Part shown: piece by piece, positions 1 through 53,568 of the stretch
Layout of the letters: each line of letters starts with the position of its first letter
Position numbering within the stretch: position 1 is the first letter of the stretch
Origin: a virus
Length of the DNA: 53,568 nt
Virus record (IMG/VR): IMGVR_UViG_3300036715_000232
Span: 1-53,568 of that record
Reading direction: 5' to 3' (one strand)
Notes under the pieces: model-generated
The model's input: only the letters and a program-made list of their open reading frames with translations
Told to the model about the DNA's origin: nothing
The model's database searches: none
Position numbers and translations under genes: made by a program

Positions 1-606
1 AGGATTCTTTGCATTAGTAGGTTTATATTGACTATGTTCTAATACATTATATTTTAAAGGTTGACCTGCATAATAAGCATATAAATCTCCTAAACTACCA
101 TAAGTTTCTTGTCTTCTATTACCTCCAGCTGCTTGAATACTGGCCCAATCCCACCAAGGTTCAAAATCTTCTCTTTGTTTAATTGGACCAGTAGATGTTT
201 TTATTGGAAGAATAACTGGAGGTTTAACATACGTAGCATCAGCAACAGCTATACCACCTTGAGCACTAGGCATTGTTTTCTTTGCATAAGGTCCTTCTGA
301 AGGAGCAGGACTATTCGTACGTGCGTATGTAAATCCTACAGAACCAGGAAGACTACCACCCATTGCAAACTGTCCACCCCATGCAGGAGAATAGTTTCTA
401 CCTACATTACTATATCCTTCTCCCACCCAATTATCTTGAGCAGAAGAACTTCCTTCATTAGCATTACCCCCATCATCATATTTGTCTAACCAACCACCAT
501 TCTTCATATTATTCTTTCCACATATATGACACACTGTTGCATCCTTCTTACTGGAATCTAATTTATTCCAGGAATGTCCACATGTGCATGTAATCTTATT
601 AGCCAT
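1..606 (-). CDS. Partial N-terminus of a zinc-ribbon virion or lysis-region protein
   Basis: The open frame begins at 606 and runs off the window edge, giving 202 residues with no stop. The N-terminus has a small zinc ribbon (Cys7, Cys9 and a C-x2-C pair at residues 27-30). It is followed by a Gly/Ser/Asn-rich stretch with the words GGWLDKYDDGG and SPAPSEGPYAKKTMPSAQ. From memory, these words recur in large crAss-like and other Bacteroidota-phage proteins located after the muzzle gene, some annotated as cargo proteins or peptidases. The start codon shares a base with the stop of the upstream gene (TAATG), so translation is probably coupled. The catalytic part, if any, lies outside the window, so the function is unassigned. 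By synteny it is the first gene after the tail muzzle. Confidence 0.75.
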   Translation of the reverse strand, partial: MANKITCTCGHSWNKLDSSKKDATVCHICGKNNMKNGGWLDKYDDGGNANEGSSSAQDNWVGEGYSNVGRNYSPAWGGQFAMGGSLPGSVGFTYARTNSPAPSEGPYAKKTMPSAQGGIAVADATYVKPPVILPIKTSTGPIKQREDFEPWWDWASIQAAGGNRRQETYGSLGDLYAYYAGQPLKYNVLEHSQYKPTNAKNP

Positions 607-1487
607 TATTTGTAAGAGATTTGACTAGGAGCCACTGTGAATTGAGAAGTGAGATGGGCATCACTTCTATTGTCTAGAATGTGCCTCACCTTAAGTTCTT
701 TAGCTCTTAGTGGTTCCTTTTTAAATGATCTTTTTCCATAATCCATATTAAGCTGGTTTACAGCCTTATCCAGAGATAAACTATAGCAACAGCTAGTTAC
801 AAACAAAGGTATGGATTTATTCTTCACTAGTCCCCAGAATGTGTTATACTGGTAGAAATTATCTGACTTAGTGAATGTTATAGTTTTACTGTCTGCACTA
901 TATATAGGATATTTCATATATTCAGACATGTTATTCTTAGGTTTAGGAACAAGAGTGAGTATTCCTGAAGACTGTTGTCCATTATATAAGACAGCTTTGT
1001 TAAACCATCTGTCATCTGTTTCCACTTTAAGATTAGCATCAAACACCCCATCATTAGAAGGTAGGTATTTATATGCCTTAGTGTAGTCTTTTATGTTCTG
1101 TAATATCTCATCCTGAAACTGATACGCATAAGGATATTCCACTATATATGGATTTATCACATCGTAATAAATATTATATAATATAGGGTTTGTTAAGTGT
1201 CTCCAAAGAGAAGCTGTATCAAGTTGTTGATATTGAATAGCAGCTAGTTCATCTGGATAGATGGTGGTTATAGGGATTCTTATTTCACCCACACATTTAC
1301 CATTACAACCTCCTACAGACTTAATAATAATCACTCTAGCCTCATCTCTTATTATCACTGAATATCCAGATATGAGGATGCTTTTAGGAATATCTGTTCC
1401 CAACACCTCTCCAAGATTATCAGAGATATCAAAAGGACCTGTACGTGATCCAGCTTTTGTTAACTTTATGACTATTGTTCTTGACAT
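606..1487 (-). CDS. Tail protein: TGPFD N-terminal module fused to a muzzle-like C-terminal part
   Basis: This is a 293-residue protein. The start at 1487 is preferred over an upstream ATG at 1526 because it overlaps the preceding stop as TAATG. Residues 1 to about 70 (LTKAGSRTGPFDI, then a Val/Ile-rich part) match the N-termini of the proteins at 10161-10964 and 10969-12882, so this is a shared virion module. The rest (SLWRHL, VEYPYAYQF, FNKAVLYNGQQSSG, YNTFWGLV and HILDNRSDAHL near the end) resembles, from memory, the C-terminal region that in other crAss-like phages ends the giant muzzle protein. Here that region is a separate gene directly after the muzzle gene. I infer a structural tail protein. 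The alternative is an independent fibre or cap protein. Confidence 0.8.
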   Translation of the reverse strand: MSRTIVIKLTKAGSRTGPFDISDNLGEVLGTDIPKSILISGYSVIIRDEARVIIIKSVGGCNGKCVGEIRIPITTIYPDELAAIQYQQLDTASLWRHLTNPILYNIYYDVINPYIVEYPYAYQFQDEILQNIKDYTKAYKYLPSNDGVFDANLKVETDDRWFNKAVLYNGQQSSGILTLVPKPKNNMSEYMKYPIYSADSKTITFTKSDNFYQYNTFWGLVKNKSIPLFVTSCCYSLSLDKAVNQLNMDYGKRSFKKEPLRAKELKVRHILDNRSDAHLTSQFTVAPSQISYK

Positions 1488-4400
1488 TATAGTATAGTGG
1501 TAGTTGTTGTTGTTGTTGAATAACAAGGATCACATTCTACATTATATGTACAAGTGGTTCCTAATGTTGATGTTACACCTGTAGGAATTATCTGTGAACC
1601 ATATATTGAACATATATAAGTGGTTTCTCCAGAAATCAATGTAATAATTTGTGTATCATCATTACAATCTGAATATGTTACATCTTGATCTACACTTGTT
1701 GTATTATTAAGAGTGTAACAGAAACAGTTAGTACATCCTGCAGTTATGTATGTATATATTACATCTGTAGGAAGTGTAGGAGCTTCACATAAACATATAA
1801 CAAAAGAGCCATCTACCTCTATTATTCCTGTACGTGTTTCTCCAAAACAACTTGTTACTGTAACCTCTTGTGGACAAATACCAGTGTTTGTTATTATATA
1901 TGTATCGCAATTTGAACACAATGTAGTGGTTGTTGTTGTTGTACTTGTACTAGAAGTGGTTGATGAAGTGGTTGTAGTTGTTGATACAGGTCTTGGAGTG
2001 TTAACAATTACATTACCATCTAATGCACAATCAAGACTAGTGGTTGATGTACTAGTTGTTGTAGGTAGTGGTGGAAAAACAAGAGTGGTGGTAGAAGTGG
2101 TAGTTTGTGGAAGCACCTCTGCAGCTAAAGCTTCTATATCACATCCTCCATTAATTCCTGAATAGAAGAAGTTGTTCTCAGCTATATACCAATTTGGAAT
2201 ATAACTGTGGAAACTCACCCATGAATTAGTGTTTATATTAAATGACAAACTCCAAGACTTATTACAGAAGTATTCTACATCTGTTAGATAAACAAGAGTC
2301 CTCACTGTCACACCATTAATTACTTGCTGTAAATAGAAGTCTCTTTCAACCTCATCATATATTATATTCTTATTAAGAGGAATATAATCCAACTTAGTGA
2401 ATATCACTCTGTCATACTTAGAATCATACACTCCATGTAACCCAAGTCCTTTGAAATGATTGTCAACCAATGCTTTAGGGAAATATCTTAAGATTTCAAA
2501 TGAAAGGTGGTCTGTAAGGAATCTGTTCACACCACTTCCAAATGCTGATATATCTTTAGCACCATCTCCTCCAACAAGGAATATTTGTCCTCTTTTAGCA
2601 TCAACAGTAACTTGTCCTTGAGGAATCTTTAATAAGAATTTATGTTGACTACCTACATATCCAAGATCTGTTTCTGCAAAATCCACAGGAGGAGCTCCAG
2701 TGAATAATGTAGGATTACCTATATAAGCAGCTTTAGGATTGCTAGTGTCAATTGTTAATAACGTATTATACAATAAACTCTTGTTCTCAAACCTAGCAAG
2801 AATTGCTTTATTCTGTATACCATCTAAAGAAGTGAGTTTTCCATAATTCTGTGGAAAATCAAATCTTGATATAGGACGATATATCAACCAGCTATTTACA
2901 GTGTCATCTGAATAGCTAACTTGAGGATCAGAATAAATTGCTCTAAATGGAAAATATGTTAAACATAAATCTTGTGTCCAATCTACAGGAAGATGAGAGA
3001 AATAGTTTTCTTTATTCTGCTTAGAATATGTAACATTATAATAATATGTATTGTCCTGAACAATAGGCACAAAGCTTTCTTGCACCCAATCATCAGGAAT
3101 ACTTGTATTTACATGAGGCCAGAAATCACCTTCTCTATCATTAAATGCTTGACGAAGATTGGTGTTAATGCTTGATTCACAATAGAAATTAGGAACACCA
3201 TAAGCAAATAGATACATCTTACCATCATAATATGTTCTACCTGGATTAACTAATGGTGGTGCAGGAAGTTGACTATTTGGACAATCAAGATTATGAGCTT
3301 TTATAGAAATAAAGTTAGTTAGTCCATATCCATATATATCATTACTCAATACAGATCTTCCTGAATACCAGTATTTTGGATAGGCTATATTACCTATCTC
3401 ATCATAGAATATATCTGAATCATCAGGAGCATTCACTCTATTATCTATAAAGAAAGGAAGCTTTGTTTTAAATGCAAATCCACTAATAAATGTATCTCCA
3501 CCAAACACTGTTTTAATAGAAGATCCTGTATATGTATCAAGGTCTATTTGGAATCCTGTATCAATTGTTTGATATGAATACATTTGTCCCCATTGATTAA
3601 TAAAGAGGTTCTTTAATGATCCATAATATGCCACCACTTGAATATCCTGTTGATTTCCTGGAATTAAACAAGCTCCTGTTTCACTTATTGTAAATCTTGA
3701 ATAATCAGATATTAAACTGATTGTTCCAGATAATAGACTAGGGGTTTTATCTGGAAATGGTAGAGGATTAGTTGTATGATCTTCAGTTCTTAAATATACA
3801 GAAGACTCTCTATTCCAATTGTTTACATTATGCTCATCCCCAACACTCTGTACTCCTGGAATAAGATATTGAGCAAGATCAAGAGTTCTTTGTTTGATTC
3901 CAATACCATTAGCTACATTAGCCCAATAGTCATAACTAGCTATTGAATTAAATGAATATGTATAATTCTTTCTAGTGATACCATTTATATAGATTTGCAA
4001 GTAGGCCTGATAGGCTGTAAACATTGCTGTTGGATTCATTGGACTAGTAAAGTTAGCAATACCATTTGAAGCTTTAATTGCATCATTTTGAGCTTCAGCT
4101 GTAAGAAGCTTATACATAGCATGCTTCTTCACCTGTACAAAATGTGCTTTTCCAGCACCAAACATTACATTTTCAAGCTTAAGAATGTTTCCTAAGAATG
4201 GTTGTCCAAATGAAGTTTCTGGTGAATTAAAAACATATCTATATCTTGAACCATCATCAAATCCTTCAAGTTGTCCTCCTACATCACTATCACCACAATT
4301 AGGAGCAGTGGCTGGAGGAGTTATTGTTTGTAATAAATCAATATCATATGACTTAGCTCCATCTGCTCTAATAGGTTCAGTTAAAGAAAGAATATCATCT

Positions 4401-6577
4401 TTTGAAGAACATGCCCAAGGCCAAGCACACACCCAAACTATAGATACAGCATCTGGATTCCTAGGATCAGTGTAAGTAAAATGAGCACCTCTTCTAATAC
4501 TACCCACTGTAATTCTATATATATTATATCTAGCAAGTCCTATAAATGTAGTGGTACCATTATTTATAATAATTGGAAAAGATAGAGAACATAAATAATG
4601 AGTTCCTGAATTTATAGCATAGATTTCTGTTGTAATAATATTAGTGGTACAATCTAAATATTGTATTTCTACATCTACAGGAGATGCAGGATTTACATCA
4701 ATTCTATATGTTTTACAGCCTTGAAAGAAAGCATTACTTTCTTTTAATATAAATGGATCTTCTCTAAGATCATTATATGGATAGTTCGGATAGTAATAAT
4801 CTGTTTCATCTCTATTATACTTACCAACATTTCTAAGAATACCCTTTCCTGTTATAGACTTATTTGTACTTCTATCACCTCTCACTATCTTAAATCCAAC
4901 AACATCAGCCTTTTGTGAATCTGTAAGATTTGAATTAATAATAAGCTGTGACACCTGAGAAACATCTAATTTCACTCCTATTGGAAATACAGCATCATTC
5001 TGTATCATTTTCACTTCATACTTACCACTAACAATTGTAGGAACAGCACTTTCAAATATAGGAGAGACTAATACATCAGGGAATTTGTGGTGTCTAATAG
5101 GTTGGTTAGCAAGAGCTCCCCAAACATTATCATTACAAGGATAGAGTTCTGTTGATTCCCAATAAGCGAAATCACCATATTCCCATTCTCCTTTATATGC
5201 AGAATTATTGGATTTACCTGGAGAATCTGATAATTTTACACCTGTATTATATATCTTCCAATAAGGAGATGTATTAGTGGCAGGATCAGGTTCTCCTATA
5301 AAATCAGGATTTGTAACACTCACTGGAGTTTCATCAGTGGCTTGTACTATTCTACCTGGAATATGAAATCCATCAGTTTGTTTACCATTCTTAAGAAGGA
5401 ATACAATCTCAAATGCATACACTTCATCTCTAAGATAACCTCTTAGATTAGTGGCATTTAACTCATTAGAGTAGTTTTGATCAGCTGGTATTCTATAGGA
5501 TTGCCACTGAAGAGTTATTTGACTAGCTATCTCTTGATAGTTAATCCTATCTATAGATGTAAGATTGTCCCATACAAGCACATCTTGTACAGCTGTAAGA
5601 TCTTGAGCAATTTCATAATAAGGAAACTTCTCAAATATATCTTCTATTGATAGTCTTATTTGTGTTTGATTCTGACCAGTGTATGTAACTTGTCTGCTAT
5701 TATCATCAATAAAATATGTACCCACTAATTCAACAGATGCAATATTATTTATTGTCTTAATTACAGCTAAATTAAAATATTTAAAATATCCTGTTACATC
5801 TATGTTATTGACATTCAATACAATAGATCTACCTACAGGATAATCAAAATTGAGAGTGGTGATTTGTGTATTAGCAATAGGGGTGGGATTTGTGACAGAA
5901 TAATAGGATGTATATCCATCTCCTATAGAGTCACAATATTGTATTGCAAATTGATATGTTCCAGCTTTTAATTCTCCACCAGTGGTAATATCTACCACTT
6001 CTAGTTCAGGGATATTAAAGTTTGGTTGTATTTTAAGCTTGTTACAATCTATCACTGGTATGAGTTGATTATCACAAACTCTTGTACCAGGCTTTGTTGT
6101 ATATACGCTATCTATATGATCTAAGTCTAAATATCTTCTAGGATTGAGTCCATCTGTCCAATAAATCTCTGTAGTACAATTAGTTATCTTATGTACCACT
6201 TTATGGATGGGATAGTCTATATTAAAATTAAGACAAGGAGCACTCACGTATGTGCGATAGATGCAATCATTATTTTCCATGTAACCAATCTCACTATCTC
6301 CTGTATCAGGATTAACTAGAAAGAATACATGCTTTGCTTTCTCATTAATAAAATGTGTACCTATTAAATGAAAGCCTGTAGGGAAAGTTACACATAGCTC
6401 ATTCCCTGGCTCATTCTGATAGTTAACAGAATTAGCATCAAAGTTTTCAACAGCAGCATTTAGGGCATATGAAACAACTCCTTTCTGAATCTGATTATTA
6501 GTCTGATCCATGTTCATTCCCAACCTACCTAAATTATATTCTGGTGTTATATTCCCACCTTGTTGTTGTTCAGCCAT
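1487..6577 (-). CDS. Giant tail muzzle / stabilisation-type protein with C-terminal Cys-rich domains
   Basis: This 1696-residue protein is the largest in the window. Its size and its place after ring-type proteins match the crAss-like muzzle protein, often annotated as P22 gp10-like tail stabilisation protein, which closes the distal tail tube. The first 1500 or so residues are beta-rich, with Gly, Asn, Tyr and Asp abundant. After the segment SYIPNWYIAENNFFYSG the protein changes character: Thr/Ser-rich linkers (TTTSTTT, then a longer run) separate two roughly 65-residue Cys-rich domains (beginning CSNCDTYIITNTG and CTNCFCYTLNNT). The chain ends on another poly-Thr run. Homologous Cys-rich domains occur in the protein at 12910-14391. 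The expected muzzle C-terminus appears to sit in the next gene. The start is 6 bp from the upstream gene. Confidence 0.85.
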   Translation of the reverse strand: MAEQQQGGNITPEYNLGRLGMNMDQTNNQIQKGVVSYALNAAVENFDANSVNYQNEPGNELCVTFPTGFHLIGTHFINEKAKHVFFLVNPDTGDSEIGYMENNDCIYRTYVSAPCLNFNIDYPIHKVVHKITNCTTEIYWTDGLNPRRYLDLDHIDSVYTTKPGTRVCDNQLIPVIDCNKLKIQPNFNIPELEVVDITTGGELKAGTYQFAIQYCDSIGDGYTSYYSVTNPTPIANTQITTLNFDYPVGRSIVLNVNNIDVTGYFKYFNLAVIKTINNIASVELVGTYFIDDNSRQVTYTGQNQTQIRLSIEDIFEKFPYYEIAQDLTAVQDVLVWDNLTSIDRINYQEIASQITLQWQSYRIPADQNYSNELNATNLRGYLRDEVYAFEIVFLLKNGKQTDGFHIPGRIVQATDETPVSVTNPDFIGEPDPATNTSPYWKIYNTGVKLSDSPGKSNNSAYKGEWEYGDFAYWESTELYPCNDNVWGALANQPIRHHKFPDVLVSPIFESAVPTIVSGKYEVKMIQNDAVFPIGVKLDVSQVSQLIINSNLTDSQKADVVGFKIVRGDRSTNKSITGKGILRNVGKYNRDETDYYYPNYPYNDLREDPFILKESNAFFQGCKTYRIDVNPASPVDVEIQYLDCTTNIITTEIYAINSGTHYLCSLSFPIIINNGTTTFIGLARYNIYRITVGSIRRGAHFTYTDPRNPDAVSIVWVCAWPWACSSKDDILSLTEPIRADGAKSYDIDLLQTITPPATAPNCGDSDVGGQLEGFDDGSRYRYVFNSPETSFGQPFLGNILKLENVMFGAGKAHFVQVKKHAMYKLLTAEAQNDAIKASNGIANFTSPMNPTAMFTAYQAYLQIYINGITRKNYTYSFNSIASYDYWANVANGIGIKQRTLDLAQYLIPGVQSVGDEHNVNNWNRESSVYLRTEDHTTNPLPFPDKTPSLLSGTISLISDYSRFTISETGACLIPGNQQDIQVVAYYGSLKNLFINQWGQMYSYQTIDTGFQIDLDTYTGSSIKTVFGGDTFISGFAFKTKLPFFIDNRVNAPDDSDIFYDEIGNIAYPKYWYSGRSVLSNDIYGYGLTNFISIKAHNLDCPNSQLPAPPLVNPGRTYYDGKMYLFAYGVPNFYCESSINTNLRQAFNDREGDFWPHVNTSIPDDWVQESFVPIVQDNTYYYNVTYSKQNKENYFSHLPVDWTQDLCLTYFPFRAIYSDPQVSYSDDTVNSWLIYRPISRFDFPQNYGKLTSLDGIQNKAILARFENKSLLYNTLLTIDTSNPKAAYIGNPTLFTGAPPVDFAETDLGYVGSQHKFLLKIPQGQVTVDAKRGQIFLVGGDGAKDISAFGSGVNRFLTDHLSFEILRYFPKALVDNHFKGLGLHGVYDSKYDRVIFTKLDYIPLNKNIIYDEVERDFYLQQVINGVTVRTLVYLTDVEYFCNKSWSLSFNINTNSWVSFHSYIPNWYIAENNFFYSGINGGCDIEALAAEVLPQTTTSTTTLVFPPLPTTTSTSTTSLDCALDGNVIVNTPRPVSTTTTTSSTTSSTSTTTTTTTLCSNCDTYIITNTGICPQEVTVTSCFGETRTGIIEVDGSFVICLCEAPTLPTDVIYTYITAGCTNCFCYTLNNTTSVDQDVTYSDCNDDTQIITLISGETTYICSIYGSQIIPTGVTSTLGTTCTYNVECDPCYSTTTTTTTIL

Positions 6578-6582
6578 TTATA

Positions 6583-7503
6583 TTAATTATTTCTTCTCCA
6601 CCCATATCTATTAGTTCTATTGGGTAGTTCGTACATATTAAATCTATTCAAGTCTTGTTCTATCCTTCTTTGCTTAGCGTATACATCTTGCTTCTTAATT
6701 TCAATATCTGCCATGATGAATGCTTCATCTGACAATTGTTTGTAATACGCAAGCTTTTGTTGTATCTGTTGAAAGGTTTCGTCTGTTAATTGATTAGACA
6801 GAGTTTCGAACACCTTGTATTTAATAAATGCTTCAATATATTCCCTAATACGAAAGTTGTCTGGAATCATTTGATTACCACCACCATCATATTCTGTAGC
6901 ATAAAATATCAAATGCACCACTCCATTTCTGAAATTAGTGACAAACTTGTTATCTCTAATATCAAATGAATCTGGTGCATTACTGCCAAAATTTGCACAA
7001 TCTAATGTGCAATTTCCCCTTACAGAGATATTTCCTGGTTTCAGGAGATATTGCTTTGTAAAGGTTTGTGTCATTTCATTATTAGTCTTGTAAACAGCTT
7101 GTATGATTTCAGGAAGACATCCTGAACAAGCAGCTTGATTACATACAGAACACACTTGACCACCAACAGTGAGAGGGCTCACTTGAATAGTGGTTTGTCC
7201 ATTAGCTTGAGAATAGAATGAATTAGCTGTTTGATAGGGGAATCCTGCTGCTGTTGTACAAAGCCAAGCTTCTCTAACAGCAAAAAAGTTATCAGGAAGT
7301 CTAGCCTCAAAGTTATCTATGAAAAGACCATTCTCACTAATTACATATGTAGCTCTTCCTAGCTTTCTTAAACATTTGTCCAGATATGTAGGAAACATTA
7401 AATCATCAACAGCTCCTGTATCAAAATAGCTTTTAAGCTCTTCTTTTACAGTGGAATAAACTACCTCAGGGCTTATAAAATTATATTTGTAATAATAGCT
7501 CAT
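6583..7503 (-). CDS. Tail ring / tail-tube structural protein
   Basis: This 306-residue protein lies immediately upstream of the muzzle gene. In crAss-like phages this position holds a ring protein connecting portal/tail tube and muzzle (ring protein 1 in the crAss001 virion model, by synteny and memory). The N-terminal part (SPEVVYSTVKEELKSYF, then LRKLGRATYVI) looks like the helical start of head-tail adaptor proteins. The middle contains a Cys-rich loop (CSVCNQAACSGC). The C-terminus is a long charged helix rich in Lys, Gln and Arg. The start ATG overlaps the TGA of a 25-codon ORF upstream (ATGA), consistent with coupled translation. The exact virion position is inferred, not read from the sequence. 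Confidence 0.75.
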   Translation of the reverse strand: MSYYYKYNFISPEVVYSTVKEELKSYFDTGAVDDLMFPTYLDKCLRKLGRATYVISENGLFIDNFEARLPDNFFAVREAWLCTTAAGFPYQTANSFYSQANGQTTIQVSPLTVGGQVCSVCNQAACSGCLPEIIQAVYKTNNEMTQTFTKQYLLKPGNISVRGNCTLDCANFGSNAPDSFDIRDNKFVTNFRNGVVHLIFYATEYDGGGNQMIPDNFRIREYIEAFIKYKVFETLSNQLTDETFQQIQQKLAYYKQLSDEAFIMADIEIKKQDVYAKQRRIEQDLNRFNMYELPNRTNRYGWRRNN

Positions 7504-7577
7504 AATCTTACATTTTTTAAATCTTTTCTAACTTTATATTCAGGAGAACTTCTACGTTCTGTTATTTTTTTACTCAT
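7500..7577 (-). CDS. Possible 25-residue basic peptide
   Basis: A short frame fills the gap between the IHF-like gene and the ring-protein gene. The product is highly charged and basic (MSKKITERRSSPEY at the start). Its TGA overlaps the ATG of the downstream gene as ATGA, the junction type used throughout this genome, which is the main reason to think it is translated. It could be a tiny virion or DNA-binding peptide, or simply a leader that couples ribosomes to the next gene. No function is assigned. Confidence 0.4.
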   Translation of the reverse strand: MSKKITERRSSPEYKVRKDLKNVRL

Positions 7578-7593
7578 ACTATGACATGTTGTT

Positions 7594-8067
7594 TTACTTT
7601 TTCCACTCTCTGTAGAGATGCTGATATTTATCATCAGCTCGTATGTAATGAGAAAGGAGTCTGGAAGTTGTTCTTGTGGGTTTGAAGTACCAGAGATGAA
7701 CATTCTTCATTCTTGTACTCTCTTTAAACCAAAACCATCCAAAGAAATAACCCTCTGTATGGAAATTAAAATTGTAGATTCTTTTACCTTTCTCTCTGCT
7801 TTTCTGCCAGTCTATTGGGAGATTTACAAACTCATCATTAATTCCTGTTTGTCTTTTCCTCTTCTTTTTATTAACAGAGAACTCTCCAAACCCATAGGGA
7901 AGTCTTGCTCTCTCTCCAGTTTCTAGAATATATTCTTTGAAAGACTCATTGAATGTATAAATCACATTTCTCCACTCATCAAATGTGAGCTGTATTGAAG
8001 GATTCTTTTTACAGAAATTGTTGTAGTTTTCCTTACTTGAGCTTCTCCAATCAATCTTTATACGCAT
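7594..8067 (-). CDS. IHF/HU-like DNA-bending protein within the tail cluster
   Basis: This is a 157-residue protein. Residues 30-70 (FKEYILETGERARLPYGFGEFSV, then a KKKRKRQ basic stretch) follow the IHF/HU pattern of an amphipathic helix, a Gly-Glu-x-[VA]-x-[LI]-P turn, G-F-G-x-F and a basic arm. The C-terminal half is aromatic-rich (YFFGWFWFKE) and is not part of classical IHF, so this is a long, divergent member. Crassvirales commonly carry IHF-subunit genes beside ring and muzzle genes, which fits. It may bend or condense phage DNA, or serve as a virion component. The stop overlaps nothing downstream. Its ATG abuts the upstream 238-residue gene, whose stop codon lies at 8067 (TAATG-type junction). 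Confidence 0.7.
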   Translation of the reverse strand: MRIKIDWRSSSKENYNNFCKKNPSIQLTFDEWRNVIYTFNESFKEYILETGERARLPYGFGEFSVNKKKRKRQTGINDEFVNLPIDWQKSREKGKRIYNFNFHTEGYFFGWFWFKESTRMKNVHLWYFKPTRTTSRLLSHYIRADDKYQHLYREWKK

Positions 8068-8783
8068 TATTGTTTACTCACTTGGTCATCCTTATTATCA
8101 CTAGTCTTATCATCATCAATTTTGAAATATGTAGACAGTAACTTTTGAGATGTTAGCTCTAATGCCTGTTTTTCTAAATATCCAGGGAGAGCATACGGTT
8201 TATCTAATGGGTTTATACAATACTCTTCATCAGTGACATTCTTTCCACAATCACAATCTTGAGAATAGAGCAGCTCATTTGGAACATCTTGTTCAAATAA
8301 AGCAGCTATTCTCACAGCTTTAAGAAGAGGATTGCTTATATACAAATAGCCATTAGCTATCCAATAGTATTCCTCATTCTTTATAATAGGAAGTTTTATT
8401 AGATTGATGTATCTATTGATTGTGATTTCTTTTATTTTCTTACCTATACCACTCATAGCGTTTATAGAATAAACACCCTGAATCAGATATTGGTAGTTTC
8501 CTTCAGCTATCCTTGGAATCTTAATTCTTGTTCTAGCTACAGAACAAGGATCTACAAATTCACAACATTCAGATATAGGCACTTCTATAAGTTCCATACA
8601 TGGAATAGTTGTAAATAATGTATCTGTAGCCCAAAGCTTTCTAAGATTAGTTTCTCTCTTAACAAGTAGAAGAGTGTTGTTTCTAATTTCAGAAGCTATT
8701 ACTCTATCCGTTATTAAATTATCAGTTGATAATAATTTATGCATACTACGAACATCACTTACTAATTTTCTTAATGTTGACAT
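8067..8783 (-). CDS. Tail structural protein (ring-protein candidate)
   Basis: This 238-residue protein lies between the metallophosphoesterase and the IHF-like gene. By synteny with crAss001 it sits where ring protein 2 is encoded. The sequence is mixed alpha/beta, starts with a helical stretch (LRKLVSDVRSMHKLL) and contains the Cys-bearing segment ISECCEFVDPCSVAR. The C-terminus is acidic and Lys-rich, with a low-complexity DDDKTSDNKDD tail. There are no transmembrane segments or catalytic motifs. A homologue is expected in most crAss-like phages. The assignment as a ring protein is inference from gene order. Confidence 0.65.
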   Translation of the reverse strand: MSTLRKLVSDVRSMHKLLSTDNLITDRVIASEIRNNTLLLVKRETNLRKLWATDTLFTTIPCMELIEVPISECCEFVDPCSVARTRIKIPRIAEGNYQYLIQGVYSINAMSGIGKKIKEITINRYINLIKLPIIKNEEYYWIANGYLYISNPLLKAVRIAALFEQDVPNELLYSQDCDCGKNVTDEEYCINPLDKPYALPGYLEKQALELTSQKLLSTYFKIDDDKTSDNKDDQVSKQ

Positions 8784-8785
8784 GT

Positions 8786-9994
8786 TTATATTCTTTCTTC
8801 AAACTCAGCTATTTTACCCTTTGTAGGATGATACACTAGGGCTAAGCCAGCTCTTATATTATTAACATAATTGTGATCTAAATGCCATCTATCTACACCA
8901 GATAAACTAGGCATTTGTTGTATTCTAACACCCTTCACTTCTTTAGCCATATAATGGTGTTTATCTCCTGTATGAACTTCTCTATATGTAGCATTCCCAA
9001 ATTCTGAGGCAGTTTTACCTGTAGCAAATACTAAAGGAAGGTCATCTATCTTACAGTTCCCATGATGATATCCAATAAAAGTGTTTCCTAATATAGTGGA
9101 TTTAGTTGTTGAATGTTCTCTTTGGAAAGATATATCTTTGTCATTCCTGAAGAACACCTCAAGGGCATGTGCTAGATAGAAAGATTTAGTTCTATCGTGA
9201 TTCCCTTGTACAAGAATGACCTCTAGTTTATGGCAGTGATTCCTTAAGAAATCAATAGCCTTAACCAGTAGGTCAAATCCATATTCATACTCATTATCAT
9301 ATCCCACCAAAACATCCTGAGGAGTACCATTGGTTGTAGTATTGTGATAGTTATCTGTGTGGAAAAAGTCATTTGAAATAGGAAAAACTATCTTGTTTAT
9401 TTCAAAGCTTCCCATCACCTTCTCTGTAAGGCCCATTAGAGTGCCTAGAAACTGTTTCATCTTATCAACGATAGTTTCACCCTCTAAGGTCTTTTTAGCC
9501 AAATGGAAGTCAGCTATTGACATCTCAACATCAATCTCCCCACCCACATGCTTCTTCTTACCTGGACTAACATATTTTGGTTTATATTCACCTAAGAACT
9601 TTGTAAAGTCTTCTAGTGTATAATCTGTTGGTTTTCTGAGAGTTGCAAACACTGAAGAGGTAAACTTACCATTACTCTTCATTTTTGTCCAATAGTTAGC
9701 AATCTTATACTTCTCTAGATTAATCTTGTGCAACTTAGCTAGTTCCAAATCATCTTTTGGTTCATAGCTAAGTTCAATTGTACTTTCCATTGAGCCAGAC
9801 TCAACATTCACTCTAGTGTGATATTCACCTATTTCATCACTATCTTCCTCATCATTATTCTTTTTCCTAAGCTCTGATAAGAGCAAATCAACTTCTGATT
9901 CAGATATCCCAAGTGTTTCAGCATAGTATTTTTTGCTTTTCTTACGTACAAGTAGCTGTTCTAATTGAGATAACAAATTAGAAAAATTCGTCAT
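8786..9994 (-). CDS. Calcineurin-like metallophosphoesterase
   Basis: This 402-residue protein begins with a helix-turn-helix-like segment (SKKYYAETLGISESEVDLLLSEL, about residues 20-42) and an acidic linker. The metallophosphoesterase core follows. Metal-ligand motifs are in order: a D-x-H-type first motif (SIADFHL), an NDFFHTDNYHN segment, GNHDR, GYHHG and HTGDKHH near the C-terminus. These are the five canonical phosphoesterase blocks with Asp, Asn and His ligands intact, so an active phosphodiesterase or nuclease of the SbcD/Mre11 superfamily is likely. It sits among tail genes, just downstream of a terminator, and probably starts its own transcript. A role in DNA processing at entry or exit is possible; the substrate cannot be read from the sequence. 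Confidence 0.85.
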   Translation of the reverse strand: MTNFSNLLSQLEQLLVRKKSKKYYAETLGISESEVDLLLSELRKKNNDEEDSDEIGEYHTRVNVESGSMESTIELSYEPKDDLELAKLHKINLEKYKIANYWTKMKSNGKFTSSVFATLRKPTDYTLEDFTKFLGEYKPKYVSPGKKKHVGGEIDVEMSIADFHLAKKTLEGETIVDKMKQFLGTLMGLTEKVMGSFEINKIVFPISNDFFHTDNYHNTTTNGTPQDVLVGYDNEYEYGFDLLVKAIDFLRNHCHKLEVILVQGNHDRTKSFYLAHALEVFFRNDKDISFQREHSTTKSTILGNTFIGYHHGNCKIDDLPLVFATGKTASEFGNATYREVHTGDKHHYMAKEVKGVRIQQMPSLSGVDRWHLDHNYVNNIRAGLALVYHPTKGKIAEFEERI

Positions 9995-10094
9995 ATAATA
10001 GTATTTAGTTCAAATTGAGTTAAAGATACAAAATAATTTTTATATTTACCAAATTAATTTAATAATTCTGGTTATATGCAATAACTTATTTAGT

Positions 10095-10132
10095 TATAAA
10101 ATAAAACTCCCAGGGGTAGAAACCCCCAGGAG
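10095..10132 (-). terminator. Intrinsic terminator after the fibre cassette
   Basis: On the leftward transcript, arms at 10129-10132/10107-10110 and 10121-10125/10113-10117 form a GC-rich stem. It has a 2x2 internal mismatch and a TTCT loop, and is followed by a run of TTTTATTTTAT. A second, weaker CCCTGT/ACAGGG hairpin lies just upstream at 10135-10156. It closes the fibre gene block before the metallophosphoesterase gene. Confidence 0.85.
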
Positions 10133-10160
10133 GTCCCTGTAAAACCAACAAAACAGGGTT

Positions 10161-10964
10161 TTAATCTTTTATTAAACGTACAGAGAATCCATCTATCTTA
10201 TCATATACCGTCCTGAATAGGTAACTACTGTTATAGTTCATGTAACGGTACCATGCTGAAGCACCAACTCCACTTGCACTCCACCAGAGTCCGTAGTTCC
10301 CAAAATCGAGGAATGTACCATCAAAGTAACGGAGGCCACCTGGTAATCCAGTAAATCCAGTAGTGTTTGTTGCACCACTATTTGGAACATTCCAATGGAT
10401 AGTTCCAGTTTCTTTCAAAGGTCCACCAGCAATTGGTTCTCCACCTAAAAAGGTTGTTAAAGTGATCCATTCTGCATCTGTTGGAACATGATAACCAACT
10501 GGTGCTAATCCTCTCACATCATTAACAGCATACCAGTTGTACAATCTTCCATAAGTTGCAGCATTAGCAGGATCATTATTATAATAACACCATGCTCCTG
10601 TTGTTAATGCTACCCAAGCTGTAGGATCAGTTACTTCAGGAATAGGATCTCCATTTCTATAAGTGGTAACACTTAAATTACATCCTGTCCATATTTGAGA
10701 ATCTATTGTAACATCAGGAAGTGAACATGTGGTTGTTGTGGTAGTTGTCATAGCTGGAAGATCAATGTAATTTATACAAGCTCCAGCAGACATAATTCTT
10801 ACCATTGTTGTGCCATTAGGAACTACATAAGATGTATATCCTGCAACTAGGTCAATCTTTAGAACTCCCACCTCAAAAGCTGATATATATCCATCAACAT
10901 TTGAATATAGATTAAAAGGTCCTGTATCAGTTCCAGCTGTAGTTAATGTAATAATTAGTATCAT
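10161..10964 (-). CDS. Tail fibre / receptor-binding protein with FISUMP domain
   Basis: This is a 267-residue protein. Residues 1-72 are the shared TGPF module (LTTAGTDTGPFNLYS; the ending SAGACINYIDLP). A TTTTTTT linker at about 74-80 leads to a Fib_succ_major (FISUMP) domain running to the C-terminus. Recognisable blocks are VTIDSQIWTGCNLSV, YNWYAVND, GYHVPTDAEW, NTTGFTGLPGG and LWWSASG, with SVRLIKD at the end. FISUMP domains have a C-type-lectin-like fold and are abundant in Bacteroidota and Fibrobacter surface proteins. In a phage tail protein this suggests a tip adhesin acquired from host-type sequence. The gene is 4 bp from the LRR-like fibre gene and is followed by a strong terminator. 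Confidence 0.88.
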   Translation of the reverse strand: MILIITLTTAGTDTGPFNLYSNVDGYISAFEVGVLKIDLVAGYTSYVVPNGTTMVRIMSAGACINYIDLPAMTTTTTTTCSLPDVTIDSQIWTGCNLSVTTYRNGDPIPEVTDPTAWVALTTGAWCYYNNDPANAATYGRLYNWYAVNDVRGLAPVGYHVPTDAEWITLTTFLGGEPIAGGPLKETGTIHWNVPNSGATNTTGFTGLPGGLRYFDGTFLDFGNYGLWWSASGVGASAWYRYMNYNSSYLFRTVYDKIDGFSVRLIKD

Positions 10965-10968
10965 TGGT

Positions 10969-12882
10969 TTATGGTGCTATGGTTATTAGTATATCATTTG
11001 GTGGTGGTATTGCATTTAATGTAGCAAGAGCTAATGTAACTGCAGGACCACCAGAGGTTGTACCACATAAAGTTATTGCATTATCAAATGATGTTGTTAC
11101 TGTCCAACTAGTGGCTGCTAAATTTATAATCAATTGATCAAGCTCAGCAGTTGGTATAAAATATGTTCCTCTATCAGCAGTGGGGTTTACAATACAAACA
11201 TTCATATTAGGATGCCATACACTAGATGCACTATATGTATTAACATGATGATTACCATATAGAGAAAACTGTGTTAAATTAGCCTTTGGCATAAAATGAA
11301 TATCTCCTGTAATTCCAGATAAATCAGATGTGCCTCCTCCTTTAAAACTAATATAAAATCTTATAAAGTTTGAATGTATAGTTGCAATATCACCATATAA
11401 TGTGCTAAATCCTCCATGGAAGAATCTAACACAAGTGGAAGGAATTGTTGCAATATCTCCAGTTATAGTGTTCTCACCACGTACTATCCAATAAGTTGTA
11501 GATGCTGGTATATCCATTATATCACCATATAGGGTGTTTAAACCAGACACTGTTATTGTTATTAAACTACTTGGTAAATTAGCTATATCACCAGTTACAG
11601 TGTTACCTGTTCCTGGAGGTGCTAACGTTTCATCATTCTCAAGTGATAATGTTGTCAAAGCTGTACTACCAGTTAAACATGATATATCACCACTTGGACT
11701 ACTATATCCTTGAATTACAATACGTTGCATGCTTGAATTAAAATTACAAATTGAACCAACAACTGTATTTAATCCTTTTAAATCAAATTCAACTAATGTA
11801 GTGTATGTAGAAAATTCACTTAAATTACCAGATATAGTGTTTCTACCTCCAATTACTATTCTAACTATCTGAGTATCAAATGCTCCAGGAAATGTTGATA
11901 CATTTCCAGCAATTGTATTTAATCCATCAATTCTTAATAGAGTGAGTCCTGTTGGTAAATCTATTATATTTCCTGAGAGCAAGTTAGCTTCAGCTCCTAG
12001 AAGTGAAATTTTAGTTAGCGTACTTGGAAGATCAGCTATATCTCCTGTAATTTGTCCACGTAAGCTATAAAGTGTATCTAGATTTGTTGGAATTTGTAAA
12101 GCTGTAGAATTTAAATTCCAACTTATATTAGTGATAGATTCTAAATTTACAAGCTTTGTAAGCTCACTACCTATAAGAGTTACACTTCCTGTAGTAAATG
12201 ATTGACCAGCTATACCACAATTTAAAGATTTTATTAATTCAAGACTTATAGCTTTAATCTTAATTGTTCCTGTAAAAGGAGTGGCATATATATGATCATC
12301 AATTGTATTAAAAGTTTTTGATCCAGTGTATAAAATCTGAGTGCCATCACCATAATCAATCATCCATGGTATAATAGCTTGATTAGGTGTATATGGACTA
12401 CCCCAAATTGTAACTTGTCTAGGATTGAATCTATCAATACCAACAGCTTGAAGATTTAAAGTTGGCCAACAATCTGTATCATCTTGACAAATATCTGTTC
12501 CAGATGTAATATTTACAGTTCCACCAACATGTGTAATAGAACTTGTATATGTACATACATTAATTGTAACATCTGTAAATGTAAATGTATTTGTTCCTCC
12601 ACCAAAGATTGACCAACTCACTATTGATGTACCAATAATTTCTATTGTGTTACAAACAGGAAGTGATAAATCTATTGTTACAGAATTATTACAAATCAGA
12701 TTATCAGATTGTACAGTAATACTTGTAGTTGCAGGATTTGTAATAACTACATTTACACCAGCTTCTAAAGTAGTTTTAAGAACATTACTTAAAAGAGGTG
12801 CATGACCTGGTTCTTCATAGATATCAAAAGGACCAGTGAATGGACTAGATGATGTTAATGTTACTGTTACTATATAAGACAT
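10969..12882 (-). CDS. Tail fibre with leucine-rich-type solenoid repeats
   Basis: This is a 637-residue protein. The N-terminal 70 residues carry the shared TGPFDIY module. Two beta-rich segments with Cys follow, including a PKD-like part (TIWGSPYTP, MIDYGDGTQI). From about residue 210 to 560 there is a degenerate solenoid of 22-26-residue repeats with the pattern L-x-G-x-N-T-(I/V/L)-x-G-(D/N)-I-x-x-(I/L)-P. Examples are GLNTIAGNV, GRNTISGNL, GLNTLYGDI, GENTITGDI and FSTLYGDI. This resembles bacterial leucine-rich or BspA-type repeats. It is probably a host-surface-binding fibre. The start lies 27 bp downstream of the Cys-rich repeat gene in the same cassette. Confidence 0.82.
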   Translation of the reverse strand: MSYIVTVTLTSSSPFTGPFDIYEEPGHAPLLSNVLKTTLEAGVNVVITNPATTSITVQSDNLICNNSVTIDLSLPVCNTIEIIGTSIVSWSIFGGGTNTFTFTDVTINVCTYTSSITHVGGTVNITSGTDICQDDTDCWPTLNLQAVGIDRFNPRQVTIWGSPYTPNQAIIPWMIDYGDGTQILYTGSKTFNTIDDHIYATPFTGTIKIKAISLELIKSLNCGIAGQSFTTGSVTLIGSELTKLVNLESITNISWNLNSTALQIPTNLDTLYSLRGQITGDIADLPSTLTKISLLGAEANLLSGNIIDLPTGLTLLRIDGLNTIAGNVSTFPGAFDTQIVRIVIGGRNTISGNLSEFSTYTTLVEFDLKGLNTVVGSICNFNSSMQRIVIQGYSSPSGDISCLTGSTALTTLSLENDETLAPPGTGNTVTGDIANLPSSLITITVSGLNTLYGDIMDIPASTTYWIVRGENTITGDIATIPSTCVRFFHGGFSTLYGDIATIHSNFIRFYISFKGGGTSDLSGITGDIHFMPKANLTQFSLYGNHHVNTYSASSVWHPNMNVCIVNPTADRGTYFIPTAELDQLIINLAATSWTVTTSFDNAITLCGTTSGGPAVTLALATLNAIPPPNDILITIAP

Positions 12883-12909
12883 ATTATTATTTATTTTTAT
12901 ATTTCTATT

Positions 12910-14391
12910 TTATACTGTACAATCTATATCATCTGTACAACTTGTTCCTGTTATTATACTAGATGTAGCATTTGTACATACACTACTAAAACTATTTTCT
13001 TGAATACATCTAGCATATACACCCTCAGTTAATGTTTCTATCACTTGGTCACCATAACAATTAAAATATGTAATTTCACAAGATCCTCCACGATTTGTTT
13101 CTGTAATTGTAATTTCAGTACATAAACATGGACTACATGCAAAAATATATTGTGATGTGTCACATGCATTTCCTATTGTCCATGTAACTCCTCCAGGTGT
13201 ATCAGTGAACGGATCTTTTCCACAAACTCTAAGTTTATTACCAATGCCTCCAGGAATCACTGCATTACCAAATCCAGGTGCACCAGGACAAACTGTCCAG
13301 TTTACTAAAACTGGAAAAGTACTTGAACTAGTAAATTCTATACAAGCACAATCTATACAACATCCAAGATTTGTTAATGTTAAAGTGCTATGTGCTATAG
13401 GTTCATAACTTACATCTGCACAGAATGTTAAATCTGTTGTACTTCCTGCATGAAAAACACCATTACAATCATAATATGTATAATCATTCAAACTACCTGC
13501 TAAATTATATCTTTCACAAGCACATGTTGTTGTGGTTGATGTGGTACTAGTAGATGAAGTGGAAGAAGATGTTGTTGTTGTTGTAAATATTTCTAAACTA
13601 AATGTAAAATCACAAGTGGCAGCAACACAACCATCATCCACTTCTATCACTTGAACTATTGGTCTATCAGGAAGAGAATCTTCACAAGCACAAATTTTTA
13701 CTGGTGGTGATCCTGCAAATATACCAGGTACAATAACTGTTATAGGATTTCTATCACAATCATCAAAATTAAATGTAACATCAAAATCATATTGAGTGTT
13801 TATGAGTGCATATGTTTTACATACACAAGGAATTGAACATCCTTGAGATATAAAACTTATTGTTACATCACAACTTGAAGTTATAGATGCATCACAAGCA
13901 CAAACATATAAACTTTGTCCTGCATTAATAGTGATTTCTGTCCAGCAAGGAGTTATACCACTACAATCAATAAACTTAACCACCTCTTCATAAGTGGAGT
14001 TATTAGTGAGTTGGTAGGTTCCACAACCAAAACATATAGGATGTAATGTTGTAGAAGTGCTAGTTGTGCTTATTACACAATCTTGTATATAATCACAATC
14101 TATACATTGCTGTATAATTTGTGTACAAAATAGATTAAATATCTCTGTATTATTAATTAATGTATCAATAATATTCTGAACTAGATTTACACCACATAAA
14201 GCACTGTCTATCTTTTGAAGAATGAGAGACATATTATCACATGTGTGTACATCTATACATGGAAGATTAGGTCCTGTATAGAAGACAAGGTCTGTGCTAG
14301 TTTTAAATGTTGTGCAAGGATCAAGTCCACAACCTCTTGGATAAGTGGTTTGTGTATGACCAAAACATGGAGTTCCTGGAAGACAAGACAT
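12910..14391 (-). CDS. Tail fibre with about five tandem Cys-rich domains and Thr/Ser linkers
   Basis: This is a 493-residue protein. After an N-terminal helical segment (NMSLILQKIDSALCGVN) come about five repeats of a roughly 60-70-residue domain. Each begins C-x-C or C-x2-C-x-x-Y/T, continues with a beta-strand ending in D/N-C, and has an internal C-x-C. Starts are CFGCGTYQL, CVCKTYALI, CACERYNLA, CIDCACIEF and CLCTEITIT. Two Thr/Ser linkers (TTSTSTT and a longer run of about 20 residues) separate blocks. The same domain occurs twice at the end of the muzzle protein, so the module has moved between virion genes. It probably forms extended decorations or fibres. The ligand is unknown. Confidence 0.82.
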   Translation of the reverse strand: MSCLPGTPCFGHTQTTYPRGCGLDPCTTFKTSTDLVFYTGPNLPCIDVHTCDNMSLILQKIDSALCGVNLVQNIIDTLINNTEIFNLFCTQIIQQCIDCDYIQDCVISTTSTSTTLHPICFGCGTYQLTNNSTYEEVVKFIDCSGITPCWTEITINAGQSLYVCACDASITSSCDVTISFISQGCSIPCVCKTYALINTQYDFDVTFNFDDCDRNPITVIVPGIFAGSPPVKICACEDSLPDRPIVQVIEVDDGCVAATCDFTFSLEIFTTTTTSSSTSSTSTTSTTTTCACERYNLAGSLNDYTYYDCNGVFHAGSTTDLTFCADVSYEPIAHSTLTLTNLGCCIDCACIEFTSSSTFPVLVNWTVCPGAPGFGNAVIPGGIGNKLRVCGKDPFTDTPGGVTWTIGNACDTSQYIFACSPCLCTEITITETNRGGSCEITYFNCYGDQVIETLTEGVYARCIQENSFSSVCTNATSSIITGTSCTDDIDCTV

Positions 14392-14410
14392 CTATATTGA
14401 TTTTAGAATA

Positions 14411-15514
14411 TTAAGGAATGTACATTATGTAATAACAAGCTATAGCAGGTTGGTTATTAGCATGAGCAGTGCCTCCACCTGTATAAGATATTGCCACTGA
14501 AGTATCTTGTGCAGCTGGTTGACAGGCTGCTATATTAGTAAAATAAAATGCTGTTTCACCTTGATCTTTATCTCCACCAGCAAATCTAATAGTATTATTA
14601 TTACTCATATTATCTCCTCCTGTTATTCCAAGTATGTCGTGAGTGTGTGTGGGATTAGTAACAGTGGCTGTGTGAGTGTGATTAGGCATTTGCAACTCAG
14701 TGAGAGTAATGCTATTCAATCCAGCTTTTGTATATAATGAGTAACTTGGATTGAAACCTCCAGGATTTACAGCAGCATCCATTCCTGAACCATAAGTGAC
14801 ACCAACACCAATTCTACCTCTTTTATCAGGAGTGCCATTTTGACCATTACATAAATATATATCTTGCCAATAATTTTGTCCTGCTCCTGTTATATCAAAA
14901 GAATCTCCTATAGCAGGATAGTTTGATAGAGGACCATAATATTCCACCACTGTATAAGGAATCATTTTTCCAGATGCTGTATCAGTGGATGGAAGAGAAT
15001 TTAGATATGCTTGAATAAGAGTGTTTAAATCAGCTAGTTTTACATAGTTTGTATCTATGTCTATAGCTAATGCTGTAAGAGCAGCATCCACTTGACAAAG
15101 CTTATGAATAACAGTTTGTACAATAGTGTGTGTATCAGAATTAACAAATACACCAGGAAGACAATCTATATCATAATTAGAATTAAGAGTGGCAAGAGCT
15201 GCATCTATTATATCAATTTCTCCTTGTATTTCACAAGTGGCAGCCACTAAAGCTTGGAATAGATTAAGAGCATTAACATCTTCACAATCAGGAAGATACT
15301 TACTAACAATATCACAATACACTGTAGGATCAAGGGTGATTTTAACACCACTACCATCTAATGTAGCTCCTAAGAATGTGATTAAAGCTTGTTCCACATA
15401 AGACAGGGAATCTCCTGTTTTGATTCCAAAAGCAGGAACATCAACACCAGTATATCTTACACATTGGTCTGATATAATATCAGGACAACCGTTATAACAA
15501 TTTGAGCAGGGCAT
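14411..15514 (-). CDS. Tail collar-type fibre protein
   Basis: This is a 367-residue protein. The N-terminus is Cys-bearing (CSNCYNGCPDI) and is followed by a helical coiled region (about residues 85-175) suited to trimerisation. From about residue 190 it is a phage tail collar / microcystin-dependent-protein domain. Signature pieces are WQDIYLCNGQNGTPDKRGRIGVG, LTELQMPNHTHT, NPTHTHD and the closing NQPAIACYYIMYIP. In T4 gp12-type proteins, the paired H-x-H motifs bind metal at the trimer axis. The gene begins the fibre cassette, with the 88-residue gene directly upstream. It is probably a short tail fibre or its tip. Confidence 0.88.
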   Translation of the reverse strand: MPCSNCYNGCPDIISDQCVRYTGVDVPAFGIKTGDSLSYVEQALITFLGATLDGSGVKITLDPTVYCDIVSKYLPDCEDVNALNLFQALVAATCEIQGEIDIIDAALATLNSNYDIDCLPGVFVNSDTHTIVQTVIHKLCQVDAALTALAIDIDTNYVKLADLNTLIQAYLNSLPSTDTASGKMIPYTVVEYYGPLSNYPAIGDSFDITGAGQNYWQDIYLCNGQNGTPDKRGRIGVGVTYGSGMDAAVNPGGFNPSYSLYTKAGLNSITLTELQMPNHTHTATVTNPTHTHDILGITGGDNMSNNNTIRFAGGDKDQGETAFYFTNIAACQPAAQDTSVAISYTGGGTAHANNQPAIACYYIMYIP

Positions 15515-15781
15515 TTATTTAAATTTTAAAAGTTTTACACGACTGGCTATCATACTAATAGAATAGTGGATAGCATAATCAGGATTGCAATATTTGAATG
15601 TAAGTATTCTTCTGTAGTTTAACAGGTCAGTCATTACAGCACCTTTTGCTGGTAAGTTCAGAGAGAACACAATATTATTATATAGATTGGAAGCAAGTTC
15701 TGCTAGCTTATTATCAATATCAGCTAATAGAGCAGGAATGCTAGAACATTCTATACAGTTCGTAAGTCTTGGTGATAACAT
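15515..15781 (-). CDS. Small conserved structural-region protein
   Basis: An 88-residue protein with a predicted helical core (ALLADIDNKLAELASNLYNNI) and two Cys near the N-terminus (NCIECSS). It lies between a zinc-finger peptide gene, whose 3' end it overlaps by 41 bases in another frame, and the tail collar gene, whose start is 1 base away. Such a small helical protein next to a fibre gene could be a fibre adaptor or chaperone, but nothing in the sequence proves it. Confidence 0.6.
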   Translation of the reverse strand: MLSPRLTNCIECSSIPALLADIDNKLAELASNLYNNIVFSLNLPAKGAVMTDLLNYRRILTFKYCNPDYAIHYSISMIASRVKLLKFK

Positions 15782-15893
15782 GTTTAAATTTGTTTACTCC
15801 TTGTTTCAACTTTCCATTACAGTATGAACAAAGACCATTAATCAATTGACATCCACAGCCAACTTTAGCTCCACATGATTTACATTGTGCCAT
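15741..15893 (-). CDS. Small Cys-rich zinc-finger protein
   Basis: This 50-residue frame begins MAQCKSCGAKVGCGCQLING and continues with LCSYC. The C-x2-C and C-x-C pairs followed by C-x2-C predict one or two zinc sites. It begins 1 base after the stop of the upstream 188-residue gene and ends in TAG inside the downstream 88-residue gene. The Cys spacing and tight packing support a real gene. I recall similar Cys-rich peptides at this position in Bacteroidota phages. Function unknown. Confidence 0.72.
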   Translation of the reverse strand: MAQCKSCGAKVGCGCQLINGLCSYCNGKLKQGVNKFKHVITKTYELYRMF

Positions 15894-15894
15894 A

Positions 15895-16461
15895 TTAATA
15901 AAAGTTATTTACAAAATTAGTACCAGAACAATAGCAATTGTTCTTTATAAAATTGTCAAGCATTCTGCTTGCTTGTGTATATAATGTATTAGCTTGGTCT
16001 ATAGCACATGTATTAGCAGCAGCAATAGATCCTTGAATAAAGAAATATACACTATTTAAATCCACCTTCTGTTGCATTTTAATAGCTCTATCACATTCCA
16101 TCATATCAAGCTTCATAAAAGCTTCATCAAATCTTTCTTGTAATCTGTCCACTCTCATTATGTTCTTTTCTACAAAATTCTCATAAGCTGGTGATACAGA
16201 ATACTTTATATAATATACTCCATCAGGAAGTGGAACAAGTGGTTCACCAACTTGTGTCATTCCAAAGGAAGCAGAATTAAATATGTTAAAATCGTTTATT
16301 GTGAAAGGAAGACTAACTATGCCATATGTAGGAATGTTTATCTCTATGGTGGGAGCTGTTACAAGAGGACTTGTAGGGTAGGTAGATGCATCAGCAATCC
16401 CTAATGTAAATGTATTATATGTAGGAACTACTAAAAAATCTAACTTTAATGTTGTTGACAT
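15895..16461 (-). CDS. Virion protein of the head/tail region
   Basis: This is a 188-residue protein. The N-terminal half is beta-rich (TLKLDFLVVPTYNTFTLGIAD; LVPLPDGVYYIKYSV). The C-terminal half is helical with Cys at the end (FIKNNCYCSGTNF). The architecture of a beta head plus a helical tail suggests a small structural adaptor. It sits between the 391-residue virion protein, with a hairpin between them, and the zinc-finger peptide gene. No enzyme motifs. Homologues are expected in crAss-like phages at the same place. Confidence 0.6.
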   Translation of the reverse strand: MSTTLKLDFLVVPTYNTFTLGIADASTYPTSPLVTAPTIEINIPTYGIVSLPFTINDFNIFNSASFGMTQVGEPLVPLPDGVYYIKYSVSPAYENFVEKNIMRVDRLQERFDEAFMKLDMMECDRAIKMQQKVDLNSVYFFIQGSIAAANTCAIDQANTLYTQASRMLDNFIKNNCYCSGTNFVNNFY

Positions 16462-16476
16462 ATTATTCTAAATAAT

Positions 16477-16521
16477 AATGCCAGAGGATTCTGAGTTTTA
16501 ATCCTCTCACCCCCTGGCATT
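16477..16521 (-). terminator. Hairpin between two structural genes
   Basis: Arms AATGCCAG (16477-16484) and CTGGCATT (16514-16521) pair perfectly. An inner AGGATT (16485-16490) pairs with AATCCT (16499-16504), leaving an internal loop. On the leftward transcript it is followed by ATTATTATTTAG. It lies right after the 391-residue virion protein gene and may act as a partial terminator or an mRNA 3' stabiliser. Confidence 0.6.
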
Positions 16522-16544
16522 GGTTATATGATTATTTCTCTTTA

Positions 16545-17720
16545 TTAAGGAATCAGCGTGCTAGTTGATGAAGTAGTAGGCCATACAGTGGTAGTAGTTG
16601 ATGTAGTAGTTATACATGCATTATCATCAAGAACAGTACCAAGAGCAGCTTCTAAAACAACCTGAATAGCAGCAGATATACCACTAACAGTAGCATTAGG
16701 AGCAGCAACGATCACCATGCTATCTTCCATGATATAATCACCCCATTGATAAGCACTCTTATCATACTCATTAAATTTAATGTAATAAGTATCATAAGTG
16801 GTACCTGAGTTAACCCAGCTTTCAAAATTCTCGTTATAACCAACCATCCTGTAAAGATGCTTCAAATAACCAGCTTGATAGCTGTAGTAGTTTTTCTCTA
16901 ATTGTGCAATCTCTTCAGATGTACCAGTTGGATAGCTAGCACGTTGTGTAATTTCAGCAGTTGCAACAATATTACATTTGTCAGCAACAATGAAATCAGC
17001 AGTAGTAGCTGGACCAGAATAAACGAAAGTACGGAAGTACATTCTGTCATATTCAAAAGGGAATGCAGCAACATCACAAGGTTGACCATACTTAGTTAGA
17101 GGTTTACCAGAGATGCGAAGAATAGCATTATCATCATTACCAATTCTTTGGAATTGATAGAATGTGCTAAAGCTAATGTTGTCAGGGTTGTTACCTGGAG
17201 CACGTAGTTCAAGTTTGAAGATTAACTCATCAATCAAAGCAGGAACATCAGTGTTCTCACAAGGATCACCACCACAATCGCAGCAAGGAGCTTGAACTGT
17301 AACAGAGCGTGTGAAACCATTGAAATACAATGTGTCAATGTAACTAGAATGAGCACGAAGTGTAAGAGTGATGATATCACCACATTTCACTGTGAAATTA
17401 GTTACATCAGTTACTTGGTTTACAGGAGTAGGACAACCACTCACTTTGTACCATTCAGTAACATTAGATCTACAAGCACCACCTTCTACACATCCAGCAA
17501 TTTTGTCTGAACGTTTAGATCCTTGTAAATAAGTGTTTGTTCTACCTTGTGCAAGATAGAAATAAGGAGCATTTGCAATAGTGACATTTGTTGCAGCATA
17601 ATAATCATTCAGGAAAATCCCGAATTGACCAGCTGTAAGGTTCTGCGTAGAGACAGAGCTAGGTAAACTTGTTTGACCTACTGGCACCACGAAGAGGGTA
17701 GTTAATGAAAAATCAGCCAT
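16545..17720 (-). CDS. Abundant virion protein (auxiliary capsid / head fibre candidate)
   Basis: This is a 391-residue, beta-rich protein (FSLTTLFVVPVGQTSLP at the start) with a Cys-rich loop (CCDCGGDPCEN) in the middle. It has a Thr/Ser/Pro-rich C-terminal tail (ITTTSTTTTVWPTTSSTST) similar to the linkers in the fibre proteins. It uses more C-ending codons and CGT arginines than its neighbours, as the capsid gene does, which suggests high expression. Position downstream of the MCP cluster fits the auxiliary or decorating capsid protein of crAss-like virions. That name is inference. The Thr tail may be a surface-exposed, possibly modified, arm. Confidence 0.7.
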   Translation of the reverse strand: MADFSLTTLFVVPVGQTSLPSSVSTQNLTAGQFGIFLNDYYAATNVTIANAPYFYLAQGRTNTYLQGSKRSDKIAGCVEGGACRSNVTEWYKVSGCPTPVNQVTDVTNFTVKCGDIITLTLRAHSSYIDTLYFNGFTRSVTVQAPCCDCGGDPCENTDVPALIDELIFKLELRAPGNNPDNISFSTFYQFQRIGNDDNAILRISGKPLTKYGQPCDVAAFPFEYDRMYFRTFVYSGPATTADFIVADKCNIVATAEITQRASYPTGTSEEIAQLEKNYYSYQAGYLKHLYRMVGYNENFESWVNSGTTYDTYYIKFNEYDKSAYQWGDYIMEDSMVIVAAPNATVSGISAAIQVVLEAALGTVLDDNACITTTSTTTTVWPTTSSTSTLIP

Positions 17721-17747
17721 TTTTATTTATTTTAATTGTTAAAAAAC

Positions 17748-18479
17748 TTATTCATTTGTCTGTATTCTGTACTGAGCACTTTGAACAGCAGACGCATTTT
17801 CTGTGTACATTGCAAGATTTTGAACTGTTAGGTCTAGAAGTTCATCTTCCAGATATGTTTCTAATTCACAATCTTCATTGAATGATGGTTGACCATCAAG
17901 CATTATATATCCCACTTTATTTATGTACTTGGGATATCTCATATACATTATATTTATAGTTTTAGGAATAAATGTCCCATCTGTAAATATACTTATTTCA
18001 TCAGAGGATATGAAGTTAAAGGTTTCTTGGTATTCAAACGATGGTCTGTAATGTGTGTTGGTCAAACAGAATTGAAGATCACCATGTTTTGCAAGATCCC
18101 TATTAATCCAAATCTTTCTATCCTTACATCTTCCTTTATCAGCAATTACATAACTATCTACATAGAACATGTATGTTGGTACAAGAAGATGAATATTTGC
18201 TCTCCACTGATTTAATTCAGGATTCATTAGAGAAAGATCTAATGGTTGGTTATTATATGAAACCACCAAACTTTGAAGATCTTCATATCTCTTTTTAAAG
18301 GCATCAAGTCCTAATCCAGAGACAGTATTAATTCCATCAACCTTTTGTTTTATCAGCTTGATTTGAGCCTCATTGAGAGCTAAAATCTTATCTTCTAGTT
18401 GAATTTGCTGATGATCATTTGTTGATAGTTTATTTAGTTTCTGATCTATTTTATATAATAAACTATCTACAGGTATCAT
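17748..18479 (-). CDS. Neck / tail connector-region structural protein
   Basis: This is a 243-residue protein. The first 75 or so residues form an N-terminal helical stretch (SLLYKIDQKLNKLS, then QIQLEDKILALNEAQIKLI). A mixed beta region follows, including MYMRYPKYINKVGYI. The C-terminal helices (LEDELLDLTVQNLAMYTEN) resemble the end of head-completion / adaptor proteins, in which a beta region is followed by a C-terminal helix. Its ATG overlaps the stop of the upstream 322-residue gene (ATGA). It is probably a head-tail connector or tail ring protein. Confidence 0.65.
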   Translation of the reverse strand: MIPVDSLLYKIDQKLNKLSTNDHQQIQLEDKILALNEAQIKLIKQKVDGINTVSGLGLDAFKKRYEDLQSLVVSYNNQPLDLSLMNPELNQWRANIHLLVPTYMFYVDSYVIADKGRCKDRKIWINRDLAKHGDLQFCLTNTHYRPSFEYQETFNFISSDEISIFTDGTFIPKTINIMYMRYPKYINKVGYIMLDGQPSFNEDCELETYLEDELLDLTVQNLAMYTENASAVQSAQYRIQTNE

Positions 18480-19444
18480 ACAGAAGCAAGTTTTTTACTT
18501 TTCAGTTTTCCTTCCAATGTTAATAGTTGATCTTGATTATCATCATCAGCAAGGAACTTAATTAAATCATCCTCATCTTTAGCTATTTCAAATTCTCCTT
18601 CATAGATTTTGCCACTAGGCTTAGCTCTATATATGGAGTGTATAATTGCTTGTTTAACAAGGTCTTTAATATGGAGTAAGTTTTCTTTCATATCAGCAAA
18701 CCTATTGAACACTTCTACAGGACTTAATCCCTGGAATTTACCAGATTTCATCTCTGTTTGTTTCAACATGTTGTCCACTTGATTATAAACTGATTCTTCT
18801 TTAGTTTCATCAGTTACAGGAAGTCCTAGCAATCTAGCCACCTTCTTTCTTTTTTCAGGAGTCATTTGTTCAAACTTCATAATAGCTTTGTTAATAAGCT
18901 GTTTCTTTTTGAACATCACTGCATTCTCAATCTCATCATCTGCTACATAGAATTGTATATCAGCAGCATATTCACCACGCTCCCAAGCTTGATAGCTAGA
19001 AGCAATTGTTGGATGCACTCTAAGCCAGCAGAAAGCTAATTCCTGAAAAGGAACACTAAGATCGAAAAAGTTATCACCATCTAATAGTTTGACAGATTGC
19101 ACATGTGCAGTGTCTTCTGTTGAAGTGGAAAGTCCATAGTTCCAGAAAGCAGAACGAGGTCCTAAGTCAATACTTCCAAGTGCTAGTTCTAGTTTTTCTT
19201 TTAGAGCTGTTACACGTTCAACTTCCATTTCTTTTTCCAGAGGATCAGAAATCCTACGAATGTAAGAAGCATTTGGATCAAGTCCTGTTCTATAATGACC
19301 ATCCAATTCCTTGTAAGGATATTTGAATACTCCTGTACCAGGAATTCTTGTAAGTCCTCTTCTAGAAAGACCACCTTGCATTGTTTGCAATTGAGAGTTA
19401 TTGAACTCTCTTTTAATCGTTGAGATTTTACCTATCTTACCCAT
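18476..19444 (-). CDS. Structural protein encoded directly after the major capsid protein
   Basis: This is a 322-residue protein. The N-terminus is basic and Gly-rich (MQGGLSRRGLTRIPGTGVF). The middle is mixed, and the C-terminal two-thirds is helical and charged (EKRKKVARLLGLPV; PVEVFNRFADMKENLLHIKDL). The gene follows MCP after a 188-bp spacer containing a hairpin, and precedes the connector-type gene. Position and conservation suggest a head or neck component. The charged helices could equally be an internal head protein. No motif gives a more exact role. Confidence 0.62.
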   Translation of the reverse strand: MGKIGKISTIKREFNNSQLQTMQGGLSRRGLTRIPGTGVFKYPYKELDGHYRTGLDPNASYIRRISDPLEKEMEVERVTALKEKLELALGSIDLGPRSAFWNYGLSTSTEDTAHVQSVKLLDGDNFFDLSVPFQELAFCWLRVHPTIASSYQAWERGEYAADIQFYVADDEIENAVMFKKKQLINKAIMKFEQMTPEKRKKVARLLGLPVTDETKEESVYNQVDNMLKQTEMKSGKFQGLSPVEVFNRFADMKENLLHIKDLVKQAIIHSIYRAKPSGKIYEGEFEIAKDEDDLIKFLADDDNQDQLLTLEGKLKSKKLASV

Positions 19445-19556
19445 TATTTAGTTTATTTGGTTTAAAAAATTAACTTACCCATATGTAGTTATTGCAGAGT
19501 GGCACCATCGAAGATAAAGCAGATACACATATAATGTACCTCTTCACTCTGTATTT

Positions 19557-19600
19557 AAGAGGAGCTCCCTGTGGTGGGAATGTTTGGGGGAGCTCTTCTT
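19557..19600 (-). other. Stable hairpin downstream of the capsid gene
   Basis: AAGAGGAGCTCCC (19557-19569) and GGGAGCTCTTCTT (19588-19600) pair at 12 of 13 positions across an 18-nt loop. It sits in the 188-bp gap after the MCP stop. No U-run follows in either direction, so it is more likely an mRNA-end stabiliser, processing site or attenuator than a simple terminator. The rest of the gap shows nothing recognisable. A 74-codon frame at 19470-19694 is judged spurious. Confidence 0.6.
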
Positions 19601-19632
19601 GGTAGGTTGCATACAGCCTAAGCTGTATATTA

Positions 19633-21186
19633 TTAGAATTGTGGAATCTCCTCGATAAGAACTGTACGAGAAAGATCCTCGATGAATACATCACAACGGT
19701 CTTTCATCCAAATCTCATATCCTGGGAATTTGTTAGCACTTGACATACCCTGAGATTTAGCAAAACCTAAGTGGTGACGAGTACCATCAATATATCCCCA
19801 AGTCATAGAAGGAGCACCTTTCATACGTACTTCACGAATGTTATTAATCATTGAACCATCGCTCATAGGACTAACATCAAATACCATGAATACAGGTGTA
19901 GACTTCTTGTTCTGTCCAAACTCTAAATTAGATTGTGGAAGATCAAGTTCTTTCAAGTGAATAAGTTCAACACGACCAGTCTCACGTGTAACCATTGCAT
20001 CAAATGCAAAGTTGTAAGTGATATGTTGACCTTCTCCTTGCATGTAACGATTTCCAGAATCAGCCATGAAGGTAAGACCGCTGTTTAAAGCGTCATTCTT
20101 CAAAGCTTGTTGGAACACATCAAATCCAGCTTCATTAGTGTACATTTTCACTTTACGATCTTTAACATCCACCCTACGGTAGAAAAGATCACCAAACACA
20201 GAACGAATCAGGTTTGCAGAAAACTCACCACGATTATATTGTACTAAGTTACCATTGTTACGCATTCTGTGGTAAACACCAGCAGATGTACGCTTCAACT
20301 CTTGCTTAGAACCATTACTTTTAACAGTACCTGGTTTAGACCAAATCATACGTTTAACTTTCAACTCAAGCATTGATTTACGCATCCAGAACTCAATGAA
20401 TGGTTCCCATTTAACATCATTACGAGTTAAAGGAAGTTGGTTTCTACGCTGAGGAGCATATACCAATATATCCAAAGGTTTACCAGAAGCATCTCTCATC
20501 ATCTTATCATCAGCCCACTCAGTGATCTTGTGCTCATAACCATATGCAGAACCTAAAGATTCAAACATTGTGATTTGCTCACCTAAACGAGGAAGACCTA
20601 AAAGATCTTGATCAAATTCACCAATAGCAGCATCAACTAGTTCAAGTTCAATACCAACTTGTAAGAAGGTAGAACTAACGAAATCAACTGTTGGATTATC
20701 AGTCACCAAAGTGAATGAATACAACCAACCCATGTTCCAAGGAACTGGATCTTTGATAACGTAGAAACGAGGACCATATTGACGAGAACCTACAGAAACA
20801 ATAGCATTCTTAGAAAACTCATTAGTATCAATAACAAGAGAAAACTCTTGACCATCAATACCTGGTTTAGAAAGATCCATTGTTGATGTTGGAATGTCAA
20901 CAATTTTAGGGAATTTGTAAGGAACAGCTACTTGCCATTTCCAAGCATCACTATTATTATCAATGTAATAAGGTGTGCTTTTGTTAATCATGTCTAAGAA
21001 ATCATTGCTATACAATGAGCTCTGAGTGTAGAGACTAATGATTTTTTTATCATAGTCAGCAGGTTCAGTGCTGTGAAAGCTTTCTAGGTGATTAGAGTCT
21101 GTAAGTTTACCTACAGCACGCTTATCCATAGAAGCAACACGAGCATACGTGAAACCAGTTAAGCCTGGGATTGTTTGAATTGCCAT
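19633..21186 (-). CDS. Major capsid protein (HK97-fold, crAss-like)
   Basis: This is a 517-residue protein, close to the size of crAss-like major capsid proteins. It begins MAIQTIPGLTGFTYARVASM and contains a helical-then-beta pattern with conserved-looking segments YMQGEGQHITYNF and APSMTWGYIDGTRHH. The latter I associate with the capsid gene of this order. It follows the acidic scaffold-like gene and lies in the usual order terminase, portal, scaffold, capsid. Codon use is distinctive: arginine is often CGT and many codons end in C, unlike the AGA-rich neighbours. That is expected for the most abundant virion protein. Its upstream region is an A/T-rich leader of about 29 bp. Confidence 0.88.
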   Translation of the reverse strand: MAIQTIPGLTGFTYARVASMDKRAVGKLTDSNHLESFHSTEPADYDKKIISLYTQSSLYSNDFLDMINKSTPYYIDNNSDAWKWQVAVPYKFPKIVDIPTSTMDLSKPGIDGQEFSLVIDTNEFSKNAIVSVGSRQYGPRFYVIKDPVPWNMGWLYSFTLVTDNPTVDFVSSTFLQVGIELELVDAAIGEFDQDLLGLPRLGEQITMFESLGSAYGYEHKITEWADDKMMRDASGKPLDILVYAPQRRNQLPLTRNDVKWEPFIEFWMRKSMLELKVKRMIWSKPGTVKSNGSKQELKRTSAGVYHRMRNNGNLVQYNRGEFSANLIRSVFGDLFYRRVDVKDRKVKMYTNEAGFDVFQQALKNDALNSGLTFMADSGNRYMQGEGQHITYNFAFDAMVTRETGRVELIHLKELDLPQSNLEFGQNKKSTPVFMVFDVSPMSDGSMINNIREVRMKGAPSMTWGYIDGTRHHLGFAKSQGMSSANKFPGYEIWMKDRCDVFIEDLSRTVLIEEIPQF

Positions 21187-21215
21187 TTTTTATTCTTTTT
21201 TAAAAATTTAATTGA

Positions 21216-22502
21216 TTATAAAAACCAGGAAGATGAAGAAGACTTATTAGATCCTGATGATTTAACACCAGATTTTGTAACTTGTCTAGCCACCTCACTG
21301 AATAATTTATCTGACTTTTTAGATATGCCTGATTTCTGAATGGTAGATAGGGTTGGGTCTTTTTCAAGGATTTTCAAGAGCAGTCCCACCTTCACTTTCA
21401 TTTCATGATTCTCAGGTCTTTTTAGTTCCAGGATTGTTCTGTCAAAATCTGTTAAGGTTTCTCCAGAAGCTGTTTTATATTTATCCACTAGCAAGAAGTC
21501 CTGTAGCTCATTTGCTAATGTTGGATTGATGGGAATACCATCAAATTCCTTTCCTTTTAGTTTTTCCTGTAGAACAGACTGAACATTGCTTACATACATG
21601 TTACGAATGGCAGACTTTTGTTCTAGTTCTCTTTGTGAATTCTGTTCAAGTTGTTGTATCTTAACAGCCTCTTTTTTCACTAACACTTTATGATGCTTTT
21701 GAGCTACGCTCTCTAGATCACCATAGTTTTTCAATCTTTCTATTTCTGTATTTATATCTTCAGGCTCATATCCATTATCATTAAGAGCTTGTTTGATAAT
21801 AGCCATCTGATTAGTTTCATCTGATAAGTCCATTTCAGCAAAACTCTGTATACTATTAAATACACCAAAGTATTCTTTAGGATTAACACCCTTTACAAAT
21901 ATGGCTTCAAATGCTTGTTGATAGTCTTCACCAAATTGTCCTATGAAGTTTTGTACCACTTCAACAGCTCCCTTTTTCTTTTCCTCTTGAAATCTCTCAA
22001 GGAACTTTTCAGGACTGCTTATGTCTAAATCTTCTTCATCATCATTATCTCCTTTAGAGAACACTCCAAGTTTGAATAGGTCATTAGAAAGAGCTTTGAA
22101 CCTATTAGATTCAACTTGTTCTTCTGTAAGTTCTTCATCTTCCTCAGTGTTAGCTTCAGGAGCAACTTCTTTTGCAGGAGCAGCTTTATCTTTCTTTGCT
22201 ATAGGAGCAGGTGTTGCTTCTTCTTCCTCTTCTTCCTCATCATCTCCTAATAAAAAATCTTGTAAGCTTTTCTTAGCTTCAACATCTTCTTTAGCAGTGG
22301 ACTTTTCAGAACTCTTTGATTCTGAGGGAGTTACTTCTTTCACAATAGGTTCATCCTTAATTTCTTTTATGTCATCAGGATTACTAGTGGAGGTTTCTGG
22401 GGACATGAGATCACTAAGGAGCTCAGCATTTCCCATTCCCATTTCCATTGTATTCTCAATGGAGAAGTTTCCAAACGATGGACTATCTAAATTATCAGCC
22501 AT
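21216..22502 (-). CDS. Acidic scaffold-like protein
   Basis: This is a 428-residue protein. The first 150 residues are disordered and strongly acidic, with Ala/Pro/Lys tracts (EEEEEEATPAP, AAPAKEVAPEA). The remainder is helical, with coiled-coil character (KKEAVKIQQLEQNSQRELEQ). The C-terminus is Ser/Lys-rich (SSGSNKSSSSSWFL). Composition, length and the position immediately before the major capsid gene are typical of a capsid scaffold or internal assembly protein. No protease motif is visible. The gene is preceded by a 119-bp spacer that may hold a promoter. Confidence 0.7.
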   Translation of the reverse strand: MADNLDSPSFGNFSIENTMEMGMGNAELLSDLMSPETSTSNPDDIKEIKDEPIVKEVTPSESKSSEKSTAKEDVEAKKSLQDFLLGDDEEEEEEEATPAPIAKKDKAAPAKEVAPEANTEEDEELTEEQVESNRFKALSNDLFKLGVFSKGDNDDEEDLDISSPEKFLERFQEEKKKGAVEVVQNFIGQFGEDYQQAFEAIFVKGVNPKEYFGVFNSIQSFAEMDLSDETNQMAIIKQALNDNGYEPEDINTEIERLKNYGDLESVAQKHHKVLVKKEAVKIQQLEQNSQRELEQKSAIRNMYVSNVQSVLQEKLKGKEFDGIPINPTLANELQDFLLVDKYKTASGETLTDFDRTILELKRPENHEMKVKVGLLLKILEKDPTLSTIQKSGISKKSDKLFSEVARQVTKSGVKSSGSNKSSSSSWFL

Positions 22503-22621
22503 ATGTAGTTGTTTTACTTGGTTTTATGAATGTAAAAATATGATATACTGTGTTAATAACAAAGACTTAGATGGAGTATTTGGTCAAAATTCGTGATAAT
22601 ATAGCATTAACTTATTTTACT
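22503..22621 (-). promoter_or_regulatory. Spacer upstream of the scaffold/capsid genes, weak promoter candidate
   Basis: This is one of the few real gaps in the packaging/head block. On the leftward strand it reads TTTTG, 19 bases, then TCTTTG. The TTTG elements match the Bacteroidota promoter, but the TAnn part of the -7 box is degenerate. It would allow scaffold and capsid to be transcribed separately from terminase and portal. Support is weak. Confidence 0.3.
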
Positions 22622-23152
22622 CTAATCAAGTTTGTTTGAAATTACGTCATTTATTATTCTATAACTCCTTATTGGAGCCACATCAGTGAGTGTAACTTGC
22701 TGAATATCAACACCCCACTTTCTTGCTTCCACTCTTGCTTTCTTTGTAAGAGTGGCATCAAGATCTGGATCTGTACATTTTTCTGAAGGCAATGATGTAA
22801 TTACGTTTTTAATAATGCTGAGAGTCATATCTGATATAGCATCCTTAGCATCATACACTTCTAGTAGAAATGTCTTTATATCAGATATCTTATATTTAAT
22901 CACTCCCTTCACCACAATGTTCTGTTTATCAAGGGTATATAAAGACTGAGCTGGTAGACTGAGAGTGGTAACCACCACATGCTGTCTAATAACATCATCT
23001 ACAAAAGAAATCTTAAAATGTAGTCCTGGTTCTAACACCTTCTTAAACTTACCAAATCTAAGCAACACTCCTTTCTCATAGGAAGGTATCACTACCACTG
23101 GAAGGATGGTGTTAAACCATTCTATTATAAAGTCTATAAGTTTATCAAACAT
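22622..23152 (-). CDS. SPFH / band-7 (stomatin-prohibitin-like) protein
   Basis: This is a 176-residue protein. The N-terminus is hydrophobic (FIIEWFNTILPVVVIPSY), as in membrane-anchored SPFH proteins. The band-7 core follows: KGVLLRFGKFKKVLEPGLHFKI, then LPAQSLYTLDKQNIVVKGVIKYKI and the helical end KKARVEARKWGVDIQQVTLTDV. These are the standard stomatin/prohibitin blocks (V-x-R-x-G-K, E-P-G-L-H, T-x-D-x-x-x-V-x-V, W-G-V-x-I). The gene sits between portal and scaffold with a TAATG-type junction to portal. SPFH proteins oligomerise at membranes. A role in membrane-associated assembly or in shielding from host proteases is inference. Confidence 0.85.
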   Translation of the reverse strand: MFDKLIDFIIEWFNTILPVVVIPSYEKGVLLRFGKFKKVLEPGLHFKISFVDDVIRQHVVVTTLSLPAQSLYTLDKQNIVVKGVIKYKISDIKTFLLEVYDAKDAISDMTLSIIKNVITSLPSEKCTDPDLDATLTKKARVEARKWGVDIQQVTLTDVAPIRSYRIINDVISNKLD

Positions 23153-25737
23153 TATTTAGATTTTTTATTTCTACCCTTTGCATTCTCTTTTGCTACAGCT
23201 AGATCATTTGCCTGATTCTCTCTAGCCACTTGAAGCTTTTCTTTTTCAATAGCCATCTTATCAGCAGCTTGTTTATTCTTTGAATTTATCTCAGCTAGCT
23301 TTACTTCATAATCTTTTGCAGCTCTCACTTGCTCATTTGCTAACTTGCTACTTTCTAATACATCAGGAACAGCATTTTTATTAACATCCTCACTCTCCAC
23401 CTTTCCAAATCCTGTAGCTTGTATAATGGCAATCTTCTCTTTAGATAGCCTATCAAGTTCTTTTTGATAGTCATCATGAGCTTGTTTCTCTTGAGCCATC
23501 TGAGCAGCTTGTTGTAATTGAGCTTGAGCTTGTTCAGATTGTTGTTGTTGCTGTTGTTGTTGCAATTGCATTTGTTGATCTTGCATTTGCTCTTGTCTTT
23601 CCTTAAGAGTTTTAAACACCTTTTTCATCTGTCTAACGCTCTTAGTGCTGTACAATTCAATGATGTCATATAAAGATCCACCATTCTGAATAACAGCCTG
23701 AGAAAGTCCTCTAATCTCCTGGAACATTTGATTATCTTCTGGTCTATTAGTGAGGAACACTTTGAGATCTCTAAATCTGAGGTCACTTCCATTCACTTGA
23801 ACAAAAGCTGATTCTCCTTCAGAAGTAATGTATGAAAGTGTGGATTGTGGTTTCTTGCTTTCTACATATAGGGCTGCATCAATGATTGCTTGATAGAGCT
23901 GACCCATTACATATTCATGAGCTACAAATAAAGGTTCTGTTTGAGAATAGGATTGTTGAATAGCAGCATTAGTTCCTGTTGCAGATTCTGAAGCTGTTAT
24001 AGATCCAAGTCTTTGTCTAGACATACCTACAAGTTCCCAACACTCATTCTTTAATTGTATAGCTAATTGATATCTAGATTGTATCTCCTGTGTACGTGTA
24101 AGATCTATATCCCTAAACTGATTAAATGAGCTAGGAGATTTTAGATTCTCTGGACTATCATCAATGAACATCACCCCTCTATTACGAGCTTCCATTTCCC
24201 AAACATCTAATGCATCTTGAGCATCACCATCTTTAGGAATAGGAATGTGTCTAATAGATGTGAGATACACCTTACCAACTTCCTTCTCAAGGAGCTTATA
24301 AAGCTGGTTCATACAGACATTATATAACACCTGAAAAGGTTTCATCATATCCACAAGACTCTTAGCTTCTGTATTCTTCACCTCATGTGTGAGTCCTATA
24401 ATAGGGCAATAGTTAAGTAGTCTGTATGGTTTAATATGGTAGATGTCTGGACCAATCTTAATACCCTGATACCATTCATTTATCCATCCCCATTCTAGAG
24501 ATTGTTGTGTAGGGATAGTTCCTGATTTGTAATTCTCATCCACCAATGTAGATTGTTCATTACCCACTTCATCCAGATATATAAGCTTGCCAATCTTTCT
24601 TTTAGAAATCCAATAGGCTCTCACCACAACATACTTATAACCAAATGAAGATACGTTTGATGTAAGTCCTAAGAAGTCTTTTAGTCCATCATTGTTCTCC
24701 TTCATTTCTGATTCTATAATCATACGTGTTTGAAGAACAAGAGGATCGAATGTATCATATTGTACAGAATCAATTCCAGGTATAGCATTAGGATTGCCTA
24801 GATTAGACTCCCTAACATTAATTAATCCATAATCCTGAAGTGAACTTCTTAAATGGTCAATCTCTTCCTTTGTAAGATCTGGAATAGATTCAATAATCTC
24901 TGATAGTTCCATCACCTGAACAGTTCCTGCAGCATATGCACCTATTGCTCTACCTGTAACATCAGAAGTGTACTTCCTATCTGGTGTTGTAAGGAACCAT
25001 GTATTCTTTGGGTTAGCCACCTCAATATTAAATCCAAGCTTAGAGTTGTCCTCATATATATGATAGAACTCTCTAGCTGAAATAAGAAGATCTCTGAATG
25101 CATCTTCTGATTTTTCTTTTAAATTAAACTCAGCCTTCTGACAGATAAGCACATGATTAGCCCATTTCTCAGCTACAGAAGTGTAACTATCAAGCTCATC
25201 TTTTACATTCTCCATAGTCATTTGCTGAACATCTTCATCAGATAGTTCTTCTCCTTGCATAGCAGCCTTCTCAACAATCTTTTTCTTAGCATTCTCCATT
25301 ACATATTGCTGTAGAATATCTGTCTTAAATTGTAGTTCTTCAGCCTTACTATCATCATCAAAAGCTTTCACTCTGAATGTGTCTGGTCTTTTAGATATCT
25401 CTCCTACAAGTTCATTAATAGGAGTGGTGATGATGGAATAATGTTTTACATAACTAGGAAGTTTAAGATCTATTGTAAGCATCTCTGTAAAACTTTTCAC
25501 CTGAGGTTCTTGGTAAAAATCTTCCATTCTTAAAATACCTTTGACAAGATCATAGTTTTTAACAAAGGTGTCTCTGTTCTTTACATACTCAGCATAAGCT
25601 TTGTTTGCAAAGTAGTCCATAGTATTCTTTATCCAACTCTCATCCATTTTCTCCTTCTCAGTTTTGAACTGATCAGGGAATATATTTAAATAAGCGTACC
25701 TGATGGTAGCATCTTTTGTATACCTTATAATTGCCAT
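23152..25737 (-). CDS. Portal protein
   Basis: This is an 861-residue protein, the large portal expected for crAss-like phages. It sits immediately after TerL (stop/start overlap at 25737). The N-terminal 600 or so residues are mixed alpha/beta with long helices (for example HEYVMGQLYQAIIDAALYVE). From about residue 705 the protein is an extended Gln-rich coiled coil (KTLKERQEQMQDQQ, then runs of Q) followed by Lys/Glu/Ala helices to the end. That tail would form the barrel or an internal extension of the dodecamer. The CAG/CAA-type Gln repeats in the DNA could vary in length. The call rests on size, position and architecture. Confidence 0.85.
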   Translation of the reverse strand: MAIIRYTKDATIRYAYLNIFPDQFKTEKEKMDESWIKNTMDYFANKAYAEYVKNRDTFVKNYDLVKGILRMEDFYQEPQVKSFTEMLTIDLKLPSYVKHYSIITTPINELVGEISKRPDTFRVKAFDDDSKAEELQFKTDILQQYVMENAKKKIVEKAAMQGEELSDEDVQQMTMENVKDELDSYTSVAEKWANHVLICQKAEFNLKEKSEDAFRDLLISAREFYHIYEDNSKLGFNIEVANPKNTWFLTTPDRKYTSDVTGRAIGAYAAGTVQVMELSEIIESIPDLTKEEIDHLRSSLQDYGLINVRESNLGNPNAIPGIDSVQYDTFDPLVLQTRMIIESEMKENNDGLKDFLGLTSNVSSFGYKYVVVRAYWISKRKIGKLIYLDEVGNEQSTLVDENYKSGTIPTQQSLEWGWINEWYQGIKIGPDIYHIKPYRLLNYCPIIGLTHEVKNTEAKSLVDMMKPFQVLYNVCMNQLYKLLEKEVGKVYLTSIRHIPIPKDGDAQDALDVWEMEARNRGVMFIDDSPENLKSPSSFNQFRDIDLTRTQEIQSRYQLAIQLKNECWELVGMSRQRLGSITASESATGTNAAIQQSYSQTEPLFVAHEYVMGQLYQAIIDAALYVESKKPQSTLSYITSEGESAFVQVNGSDLRFRDLKVFLTNRPEDNQMFQEIRGLSQAVIQNGGSLYDIIELYSTKSVRQMKKVFKTLKERQEQMQDQQMQLQQQQQQQQSEQAQAQLQQAAQMAQEKQAHDDYQKELDRLSKEKIAIIQATGFGKVESEDVNKNAVPDVLESSKLANEQVRAAKDYEVKLAEINSKNKQAADKMAIEKEKLQVARENQANDLAVAKENAKGRNKKSK

Positions 25738-27758
25738 TATGTAAACAGTTTACGTTTTTTTGTATTAAATAATCCTCTTGAGTCTGTGAATAATGCGTTC
25801 TTTGTTTTGTGAGCAAACATAGCTTTCACTCTTTCATCACCACTCCCTCCCACTTTTCCCATAATAGGATCCATCTTAAGTGCTTGAGCAATAGCTAATT
25901 CTGCTGCTATGATTCTATCAAAGTTAGACACATCATTATATTGTATTATCTCTTCTAGAAGAACAGGATCAAATATCTTATTCACTCCTGTCACTTCTTT
26001 TGTTACATTCCCTTCAGCATCTGTCTCTCTCACTAACACTTCCTCCATATATTTCTTCAGACAGTTGTGAAGATAGTCTCTGATTTTATCAGAACTTCTA
26101 TGCACACCATACTCACGTTTAACGGTGGTATTTGGTACAATCTCCATAAGCCACTGAGGTTGTTTCTCTAGATAGTGAGCATCCCCCTTACTCTTCATAT
26201 ATTCAATAAAGGATATATCATCATTCTCACAGAGTGTCCTAGCGTTATAATATTTAATCAGGAGCCTAGCTTGTTCTTCCCATACATCCTTCTTATCAGG
26301 TCTAGCACAATACGAAGCTACGAACATATCCTGATACTTCTCTCCTGTAATATCATGCATTCGTTTATAAACATAAACTGCTCCTAGGGAAGAGCTATAT
26401 GCAGATTTACCTTGTCTATAAGGATCCACTCCAGCTACATACAATCCATAAGGAGGATTGTCTATAGGGAATTCATATATTACAACAGGAGCATCTTTAA
26501 GATCACTATTCTTTAGAGGGAAGTTTGTAATAGGTTGTTTATCTGTAAACTCATGACCTATCTTTCCCTCATCAGCAAATAGAATAACAGGAGTGCCTGT
26601 TCTTTCCTGTTGAAGAAGTCTAGATTTTTGCCTCTTAGCAGATTCAATATCAAATATATTTGTGTCCTCATTAAGGAATATATCATCCACTTCAAGTGGG
26701 TAGTACATCTTTTCTTTTAGATAGGCTATCCTATCTCCAGCCTTTTTGAGTCTTTCTAAATTGTTTTGTGTTATTTCTAAAGCCTTTTCTGGATTGCTCA
26801 CCAGCATTTTCACATTATGAAGATCACTTTCTTTTGGTTCATTAAGAAATGTTCCAAGCGTAGACTCTTCTTTAGACTCCATTCTATACTTATAGGAAAT
26901 GAACAAACCATGAATACGTCTATCATCTTTCTCATTATTATACGTCAGGAAGTTGAAATTATCCACATCAAACATCAAGCTCTTGGCATCCATGAATCTC
27001 TTCATATCACCACCTGTTCCTGTTAGAATAGGAGAACATCCCCATCCAAATGGTGTTGTAAAACCTGGAACAGCAGCCTGAAATCCTCTTAGAAAATTTC
27101 CTTTTCCAATCTCATCTATTATAAGCTTACGTGGTTTTGTACCAGCAATAGCCTCTTCATTATTACCTTCATCAAGGTTACGTATAAGGATTTGAGAGAA
27201 TGGGATTCTTTCTCCACCCTTTGTTTTAATTCCAAGAGTCACTTGGTTCTTCCAATTATCTTCTATTCTCTGCCATCTCCAAGCTTCTGGTAGGAAGTTA
27301 AGACCCTTATCTATCTTATCTGTAATAAGCTTTATATCTGGAGCATTCAGTCCTGCTATAATGTTCTGAGAGTTTTCATCAAATGTAGCACCCCATGCAA
27401 TATAAGATGCTTCAATAACAGACTTTGCAAACCTTCTTATTCCAAGAATCACTAGTCCTTTCTTTTCCTGTTGAGCTCTATCTATTTCATTTGTAACAAT
27501 CCACTCATTATCTCTAAGCAAGGGATTGGCATACTTCTGGGAGATTCTATTATTAGCATCTATTATGTCCACCTCTGTATGCCATATGTTTAAATGCCAA
27601 TATAAAAATGGGTTGATGTAAACACCCCCCATCATAGCTCCATTTAAGCAAAGCTCCTTATGGTAGTCATAGAAAGCTTTGTGTTCTGAAGAGGCTTTAT
27701 CAGGCAAAGCCTTCTGATTTATAAACCAATCTTTATAATCTATACTTTGTAGTTCCAT
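25737..27758 (-). CDS. Terminase large subunit
   Basis: This is a 673-residue protein. The N-terminal ATPase has a Walker A-like GIRRFAKS at about residues 106-113 and Walker B LIIDEIG with the Asp-Glu pair at 215-216. The C-terminal RNase H-like nuclease begins with VAGVDPYRQGKS and includes further acidic residues (CENDDISF). These are the signature parts of phage large terminases, which cut and pump DNA through the portal. The Walker A has Arg-Phe-Ala in place of the usual small residues before Lys-Ser, a deviation tolerated in terminases. The gene lies between a 110-residue gene (possible small subunit) and portal, with one-base overlaps. Confidence 0.92.
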   Translation of the reverse strand: MELQSIDYKDWFINQKALPDKASSEHKAFYDYHKELCLNGAMMGGVYINPFLYWHLNIWHTEVDIIDANNRISQKYANPLLRDNEWIVTNEIDRAQQEKKGLVILGIRRFAKSVIEASYIAWGATFDENSQNIIAGLNAPDIKLITDKIDKGLNFLPEAWRWQRIEDNWKNQVTLGIKTKGGERIPFSQILIRNLDEGNNEEAIAGTKPRKLIIDEIGKGNFLRGFQAAVPGFTTPFGWGCSPILTGTGGDMKRFMDAKSLMFDVDNFNFLTYNNEKDDRRIHGLFISYKYRMESKEESTLGTFLNEPKESDLHNVKMLVSNPEKALEITQNNLERLKKAGDRIAYLKEKMYYPLEVDDIFLNEDTNIFDIESAKRQKSRLLQQERTGTPVILFADEGKIGHEFTDKQPITNFPLKNSDLKDAPVVIYEFPIDNPPYGLYVAGVDPYRQGKSAYSSSLGAVYVYKRMHDITGEKYQDMFVASYCARPDKKDVWEEQARLLIKYYNARTLCENDDISFIEYMKSKGDAHYLEKQPQWLMEIVPNTTVKREYGVHRSSDKIRDYLHNCLKKYMEEVLVRETDAEGNVTKEVTGVNKIFDPVLLEEIIQYNDVSNFDRIIAAELAIAQALKMDPIMGKVGGSGDERVKAMFAHKTKNALFTDSRGLFNTKKRKLFT

Positions 27759-28090
27759 TATTTCCTATTTTTAAGGAAATCCTCAGCCATAGAGCTGAGC
27801 TCACCATTACCCCTCACTTCTATTTTAGCTTCTTCAATCTTTCTTAGCTTATCCACCACTTCAAGAAGAGCTAAATAATTCTTCATTGTTTCTTGTATAA
27901 ACTTACCCTGTGCCTCAATACTTGCTATCACCATAGGAAGCATTCCTCCTTTAGATGTAGGCTTCCATTCTATTCTATCCTTTAGTTGATGCAGAGGATT
28001 AGCATCTACATATTGCTTCCAAGATGAGAGCTGTTCTTCAGCCCAATCAAGTTCAGCATTTATATATGTAGTTTTTTTAGTAGTCGCCAC
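27758..28090 (-). CDS. Small helical protein next to TerL (small terminase candidate)
   Basis: A 110-residue, mostly helical protein (ELDWAEEQLSSWKQYVD; KFIQETMKNYLALLEVVDKL). Its stop overlaps the ATG of the terminase large-subunit gene. Position, size and helical make-up fit a terminase small subunit, but there is no clear helix-turn-helix and crAss-like small subunits are poorly defined. The call is positional. Its start overlaps the upstream gene by 14 bases. Confidence 0.6.
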   Translation of the reverse strand: MATTKKTTYINAELDWAEEQLSSWKQYVDANPLHQLKDRIEWKPTSKGGMLPMVIASIEAQGKFIQETMKNYLALLEVVDKLRKIEEAKIEVRGNGELSSMAEDFLKNRK

Positions 28091-28358
28091 TATCTTCTTC
28101 TTTTAAAATATTATCAAGGTCCATACCCTGCTTTATAATCTTGTCAATCTCCTTCTCCTCATATCTCTGGATGTCCATATCCAATTGACTCTTATATTTG
28201 TCAAGGGTGAATGCAAGTTCTTTATCTGTTATTCCCCATACATCTCCATATTCATCTAATGCTGTAGCTAAATGTCTACCCATATTATATTGTGGATAGG
28301 AGATGTGTAGTTGTTGTAATGTGTGTAATGTTTGGTTGTAGTAGTTTGGTTTTCTCAT
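28077..28358 (-). CDS. Small hypothetical protein upstream of terminase
   Basis: A 93-residue protein. The N-terminus is Tyr/His-rich (NYYNQTLHTLQQLHISYPQYNMG) and a Glu/Asp/Lys helix dominates the second half. The pattern GRHLATALDEYGDVWGITDKEL suggests a compact helical domain. It is part of the row of short genes between the winged-helix protein and the terminase. Function not recognised. Confidence 0.6.
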   Translation of the reverse strand: MRKPNYYNQTLHTLQQLHISYPQYNMGRHLATALDEYGDVWGITDKELAFTLDKYKSQLDMDIQRYEEKEIDKIIKQGMDLDNILKEEDSGDY

Positions 28359-28363
28359 GGTTT

Positions 28364-28546
28364 CTATTTTACAATTAGTCCAGAGGATGTAGCTGAGAGT
28401 TTAGCAAGTCCTGGTTTCACTACATCTAATAATAGTTTTTGAATCTCATCATTAGCCATCTTTTGTGTTTGTTCTGTAATTCCTGGTGTTGCACATAAAG
28501 CTCCTAGCTTCTCAATTACAATCCATGCTTCCATTGTTGGGTTCAT
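28364..28546 (-). CDS. Small hypothetical protein
   Basis: A 60-residue, largely helical protein (AWIVIEKLGALC; DEIQKLLLDVVKPGLAKL) with no transmembrane prediction by eye. Its ATG overlaps the TAA of the upstream 97-residue gene. It is tightly packed between two short genes in the pre-terminase operon. Nothing further can be said. Confidence 0.55.
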   Translation of the reverse strand: MNPTMEAWIVIEKLGALCATPGITEQTQKMANDEIQKLLLDVVKPGLAKLSATSSGLIVK

Positions 28547-28836
28547 ATTATTTGGTTTAATTCATCCTCATCTGAGGGGTTAATATTTATTTTTGAAAAG
28601 AGTTCTGTGTCTTCCATTAGTTCATCATATTTAGCTCTAGCTTCTTCAGTCATATATTCTCTTGTAAAAGAAATACCCATATGATCTTCTTCTTCCTCTG
28701 TTATTCCTATGATGTCTATATATTCCACACCATAATCAAACAGCTTAAGCATAATAGTCATAAGCTTTGCTAAGGGTATTTTTTGTAACCTCAGTTCACT
28801 ATATTCTTCATTATCACCCTCATCGTGGTTCTCCAT
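28543..28836 (-). CDS. Small acidic protein
   Basis: A 97-residue, strongly acidic protein with Glu/Asp clusters at both ends (HDEGDNEEYSE; NPSDEDELNQ) and a hydrophobic helix in the middle (LAKLMTIMLKLFDYGVEYI). It overlaps the downstream end of the zinc-finger gene by 17 bases. Small acidic phage proteins sometimes mimic DNA or regulate host enzymes, but nothing specific identifies this one. Confidence 0.58.
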   Translation of the reverse strand: MENHDEGDNEEYSELRLQKIPLAKLMTIMLKLFDYGVEYIDIIGITEEEEDHMGISFTREYMTEEARAKYDELMEDTELFSKININPSDEDELNQII

Positions 28837-29143
28837 CTTTCTTAAGTATTTTAGATATTCTATTTTCTTCTACATCTGTAGCAACGTTATTCCAGAGAGG
28901 AACTTCTAAAGGGCATTTACAAGAAAGGCATCTCACCTTGGCTGATATTGTGCATCCACATTTTGTGCAATGATCATCAGGCCTCATAGACTTATAATTC
29001 TTCTTGTTCTTAGAATGCCATTCACATCCCCTACAAATAGCTGTTCTTTCTTCAGCTGTTTGATTAATTACATCTCTTATATCAGATGGAGGAATCAGCT
29101 TGTTCTTCCACCCCTCGTACATCTGTGAGAAATTTATTTTCAT
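28820..29143 (-). CDS. Zinc-finger protein with three Cys pairs
   Basis: A 107-residue protein. Cys motifs are CRGC at about residues 38-41 with a nearby His, CTKCGC at about 59-64, and CLSCKC at about 73-78. These predict one or two zinc sites of zinc-ribbon type. The N-terminal part (FSQMYEGWKNKLIPP) is amphipathic. Similar small multi-Cys proteins are frequent in crAss-like packaging operons (recollection). Its start lies inside the 3' end of the IHF-like gene (62-base overlap). A nucleic-acid-binding role is plausible but not shown. Confidence 0.7.
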   Translation of the reverse strand: MKINFSQMYEGWKNKLIPPSDIRDVINQTAEERTAICRGCEWHSKNKKNYKSMRPDDHCTKCGCTISAKVRCLSCKCPLEVPLWNNVATDVEENRISKILKKDGEPR

Positions 29144-29480
29144 CTATCTTTGGTTTTAAGATTTCAATGGCTGCTGTCAATCCCTCTATCTTTATAATAA
29201 CCACTTCCCTTTTCCTCCCATCAATGGGAGTGTCCAATTGATTGAGGAGATGTTGTCTTTGAGCGAGCATCTTCTCCATCTTCTTCACTGCCTTCTTGTA
29301 GTTAAAAAAGAACTTCCCAAATCCAGATAGTTCCACACTATTACATGTGGCAAGAGCTTCATTGGCTGATTGGAATTGGTGCATAATGACAGTGTCTAAT
29401 GTCTTCTCACTCACCATCATATTTACAGCCATCTTCCTAACTATCCAATCCTTCACTGACAGGCTCACTGGTTTGTCCAT
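29082..29480 (-). CDS. IHF/HU-like protein in the packaging operon
   Basis: This is a 132-residue protein. Residues about 10-62 read KDWIVRKMAVNMMVSEKTLDTVIMHQF, then NSVELSGFGKFFFNYKKAVKK. This is the IHF/HU arrangement of two helices, a V-E-L-x-G-F-G-K-F turn and a short basic stretch. The C-terminal 65 residues form a separate helical extension (MEKMLAQRQHLLNQL, then KIEGLTAAIEILKP) in place of the DNA-wrapping beta-arm. It is therefore a variant with a shortened arm. It pairs conceptually with the second IHF-like gene at 7594-8067. Possible roles are DNA bending at packaging sites or in regulation. Confidence 0.75.
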   Translation of the reverse strand: MDKPVSLSVKDWIVRKMAVNMMVSEKTLDTVIMHQFQSANEALATCNSVELSGFGKFFFNYKKAVKKMEKMLAQRQHLLNQLDTPIDGRKREVVIIKIEGLTAAIEILKPKIDENKFLTDVRGVEEQADSSI

Positions 29481-29832
29481 GTATTAGTTTTATTTCTAAT
29501 GTTATGTCCTTATTAAAATCTAGAATAATAACAGGATTCACCTTCACCTTTGTCCCATCCTTCACAAGAATCCCCACCTTCTTTAGCCTAGAAATAATGT
29601 TATTTATTGTGGGATTTGTTGTGCTATATCTCGTACAAAACTCCTCCCTAATATTAGCATAAGAAATGTTCCCCTTAATAGCTGTGAAAGCCACCAATTG
29701 TATTTCCCTATGTGTCAGCTTTAAATTATTAATGCTAGACAGGATGTCATAATACTTCTCAGCCAAGGCATATTCATTCTCAATGGGCCTCTTAAGTGTC
29801 TGCACTATCCTCTTTGTTGTCTGGTTTTCCAT
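29437..29832 (-). CDS. Winged helix-turn-helix DNA-binding protein
   Basis: This is a 131-residue protein. The core (LTHREIQLVAFTAIKG; then YANIREEFCTRYSTTNPTINNIISRLKKVGIL) reads as a helix-turn-helix with a recognition helix followed by a wing (VKDGTKVKVNP). It is likely a transcription regulator of the late operon or its own promoter. The start at 29832 is chosen over an ATG at 29856 because a consensus Bacteroidota promoter occupies 29846-29876, so the longer start would lie inside the -7 box. It ends in TAG and overlaps the IHF-like gene by 44 bases. Confidence 0.75.
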   Translation of the reverse strand: MENQTTKRIVQTLKRPIENEYALAEKYYDILSSINNLKLTHREIQLVAFTAIKGNISYANIREEFCTRYSTTNPTINNIISRLKKVGILVKDGTKVKVNPVIILDFNKDITLEIKLIHGQTSEPVSEGLDS

Positions 29833-29845
29833 ATGTAATTTAATA

Positions 29846-29876
29846 CAAATATACAATAATATATAACATTCTCAAA
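29846..29876 (-). promoter_or_regulatory. Leftward Bacteroidota-type promoter P2
   Basis: On the leftward strand a -33 TTTG (29873-29876) is followed after exactly 19 bases by the -7 box TATATTTG (29846-29853). This matches the Bacteroides consensus TTTG / TAnnTTTG. Transcription should begin close to the ATG at 29832, giving an almost leaderless mRNA for the winged-helix protein and the packaging operon behind it. Confidence 0.75.
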
Positions 29877-29901
29877 TACAATGTTTTAAAACAATGCTAT
29901 A

Positions 29902-30138
29902 TTATGCGCTAAATTTATAAAATATAAATCTAAAATTAATAAAGAACAGCCCTATGACAAACTCCTCTATCTCATATACATCATCTTCATCATACACATC
30001 AAAGGACATTCCTATCCTATAATAAGGATTGTCATAAATCTTCAATTCTAATATGAATTCAAAATCATCTACATTATGTATTCCATATCCTATTGCCATA
30101 ATAGCTAGAAATACTAAAACACTAATAACAATAAACAT
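29902..30138 (-). CDS. Small single-pass membrane protein
   Basis: This is a 78-residue protein from the ATG at 30138. It starts with a transmembrane helix (MFIVISVLVFLAIMAIGYGI). A charged, acidic middle (YDEDDVYEIEEF) follows, then a second hydrophobic/aromatic end (VIGLFFINFRFIFYKF). An upstream in-frame ATG at 30189 is rejected because it falls inside promoter P1 (30187-30218). It is the first gene of the leftward arm, transcribed towards the winged-helix gene. Early membrane proteins of phages often act on the host envelope, but this one is not identified. Confidence 0.6.
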   Translation of the reverse strand: MFIVISVLVFLAIMAIGYGIHNVDDFEFILELKIYDNPYYRIGMSFDVYDEDDVYEIEEFVIGLFFINFRFIFYKFSA

Positions 30139-30186
30139 ACATTCTTCATTTATATATCTGGAATAACTATTCCCACCCTCCTCCCT

Positions 30187-30218
30187 CAAAGATAGAGAAC
30201 ATATATTAAACCACCAAA
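30187..30218 (-). promoter_or_regulatory. Leftward Bacteroidota-type promoter P1
   Basis: On the leftward strand TTTG (30215-30218), 20 bases, then TATCTTTG (30187-30194) is a full match to the Bacteroides consensus. It reads into the small membrane protein gene starting at 30138. It is likely used by host RNA polymerase with the Bacteroidota primary sigma factor. Confidence 0.75.
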
Positions 30219-30442
30219 TAATATTTTATATTTCGCATAAGAGATTGAATATCAGGTATGTAAACAAAATTTTTATAGTTATGCCTTTTTAAATGATGGC
30301 TCCCCCTATTGTAAAATTTTATTAACTAGCCCCCCAGTGTTATATTAATGGGAGAAGAGACTACTCCCCATAGCTACCCCTCCCATAAATTGTCAAGTTG
30401 GGGATACCCTCCAGCTATTTAATCATTTAAAACAAAATTGAA
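30190..30442. promoter_or_regulatory. Divergent control region between the two arms
   Basis: Besides P1, this region holds a segment with competing stems. ATGGGAG (30349-30355) can pair with CTCCCAT (about 30390-30396) or, through its ATGGG, with the nearer CCCAT of the ACTCCCCATAG segment. A third GC patch (GTTGGGGATACCCTCC) follows before the gene at 30443. The rightward 5' leader is therefore structured. I find no exact TTTG/TAnnTTTG pair on the rightward strand, so the early rightward promoter may be of another type. Confidence 0.5.
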
Positions 30443-30862
30443 ATGTCATTACAATTCAAAGTTTACGAAAGAACAGAGAGCACTCTTGTAGAAATTGGAA
30501 CAGTTGGTGCACAAATTCCAAACGGTTCTTTAAATTTCACACCAAACAGTCTTAACAAGTTTAAAGCAGGACAGATTAAGGCTATCAGTATGCTACTTAC
30601 TAACAGGAAAGGCGAGAGTCTTACAATGCCTTTGAGTAAGCGTGTGAGTGCTACAATTAAAACAGCACTTGAAAACGGTAGCACTAAGACTGATTGTTTA
30701 AAAGCAATCTCTAAGTTAACTATTGTTGAAATGGAAGACGGTGCTAACATTATCAGTGCACCACAAGGTTCAGGTGGTGTAGAAGAAACCATAACTATCA
30801 ATGCCTCTGTGACTAACAGCAAGGTGAGTTATGAGGACATTTTAGAATCAGCAGCATTCTAA
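30443..30862 (+). CDS. First rightward gene: small beta-rich protein, probably highly expressed
   Basis: This is a 139-residue protein. It is soluble, Ser/Thr/Asn-rich and beta-rich at both ends (SLQFKVYERTESTLVEIGTVG; TITINASVTNSKVSYEDI). The middle is helical (KTALENGSTKTDCLKAISKL). It is the first gene right of the divergent region and is followed by a textbook terminator, so it is a monocistronic early unit. Codon use includes more C-ending codons and CGT than other early genes, suggesting strong translation. An AATCATTTAAAAC element ends 9 bases before its ATG. I do not recognise a family. It could be a single-strand binding or chaperone-like early protein. Confidence 0.7.
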   Translation: MSLQFKVYERTESTLVEIGTVGAQIPNGSLNFTPNSLNKFKAGQIKAISMLLTNRKGESLTMPLSKRVSATIKTALENGSTKTDCLKAISKLTIVEMEDGANIISAPQGSGGVEETITINASVTNSKVSYEDILESAAF

Positions 30863-30868
30863 TGATTT

Positions 30869-30896
30869 GGGGGTGTAAAAGCCCCCATTTCTTTTT
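30869..30896 (+). terminator. Intrinsic terminator
   Basis: GGGGG (30869-30873) pairs with CCCCC (30882-30886) across TGTAAAAG, followed by ATTTCTTTTT. It lies 6 bases after the stop of the first rightward gene. Confidence 0.9.
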
Positions 30897-31283
30897 ATAT
30901 ATAGGGTGGGAAAGAATGAAATGGTAATGGGTGGGGAATTTACACAACATAACTAATTGATAATCAACTATGATACATTTCTCAGTGGGAATTTCTTACA
31001 CATAAACATAATTTATATGGGGAAATATTGAAATTTATTTGGGGGTGGTGGGAAAAATGCATCAATAATGTACATGTTTTTATATGTAAGTGGGAATATT
31101 GAATATTATAGAATTAATTACTAAATATTCTTCATAACTCATACATTATCAGTGAGTTAGAGAGGTGTTGTGGACTCATACACCATATATTCCTATATAT
31201 TCCAGATATGCAATTCTATTCTTGATGATGCAATAATATAGCATTAAATAACATATTTATACATACACACATAAAACAATATT
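30897..31283. other. Non-coding segment with a GTGGGAA motif cluster
   Basis: This 387-bp segment has no credible gene on either strand. Its left half holds six G-rich GTGGG(G)AA-type words listed separately. Its right half is AT-rich with TATATTCC repeats and leads to an ACACACATAAAA leader before the gene at 31284. Confidence 0.6.
30906..31096 (+). repeat. Cluster of GTGGGAA motifs
   Basis: GTGGGAA occurs at 30906, 30985, 31048 and 31090. The variants GTGGGGAA (30931) and ATGGGGAA (31017) lie between them. All are on the same strand at spacings of about 25-55 bases, in otherwise AT-rich DNA. Regularly repeated oriented words of this kind are typical of binding sites for a phage regulator or replication protein. 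Confidence 0.6.
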
Positions 31284-31562
31284 ATGCAACAACTATTATT
31301 AAAACCTTGCACATTCACTATAGAAGATAATCAAGCTTATCCTTATCTTTTAGCTGTTAGTTCAGATAAGTTAATCATCCTTGAGAAAATTGAGAATGAT
31401 GACTATATGCTTGTAGAAGCTATAGTTGATGGAAAAGATAACGATGGTACATTGTTCTCTTGTCCTGATGAAGATAGTTTCCTTGATGCTATTATAGTTA
31501 TTAAGGATATGCTATTATCAGGACTTAATCCTTTGAAGCATTTAGATATATATGGGCTGTAA
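31284..31562 (+). CDS. Small acidic early protein
   Basis: A 92-residue acidic protein with alternating strand and helix (CTFTIEDNQAYPYLLAVSSDKLI; EDSFLDAIIVIKDMLL). It has no membrane segment and no motif I recognise. Its stop lies inside the left arm of its own terminator. It is preceded by an ACACACATAAAA leader shared with two neighbouring genes. Monocistronic early gene of unknown role. Confidence 0.6.
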   Translation: MQQLLLKPCTFTIEDNQAYPYLLAVSSDKLIILEKIENDDYMLVEAIVDGKDNDGTLFSCPDEDSFLDAIIVIKDMLLSGLNPLKHLDIYGL

Positions 31563-31581
31563 CAAGCCCATTTCTTTTTTT
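31552..31581 (+). terminator. Intrinsic terminator overlapping the stop codon
   Basis: ATGGGCT (31552-31558) and AGCCCAT (31565-31571) form a stem whose loop contains the TAA stop, followed by TTCTTTTTT. Termination and translation end share the same bases. Confidence 0.85.
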
Positions 31582-31615
31582 ACACACATAAAGAGTATGT
31601 CCTCTATAAAAGATA

Positions 31616-31879
31616 ATGTTTGTTATGAGTATATATCATGAGATATTGGGAGTTCCTGCTCCTCCAAAGGTTATAGGAATGATTACACTTCCTGATGCTC
31701 CTCAAAAGCACAAATGTATATGTGATGATTGTGGTGATGTATTAAATGATTCTTGTGGTGATCCAAGGAATAGAGTTACTACAAAGTGGAATGATGGAAG
31801 ATTTGAAGAGAGATGGATATGTGATGTTTGTGCTGATGAGCAGTTTGGGGATTCTTCACCTTACAGTATATTTGGTTAA
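31616..31879 (+). CDS. Small zinc-finger protein
   Basis: An 87-residue protein with CICDDCGD at about residues 34-41, a further Cys at about 46 and CDVC at about 73-76. This is the layout of a treble-clef or zinc-ribbon fold with two Cys pairs. The start could be 31616 or the ATG at 31625 (MSIYHEILG). It is flanked by terminators and is therefore transcribed on its own. Such small zinc proteins in early phage regions often bind host proteins or nucleic acid. The target is unknown. Confidence 0.65.
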   Translation: MFVMSIYHEILGVPAPPKVIGMITLPDAPQKHKCICDDCGDVLNDSCGDPRNRVTTKWNDGRFEERWICDVCADEQFGDSSPYSIFG

Positions 31880-31904
31880 GGACTATTACAGTCCTTTTCT
31901 TTTA
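31878..31904 (+). terminator. Intrinsic terminator overlapping the stop codon
   Basis: AAGGACT (31878-31884) pairs with AGTCCTT (31890-31896) across ATTAC, followed by TTCTTTTA. The stem begins within the TAA stop of the zinc-finger gene. Confidence 0.8.
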
Positions 31905-31943
31905 ATGCACCATTCTCACTTAACTTCCCATAAGGGTGAGCAG

Positions 31944-31994
31944 TTGTAATATTATTAATCACGCCTTTAAAAGTAGGATATGTTAATATTACAA
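31944..31994. repeat. Perfect 10-bp inverted repeat in a non-coding gap
   Basis: TTGTAATATT (31944-31953) and AATATTACAA (31985-31994) are exact inverted copies 31 bases apart, in a gap without genes (31905-32196). The GTGAGCAG before the left arm and GTGAGTGCAG after the right arm add a near-direct repeat. The gap also holds a TATATTTG word at 32069-32076 without a matching -33 element, and two GAGGCT copies near 32145. Confidence 0.55.
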
Positions 31995-32196
31995 GTGAGT
32001 GCAGAGGGACTAATGAATAAACAACTAACGCTGCAGAAGAGCAAGAGTAATAAATATAGAACGTATACTATATTTGTGAAAACAATCTGTTGTTTATTTA
32101 TATTATAGGATTTTATCTATTAGACTTCATATAATAGAGGCTTAGGATTGAGGCTATTAAATTCATTTTTTTACACACACATTAAATTTTATTACC

Positions 32197-32412
32197 ATGC
32201 ATCAAAATCGTGCAACAATAGCTATGGTTATATGCCTAATAGCTATGGCTGTTTTATGTCTAACAATGTCACTAAACAGACCAAAAGAAACAGATTATGT
32301 TCTTAACATTGTAGATGATTCATTAGTGATATATCATTATGATAAGTCTTATGTAGGAACAGTTAAATCACAAGGACAGCTTGATAGTCTACTAATAGAT
32401 GACAATCTATAA
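32197..32412 (+). CDS. Small membrane-anchored protein
   Basis: A 71-residue protein with one transmembrane helix (TIAMVICLIAMAVLCLTM, residues about 7-24) after a short N-terminus. A roughly 45-residue extracytoplasmic or cytoplasmic domain is rich in Asp, Ser and Val. An ACACACATTAAA leader precedes it, and a hairpin terminator follows at 32443. Function unknown; candidate superinfection-exclusion or envelope-acting early protein. Confidence 0.6.
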   Translation: MHQNRATIAMVICLIAMAVLCLTMSLNRPKETDYVLNIVDDSLVIYHYDKSYVGTVKSQGQLDSLLIDDNL

Positions 32413-32442
32413 AGATAGTTTTCTAAGGGCAAGGATAAATCC

Positions 32443-32473
32443 GCTCTGGTATTTCTATACCTGGAGCCTTTTT
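32443..32473 (+). terminator. Probable intrinsic terminator
   Basis: GCTC (32443-32446) with GAGC (32464-32467) and GGTAT (32448-32452) with ATACC (32457-32461) form a stem with a small internal mismatch and a TTCT loop. It is followed by CTTTTT. Confidence 0.7.
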
Positions 32474-32495
32474 AAATCATTTAAAACTTATAAAA

Positions 32496-33638
32496 ATGGA
32501 ATCTATCCAACTAATACAACCAACAGAACAATTTACAGAATTTATGGCTTTGCCTAACGGATTAGCAAAAAATATTAAATATTATAATAATATATCAGGT
32601 AATTCATTTACTGAAGCATCTATTGCAAAGAAAGATGGATGTATTTATTATGCTAGCAATGTTTTTAAAATAGTAAAATCAACAAAATCCTCTTATTATA
32701 TCAAAAGAGTGACAAAAGATGGATTTACTATTGATCAGAAAGGTAAATTAAGTGTGTGGTTTAACAAAAGTATATTTCAAATACCTTTTATAAATGAAGT
32801 GTTTAAATATTTTAACTTTAATTGGTTAAGTGTTAAACTACACCCATTTATAACTAAAGGTATATTTGAAAAGATGGTAGCTAATAAAATTACAAATAAT
32901 ACAGATGTTTGTAAAGCATACATTAAAGCAATGAGAATTAATTGTAGTCCTGCTTTATTTTTAAATCTATTTGAAACAACTTCTATATCTAAACAAGATT
33001 TATTACGTCAATCATCTGTTGCTAAAGACACTAATCATCTCATAGAATATTTACTTGAAGATAGTTCTCCTGGTATACATGATAATACTAAACATGAAAA
33101 ACGTCAGATTTTTAACGATATGGTGAAAGAAGCACAAATTCTTGAAAAGAAAATAGATTTTAAATGGTCTTTAAATAGACTCAAAGAAGAACATAAAGCT
33201 TGGACTGAACAAATTATGAAAGTGGAAATAGATAGTCTTGAAGATGTAAAGATTTCAAAGATTGAAAAATTTGATAGATATACACCTCAGCAATTTAAAC
33301 TTTTACAAACACAAAAAGAAGTTTTTATTGAAGGTTCCACTATGAAACATTGCATATATACTGCTTATTGGTCTTCTATTAAAACAGGTAATTATTTAGT
33401 TTATCATATTAATTCAGGTGATGAAGAAGCCACTCTTGGTGTAAATTTATATAATGATAACATAATATTTAATCAATGTTACAGTAGATATAATCATAAA
33501 GTTAGCGATGTGTTAGATGCAAAAGTTAGAACTTTTGTAGAAGAACTAAATGAACAATTAAACAGAGATGGAATATTAAAACAGCATTTTGAAGAAAAAA
33601 CAGTAGGAAACAATATTATTAACGATTTACCTTATTAA
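32496..33638 (+). CDS. PcfJ-domain-like protein
   Basis: This is a 380-residue protein. The N-terminal 280 residues are helical and basic, without a recognised family. The last 100 residues contain EGSTMKHCIYTAYWSSIKTGNYLVYHI, then EATLGVNLYNDNIIFNQC and YNHKVSDVLDAKVRTF. I associate this with the PcfJ family of plasmid and phage proteins of unknown biochemistry (M-x-H-C, then strands ending in ATL and an N/Q-C turn). An AATCATTTAAAAC element ends 8 bases before the ATG, and the gene ends at another copy. It is the longest gene of the early accessory region. The PcfJ assignment is by eye. Confidence 0.65.
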   Translation: MESIQLIQPTEQFTEFMALPNGLAKNIKYYNNISGNSFTEASIAKKDGCIYYASNVFKIVKSTKSSYYIKRVTKDGFTIDQKGKLSVWFNKSIFQIPFINEVFKYFNFNWLSVKLHPFITKGIFEKMVANKITNNTDVCKAYIKAMRINCSPALFLNLFETTSISKQDLLRQSSVAKDTNHLIEYLLEDSSPGIHDNTKHEKRQIFNDMVKEAQILEKKIDFKWSLNRLKEEHKAWTEQIMKVEIDSLEDVKISKIEKFDRYTPQQFKLLQTQKEVFIEGSTMKHCIYTAYWSSIKTGNYLVYHINSGDEEATLGVNLYNDNIIFNQCYSRYNHKVSDVLDAKVRTFVEELNEQLNRDGILKQHFEEKTVGNNIINDLPY

Positions 33639-33659
33639 ATCATTTAAAACCAATTAGTT

Positions 33660-33851
33660 ATGTTCCTAAAAGTTTATTCCATTATAATGTTTGTTATAAC
33701 AACAGCATTATTAATATCAGCTCTATATGCTTCAATAGAATGGGCATTAGACAAATTTGTTCTTATTGGTGGTCTTATATTTGTAGGATATTTTTCCACA
33801 TTTATGGCCATTATATTACACATTCAAGAAAAAAACAAAAACCCCCAATAA
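33660..33851 (+). CDS. Small protein with two transmembrane helices
   Basis: A 63-residue protein with two hydrophobic helices (VYSIIMFVITTALLISALYA and LIGGLIFVGYFSTFMAIIL) and a short Lys/Asn-rich tail. It is an inner-membrane protein by composition. An AATCATTTAAAAC element ends 9 bases before the ATG and it abuts the next gene. It resembles holin-like topology, but its place in the early region makes lysis unlikely. Function unknown. Confidence 0.6.
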   Translation: MFLKVYSIIMFVITTALLISALYASIEWALDKFVLIGGLIFVGYFSTFMAIILHIQEKNKNPQ

Positions 33852-33852
33852 C

Positions 33853-34116
33853 ATGAATGTTCCACAACAAATCAAAGACAAAATCATTTCTAAGGTGTCT
33901 AACGAGCTCACTAGAGGCAGATCTCTTGTAGAGCATAGTAAAGACCAACAAGCTCTTCATTACAAGAGAGCAACAAACACATACTATCTTATTATAGATG
34001 GGCATGAAGTGCTCACATATAGAGAATGGTATCAATTAGGTAGCCCTGCCTACCTTACATCAGGCTCATATTATGAGTGTAATAAGGAAAAAGATAAACT
34101 CAAGCCACAAGAATGA
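33853..34116 (+). CDS. Small hypothetical protein
   Basis: An 87-residue, soluble, slightly basic protein. The central strand pattern (YYLIIDGHEVLTYREWYQL) resembles a compact beta-hairpin domain. It follows the two-helix membrane protein by one base, so the two are cotranscribed and probably act together. No family recognised. Confidence 0.58.
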   Translation: MNVPQQIKDKIISKVSNELTRGRSLVEHSKDQQALHYKRATNTYYLIIDGHEVLTYREWYQLGSPAYLTSGSYYECNKEKDKLKPQE

Positions 34117-34159
34117 CCACATGAAAAACACCTATTTTTAATCATTTAAATTATAAAAC

Positions 34160-34291
34160 ATGAAAAAGTTAACAAGTTTAGTTATTGCCACTATTATTGT
34201 GGGAATAATTGTATTTTCGCTTATGCTAAGTAGCTGTAAAACAACAGGATATGGCTGTCATGGTAGAAGTAAATCTATTACAGGATATTAA
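34160..34291 (+). CDS. Small lipoprotein
   Basis: A 43-residue protein with a type II signal peptide: basic start MKKL, hydrophobic core (VIATIIVGIIVFSL) and a lipobox ending LSSC at residues 23-26. A 17-residue mature part with one more Cys follows. AATCATTTAAAT ends 8 bases before the ATG. It should be exported and lipid-anchored by the host. Tiny phage lipoproteins often block superinfection, which is an inference here. Confidence 0.7.
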   Translation: MKKLTSLVIATIIVGIIVFSLMLSSCKTTGYGCHGRSKSITGY

Positions 34292-34312
34292 TTAAAATAT
34301 AAATTAATCAAC

Positions 34313-34870
34313 ATGGAAGCAGAATTAACATTTAGAAGCTACAAGCCCTTAAAACTTGAAAAGGGTATGTGGTTCATCAATAAGCTCTATCCCAACACAA
34401 AAAGAGAACAAATCATTATTAAGGTGCTTGATAGAATACCTAATAATGAAGATGATGCATTTGTTATGATAAATGGTTGGCCAATGGAACCATACATTGT
34501 ACATGAAAATCAAGTGTTAGCTACACCACAACAAATAGCATGGTGGGATGATTGTGATCCAGATTCTGAATATTTCTCAGACATCACAATCAAACAGATG
34601 GAAGATGTAATTAATATATATGGTGGATGGCTTGATATACAAATGGAATGTCAAGATGATGATGATGAATGTCAACCAACACCTGTTATTATGGAAGGAA
34701 AGGTGATTCTCACATATTATGGACAATCTGAGGAATATGATGAAGATGGTGAAGAATATAATGAGGATGAGGAGGAAGAAGGAGATTGGGAAGAAGAAAG
34801 TGATGATGAATGGGAATTCTATAACAAAAAACCATCAAATGATGATGAAAATCATATTAAAGAAAATTAA
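34313..34870 (+). CDS. Acidic early protein with Glu/Asp-rich tail
   Basis: This is a 185-residue protein. The first 110 residues are folded in character (FRSYKPLKLEKGMWFINKLYP; MEDVINIYGGWLDIQMEC). The rest is dominated by Glu and Asp (about 50 residues with runs such as EEYNEDEEEEGDWEEE). Extremely acidic tails occur in DNA mimics and in proteins that bind host nucleic-acid enzymes. No family is recognised. The 3' end overlaps a possible small gene in another frame. Confidence 0.65.
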   Translation: MEAELTFRSYKPLKLEKGMWFINKLYPNTKREQIIIKVLDRIPNNEDDAFVMINGWPMEPYIVHENQVLATPQQIAWWDDCDPDSEYFSDITIKQMEDVINIYGGWLDIQMECQDDDDECQPTPVIMEGKVILTYYGQSEEYDEDGEEYNEDEEEEGDWEEESDDEWEFYNKKPSNDDENHIKEN

Positions 34871-35006
34871 CATATTTATATTTGGACAAGTGGCACAAGG
34901 AGAAACACTTCCACCACCAACAGTGCATACAACCTATCCAAAGGATTACAAAGACTTTTATAAATGGGCTAATGAATTAAATGTTAGTTCTTCCTATAAG
35001 AGATAG
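34845..35006 (+). CDS. Possible small overlapping gene
   Basis: A 53-residue frame that starts inside the acidic-tail gene and extends 136 bases beyond it. It ends with a plausible globular stretch (HTTYPKDYKDFYKWANELNV). It fills the space up to a terminator at 35033, so something here is likely translated. The start codon is uncertain (34845 is the last ATG before the unique part). Confidence 0.45.
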   Translation: MKIILKKINIFIFGQVAQGETLPPPTVHTTYPKDYKDFYKWANELNVSSSYKR

Positions 35007-35032
35007 ATAACATTGTGTGTGGATGGGAATAA

Positions 35033-35070
35033 AGGCCTCTAATAGAGATATTAGGGGTCTTTTATTTTAT
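35033..35070 (+). terminator. Intrinsic terminator
   Basis: AGGCCTCTAATA (35033-35044) pairs, with two G-U-type pairs, with TATTAGGGGTCT (35049-35060), followed by TTTATTTTATT. Confidence 0.8.
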
Positions 35071-35115
35071 TCATACATTAACAATTATATTTTAAATCCA
35101 CAAAAACCTACACAC

Positions 35116-35337
35116 ATGCCACGTAAAGCACAATTAGTATTCAGTTCAAAGAACTTTTCTCGTCAAAACATTCTATCATGTTCATGCGGAAGCAGTCCAT
35201 CTGCTAAGCTATTTGAAGGTATTTTAAAAGGTTGGACAACCACTAATAGGTTGAGTATCAGCAAAGAGAAATACTTTTATCAGCCTTCTGAGGAATATGT
35301 TAAACATTCTATGATGTTTAAGAAGAAGAAAAGTTAG
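35116..35337 (+). CDS. Small basic protein
   Basis: A 73-residue basic protein from the ATG at 35116. A CSCG pair sits at residues 22-25 and a Lys-rich C-terminus ends KKKKS. An upstream in-frame ATG at 35017 is rejected because a terminator lies between. The basic ends suggest nucleic-acid contact. It is flanked by terminators on both sides, so it has its own transcript. Function unknown. Confidence 0.58.
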   Translation: MPRKAQLVFSSKNFSRQNILSCSCGSSPSAKLFEGILKGWTTTNRLSISKEKYFYQPSEEYVKHSMMFKKKKS

Positions 35338-35345
35338 GAAATTAA

Positions 35346-35383
35346 GTGATACCATCATATATTTGTGGTGGTATCACATTTTT
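35346..35383 (+). terminator. Intrinsic terminator
   Basis: GTGATACCATCA (35346-35357) pairs with TGGTGGTATCAC (35366-35377), with one G-U-type pair, followed by ATTTTTAAA. The TATATTTG word in its loop is judged a chance promoter-box match. Confidence 0.85.
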
Positions 35384-35400
35384 AAATTAAAATCTATTTT

Positions 35401-35631
35401 ATGAAATTCACTATAACTGCTAAGAACTTTCTTTTGTTATGTGCTATGTTATTAACTATGTATGCAATAGTTTTAACCTTTAATTCTGCTCCAGATGTGA
35501 CATTTTGGAAGTGGTTTGGTTGGAACTATGGTATTAATTATACAGATCACATGATTCCTAAACTATTAGCAATGGGAGCTTGGGTGTTATATATATTAGT
35601 TCCTTCACCAAAAGACACAGAATTAGAATGA
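35401..35631 (+). CDS. Small membrane protein
   Basis: A 76-residue protein with a hydrophobic N-terminal helix (NFLLLCAMLLTMYAIVLTF) and a second helix near the end (LLAMGAWVLYILV). A Trp-rich loop (FWKWFGWNYG) lies between them, giving two predicted membrane spans. Its TGA overlaps the ATG of the next gene. Function unknown; the host envelope is the likely location. Confidence 0.6.
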   Translation: MKFTITAKNFLLLCAMLLTMYAIVLTFNSAPDVTFWKWFGWNYGINYTDHMIPKLLAMGAWVLYILVPSPKDTELE

Positions 35632-35936
35632 TACCATGTATATGCATTGATGCTACAAATAAGCCTAATGATATTCCAAATAACAAATGGTTAAAGAAAA
35701 ACCAAGAATATCATGTTATATACACCATCACTGTATTACCACAGAGGCAATTAGCATTTCATTTAGCTGAAATAGAACTTGATGAGACATGCTATCCCTA
35801 TCAATATTTCCTTGCTAATAGGTTTGCCTTTACAGAGGAAAATCTATTGCTATTAATGGAATTAATTAAGGATTGCTCTGATACAGATTTCTCTATGGAT
35901 GAACTAATGAAACAAACAGAAATCATTAACCAATAA
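35628..35936 (+). CDS. Small hypothetical protein
   Basis: A 102-residue soluble protein from the ATG at 35628, which overlaps the stop of the membrane-protein gene as ATGA. An alternative start at 35580 is disfavoured for that reason. The pattern KKNQEYHVIYTITVLP with RQLAFHLAEIEL suggests a small beta-barrel-like fold followed by a helical end. It is coupled to the preceding membrane protein. Family not recognised. Confidence 0.62.
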   Translation: MIPCICIDATNKPNDIPNNKWLKKNQEYHVIYTITVLPQRQLAFHLAEIELDETCYPYQYFLANRFAFTEENLLLLMELIKDCSDTDFSMDELMKQTEIINQ

Positions 35937-35945
35937 ATATAAAAA

Positions 35946-36341
35946 ATGAAAAAGCTAATCACGTTCCTATTAATATTATGTACATCATTTGCTAAAGCAC
36001 AAGATGTATCTCTTCCTCTAACAAAGGTGATGACATATGTCTATAATGATGTTACAGATAAATATGATGATTATGAATCATTAGTTCCAGATGAAGGAGT
36101 TAATATTGTAATGACAGATGACCATCATCTCATCATCACTAATAAAAAAGGTACTAATTATATGATTAAGACCGCTGAGAGAAGAAAATCTGATGGTGAT
36201 GGGTATACATGTACAGATTTTGAGGGTAATGACCAAGATGAGCAATATGTATATATGACTCTATGTACCAATCAGAGTAAGAAAACTGGATTTCTAGTGG
36301 TGGTATATTCTAGAAAATGTTCAATCACTTATTTCTTTTAA
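35946..36341 (+). CDS. Secreted protein with Sec signal peptide
   Basis: This is a 131-residue protein. The N-terminus MKKLITFLLILCTSFAKAQD is a classic signal peptide with an A-K-A cleavage motif at about residue 18, giving a mature Asp-rich protein of about 113 residues. Mature Cys residues (CTDF, LCTNQ, KCS) could form disulfides in the periplasm. Exported phage early proteins may modify the cell surface against competing phages; that role is inference. Confidence 0.65.
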   Translation: MKKLITFLLILCTSFAKAQDVSLPLTKVMTYVYNDVTDKYDDYESLVPDEGVNIVMTDDHHLIITNKKGTNYMIKTAERRKSDGDGYTCTDFEGNDQDEQYVYMTLCTNQSKKTGFLVVVYSRKCSITYFF

Positions 36342-36342
36342 T

Positions 36343-36516
36343 ATGAATACAACAGTAACAACAACAGAAACTCCACAATTAAATGGGCTCCATTGTCCAG
36401 AATGTGGTGAAGAACTATTAGATTCAAAACCAAACACCATCCTCACAATGCATCCTGCTCAAAAAGAAGTGGAATGTATAAGTTGTGAATATAAGGGATA
36501 TAGAATAATTTGGTGA
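36343..36516 (+). CDS. Small zinc-ribbon protein
   Basis: A 57-residue frame with CPECGEEL at residues 18-25 and CISC at 45-48, a standard two-knuckle zinc ribbon, after a Thr-rich start. It begins one base after the signal-peptide gene and ends before a terminator at 36579. The zinc knuckles and gene spacing support it despite its size. Probably binds nucleic acid or a protein partner. Confidence 0.68.
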   Translation: MNTTVTTTETPQLNGLHCPECGEELLDSKPNTILTMHPAQKEVECISCEYKGYRIIW

Positions 36517-36578
36517 TTTAATATAAATTAGTTAAATTGCAATATATTATAACGATCTGTTTTTCAGAATCAAACCGA

Positions 36579-36606
36579 CCCCTATTTCTATAGGGGTTTA
36601 TTTTTA
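36579..36606 (+). terminator. Intrinsic terminator
   Basis: CCCCTAT (36579-36585) pairs with ATAGGGG (36590-36596) across a TTCT loop, followed by TTTATTTTTAA. Confidence 0.9.
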
Positions 36607-36623
36607 ATTATAAAATTAATCAT

Positions 36624-36725
36624 ATGCATATAATAGCATTAATTATTACATTAGTTATTTTAGTAGTTGTTTTCTATGGAGTGTATGATGTTATCAAACA
36701 AATAAATGAGATGGAAGATGAATAA
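36624..36725 (+). CDS. 33-residue single-pass membrane peptide
   Basis: A short frame coding one hydrophobic helix (IIALIITLVILVVVFYGV) followed by an acidic tail (INEMEDE). It follows a terminator by about 20 bases. Its TAA abuts the ATG of another short frame. Membrane mini-proteins of this kind are common in phage early regions. Real translation is plausible but unproven. Confidence 0.5.
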   Translation: MHIIALIITLVILVVVFYGVYDVIKQINEMEDE

Positions 36726-36824
36726 ATGTCAAGATGTATGCATGAAAAACTAGGAAAAATTCATGCAAAAAGTGCTGAAAATAGACACCTTGTGCAAAAA
36801 ATAACTGTCCCAAATATTTGCTAA
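36726..36824 (+). CDS. Possible 32-residue peptide
   Basis: This frame begins directly after the stop of the membrane peptide and ends inside a hairpin. The product is basic with two Cys and three His. It coincides with two inverted repeats, so the conservation of this DNA may reflect structure rather than protein. Listed as doubtful. Confidence 0.25.
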   Translation: MSRCMHEKLGKIHAKSAENRHLVQKITVPNIC

Positions 36825-37009
36825 TTTTGGGACATAAATGTAGCATAAATCATTCACTATCAACAAAACAAGGGCTTAATGATTGAAATATGCTACATAA
36901 CTGGTCATATAAGGGCAAAAAATGCCCTTGTTGAGTAGTATAAGGGTAAAAATTACACTTTAACAAATAATATTGTGGAAAATATTCCACTAAAATGAAC
37001 GAATAGTGG
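36739..37009. repeat. Non-coding segment packed with inverted and direct repeats
   Basis: Stems in order: TGCATGAA/TTCATGCA (36739-36746 / 36760-36767); GTCCCAAA/TTTGGGAC (36807-36814 / 36826-36833). Next is a long two-part stem, ATGTAGCATA/TATGCTACAT (36838-36847 / 36889-36898), continued by AATCATT/AATGATT (36848-36854 / 36878-36884). Then come AAGGGCA/TGCCCTT (36911-36917 / 36923-36929), and GTGGAA/TTCCAC (36975-36980 / 36985-36990), which competes with CCACTA/TAGTGG (36987-36992 / 37004-37009). TATAAGGGCAAAAA at 36908 recurs as TATAAGGGTAAAAA at 36939. The segment up to 37140 has no convincing gene. Candidate replication origin, structured RNA or regulator-binding array. Confidence 0.65.
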
Positions 37010-37140
37010 AAAATAACCAACAGTTTTACGGAATATAACCGATATAGTTTACAAAATTTGACAACTTAGTACTATTAATGCCTAAAACTTATTAAATTTA
37101 AACCATTTCGTTGACATCACCAATATGATAAATTTATAAT

Positions 37141-37335
37141 ATGACACCAAAAGAGAAAGCAGAAGAACTAAAAGAAAAATTTGATGGTTACATCTGTTAT
37201 GCTGAAGCAACAGTAGATGAAATAATTAAAGTTGTAGAAGAAATATGTGATGATAGAGGATATGATCCTTTTGAAGCTCCATTATATACATTAAATTATT
37301 ATAAAGAAGTAAAACAAGAAATAGAAAAGTTATGA
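37141..37335 (+). CDS. Small acidic protein
   Basis: A 64-residue helical, acidic protein (KEKAEELKEKFDGYICYAEATVDEIIKVVEEICDD). The TPKEKAEELKEKF start is a recurring first-helix motif of small Bacteroidota-phage proteins (recollection). It is the first gene after the repeat-rich segment, and its TGA overlaps the next ATG. Function unknown. Confidence 0.65.
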   Translation: MTPKEKAEELKEKFDGYICYAEATVDEIIKVVEEICDDRGYDPFEAPLYTLNYYKEVKQEIEKL

Positions 37336-37577
37336 AAGGACATCTATACAAAAAGAAACAACCTGAAGGATGGTATGTAGCATACGATATTGATGGGTTT
37401 ACAAAAGCAGAGCTTCCCTTACATCCAGATGATATCAAACAAATAAACAGGGATGCACAAGTGTTTGATAATATAGAGGCTAGAATAGCTGCCTATCCTG
37501 AAGTGGAATTTGATTGGTTTGTTATAGTACAACCTGATGGCAAGGGTAAAGAATATGCTAAACTTTTAAACCATTAA
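37332..37577 (+). CDS. Small conserved hypothetical protein
   Basis: An 81-residue protein, predicted beta then alpha (GWYVAYDIDGFTKAELPLHPDDIKQI). Its start overlaps the upstream stop (ATGA). The opening LYKKKQPEGWYVAYD is a type of sequence I recall in small proteins of Bacteroidota phages, but with no known role. It is part of the 37.1-38.3 kb run of small accessory genes. Confidence 0.62.
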   Translation: MKGHLYKKKQPEGWYVAYDIDGFTKAELPLHPDDIKQINRDAQVFDNIEARIAAYPEVEFDWFVIVQPDGKGKEYAKLLNH

Positions 37578-37587
37578 ACCAAAAACA

Positions 37588-37788
37588 ATGAAACAAACAG
37601 CAGTAGAATGGTTATTTCAAGAACTATGGGATACTTCAAAAGACAAGTTGACTTGGTATAGTATTTTAGAGAAAGCCAAAGAAATGGAATCAGATAGAGA
37701 ATATGAAATTAAAGCATTTTGGTTTGGTAGAGGAATAAATGCAGGTAGAGAAAACAAAATTGAAGAACTTAAACCTAAAAAAGATTAA
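37588..37788 (+). CDS. Small helical protein, paralogue of the next gene
   Basis: A 66-residue helical protein. The sequence TAVEWLFQELWDTS, followed by ILEKAKEME, parallels SIEWLAKELESHG and LIDQAKEMH at the start of the following gene. The two are tandem relatives, 2 bases apart. This E-W-L-x-x-E-L / A-K-E-M pattern is common in Bacteroidota phage accessory genes (recollection). Role unknown. Confidence 0.65.
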   Translation: MKQTAVEWLFQELWDTSKDKLTWYSILEKAKEMESDREYEIKAFWFGRGINAGRENKIEELKPKKD

Positions 37789-37790
37789 TT

Positions 37791-38330
37791 ATGACATCAA
37801 TAGAATGGTTAGCTAAAGAATTGGAATCACATGGAGATCCTCAGTATTGTGAATTAGAATGGAAAACATTAGCTTTATTAATTGACCAAGCCAAAGAAAT
37901 GCACAAGCAAGAGGTAATAGATGCATATTTTGAAGGTGCATATGGTGGAGATAATATAAGTGGAGAACAATACTATCAAGAAACATTTGTAAGTAAGGGA
38001 AGTGGTATGTCGGAAAAACCGAATAACCACATAGACAGAACTTGTACTAATAGTTGTTCAGTAGTATGTGGAGAATGTCAACTTCCAATTCCCCAAACAG
38101 AAATATCAGATAAATCTTGGGAAGGTTGTGATGGTTGTACAGAACAAGATGAGATTATGTACAAGAATGGATATGCAAAAGGATATAATGCTGCCATAGC
38201 TGAACCTCCTAAAGAAATATCAGATGAAGAAATAACTAAGTTGGCTAATGAACATATCTTATACAATGATTCTAAAAGACAATGGGTTATAGAAGGTATG
38301 AAACTTTATAGAGAACAATTAAAACAATGA
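37791..38330 (+). CDS. Accessory protein with E-W-L/A-K-E-M module and Cys-rich insert
   Basis: This is a 179-residue protein. The N-terminal helical part (residues 1-45) resembles the preceding gene product. A Cys-rich middle (CTNSCSVVCGEC; CDGC at about 115-118) could bind zinc. The C-terminus SDEEITKLANEH with GMKLYREQLKQ is a helical ending I associate with the same family. It looks like the family module split by a Cys-rich insertion. The opposite-strand frame here is spurious. Function unknown. Confidence 0.65.
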   Translation: MTSIEWLAKELESHGDPQYCELEWKTLALLIDQAKEMHKQEVIDAYFEGAYGGDNISGEQYYQETFVSKGSGMSEKPNNHIDRTCTNSCSVVCGECQLPIPQTEISDKSWEGCDGCTEQDEIMYKNGYAKGYNAAIAEPPKEISDEEITKLANEHILYNDSKRQWVIEGMKLYREQLKQ

Positions 38331-38340
38331 TAATTTCCTA

Positions 38341-38406
38341 TTATAATGTGATTTAGCACTTTTAATGATGAAAAAAGCTAAATAAATACAATAAATCACA
38401 TTATAA
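38341..38406. repeat. Perfect 15-bp inverted repeat with an alternative inner stem
   Basis: TTATAATGTGATTTA (38341-38355) and TAAATCACATTATAA (38392-38406) are exact inverted copies, 36 bases apart. An inner TTTAGC (38352-38357) / GCTAAA (38377-38382) pairing uses part of the left arm, so the two stems are mutually exclusive. It lies in the only gap between the accessory cluster and the genes leading to PolB. Possible attenuator, operator or cruciform site. Confidence 0.65.
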
Positions 38407-38447
38407 AATAAAACCGTTCCAATTTATAACAGTTTAAATAAAATACA

Positions 38448-38618
38448 ATGAAAAGACTTAAAACATCATATTTTATAAAATCAGATAGTTGCAAAGATTG
38501 TCACGAACTTATAATTATTCATAGACGTTTTAAAAAACAGTCTAAAATTAGACGTGTTATGTGGATTGCTAGTGCTATCAAATGGGACCATGCTTTACAA
38601 CTAAAACTAAATCAATAA
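38448..38618 (+). CDS. Small basic protein
   Basis: A 56-residue, strongly basic frame with a CKDC pair at residues 15-18 and an Arg/Lys-rich helix (HRRFKKQSKIRRVMWIASAI). It is preceded at 8 bases by an AGTTTAAAT leader element and followed 3 bases later by another gene. Likely a nucleic-acid- or protein-binding peptide. Unassigned. Confidence 0.58.
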   Translation: MKRLKTSYFIKSDSCKDCHELIIIHRRFKKQSKIRRVMWIASAIKWDHALQLKLNQ

Positions 38619-38621
38619 GTT

Positions 38622-38816
38622 ATGACAGAAGAACTTTATTCTTATTTATTCCATTATAACCACCATACAGGTCTTTGGAGTGCTATTCCAAGAGAAAAAC
38701 ATGATGAATATTGGAATGATGCTAAATCAAAAGGTATTCTTAGATCAAAGAGTATTGGAACATTAATTACACTTATTAATAAGGGTGATGATTTCATTAA
38801 AAAAATTAAGAAATGA
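38622..38816 (+). CDS. Small hypothetical protein
   Basis: A 64-residue protein, Tyr/His/Trp-rich at the start (LYSYLFHYNHHTGLWSAIPREKH) and then helical with a Lys-rich end. The opening resembles short beta-hairpin proteins. Its TGA overlaps the ATG of the following 65-residue gene. It is the first of the run leading into the DNA polymerase gene. Confidence 0.6.
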   Translation: MTEELYSYLFHYNHHTGLWSAIPREKHDEYWNDAKSKGILRSKSIGTLITLINKGDDFIKKIKK

Positions 38817-39010
38817 AAAAGAAGAAATATAAATATGACAAGGATAAAATGATTAAATTATTTAAGGAAGAAGGTTTTTCAGATGAAGAAATAAAAAAAC
38901 ATTTTGAACAGAAGAAAAATTTAGAGATTGAAAGAAAGAAGTTAATCAAAAAACAAAAAGAAAAACCTCTTGCAAGAATATTTAATGGTCTTAACACAAA
39001 TGCAATATAA
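38813..39010 (+). CDS. Small Lys-rich protein upstream of PolB
   Basis: A 65-residue, Lys/Glu-rich, probably coiled protein (KYKYDKDKMIKLFKEEGFSDEEIKKHF). The FSDEEIKKHF piece resembles a short helix-turn-helix. It ends one base before the PolB start chosen here. A small DNA- or polymerase-interacting role is possible by position only. Confidence 0.6.
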   Translation: MKKKKYKYDKDKMIKLFKEEGFSDEEIKKHFEQKKNLEIERKKLIKKQKEKPLARIFNGLNTNAI

Positions 39011-39011
39011 T

Positions 39012-40967
39012 ATGAAAATAGTAACCTATGATATAGAAACCCTTAAAGAGTGTTTTCTTGTAGTTTGTTATATTCCTGGACATGATCATAAAGTGTTTCA
39101 GGTGAGCAAATGGAAGAATGAGCTTGATGCATTCATACGCTTTACAGAGAAGTTTAATGATCACTATTGGGTGGGATATAATAATCTTAGGTTTGATAGT
39201 CAAGTGTTAGAATGGATCTTTGCTAATTATGAGAATTGGAATGATGACAGTAGGCTAGAAATATGTGCTAAAATAGCTCAGAAAGCAGCTGATGTTATTC
39301 ATGATGCTAATTATGATGTATTTCCTGAATATAGAGAAGAACAGCTCAGTCTTAAACAAATAGATTTATTCAAGATTAACCATTTTGACAATAAAAACAG
39401 ACGCGTTTCATTAAAGAGATTAGAGTTTGAGATGGATCTTGAGAACATTGAGGAAATGCCTATTCACCATAACAGAGAAAACCTAACAGAAGATGAAGTT
39501 AAAACTATTGAGAATTATTGTATTAACGATGTTATTGCTACTTACAATTTTTACCTCATTACTACTGGTGTATGTGAACATCCTCTTTACAAAGGTAATA
39601 ATCAGATAGAGCTGAGACAGGATATAGAAGCTGAATTTGGTATTCCTTGTTTAAATTATTCTGATAGTAAGATAGGAGATGAGATGATTAAGAAGTATTA
39701 TTGTCAAGAGAAAGGAATAGAATATACAAAACTACCTAAGAAAGGATATTTTAGAAGGAACATAAATGTAGCTAAATGTATAGCTGAATATGTAACATTT
39801 AAAACTCCTGAGCTTCAGGGATTCCTTAATACAATAAAGAAACTTAATCTTGGACTTCAAGATGATTTTAAAGAGAACATAAACTTCTATAACAATGTCT
39901 ATACATTTGCAAAAGGTGGGCTGCATACAGAAAACGGTCCTAAAGTATTTGAAGCTGATGAAGATCATTCCATCGTTGATTGGGATGTTTCTAGTTATTA
40001 TCCTGCTATCATTATTAACAATGGTCGTTACCCTCAGCACCTTGGTAAAGAATTCCTATCAGGATATAAAAAGATGTTTGACAAAAGGCTAGAGCTCAAG
40101 CCATTAGCTAAGAAAGATAAACGTATTAAGGGTATTGTAGGAGCACTAAAGCTTGCAGTTAATAGTGTATACGGTAAGAGTTCTGACATGCAGAATTGGA
40201 TATATGACAGACAGCTCACTATGTTCACCACTATAACAGGAGAACTATCCTTATTAATGCTTATTGAGGAATATGAATTAAATGGTATACATGTAATATC
40301 TGCTAATACAGATGGTGTCACTGTGATAATATCAAATGATCTTATAGATAAGATGCATGAGATAAATAAATGGTGGATGAACATCACTACATATGAGCTA
40401 GAACGCACTGATTATCAGAAGATTATATTCTCAACAGTTAATGACTATTTAGCAATTAAAACAGATGGAGAAATTAAAAAGAAAGGGGATTTCCTCACAG
40501 ATTTTGAATTACATAAAAACAAATCAGCCAGGATTGTACCATTGGCTCTCGAACAATATTTTGTTCATAATATACCTGTTGAGCATACTATTAGGAGTCA
40601 TACTAATATCTTTGACTTCTGTTTAAGACAGAAAGCATCTAAAGATTTCCATTATGAAGGAATAATAAGATCTACAGGAGAGAAAACAATATACAACAAG
40701 CTGATAAGATATTATATATCTAATTCTGGACAGAAGCTTCTTAAAATTAAAAACCCTGAATGTCAATCTAATGCAGCATCTATTTCACAAGTGGAAGCAG
40801 GAGAGTGGCTTGCAACAGTTTGCAACCACCTTTCTAAAGATCATCCTCTAGATAACATTAATCATAGCTATTATATAGAACGCTGTGAGAGGTTAATAAG
40901 TAAAATTGTTACAGAGGGTAAGAAAAGAAGAATTATTGTAAACCCAAATCAAACTTCTTTGTTTTAG
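39012..40967 (+). CDS. DNA polymerase, family B
   Basis: This is a 651-residue protein from the ATG at 39012. An in-frame ATG at 38970 would overlap the upstream gene and precede the conserved start VTYDIET. Exonuclease motifs: D-I-E at residues 7-9, a YNNLRFD segment near 60 and YCINDVIATY near 170. Polymerase motifs: A with D325 (DVSSYYP), B with K380 to Y387-G388 (KLAVNSVYG) and C with D434 in ANTDGV. In motif C the first Asp of the usual D-T-D is Asn. The C-terminus ends QTSLF, matching the bacterial sliding-clamp-binding consensus. It is short for a family B enzyme. The gene ends with TAG within a repeat. Confidence 0.93.
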   Translation: MKIVTYDIETLKECFLVVCYIPGHDHKVFQVSKWKNELDAFIRFTEKFNDHYWVGYNNLRFDSQVLEWIFANYENWNDDSRLEICAKIAQKAADVIHDANYDVFPEYREEQLSLKQIDLFKINHFDNKNRRVSLKRLEFEMDLENIEEMPIHHNRENLTEDEVKTIENYCINDVIATYNFYLITTGVCEHPLYKGNNQIELRQDIEAEFGIPCLNYSDSKIGDEMIKKYYCQEKGIEYTKLPKKGYFRRNINVAKCIAEYVTFKTPELQGFLNTIKKLNLGLQDDFKENINFYNNVYTFAKGGLHTENGPKVFEADEDHSIVDWDVSSYYPAIIINNGRYPQHLGKEFLSGYKKMFDKRLELKPLAKKDKRIKGIVGALKLAVNSVYGKSSDMQNWIYDRQLTMFTTITGELSLLMLIEEYELNGIHVISANTDGVTVIISNDLIDKMHEINKWWMNITTYELERTDYQKIIFSTVNDYLAIKTDGEIKKKGDFLTDFELHKNKSARIVPLALEQYFVHNIPVEHTIRSHTNIFDFCLRQKASKDFHYEGIIRSTGEKTIYNKLIRYYISNSGQKLLKIKNPECQSNAASISQVEAGEWLATVCNHLSKDHPLDNINHSYYIERCERLISKIVTEGKKRRIIVNPNQTSLF

Positions 40968-41005
40968 TATATTTTTAGTATATTTGCGTATCAATGCGTA
41001 TCAAT
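40958..41005 (+). promoter_or_regulatory. Tandem repeats and promoter-like boxes after PolB
   Basis: AGTATATTT occurs at 40966-40974 and 40977-40985, followed by two perfect adjacent copies of GCGTATCAAT (40986-40995, 40996-41005). TTTG at 40958 and TATATTTG at 40979-40986 match the Bacteroidota boxes, but with a 17-base spacer, shorter than usual. The ATG of the next gene spans the junction of the 10-bp repeats. Confidence 0.45.
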
Positions 41006-41245
41006 CGTTTAAATATTGGGGATCATTTATTGGAATACCAGCTAAAGCTTGCAGGTAAAACTATGGCTGATGCTCTAAAAGACACTATGTGGTTCTTTAA
41101 TTGGACCATTACAGAGGAACAATATAAACAATATAAAGGATATGCTATTCCTCTAATAAAAAAGATATTTAAATGTAATAAGGCTAGAGCAGAAGAAACA
41201 TTTGGTTGGTTCAATTTAAACTTTGGACTTCGCATAAAAGATTAA
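40994..41245 (+). CDS. Small conserved replication-region protein
   Basis: An 83-residue protein, helical, with Trp/Phe-rich parts (DTMWFFNWTITEEQY; AEETFGWFNLNFGLR). Its ATG lies at the junction of two 10-bp direct repeats. It sits between PolB and a lipoprotein gene. The compact helical make-up would suit a small polymerase- or helicase-associated factor. Not recognised. Confidence 0.6.
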   Translation: MRINRLNIGDHLLEYQLKLAGKTMADALKDTMWFFNWTITEEQYKQYKGYAIPLIKKIFKCNKARAEETFGWFNLNFGLRIKD

Positions 41246-41247
41246 CT

Positions 41248-41577
41248 ATGAAACATTTAAGAATAGTCCTCCAACTAATAATTGGGGGACTTTTACTTTT
41301 AGGAAGTTGTTCAGCTCCTAAGAAGGTATTATCTCCTGAAACTCCAACACATGATTATATAGAAATAGATGGAGAAATGATTGAGCTAGTGCTAGACGAA
41401 TATGGTGATATATACACCAAACAACATATAGGCAGTGATGTCATATATATTCCTTTTACATTCAATGATTGGGATGAAGAACAAGGAAACAAATCTATTC
41501 ACATTAAAAATCAAAACAATGGGAGCAACACGATTTCACGAATCAGGAAGAGGAAAATCTGCACAAGAAGTTTATAG
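41248..41577 (+). CDS. Lipoprotein
   Basis: This is a 109-residue protein from the ATG at 41248. The signal peptide (MKHLRIVLQLIIGGLLLLG) has a lipobox LLGSC ending at about residue 21. The mature part is Asp/Glu-rich with beta character (YIEIDGEMIELVLDEYGDIY). The frame begins further upstream at 41206, but that start lies inside the preceding gene. Its 3' end overlaps the next gene by 59 bases. It is predicted to be anchored in the host envelope. A superinfection role is conjecture. Confidence 0.68.
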   Translation: MKHLRIVLQLIIGGLLLLGSCSAPKKVLSPETPTHDYIEIDGEMIELVLDEYGDIYTKQHIGSDVIYIPFTFNDWDEEQGNKSIHIKNQNNGSNTISRIRKRKICTRSL

Positions 41578-42064
41578 TAAACTAGTAAATGAAGCAGAAT
41601 ATGAAAATGGGCATGATTGCTATAATGGAACTATTAGTACCACTGCTGGATTTCATGATGTTACAAAAGAATGGAAAGCTAGCAAAAAAGGTCTTGATAG
41701 TTATATTAGTGCAATGCTTAATGATGCAAAAAAATATGATTGTTTTTGCATATGTATACGCAATGCTGTAGAGAATAAGAATAAAACTAAGTCTCAAGTG
41801 GAACATATAGTTACACCAGGTACAAAGAAATGGGTGTTAAAATATGTTGTATATAATTTTGATGATCAATTAGGTTCTTATAATACAAAAGGTGAAGCTG
41901 TTAAAGCTGCAAGAGCTTATACAGAGAAAACACAAAAACGTACAAGTATTGTAATGGAAAAGAAACTTGAGAAGGGTGGTTCACAAGTGGCAACAATTAC
42001 ATATAAAACCTCAACTACAGAAAAAGATGGTGAATATGTATTCTTTGGATATGCAGGAGAATAA
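41519..42064 (+). CDS. Hypothetical protein
   Basis: This is a 181-residue protein from the ATG at 41519 (MGATRFHESGRGKSAQEVYSKL). The first half reads like a small enzyme or binding domain (EYENGHDCYNGTISTTAGFHDV) and has a Cys/His pair. The second half has two beta-hairpin repeats (KWVLKYVVYNF; TKGEAVKAARAYTEKTQ). I recall similar short proteins in Bacteroidota phages and conjugative elements, without known function. The longer upstream start is disfavoured because it lies in the lipoprotein gene. Confidence 0.68.
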   Translation: MGATRFHESGRGKSAQEVYSKLVNEAEYENGHDCYNGTISTTAGFHDVTKEWKASKKGLDSYISAMLNDAKKYDCFCICIRNAVENKNKTKSQVEHIVTPGTKKWVLKYVVYNFDDQLGSYNTKGEAVKAARAYTEKTQKRTSIVMEKKLEKGGSQVATITYKTSTTEKDGEYVFFGYAGE

Positions 42065-42085
42065 TAAACCTTAAAAATTAATTTT

Positions 42086-42277
42086 ATGAAAAACGAAGAT
42101 TTTGAAATGGAAGCTCAAAAAGATTTAATATATTTGCTAGAAGAGCAGAAGCTTCTTGAAGAAGAATTGATGAGAGAGATGTATGCTGAGAAAAGAAAAG
42201 AAGCTAAGATTACAGTTATTGATGCTAGTAAAATCCCAAAAAGAGATGAAAATAGATCTGAAGTTCTACCATTTTGA
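42086..42277 (+). CDS. Small acidic helical protein
   Basis: A 63-residue, Glu/Lys-rich helical protein (LIYLLEEQKLLEEELMREMYAEKRKE). It overlaps the start of the helicase-loader-like gene by 32 bases in another frame. A coiled coil next to the initiator and helicase genes suggests a replication accessory factor, by position only. Confidence 0.55.
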   Translation: MKNEDFEMEAQKDLIYLLEEQKLLEEELMREMYAEKRKEAKITVIDASKIPKRDENRSEVLPF

Positions 42278-42866
42278 ACAACTTATTAAAAATGGATATA
42301 CACTTGACATGGTGTATCTACTTACGCTAATTGAAGAACATGAGATGGAAATCTTATGTTGTAAGATGCCTAAGATGGAAGCATTGTGTCAAGCTATAAA
42401 AAGAAAAGGATTAGTGACAGATGAATTTAAGCTTACAACAGCAGGCAAAGATCTTCTTACATTCCTTAATACAGAAACTCAGGAAGTGTTAGTTAAGAAG
42501 AAGCCTAAAGAGGAATCTTTTGAAACATGGTGGAAAACCTATCCTGGAACAGATACATTTACATATAAAGAAAAGTCTTTTACAGGAACTAGAGGTCTTA
42601 GACAAAAGAAAGATGATTGTAAGCTTAAGTTTAACAAGATTTTGAATGAGGGAGAATATACAGCAGAAGATCTTATTGCATCTCTTGAATATGAATTAAA
42701 ACAAAAGAAAGAGAATTCTATTAAAACAAAGAGCAATAAGCTAAGCTTCATGCAAAATAGCTTCACCTATCTCAATCAAAGAACATTTGAACCATTCATT
42801 GAATTAATTAAAGAGGGTAAAGAAATTAAAGAAACAAACCAAGTGCAAGGGGGCACTGATATATGA
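42246..42866 (+). CDS. Replication initiator / helicase-loader-like winged-helix protein
   Basis: This is a 206-residue protein from the ATG at 42246. The N-terminal 75 residues form a winged-helix-like domain (GYTLDMVYLLTLIEEHEME; KRKGLVTDEFKLTTAGKDLL). The C-terminal domain holds a W-K-T-Y-P motif (SFETWWKTYPGTDTF) and helices (CKLKFNKILNEGEYTAEDLI). This two-domain plan next to the DnaB-type helicase matches the replisome-organiser proteins of crAss-like phages (Rep_Org in earlier annotations, from memory). Its stop overlaps the helicase start by four bases. It probably recruits or loads the helicase. Confidence 0.75.
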   Translation: MKIDLKFYHFEQLIKNGYTLDMVYLLTLIEEHEMEILCCKMPKMEALCQAIKRKGLVTDEFKLTTAGKDLLTFLNTETQEVLVKKKPKEESFETWWKTYPGTDTFTYKEKSFTGTRGLRQKKDDCKLKFNKILNEGEYTAEDLIASLEYELKQKKENSIKTKSNKLSFMQNSFTYLNQRTFEPFIELIKEGKEIKETNQVQGGTDI

Positions 42867-43924
42867 GTTTTGAACAACTTAAAAATGAAGTGCAAGCTGG
42901 TCTTGATGGAAGAAACAATGGTATTCCTATGGGGTTCAACAGATTGAATAGATATATAGGCATTAGAAAGTCTATGTATTTCTTAATAGGTGGACTTACA
43001 GGATCTGGTAAAACCTCCTTTATAGATGATGCATTTGTTCTCAATCCATTTGATTGGTATATCAATCAGAAAGACCCAAAGATGAAGCTTAGAATAATTT
43101 ATAGATCTATGGAAAGATCTAGAACATATAAGTTTGCTAAATGGGTGAGTAGAAAGATATTCTTAGACCATGGATTTATCATTCCTGTTCCTAAGCTATT
43201 AGGATGGACAGAAAAAATGACTCATGATGAGCATGATCTTTTTCTTATGTATGAGGATTATATGGCAAAGATGGAAGATGTCATCACTATTATTGATGGT
43301 CCAGAGAATCCAGTAGGTATTGCTAAAGAGTTAAAAGCCCACGCTTTACAAAATGGTGAGATTGTTCAATTAGATCAATATAATAAACGTTATGTTCCTG
43401 CTAATGAGAATGAAATCACTCTTGTTGTTCTAGATCATATAGGACTATTGAGAACCACTAAGGACCAACCCACTAAAAAGCAAGCTATTGATAAAATGAG
43501 TGATGAGCTCAGATATGCTAGAGATTTCTATGGGTATACACCTGTAGTGGTTAGTCAGTTTAATAGAGACATTAGTAATCCTATTAGACAGAAGAATGGT
43601 GATGTAGAACCTCAGCTTGAGGATTTTGCAGATAGCAGTTCTACACAAAATGATGCTGATATTGTTCTAGCTCTATTTGATCCTATGAGATATAAAGTGG
43701 AAGATCCATCTGGTTATTCTCTGGATAAACTAAAGGATGAATATGGTGCTAAATATTTCAGAAGCCTAAGACTAATTAAAAATAGTTATGGGGAAGATGA
43801 TGTTAGAATTGGTCTTGGATTTATGGGACAAATTGGTATGTTCAAAGAGCTCCCTAAGAAAAGAGACATGACAGATTCTGATTATCAATCAGTTATAAAC
43901 AAAACATATTTTTTAAATAAATAA
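42863..43924 (+). CDS. Replicative DNA helicase (DnaB-type RecA-fold ATPase)
   Basis: This is a 353-residue protein. Walker A GGLTGSGKTS is at residues 43-52, Walker B LVVLDHIG lies at about 190-197, and PVVVSQFNRD resembles the helicase H3 region. It is shorter than full DnaB, lacking the N-terminal domain, as in many phage helicases. It overlaps the loader-like gene (ATGA). It is expected to unwind DNA at the fork with the primase encoded at 47209-48210. An opposite-strand frame here is spurious. Confidence 0.88.
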   Translation: MSFEQLKNEVQAGLDGRNNGIPMGFNRLNRYIGIRKSMYFLIGGLTGSGKTSFIDDAFVLNPFDWYINQKDPKMKLRIIYRSMERSRTYKFAKWVSRKIFLDHGFIIPVPKLLGWTEKMTHDEHDLFLMYEDYMAKMEDVITIIDGPENPVGIAKELKAHALQNGEIVQLDQYNKRYVPANENEITLVVLDHIGLLRTTKDQPTKKQAIDKMSDELRYARDFYGYTPVVVSQFNRDISNPIRQKNGDVEPQLEDFADSSSTQNDADIVLALFDPMRYKVEDPSGYSLDKLKDEYGAKYFRSLRLIKNSYGEDDVRIGLGFMGQIGMFKELPKKRDMTDSDYQSVINKTYFLNK

Positions 43925-43927
43925 ATT

Positions 43928-44068
43928 ATGAAAGAATATACGGTATGGGTAGGAGGAGTAGAAGTTAATGACTATTATCTTACAAAGGAGGAAGCTGAAA
44001 ATTTAGCTTTTGAATATAAAGATGAAGGATATGATGATGTAATAATTGAAAAAATAAATAAATTATGA
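43928..44068 (+). CDS. Small acidic protein
   Basis: A 46-residue acidic frame (VWVGGVEVNDYYLTKEEAENL). The pattern looks like a small beta-beta-alpha fold of a type I recall in short phage genes. It begins 3 bases after the helicase gene, and its TGA overlaps the next ATG. Likely real. Confidence 0.6.
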   Translation: MKEYTVWVGGVEVNDYYLTKEEAENLAFEYKDEGYDDVIIEKINKL

Positions 44069-44172
44069 AAATAAACACAGTTAGGTTTAATACCTACCCT
44101 AATAATAAAGATCATTTTAAACAAATAGTGTATGGAAAAGAAAAAGACAGCAATACAAAAAATGTATTATGA
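44065..44172 (+). CDS. Possible 35-residue protein
   Basis: A short, basic, Asn-rich frame starting at the ATGA overlap with the preceding gene and overlapping the next gene by 41 bases. The start overlap favours translation; the length and 3' overlap argue for caution. No features. Confidence 0.4.
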   Translation: MKINTVRFNTYPNNKDHFKQIVYGKEKDSNTKNVL

Positions 44173-44320
44173 TATAATGAATCAATTAGAGAAATCTGTT
44201 CAACATTATACAGACATTGAAAAGAAGCTCCTTGAAGAAGCTTATAATGCAGGAACTAATGCAGAATATGAATCTGCAGAACTATACATCCAAACATTTG
44301 AAGATGACATTAAGAGATAA
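44132..44320 (+). CDS. Small helical protein before the SNF2-type helicase
   Basis: A 62-residue helical protein (AIQKMYYDIMNQLEKSVQHY; ESAELYIQTFEDDIKR). It overlaps the start of the helicase gene by 17 bases. Coiled-coil composition suggests a protein-protein interaction role. No family recognised. Confidence 0.58.
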   Translation: MEKKKTAIQKMYYDIMNQLEKSVQHYTDIEKKLLEEAYNAGTNAEYESAELYIQTFEDDIKR

Positions 44321-45380
44321 GAAACAAAAGGAGTTTGCTACATCATTTATTAATTCAGGAAAGTTTGGTATTCTTCATTTATGCCCTAGATTTGGCAAAA
44401 CTAGAACAGCAATACATATATTTAAGGCAATGAAGCCTAAAAAGATTCTTATTGCCTATCCAGATCTTAAGATTAGAGCCTCATGGGAGGCTGATTTAGA
44501 CATTTTGAGTTATAATGTTGATAACATCACCTTTACAACACATTTGTCTCTTAAAAAGCATGTGGATGAGCAATTTGACCTTATTGTTATTGATGAGGTG
44601 CATTTATTGTCAGAAGCCCAAATAGAGGTGTGTAAAGAGCTGTTTGAAACACACAATCATATATTAGGACTATCTGGTACACTTTCTAAACACACTGAAA
44701 AAGCACTATCTGATGAGCTAAGTCTTTATATATTAGCCACTTATACAATAGAAGAAGCTATAGCAGATGGTGTTATTGTTGATTATGAGATTAACATAAT
44801 AAAGGTTCCTTTAGATGTCTTAAAAATAAATGATTATAAAGGAAAGAAAAAGACAGAAAAGAAGGCATTTGATGATTATGGGTGGGTGATAGACTCTTTG
44901 GAAAGACAGAATAGAAATACAATGTTCCTAAGGCTAGCTAGAATGAGGATTATTCAGAATAGCTATGCTAAGTTGTTGAAAACCAAGCAGATATTACAAA
45001 TGTATAAAAATGAGCGTATTCTTGTGTTCTGTGGAACAACAAAGATAGCTGATTCTTTAGGCATAGCTTCCCACCATAGCAAATCTACAGAAAAAGAAAC
45101 ATTTACAGATTTTGTTTCTGGAGAGGGTAATCATATGGCTGTTGTTAAAATTGGAAACACTGGTGTTACTTATAATCCTCTTAACAAGGTGATTATCAAT
45201 TACTTTGATAGTAATGCTGAAAACCTAGCTCAAAAGATTAATAGATGTATGGGTATGGAATATGCTACACCAGATAAGAAAGCTCATATTTACATCATTA
45301 GCTCTAATGAGGAAGTAGAACTTAAATGGCTAAAAAAAGCGTTGGAATTTTTTGATCACTCTAAAATTAAATATTTATGA
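44304..45380 (+). CDS. SF2 DNA helicase (SNF2-like)
   Basis: This is a 358-residue protein from the ATG at 44304; the frame extends upstream, but those ATGs lie in the preceding gene. Motif I is PRFGKT (GKT at 31-33), motif II DEVH at 97-100, motif III LSGT, and motif VI QKINRCMG near the C-terminus. This is a minimal two-domain SF2/SNF2-type helicase, which Crassvirales consistently encode in the replication block. Its TGA overlaps the following ATG. Likely role: recombination-dependent replication or fork remodelling. The Walker A lacks the second Gly of G-x-G-K-T. Confidence 0.88.
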   Translation: MTLRDKKQKEFATSFINSGKFGILHLCPRFGKTRTAIHIFKAMKPKKILIAYPDLKIRASWEADLDILSYNVDNITFTTHLSLKKHVDEQFDLIVIDEVHLLSEAQIEVCKELFETHNHILGLSGTLSKHTEKALSDELSLYILATYTIEEAIADGVIVDYEINIIKVPLDVLKINDYKGKKKTEKKAFDDYGWVIDSLERQNRNTMFLRLARMRIIQNSYAKLLKTKQILQMYKNERILVFCGTTKIADSLGIASHHSKSTEKETFTDFVSGEGNHMAVVKIGNTGVTYNPLNKVIINYFDSNAENLAQKINRCMGMEYATPDKKAHIYIISSNEEVELKWLKKALEFFDHSKIKYL

Positions 45381-45580
45381 AATTAGAAATTGTAAAGGAA
45401 ACAAAATGGAATGAGGAGATATGGTATTCTATTCTTTTAGATGGTGAATACATTGTGGGTAGTAGCAGTGAAGAAAAACTACTAAAAATTTATAATGATG
45501 CCAAAAGTAGTCCAAAAACATTTTTTGAAACTAAAAAAGAAGTTTTGAAATGTGAAGAAATTGACTTATCTTTGAAATAA
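45377..45580 (+). CDS. Small hypothetical protein coupled to the helicase
   Basis: A 67-residue protein (EIVKETKWNEEIWYSILLDGEYIVGSSSEE), a typical small three-stranded-sheet pattern with a helical end. It overlaps the helicase stop by four bases and precedes the Sak4-like gene by 7 bases. Similar short W-Y-x-I-x-x-D-G-x-Y proteins are common in Bacteroidota phages (recollection). No function assigned. Confidence 0.6.
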   Translation: MKLEIVKETKWNEEIWYSILLDGEYIVGSSSEEKLLKIYNDAKSSPKTFFETKKEVLKCEEIDLSLK

Positions 45581-45587
45581 AAAAACT

Positions 45588-46259
45588 ATGGCAAGTAAAT
45601 TAATTGGAATTGTAGGACCAACAGGAACAGGAAAGTCAACATCTATCAAACATTTAGATCCAAAGACCACTTACATCATCAATGTTGCAAAGAAGGAGCT
45701 TCCCTTCAAAGGTGCAGAAAAACTGTACAACACTGATAATAAGAATTACAAAGAAGTGGATGATGCAAATGAAATTACACGTTTGCTAAAAACCATTTCA
45801 GAAAAAGCTCCTCACATTAAGAATGTTATTATTGAAGACTCTAATTACATAATGAGTTTTAATATGATAGCTAAAGCTACAGAAACTGGATATACAAAAT
45901 TCACTCTGATGGCTAAAGATATGGTGGAGTTATTCAGAGAAGCTCGTAAGCTTAGAGATGATTTGAAAATATTCTATTTCACTCATCCTGAAACTATTGA
46001 AGATGCTGGTGAGATAGTAGGATATAAAATTAAAACAGCTGGTAAGATGATTGACAATCAAATTGTTCTAGAAGGTCTTCTCTCGATTTGTCTATATACA
46101 AACGTAGAAGAGGGTAAGGATGGAACTATTACATATTCATTTCTTACAAACAGATTCAAGAAATTCCCTGCTAAAAGTCCAGATGGAATGTTTACTGATG
46201 TAAAGATTCCTAACAATTTGCAATATGTTGCAGATACAATTGATGAATATTATAATTAA
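45588..46259 (+). CDS. Sak4-like RecA-fold ATPase (single-strand annealing/recombination)
   Basis: This is a 223-residue protein. Walker A GPTGTGKST is at residues 10-18 and the Walker B-like NVIIEDSNY at about 79-87. The layout (short RecA core, then KIFYFTHPE and FLTNRFKKFP) matches the Sak4/AAA_24 family used by phages for single-strand annealing with an SSB partner. The next gene encodes an SSB-like protein, which supports the assignment. A typical AAA+ sensor is not evident. It probably serves recombination during replication and repair. Confidence 0.82.
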   Translation: MASKLIGIVGPTGTGKSTSIKHLDPKTTYIINVAKKELPFKGAEKLYNTDNKNYKEVDDANEITRLLKTISEKAPHIKNVIIEDSNYIMSFNMIAKATETGYTKFTLMAKDMVELFREARKLRDDLKIFYFTHPETIEDAGEIVGYKIKTAGKMIDNQIVLEGLLSICLYTNVEEGKDGTITYSFLTNRFKKFPAKSPDGMFTDVKIPNNLQYVADTIDEYYN

Positions 46260-46279
46260 CAATTTAAAACTAGAAAAAA

Positions 46280-47146
46280 ATGTCAAGTATTGGTGGAAAA
46301 AAACGAGAAAGCGTACAACAAGAATTCAAAAAATCTGTGGGACTGTTTGAAGCAACAGTGATGGCTATCAATCCAACTATTGAGGAATATAAAGATGTCC
46401 TTAATATGGAACTTAAAGAAGATAGTAGGGCTATTGAGTATTTGGGAAAGAGCAATGATGGTAATACAACACTTCGTGTGGATGTATGGCTAGAAGATGT
46501 TAAAACCAAAAACAAATTTAAAGCTACATTCTTCCTTGAGGATAAAGAAAGAGAAAACAAAGATGGTTCTAAGAAACAATATATCAATTCTATTGGTGGT
46601 TGTTCTTGGGCTGATGATCCTAATAATCTTCCTATATGGTTTAGTGCTAGAGAATATCGTGCAGCACATTCAGGTGAAGAAGAATTATATAACTTCTTAC
46701 GCACATGGTTGGGTAATTTAGACTATCGTGATGCTGAAACCACTCTTCAAATAGAATGGAAAAAGCTTATGAAAGGAAACACTAAAGACCTTAAAGATCA
46801 GATAAATGGTGAATGGTGTACAAGCGTTGTAGCACTAGCCACTATTAAAACTGTTATTAAGGATGATGAAACTAAAGAATATCAAGGAATTTATACAAAA
46901 GCATTCCTTCCTGCTTATAGCATTAAGCAATTTAGGCTTGTTAACTATAATGATTCTAAGATAATCAGTGTTTTAAGTCAGAAGAAATCTAAAGATTTGA
47001 AGCCTCATGAAAGATTTGTAGTGAATCTTAATGGTGAATATGGATGTAAGGATTACTTCATTCTAAAGGATCTTGTAGAATATAATTCAGATGATAATTT
47101 GGTGGCATCAGATAAAACAATGTCTGATGATGGTCCAGATCTATAA
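46280..47146 (+). CDS. Single-stranded DNA-binding-like protein
   Basis: This is a 288-residue protein. The first 130 residues contain beta-rich segments fitting an OB-type fold (TTLRVDVWLEDVKTKNKFKATFFLED). A mixed region follows. The C-terminus is acidic (SDDGPDL), recalling the acidic tip of bacterial SSB. Sak4-like proteins are usually paired with SSBs, and this gene follows directly. An AATTTAAAAC element ends 9 bases before the ATG. A strong terminator follows. The identity is inferred from context and acidic tail, since no exact SSB motif is visible. Confidence 0.65.
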   Translation: MSSIGGKKRESVQQEFKKSVGLFEATVMAINPTIEEYKDVLNMELKEDSRAIEYLGKSNDGNTTLRVDVWLEDVKTKNKFKATFFLEDKERENKDGSKKQYINSIGGCSWADDPNNLPIWFSAREYRAAHSGEEELYNFLRTWLGNLDYRDAETTLQIEWKKLMKGNTKDLKDQINGEWCTSVVALATIKTVIKDDETKEYQGIYTKAFLPAYSIKQFRLVNYNDSKIISVLSQKKSKDLKPHERFVVNLNGEYGCKDYFILKDLVEYNSDDNLVASDKTMSDDGPDL

Positions 47147-47165
47147 TATTTTGTGTGTTTGCATT

Positions 47166-47203
47166 AATCCCCTGCAGAAATGTGGGGGATTTTTTTTATT
47201 TTT
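47166..47203 (+). terminator. Strong intrinsic terminator
   Basis: AATCCCC (47166-47172) pairs with GGGGATT (47185-47191 region) across an 11-13-nt loop, followed by a long T-run. It separates the SSB-like gene from the primase gene and also settles the primase start, since the frame upstream of 47209 passes through it. Confidence 0.92.
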
Positions 47204-47208
47204 ACAAT

Positions 47209-48210
47209 ATGATAACAGGTAGAAAAAAACAGAAATTAACACCAGAGGCAATCCTATCAAAAATAACAGAATTTGATATATTTCGATGGTACATGCCCCA
47301 TAAAGACTGGAAATTGAATCATGTTACATTTTCTCCCTTCAGAAATGAGAACAATCCTTCTTTTATTATAGGAAATAGGTATGGTAGAATGTCATTTATA
47401 GATTTTGCTGACACTTCAAAGAGAGGAGATTGTTTTAATTTTGTAAAAATCTTATTTAATCTCTCTTCCTTGGATGAGATATTAAAAATGATTGATAGGG
47501 ATTTTGGACTAGGAATATCCTCTGGATCAGAAACTGGTGAATATAGAAAGATAGTGGCTGAATACAAGCAACCTGTAGAAAGTAAGAGATATTCTCTTAT
47601 TCAGGTGATAACAAGGAAGTTCACACAAGAGGAATTAGCTTATTGGAATCAATATCACCAGGATTTACAAGATTTGAAGGATAACAATGTATATTCTATT
47701 AAACAGCTGTTCTTTAATAAACAGAAGTTTCCATTAAAGGAAACAGAGCTTAGGTTTGGTTATTTCTATGATGGGCATTGGAAAATATATAGACCAAACA
47801 ATGATAGAAAGAATAAATGGGTGCCTAATAATGTACCTATTACAGCAATGGATGGTAAACTTGACATCACAAATTGTGATGTTGCATTCATTAACAAGAG
47901 CAAGAAGGATTATATGGTGATGAAAAAAGTGTTTCCCTGCTGTTGTGCTGTTCAGAATGAAGGAATGGGATGTTTCTCACATGAGAATGTAGAATATCTC
48001 AAAGCTAATTCTGACAGACAAATCCTATCATTTGATAGTGATGTAGTGGGTGTAGCAAATTCACAACAAATCACAAAGCTCTTTAAATTTGACTATCTCA
48101 ATGTTCCTAAAAAGTATCTATCTGAAGGAATTAAAGATTGGGCTTTATTAGCAAAAACTCATGGCTTACAAGTTATTGAGGATTATTTAAAAGAAAAACA
48201 ATTATTATAA
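47209..48210 (+). CDS. DNA primase (DnaG-like)
   Basis: This is a 333-residue protein from the ATG at 47209. An earlier in-frame ATG at 47155 is excluded by the terminator. N-terminal residues 42-52 (SPFRNENNPSF) and 73-80 (GDCFNFVK) match the CHC2 primase domain, but the zinc Cys residues are largely missing. The Toprim part reads AFINKSKKDYMVMK, then QNEGMG, then SFDSDVVGV, with the D-x-D acidic pair. This is the compact primase typical of crAss-like replisomes. Its stop shares a base with the next ATG (TAATG). Confidence 0.88.
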   Translation: MITGRKKQKLTPEAILSKITEFDIFRWYMPHKDWKLNHVTFSPFRNENNPSFIIGNRYGRMSFIDFADTSKRGDCFNFVKILFNLSSLDEILKMIDRDFGLGISSGSETGEYRKIVAEYKQPVESKRYSLIQVITRKFTQEELAYWNQYHQDLQDLKDNNVYSIKQLFFNKQKFPLKETELRFGYFYDGHWKIYRPNNDRKNKWVPNNVPITAMDGKLDITNCDVAFINKSKKDYMVMKKVFPCCCAVQNEGMGCFSHENVEYLKANSDRQILSFDSDVVGVANSQQITKLFKFDYLNVPKKYLSEGIKDWALLAKTHGLQVIEDYLKEKQLL

Positions 48211-48305
48211 TGGAAAAGAAGTTATTTGAAATCGATGGTTACAGAATTTGGGCTTATACATACGATGAAGCCTATCAAGATTATTTACGAATATTAAAAT
48301 TCTAA
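48210..48305 (+). CDS. 31-residue aromatic peptide
   Basis: A short frame (MEKKLFEIDGYRIWAYTYDEA) that starts in a TAATG overlap with the primase stop and ends 3 bases before the next gene. Its placement and composition (a beta-hairpin then a helix) support translation. Role unknown. Confidence 0.55.
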   Translation: MEKKLFEIDGYRIWAYTYDEAYQDYLRILKF

Positions 48306-48308
48306 GTT

Positions 48309-48530
48309 ATGAATCTAGACAGACATGTATGGGAAGGATGGACAGTTCAATCTTTTATTGATGACCTAGAGCCATTATTTAATCAGATTATGGATGGGAA
48401 TTCTTGGCAAAAACCATTTGCTTCTAAAGAGGAAATAAAAAAATGGTGTATGAATGAACAACCATATTACAAAAAGTATATTCCAGAAGTAGTTAATTAT
48501 TTTAATCAAAAAGCAAAACAATTATTATGA
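48309..48530 (+). CDS. Small helical protein
   Basis: A 73-residue protein rich in Trp, Phe and Tyr (WEGWTVQSFIDDLEPLFNQI; KKYIPEVVNYFNQKAKQL). Its TGA overlaps the next ATG. The W-E-G-W-T-V-x-x-F-I-x-x-L-E pattern is one I have seen in small Crassvirales replication-region proteins. Function unknown. Confidence 0.65.
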   Translation: MNLDRHVWEGWTVQSFIDDLEPLFNQIMDGNSWQKPFASKEEIKKWCMNEQPYYKKYIPEVVNYFNQKAKQLL

Positions 48531-49285
48531 CAACAACTTACAACACAACAAAGGGTGTTCTATTGAATGCACCTGTTCCTGCTCAAACACGCACATATAA
48601 GCCTGTAGCTCATGAGCAATTAATTGATCTTACATTAAATAGTATTGAGAAAGCTGGCTTTTCATTAGACAAGGAACTATATTCTTGTTCAAGCAGTGGA
48701 CAAATAGCTAATGGTAAATTCACTATAAGCAATGTAGCAGATAGTGAAATGCAATTACAAATAGGCTGGCAGAATAGTTATAACAAAAGCCTCACTCTTA
48801 AATTTGCCATAGGAACTAGCATATTCATTTGTCAAAATGGTTGTGTATCAGGTAATTATGGAGCTTTTAAGAGAAAGCATGTAGGAGAAATACAAACATT
48901 CACTCCTCAAGCTATTACAGACTATATTCTTCAAGCAGGAGAAGCTTTTAGAAGAATCCAGAGAGAGCGTAATGAGATGAAGAACATTGAAATTACCTCT
49001 AGGATTAAAGCTGAGCTTATTGGTAGAATGATTGTTGAAGAGAAATTCATACAATCTACACAGCTTAACATCATCTCTAGAGAATTAGAAGCTCCTACAC
49101 ATGATTATAATGCTCCTAACAGCTTATGGGAATTGTATAATTATACAACATTTGCTATGAAGGAATTACATCCTTCTATATGGATGGATAATCATATTAA
49201 AGCTCACGAATTCTTTGTGAATAAATCAGGACTATTGGTTATGCCTCAAGAACCAAGTCCACTTGTACAATTAGAAATGTTTTAA
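48527..49285 (+). CDS. Conserved replication-region protein with clamp-binding-like C-terminus
   Basis: This is a 252-residue protein. The core (LQIGWQNSYNKSLTLKFAIG; then SIFICQNGCVSGNYGAFKRKH) resembles the beta core of DUF932-type phage/plasmid proteins. The helical C-terminal half has NEMKNIEITSRIKAELIGRM. The last residues PLVQLEMF end in QLEMF, close to the bacterial sliding-clamp-binding consensus Q-L-x-L/M-F, as seen also in PolB. It lies between primase and UDG with ATGA and one-base junctions. Molecular role unknown; probably connected with replication. Confidence 0.72.
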   Translation: MTTTYNTTKGVLLNAPVPAQTRTYKPVAHEQLIDLTLNSIEKAGFSLDKELYSCSSSGQIANGKFTISNVADSEMQLQIGWQNSYNKSLTLKFAIGTSIFICQNGCVSGNYGAFKRKHVGEIQTFTPQAITDYILQAGEAFRRIQRERNEMKNIEITSRIKAELIGRMIVEEKFIQSTQLNIISRELEAPTHDYNAPNSLWELYNYTTFAMKELHPSIWMDNHIKAHEFFVNKSGLLVMPQEPSPLVQLEMF

Positions 49286-49286
49286 T

Positions 49287-50003
49287 ATGAACTTTGATAA
49301 ATTTAAAGATTGCTTTCATGAAAGCTGGCATACAAAAATTCAACCTTTTGTAGAGAGTGAGCAGTGTGACAAGATTTATGAGCATCTCAAGAAAGAAGTT
49401 AAAAGGGGCAAGAGAGTTGCCCCTCTTTCTTGTAATATTTATAGATGTTTCATGGAAACTCCTCTTACAGATGTAAAAGTGGTGATGGTGGGTATGTGCC
49501 CCTATCACTCAAGTAAGTTTGACCAACCAATAGCTGATGGTCTTCTTATGGGATGTTCTACAACACAGGTGCTACAACCTTCATTAGAACAGTTTTATGG
49601 AGCTATTGAAAGAGAGCTATATGATGGTCTTGATCTTAAACATTTCAAGAATCCAGATGTTAGCTATTTAGCTCATCAAGGAGTGCTAATGCTTAATGCA
49701 GCTTTAACAACAGAAATAGGAAAAGCTGGTTCTCATATAGAATTATGGGAGCCCTTTACAAAATATCTGTTTGAAGAGGTGCTGTATTATTCAGGAGCTC
49801 CTGTTATATTCCTAGGAAAGGATGCTTCCAAATATAAGAAGCATTGTGCTCCTTTCACATGGATATTCACTCTATCACATCCAGCATCTGCATCTTACAA
49901 GAATACAGATTGGGATTCTGAAGGAGCGTTTGGAAAAGTTAACAAAATTCTTAAAGACAACAACAATTTTAACATTGAATGGTTAGACATGCTACCATTC
50001 TAA
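49287..50003 (+). CDS. Uracil-DNA glycosylase family 1 homologue with altered active site
   Basis: This is a 238-residue protein. Family-1 blocks are recognisable: GMCPYHSS in place of G-Q-D-P-Y-H-G, LAHQGVLMLNAALT for the A-x-Q-G-V-L-L-L-N-x-x-L-T block, VIFLGKDA for the V-x-x-L-W-G-x-x-A strand, and SHPASASY for H-P-S-P-L-S. In the water-activating loop the catalytic Asp is Cys and Gln is Met. The His of the Leu-intercalation loop is kept, but the intercalating Leu is not evident. The protein is therefore probably a weak or inactive glycosylase, or a uracil-DNA binder. It is cotranscribed with the preceding gene. Confidence 0.85.
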   Translation: MNFDKFKDCFHESWHTKIQPFVESEQCDKIYEHLKKEVKRGKRVAPLSCNIYRCFMETPLTDVKVVMVGMCPYHSSKFDQPIADGLLMGCSTTQVLQPSLEQFYGAIERELYDGLDLKHFKNPDVSYLAHQGVLMLNAALTTEIGKAGSHIELWEPFTKYLFEEVLYYSGAPVIFLGKDASKYKKHCAPFTWIFTLSHPASASYKNTDWDSEGAFGKVNKILKDNNNFNIEWLDMLPF

Positions 50004-50015
50004 AAATCATCAATT

Positions 50016-50396
50016 ATGAGAAATTTAAAATATGGAGGACAATTAGAAATAGGAGATTTTATTGCTGTTAGCAATGGTAATCACATTGATCTTGGATGGT
50101 ATTGTGGAGATGGTAGTAATACTTTACAATATTATAGTTATGTAGTTCCAGCAAGTGCTCATAAACAATATAAAGATTGGTTAAATCAATCAGACGCAGA
50201 TAGAAGTGCATGGAGAACTAAACTATACACTAAAGGATTCACAAAGAAGTGTTTATGGAAATCTTATATAAATACTGTACATAGCACAAGAGTAGTAAAA
50301 ATTGTTCGTCCAGAAGATATATTTACAAATAAAGAAGATAGAGATAACTATGAAGAATCAAAAGAAGCACTAATTACATTAAATTTCATAAAATAA
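50016..50396 (+). CDS. Hypothetical protein
   Basis: This is a 126-residue protein. The N-terminal half is beta-rich (YGGQLEIGDFIAVSNGNHIDLGWYCGDG), like a small SH3-type barrel. Charged helices and a strand (TRVVKIVRPEDIF) follow. It lies between UDG and the rIIA-like gene, 6 bases from the latter. Similar proteins occur in crAss-like phages next to rIIA (recollection). Function unknown. Confidence 0.65.
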   Translation: MRNLKYGGQLEIGDFIAVSNGNHIDLGWYCGDGSNTLQYYSYVVPASAHKQYKDWLNQSDADRSAWRTKLYTKGFTKKCLWKSYINTVHSTRVVKIVRPEDIFTNKEDRDNYEESKEALITLNFIK

Positions 50397-50402
50397 TAAA
50401 TT

Positions 50403-52700
50403 ATGATCATCGAAAAACAAACAGAAGCAAACATTGTTAAAGAAGGAGAATCCCAAGAATCTATTGGGATGTCCTTAGATTTAGATTCTGCACAGATATT
50501 GATGCAGATGTTAAGTAAGAATCTATATTCAGATTCAATTGGTTCCACTGTTAGAGAATGTGCTAGTAATGCACTAGATAGTCACAGAAGAGCTGGTGTT
50601 GATAAGCCTATTGTTGTATCATTTAAACCAATAGGAGGACAATATGAATTCTCTGTAGAAGATTTTGGTGTAGGACTAGATGCTGATGATGTAAAGAACA
50701 TTATTAGTAAATATGGTAAGTCTACCAAAAGAAACAGTGCTACAGAACTTGGGATGATGGGACTCGGATTTAAAGCACCACTAGCTTATAGCTCTAGTTT
50801 CTATTTTATATGTCGTAAAGATAGTGTTGAAAGAAAGTATATGATGTATGAGGGAGAAGACACAAACACTATTGATCTATTGTATGAGAAAGCTACAAAA
50901 GAGGGTAATGGTGTAAAGGTGATTATTCCTGTTAAATATGGTGATAGAAGAGAATTCTATAGTAAAATTCAAGAGCAATTAGCCTATTTTCAGAATGTAT
51001 ATTTTGATTGTGAGGATAATATAGATAATAATTTTATTATATATAGGAATGACCTTTTCCAATTCTCTCAATTAGCCACTGATAGCAATTTACATATATG
51101 CTTGGATGATGTGTATTATCCTATAGATTTCAATAAGATTGGGATAAATAGTTTAAATTTCCCTATAGCATTGAAATTTGGGCTAAGTGATGGGATATTC
51201 CCCACTCCAAACAGAGAATCTATCAGATATACCAAAGAAGCTAAAGAAACCATTCTTAAGAAAATAGGTGATGTAGCTGATTATTTTGTAAAGAAGTATA
51301 ATGAAACTATTAGCGATAGTGATGATTTAGATGCTATTTTACGTTATTATGACAATTCAAGTAAATTATTAGATTGGCATAATAAACATCTAGACATATC
51401 TGGTATAAGCCAATATTCTAAACTTTCATTTACATCTCCTAAACTTAAAGGAGTAGAACTTTTAAATCTTGAAAGGCTGTATAAGATGAGAGATTATATA
51501 TTCTGTGAATTTGAAAAGAAGTTCACTTATGATCATAAAAGATTTCGTCAGTGCAAAACTTCTTATTCCACTCGTTTAAACTGGAATAGATGGGTAAATG
51601 TTAGTGACATCTATAAATATGATGATAAGTTAAGTATTGTAATGAAAGATTGGATAAAGGCTAATTTCGATAGTAGTAAGAGTTATATCTTTGTTAAGAA
51701 GGTAAACTCTTTTAAGCTTGGTAATTACAAGAGTCAGGAATATAAAACATATCATCAGTTGCTTGGTCTTGGAAGTAAACCAAAATCTCAATGGAGACAG
51801 CTCATTAAAGAGTTTCATATTGCTATTGGTACAGTGACAGATAAATTCCAAAGTTTAGATGCTGTTGAGATTCCTCAGAGCTTCAGAGACAGAAAGAAGA
51901 AAGCTAAAGTTGTAATCTCAGCATCTGGTGTTAAAACCAGAAGAATAAAGCTACAGGGAGAAATGAATGGTAAAATAGCAACATCTCTAGAAAGAACAGT
52001 GGATGGGCAGAGTTGTAAATTTGTTCCTATACTATTACAAATGAATGAGTTATACAAACGCAAGTCTCTTATGGTGTATGGAAAGGAAGCAGACAAAAAA
52101 CAAATGGATTCATTATTTAGATCATTTAAGAATAATGTTGAATTTGTCATACTTTCTGACAGAGAGTTTAATAACATGCAAAAAGTTAATTTACACAATT
52201 GGAAAACTATGGAAGAATTTATGAAAGGAGATAGTAAGCCCTTTAAGAGAATTGCTACAGCTTATTTGATTGATAGGTTGAATGATAAATACACAGATAC
52301 ATTTGTAGAAGATAGAAATATCGTAAAAGATGTTTCTACAGATTTATTTGATAAAATCCTTATTCTTGAAAAGTATAGGGATTTACATAGTAAATATTCT
52401 GATTCTGATGTAATTAGTGCAATTATAGAAATGGCTGAAGCTAATCAATTGTATGATATGGAAATATATCCTATATATAAGGATGTCAAGAATATTCTTG
52501 AAAGACTTCCATTCATTAATGTCATATGTGAAGCTAGTAATGGTAGAAAATATAATGGTGAAGAAAGTATTAAATGGAAACTAGTTATGACAGATCTGTT
52601 TAAATATCACAGACAAAAAGTAAATTGGCAGAACTACAAGATTAAGCTAAACGATGAAATAGTTACACCTATCACAGATGAAATCATGGAACAATCATAA
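50403..52700 (+). CDS. rIIA: rIIA-like GHKL ATPase
   Basis: This is a 765-residue protein. The GHKL ATP-binding fold is at the N-terminus: N-box RECASNALD (51-59), G1 DFGVG (87-91) and G2 GMMGLGFK (117-124), followed by a transducer-like region. The remaining roughly 450 residues are the long C-terminal part found in T4 rIIA homologues. It is followed by a rIIB-type gene, as in T4 and crAss-like phages. In T4, rIIA/rIIB are membrane-associated and protect against a prophage exclusion system. Here the function is by analogy. Confidence 0.88.
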   Translation: MIIEKQTEANIVKEGESQESIGMSLDLDSAQILMQMLSKNLYSDSIGSTVRECASNALDSHRRAGVDKPIVVSFKPIGGQYEFSVEDFGVGLDADDVKNIISKYGKSTKRNSATELGMMGLGFKAPLAYSSSFYFICRKDSVERKYMMYEGEDTNTIDLLYEKATKEGNGVKVIIPVKYGDRREFYSKIQEQLAYFQNVYFDCEDNIDNNFIIYRNDLFQFSQLATDSNLHICLDDVYYPIDFNKIGINSLNFPIALKFGLSDGIFPTPNRESIRYTKEAKETILKKIGDVADYFVKKYNETISDSDDLDAILRYYDNSSKLLDWHNKHLDISGISQYSKLSFTSPKLKGVELLNLERLYKMRDYIFCEFEKKFTYDHKRFRQCKTSYSTRLNWNRWVNVSDIYKYDDKLSIVMKDWIKANFDSSKSYIFVKKVNSFKLGNYKSQEYKTYHQLLGLGSKPKSQWRQLIKEFHIAIGTVTDKFQSLDAVEIPQSFRDRKKKAKVVISASGVKTRRIKLQGEMNGKIATSLERTVDGQSCKFVPILLQMNELYKRKSLMVYGKEADKKQMDSLFRSFKNNVEFVILSDREFNNMQKVNLHNWKTMEEFMKGDSKPFKRIATAYLIDRLNDKYTDTFVEDRNIVKDVSTDLFDKILILEKYRDLHSKYSDSDVISAIIEMAEANQLYDMEIYPIYKDVKNILERLPFINVICEASNGRKYNGEESIKWKLVMTDLFKYHRQKVNWQNYKIKLNDEIVTPITDEIMEQS

Positions 52701-52723
52701 ATCACAATTTAAAACAAAAAAAA

Positions 52724-53568
52724 ATGAGTTTATTTAACCTCGACTGGTTTAAGTCAAAAGCAAAAGTAATTGCAGATCTTGAAAAACAACTTGAAAAGGA
52801 AATTCAAGAGCTAGCAAATATGAAAACTGGTTCTAATTTTCCTCCTTATCCAGGATCAGATTATGATGTGGATAGTACAAAACCTTATATAACCATTAAG
52901 TTGGTTAATGATGTTCTCACCATTGTACTTAATGATGGGAACATATTTAGTAAGCCCAATGCTACAATTGAGGACTTCACTAATGCAAGAAATGCTAGAA
53001 CAGAAGATGAGCTATTTAATGTTTGTACATCAGCAGAGGTGTTAGCTGATAAGAAAGCTAGAGAAGCAGAAATTGCTAGAGCTAAAGCTATTCTTGAAGG
53101 TATTGAGAAGCTTAAAAGCTATTCTCATGAGTTTCGTGTAGAAGGTACATCTGTTTATTTCAAGGGTATTGATAGAACTCTTCCTCAGGTGATGATAGAA
53201 GAAATCTTGACAATTATTGATAAATATAAATATGCAGATTTTACACAAATGGATGAGTATCAAGCAATTAAGAGATTCTTTATGTGGTGTTGCCTCAATC
53301 CAAGAGCTGAAGTTGCTAATGAACTGTATAGGTTTCTAAAAGATAATTCCTTCAGAATCACAAAACAGGGCTTCTTTGTTGCTCTTAGGAATGTTGTTAC
53401 ACTTCATGGAAGTAATCAGCTTGTTCAATTTGTAAGCAATGTTTATAACAAGGTGAAAGCTGTTTGGAAAACCAATCCTAGTGAATATCATGTATTTCTT
53501 AATAATGGTGCATATGAATTAGTTCATGAAGATGCTATTTATGAAGATGTTGAGCAAGCTTGTAATGA
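52724..53568 (+). CDS. rIIB: rIIB-like protein, cut by the window edge
   Basis: The frame opens at 52724 and is still open at the window end (281 complete codons). The N-terminus (MSLFNLDWFKSKAKVIADLE) is a helix. A beta-rich region (YITIKLVNDVLTIVLNDGNIFSKP) leads to a helical part (ADKKAREAEIARAKAILEGI). Recognisable later segments are FRVEGTSVYFKGI and FMWCCLNPRAEVANELYRFL. These resemble rIIB homologues with an N-terminal DNA-binding-like part, directly after rIIA. A CAATTTAAAAC element ends 8 bases before its ATG. The C-terminus is outside the window. Confidence 0.8.
   Translation, partial: MSLFNLDWFKSKAKVIADLEKQLEKEIQELANMKTGSNFPPYPGSDYDVDSTKPYITIKLVNDVLTIVLNDGNIFSKPNATIEDFTNARNARTEDELFNVCTSAEVLADKKAREAEIARAKAILEGIEKLKSYSHEFRVEGTSVYFKGIDRTLPQVMIEEILTIIDKYKYADFTQMDEYQAIKRFFMWCCLNPRAEVANELYRFLKDNSFRITKQGFFVALRNVVTLHGSNQLVQFVSNVYNKVKAVWKTNPSEYHVFLNNGAYELVHEDAIYEDVEQACN

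Follow-up and report, generated by a model that had tools for sequence, protein, structure and literature searches.

A lineage of crAss-like phages that encodes the tail muzzle in separate genes, with variable adhesin-like tails at the chain break

The muzzle, which closes the end of the phage tail, is among the hallmark virion proteins of the Crassvirales. Characterised as a hexamer that serves as a gate at the tail tip, it has been described as one chain, whereas the lineage reported here makes it in two or three. In crAss001 it is gp44, a single chain of 1371 residues. The IG2/crass block of gp44 spans residues 318-1021, its ring-joining domain and propeller resemble the nozzle of T7, and the tail of which it is part uses disulfides in its hub and barrel (PMC10172136). 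One-piece muzzles are also found in Lbo-JY46, csAssE-Sib (annotated 'Muzzle protein'), FpV4, phi4:1 and MT837925. Length variation of the muzzle is described in the open-access literature, in which we found no description of a split one.

The window analysed here is a stretch of 53,568 nucleotides, an IMG/VR fragment in which the late operon of a crAss-like phage lies on the minus strand, the strand of every muzzle, ring protein and adhesin-like feature located below. Its chain A gene (1487..6577) encodes 1696 residues, made up of a muzzle body (residues 1-1476) and an added tail (residues 1477-1696). Chain A belongs to the Crassvirales muzzles by sequence, scoring 145.4 bits against Pfam PF25731 (crAss_MUZ), where the cutoff is 27, and E 8e-110 against PHROG 37948. 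It belongs to them by gene order as well: the ring protein genes lie directly upstream, with that of tail ring protein 1 (6583..7503; PF24228, CrAss_Ring_1, above cutoff) adjoining the muzzle gene and that of tail ring protein 2 (8067..8783; PF25702, CrAss_Ring_2, above cutoff) lying beyond a small gene (7594-8067). A 402-residue ORF with a GNHDR motif, by eye perhaps a phosphoesterase, occupies positions 8786-9994 between the ring genes and a group of adhesin-like genes.

Chain A departs from the muzzle family close to its end. The muzzle part extends through SYIPNWYIAENNFFYSG, which ends at residue 1474; alignment with one-piece muzzles stops at residue 1475-1476, and FFYSGIN (2150..2170), closing at residue 1476, is the last muzzle segment before the break, which we call break point 1. 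Beyond it lies a variable C-terminal tail of 220 residues (1490..2149) that begins with a conserved GGCDIEALA, continues through Thr/Ser linkers and Cys-rich segments, and finishes in poly-Thr, the final residues being YSTTTTTTTIL.

The rest of the muzzle is found on the next gene. Chain B (606..1487; 293 residues) starts with an ATG that overlaps the chain A stop codon in a TAATG, and it carries TGPFD, FNKAVLYNGQQSSG, YNTFWGLV and HILDNRSDAHL where the initial annotation of this locus had placed them. That annotation had assigned the muzzle C-terminus to the 293-residue protein, and residues 87-293 (609..1229) are indeed the end of the one-polypeptide muzzle in relatives. This part is 29% identical to Lbo-JY46, where the residues matched by chain B directly follow the end of the chain A match; the latter ends at record position 83444 and the former starts at 83443, within one CDS (1654 aa). 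The A- and B-homologous halves abut in csAssE-Sib too. Chain B residues 92-291 match positions 1588-1781, the last 194, of the 1783-position one-piece family PHROG 15100, the first part of which is matched by chain A, and the two chains together cover both ends of the family. In unsplit relatives an FFYSGIN-type segment leads, in most cases through a short turn, into the (L/I/V)W.H of chain B, as in FYTG-RSDLES-IWLHN (L149) and FYAG-LPNS-IWKHN (L268). Every unsplit relative has the C-terminal part. A scan that used the Lbo-JY46 C-terminus as its query found no relatives. The beginning of chain B, residues ~1-74 (1266..1487), is a domain not present in unsplit muzzles, which we call TGPFD after its motif. 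A Pfam search of chain B alone gave no hit, and annotators should be warned that this end of the muzzle may be mistaken for a small gene of another kind.

Profile alignment places the break near residues 1232-1238 of the 1371 in crAss001 gp44. Because this is outside the IG2/crass block, we infer that the break falls in the C-terminal propeller and ring-joining part of the muzzle. The link to gp44 required profile alignment and fold search; searching the PDB by sequence, whether with A, with B or with the A2 and A3 profiles, turned up nothing significant. When the region comprising the A-end and B was modelled from the one-piece L149 protein, its top fold matches were both crAss001 muzzle structures, 7qol (E 3.7e-9) and 7qok (E 4.3e-9), and propellers were among the next matches. 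The muzzle fold of the C-terminal region is therefore seen on the unsplit L149 model, the split pair itself being known from sequence. Modelled alone, chain B gave a TGPFD domain with pLDDT mostly ~80-90 (residues 1-60) and a poor muzzle part (mostly 25-67), whereas the homologous part of the one-piece L149 model mostly reaches 63-89, with low confidence around the break (residues 415-446). This difference fits a chain B muzzle part that would need chain A, in a comparison where the proteins and alignments differ. A fold search with the chain B model alone returned nothing significant, with weak Ig/FN3-like matches for the first domain.

The same arrangement is widespread. Among all loci fetched from IMG/VR and GTDB, 244 are split and 19 unsplit; A and B are separate ORFs in every one of the 244, each with TGPFD on B, and are fused in the 19, none of which has TGPFD. 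The split into two at an adhesion-module site, first read from the window, is thus borne out and extends to a whole clade. In a tree of A-end and B segments a single branch (support 100/100) separates all split rows from the rest; it was recovered in 100% of 200 bootstrap trees and adjoins the unsplit pair L110/L149, and a quick tree of 69 rows agrees. The tree is unrooted, and long outgroup branches make its deeper joins unsure. Most simply, then, the split appears to have arisen once and to have been kept since. How it arose is another matter. The initial annotation held that an inserted block broke the muzzle gene, and the TGPFD domain on every chain B agrees with this, but some split A chains have almost no block (15 residues in L005). 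Recombination that placed a TGPFD head in front of the C-terminal muzzle part would produce the split in a single step. The split lineage, seen in hundreds of contigs, is known here from metagenomic viral contigs only. A GTDB genome scan gave a single match, on a 3-kb contig that was binned, perhaps wrongly, with a Tissierellales MAG, and a TGPFD search in 50,697 phage records gave only one insignificant match (E 0.8). On the small Tissierellales contig, the ORF directly after chain B (L174:2301-3080) looks by eye like a GIY-YIG endonuclease.

The free C-terminus of chain A is hypervariable while both cores stay conserved. Across 92 distinct loci the chain A tails range from 15 to 1690 residues (median 178.5) and contain 26% Thr, against 7% in the core, with runs of at least five Thr in 84 of them. 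Close relatives can differ sharply in the tail: L026 and L028 are 98% identical in B and 96% in the core but 34% in the tail (288 vs 117 residues), and L043 and L048 are 98%, 100% and 39% identical in the same three parts. A Pfam search found no domain match in most tails; DUF5122 propellers are present inside two long ones, and in L174 the ORF that precedes chain B finishes with a Laminin_G_3 (lectin-type) domain, poly-Thr and TAATG.

The N-terminus of chain B, for its part, looks like the head of an adhesin-like gene family. As the initial annotation had noticed, the TGPFD module is shared, and beyond chance (profile E ~1e-9), by chain B and two further genes of the window, at 10161..10964 and 10969..12882 (profile E 8e-10 for each). 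The first of these consists of a TGPFD domain, a Thr linker and a Fib_succ_major domain (PF09603, E 1.6e-42) in which the gene ends with GFSVRLIKD; domains of this type are often diversified by DGRs. The second encodes 637 residues with repeated TGDIADLPSTL-like motifs that have a leucine-rich or beta-helical look and no Pfam match. A neighbouring gene with Thr linkers and Cys-rich segments (12910..14391) has modules in common with the chain A tail (E 2.7e-4 against the Cys-rich stretch, with low-complexity filtering on). Other DNA lies between A and B in 33 of 91 distinct loci, and in 32 of those 33 it holds one or two TGPFD-headed genes, in most of which a Thr linker and then a variable stretch come after the head. 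Two different TGPFD genes stand in tandem between the chains at L042:8943-9989. A search for reverse transcriptase (PF00078) found none in 23 records, namely the window record, which is a fragment, and 22 related ones, with controls detected, and a DGR as the source of the tail variation is unsupported on that ground.

Relatives have a second site at which the muzzle is interrupted, ~55 residues before break point 1 and intact in the window, where we place it by alignment at approximately 2317..2350. Many split loci have in-frame inserts there, as do the unsplit phi4:1, FpV4 and L099. In L002, L003 and L134 the muzzle gene is broken at this site too, giving three chains: chain 1 closes with a Thr-linked tail; chain 2, which has an ATG start of its own (MAQNNCTPVYRRTVIDVTDPEYFCNKSW... 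in L002), comprises nothing but the stretch from one site to the other and a further tail; and chain B comes third. A muzzle segment of ~65 residues thereby stands as a small gene of its own with a Thr-rich tail (L002:9169-9978, L134:9396-9728, L003:9069-9971). The tree requires three changes for these second splits, which may therefore have arisen up to three times.

A pair of cysteines accompanies the first break. In the window these are the Cys of GGCD just after the break in chain A (codon 2141..2143) and Cys65 of the chain B TGPFD domain (codon 1293..1295). Of the 118 split loci that are distinct and have both ends readable, 116 combine a Cys among the first five A residues after the break with a Cys in the TGPFD of B; in L095 the A Cys comes at position 17, and L137, the only locus without the B Cys, also lacks the A Cys. 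The TGPFD Cys is invariant in 35 aligned B proteins, and unsplit relatives have no Cys at the corresponding turn. This pattern, including the coupled loss, which is seen in one locus only, makes an interchain disulfide between the two residues plausible. The stand-alone TGPFD genes carry the Cys as well, so the B Cys need not pair with A.

Taken together, we think it probable that these phages build a multi-chain muzzle, in which the propeller is re-formed from two chains and swappable adhesins are displayed at the tail tip. Chain A would supply the muzzle up to the short turn in the C-terminal beta-propeller region and chain B the remaining ~200 residues, the two re-forming one muzzle subunit without a peptide bond at the turn. 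The gene boundary would leave a free A C-terminus and a free B N-terminus on the outside of the muzzle, the former bearing a tail that can be exchanged, built of Thr-rich linkers and binding-type domains, and the latter a conserved small beta domain, TGPFD, which also heads the stand-alone adhesin-like genes of the same phages. The A Cys after the break and the TGPFD Cys of B would probably tie the chains together. A bolder proposal, which we offer tentatively, is that a peptide bond of the essential tail-gate protein has been replaced by a disulfide-stapled joint and that propeller loops serve as sockets for adhesins in a process that repeats itself, as in L002, L003 and L134. Each break would then provide a free C-terminus on which one adhesin could take the place of another while the fold stays intact.

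The initial annotation went further and suggested that the stop/start overlap holds the chains at a fixed A:B ratio. Translational coupling of this kind would be an addition to the split and no alternative to it, and we regard it as doubtful. The TAA stop of A and the ATG start of B do overlap by one base in the window junction ATACTATAATGTCA, but the operon has a TAATG at five junctions besides this one, six in all, and TAATG is thus no mark of the muzzle split. Moreover, in 58 distinct relatives with A and B adjacent the gap varies between -1 and +29 nt, all three frames occur, and the overlap is kept in only four. Coupling may operate in the window, yet a fixed ratio cannot depend on it in general.

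It is unlikely that B has become a separate structural protein, derived from the muzzle C-terminus and no longer completing the muzzle, as might be suspected from its having a domain of its own and from the genes that can separate it from A. None of the split loci has a chain A with its own copy of the ~200 C-terminal residues, and chain B keeps a length of 288-294 residues in nearly all of them, with dN far below dS in both its TGPFD and its muzzle part among relatives. Production of a single polypeptide after all, whether by frameshifting, by stop-codon readthrough or by splicing of the transcript across the junction, is very unlikely. Introns and recoded stops abound in Crassvirales (PMC7886860), and the one-base overlap in the window would suit such a route, but the variable gap and frame and the intervening DNA described above argue against it, and the would-be intron would encode a conserved domain that is under purifying selection and has an initial ATG throughout the aligned set. 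In the window region and in six relatives Rfam gave no match to a group I or II intron, and with no conserved junction context we reject all three routes. Assembly error, frameshift or gene decay, for which an apparent extra frameshift in the A tail of L003 could be cited, has a negligible chance of explaining why one and the same split recurs, across many assemblies, in 244 loci that share a single origin and a conserved start, length and selection.

The chain breaks fall exactly where variable adhesion-like domains attach, which suggests that the tail tip, beyond the fibres alone, may act as a receptor-binding scaffold for interchangeable host-recognition parts. The split loci also show where, in nature, the propeller tolerates breaks and fusions, and they offer a testable disulfide.

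Compared with crAss001 gp44 (PF25731; PDB 7qok, 7qol, 8ckb), the split muzzle is alike in sequence family, in its ring-gene neighbourhood and in the fold of its C-terminal region, and differs in being two or three chains with extra domains at their free ends. The muzzles of Lbo-JY46 (XAI97387.1), csAssE-Sib, Cellulophaga phi4:1 and Flavobacterium FpV4 are homologous over A and B but have neither the gene break nor the TGPFD domain, although those of phi4:1 and FpV4 share with split relatives the in-frame insertions near the second site. Among T7-type nozzles, the portal-tail complex of phage GP4 is a weak fold match to the L149 region model. We know of no T7-type nozzle protein that is split or bears adhesin tails. 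Adhesion-domain variation links the phages described here, whose Fib_succ_major gene is present in the window, to the fibre modules of crAss-like phages that carry C-type-lectin-like domains, e.g. as DGR targets (PMC12386605), but in the split-muzzle phages the variation looks like module swapping at a gene end. The split muzzle is thus a variant of the Crassvirales muzzle, one that is no longer a single polypeptide but whose homology is not in doubt.
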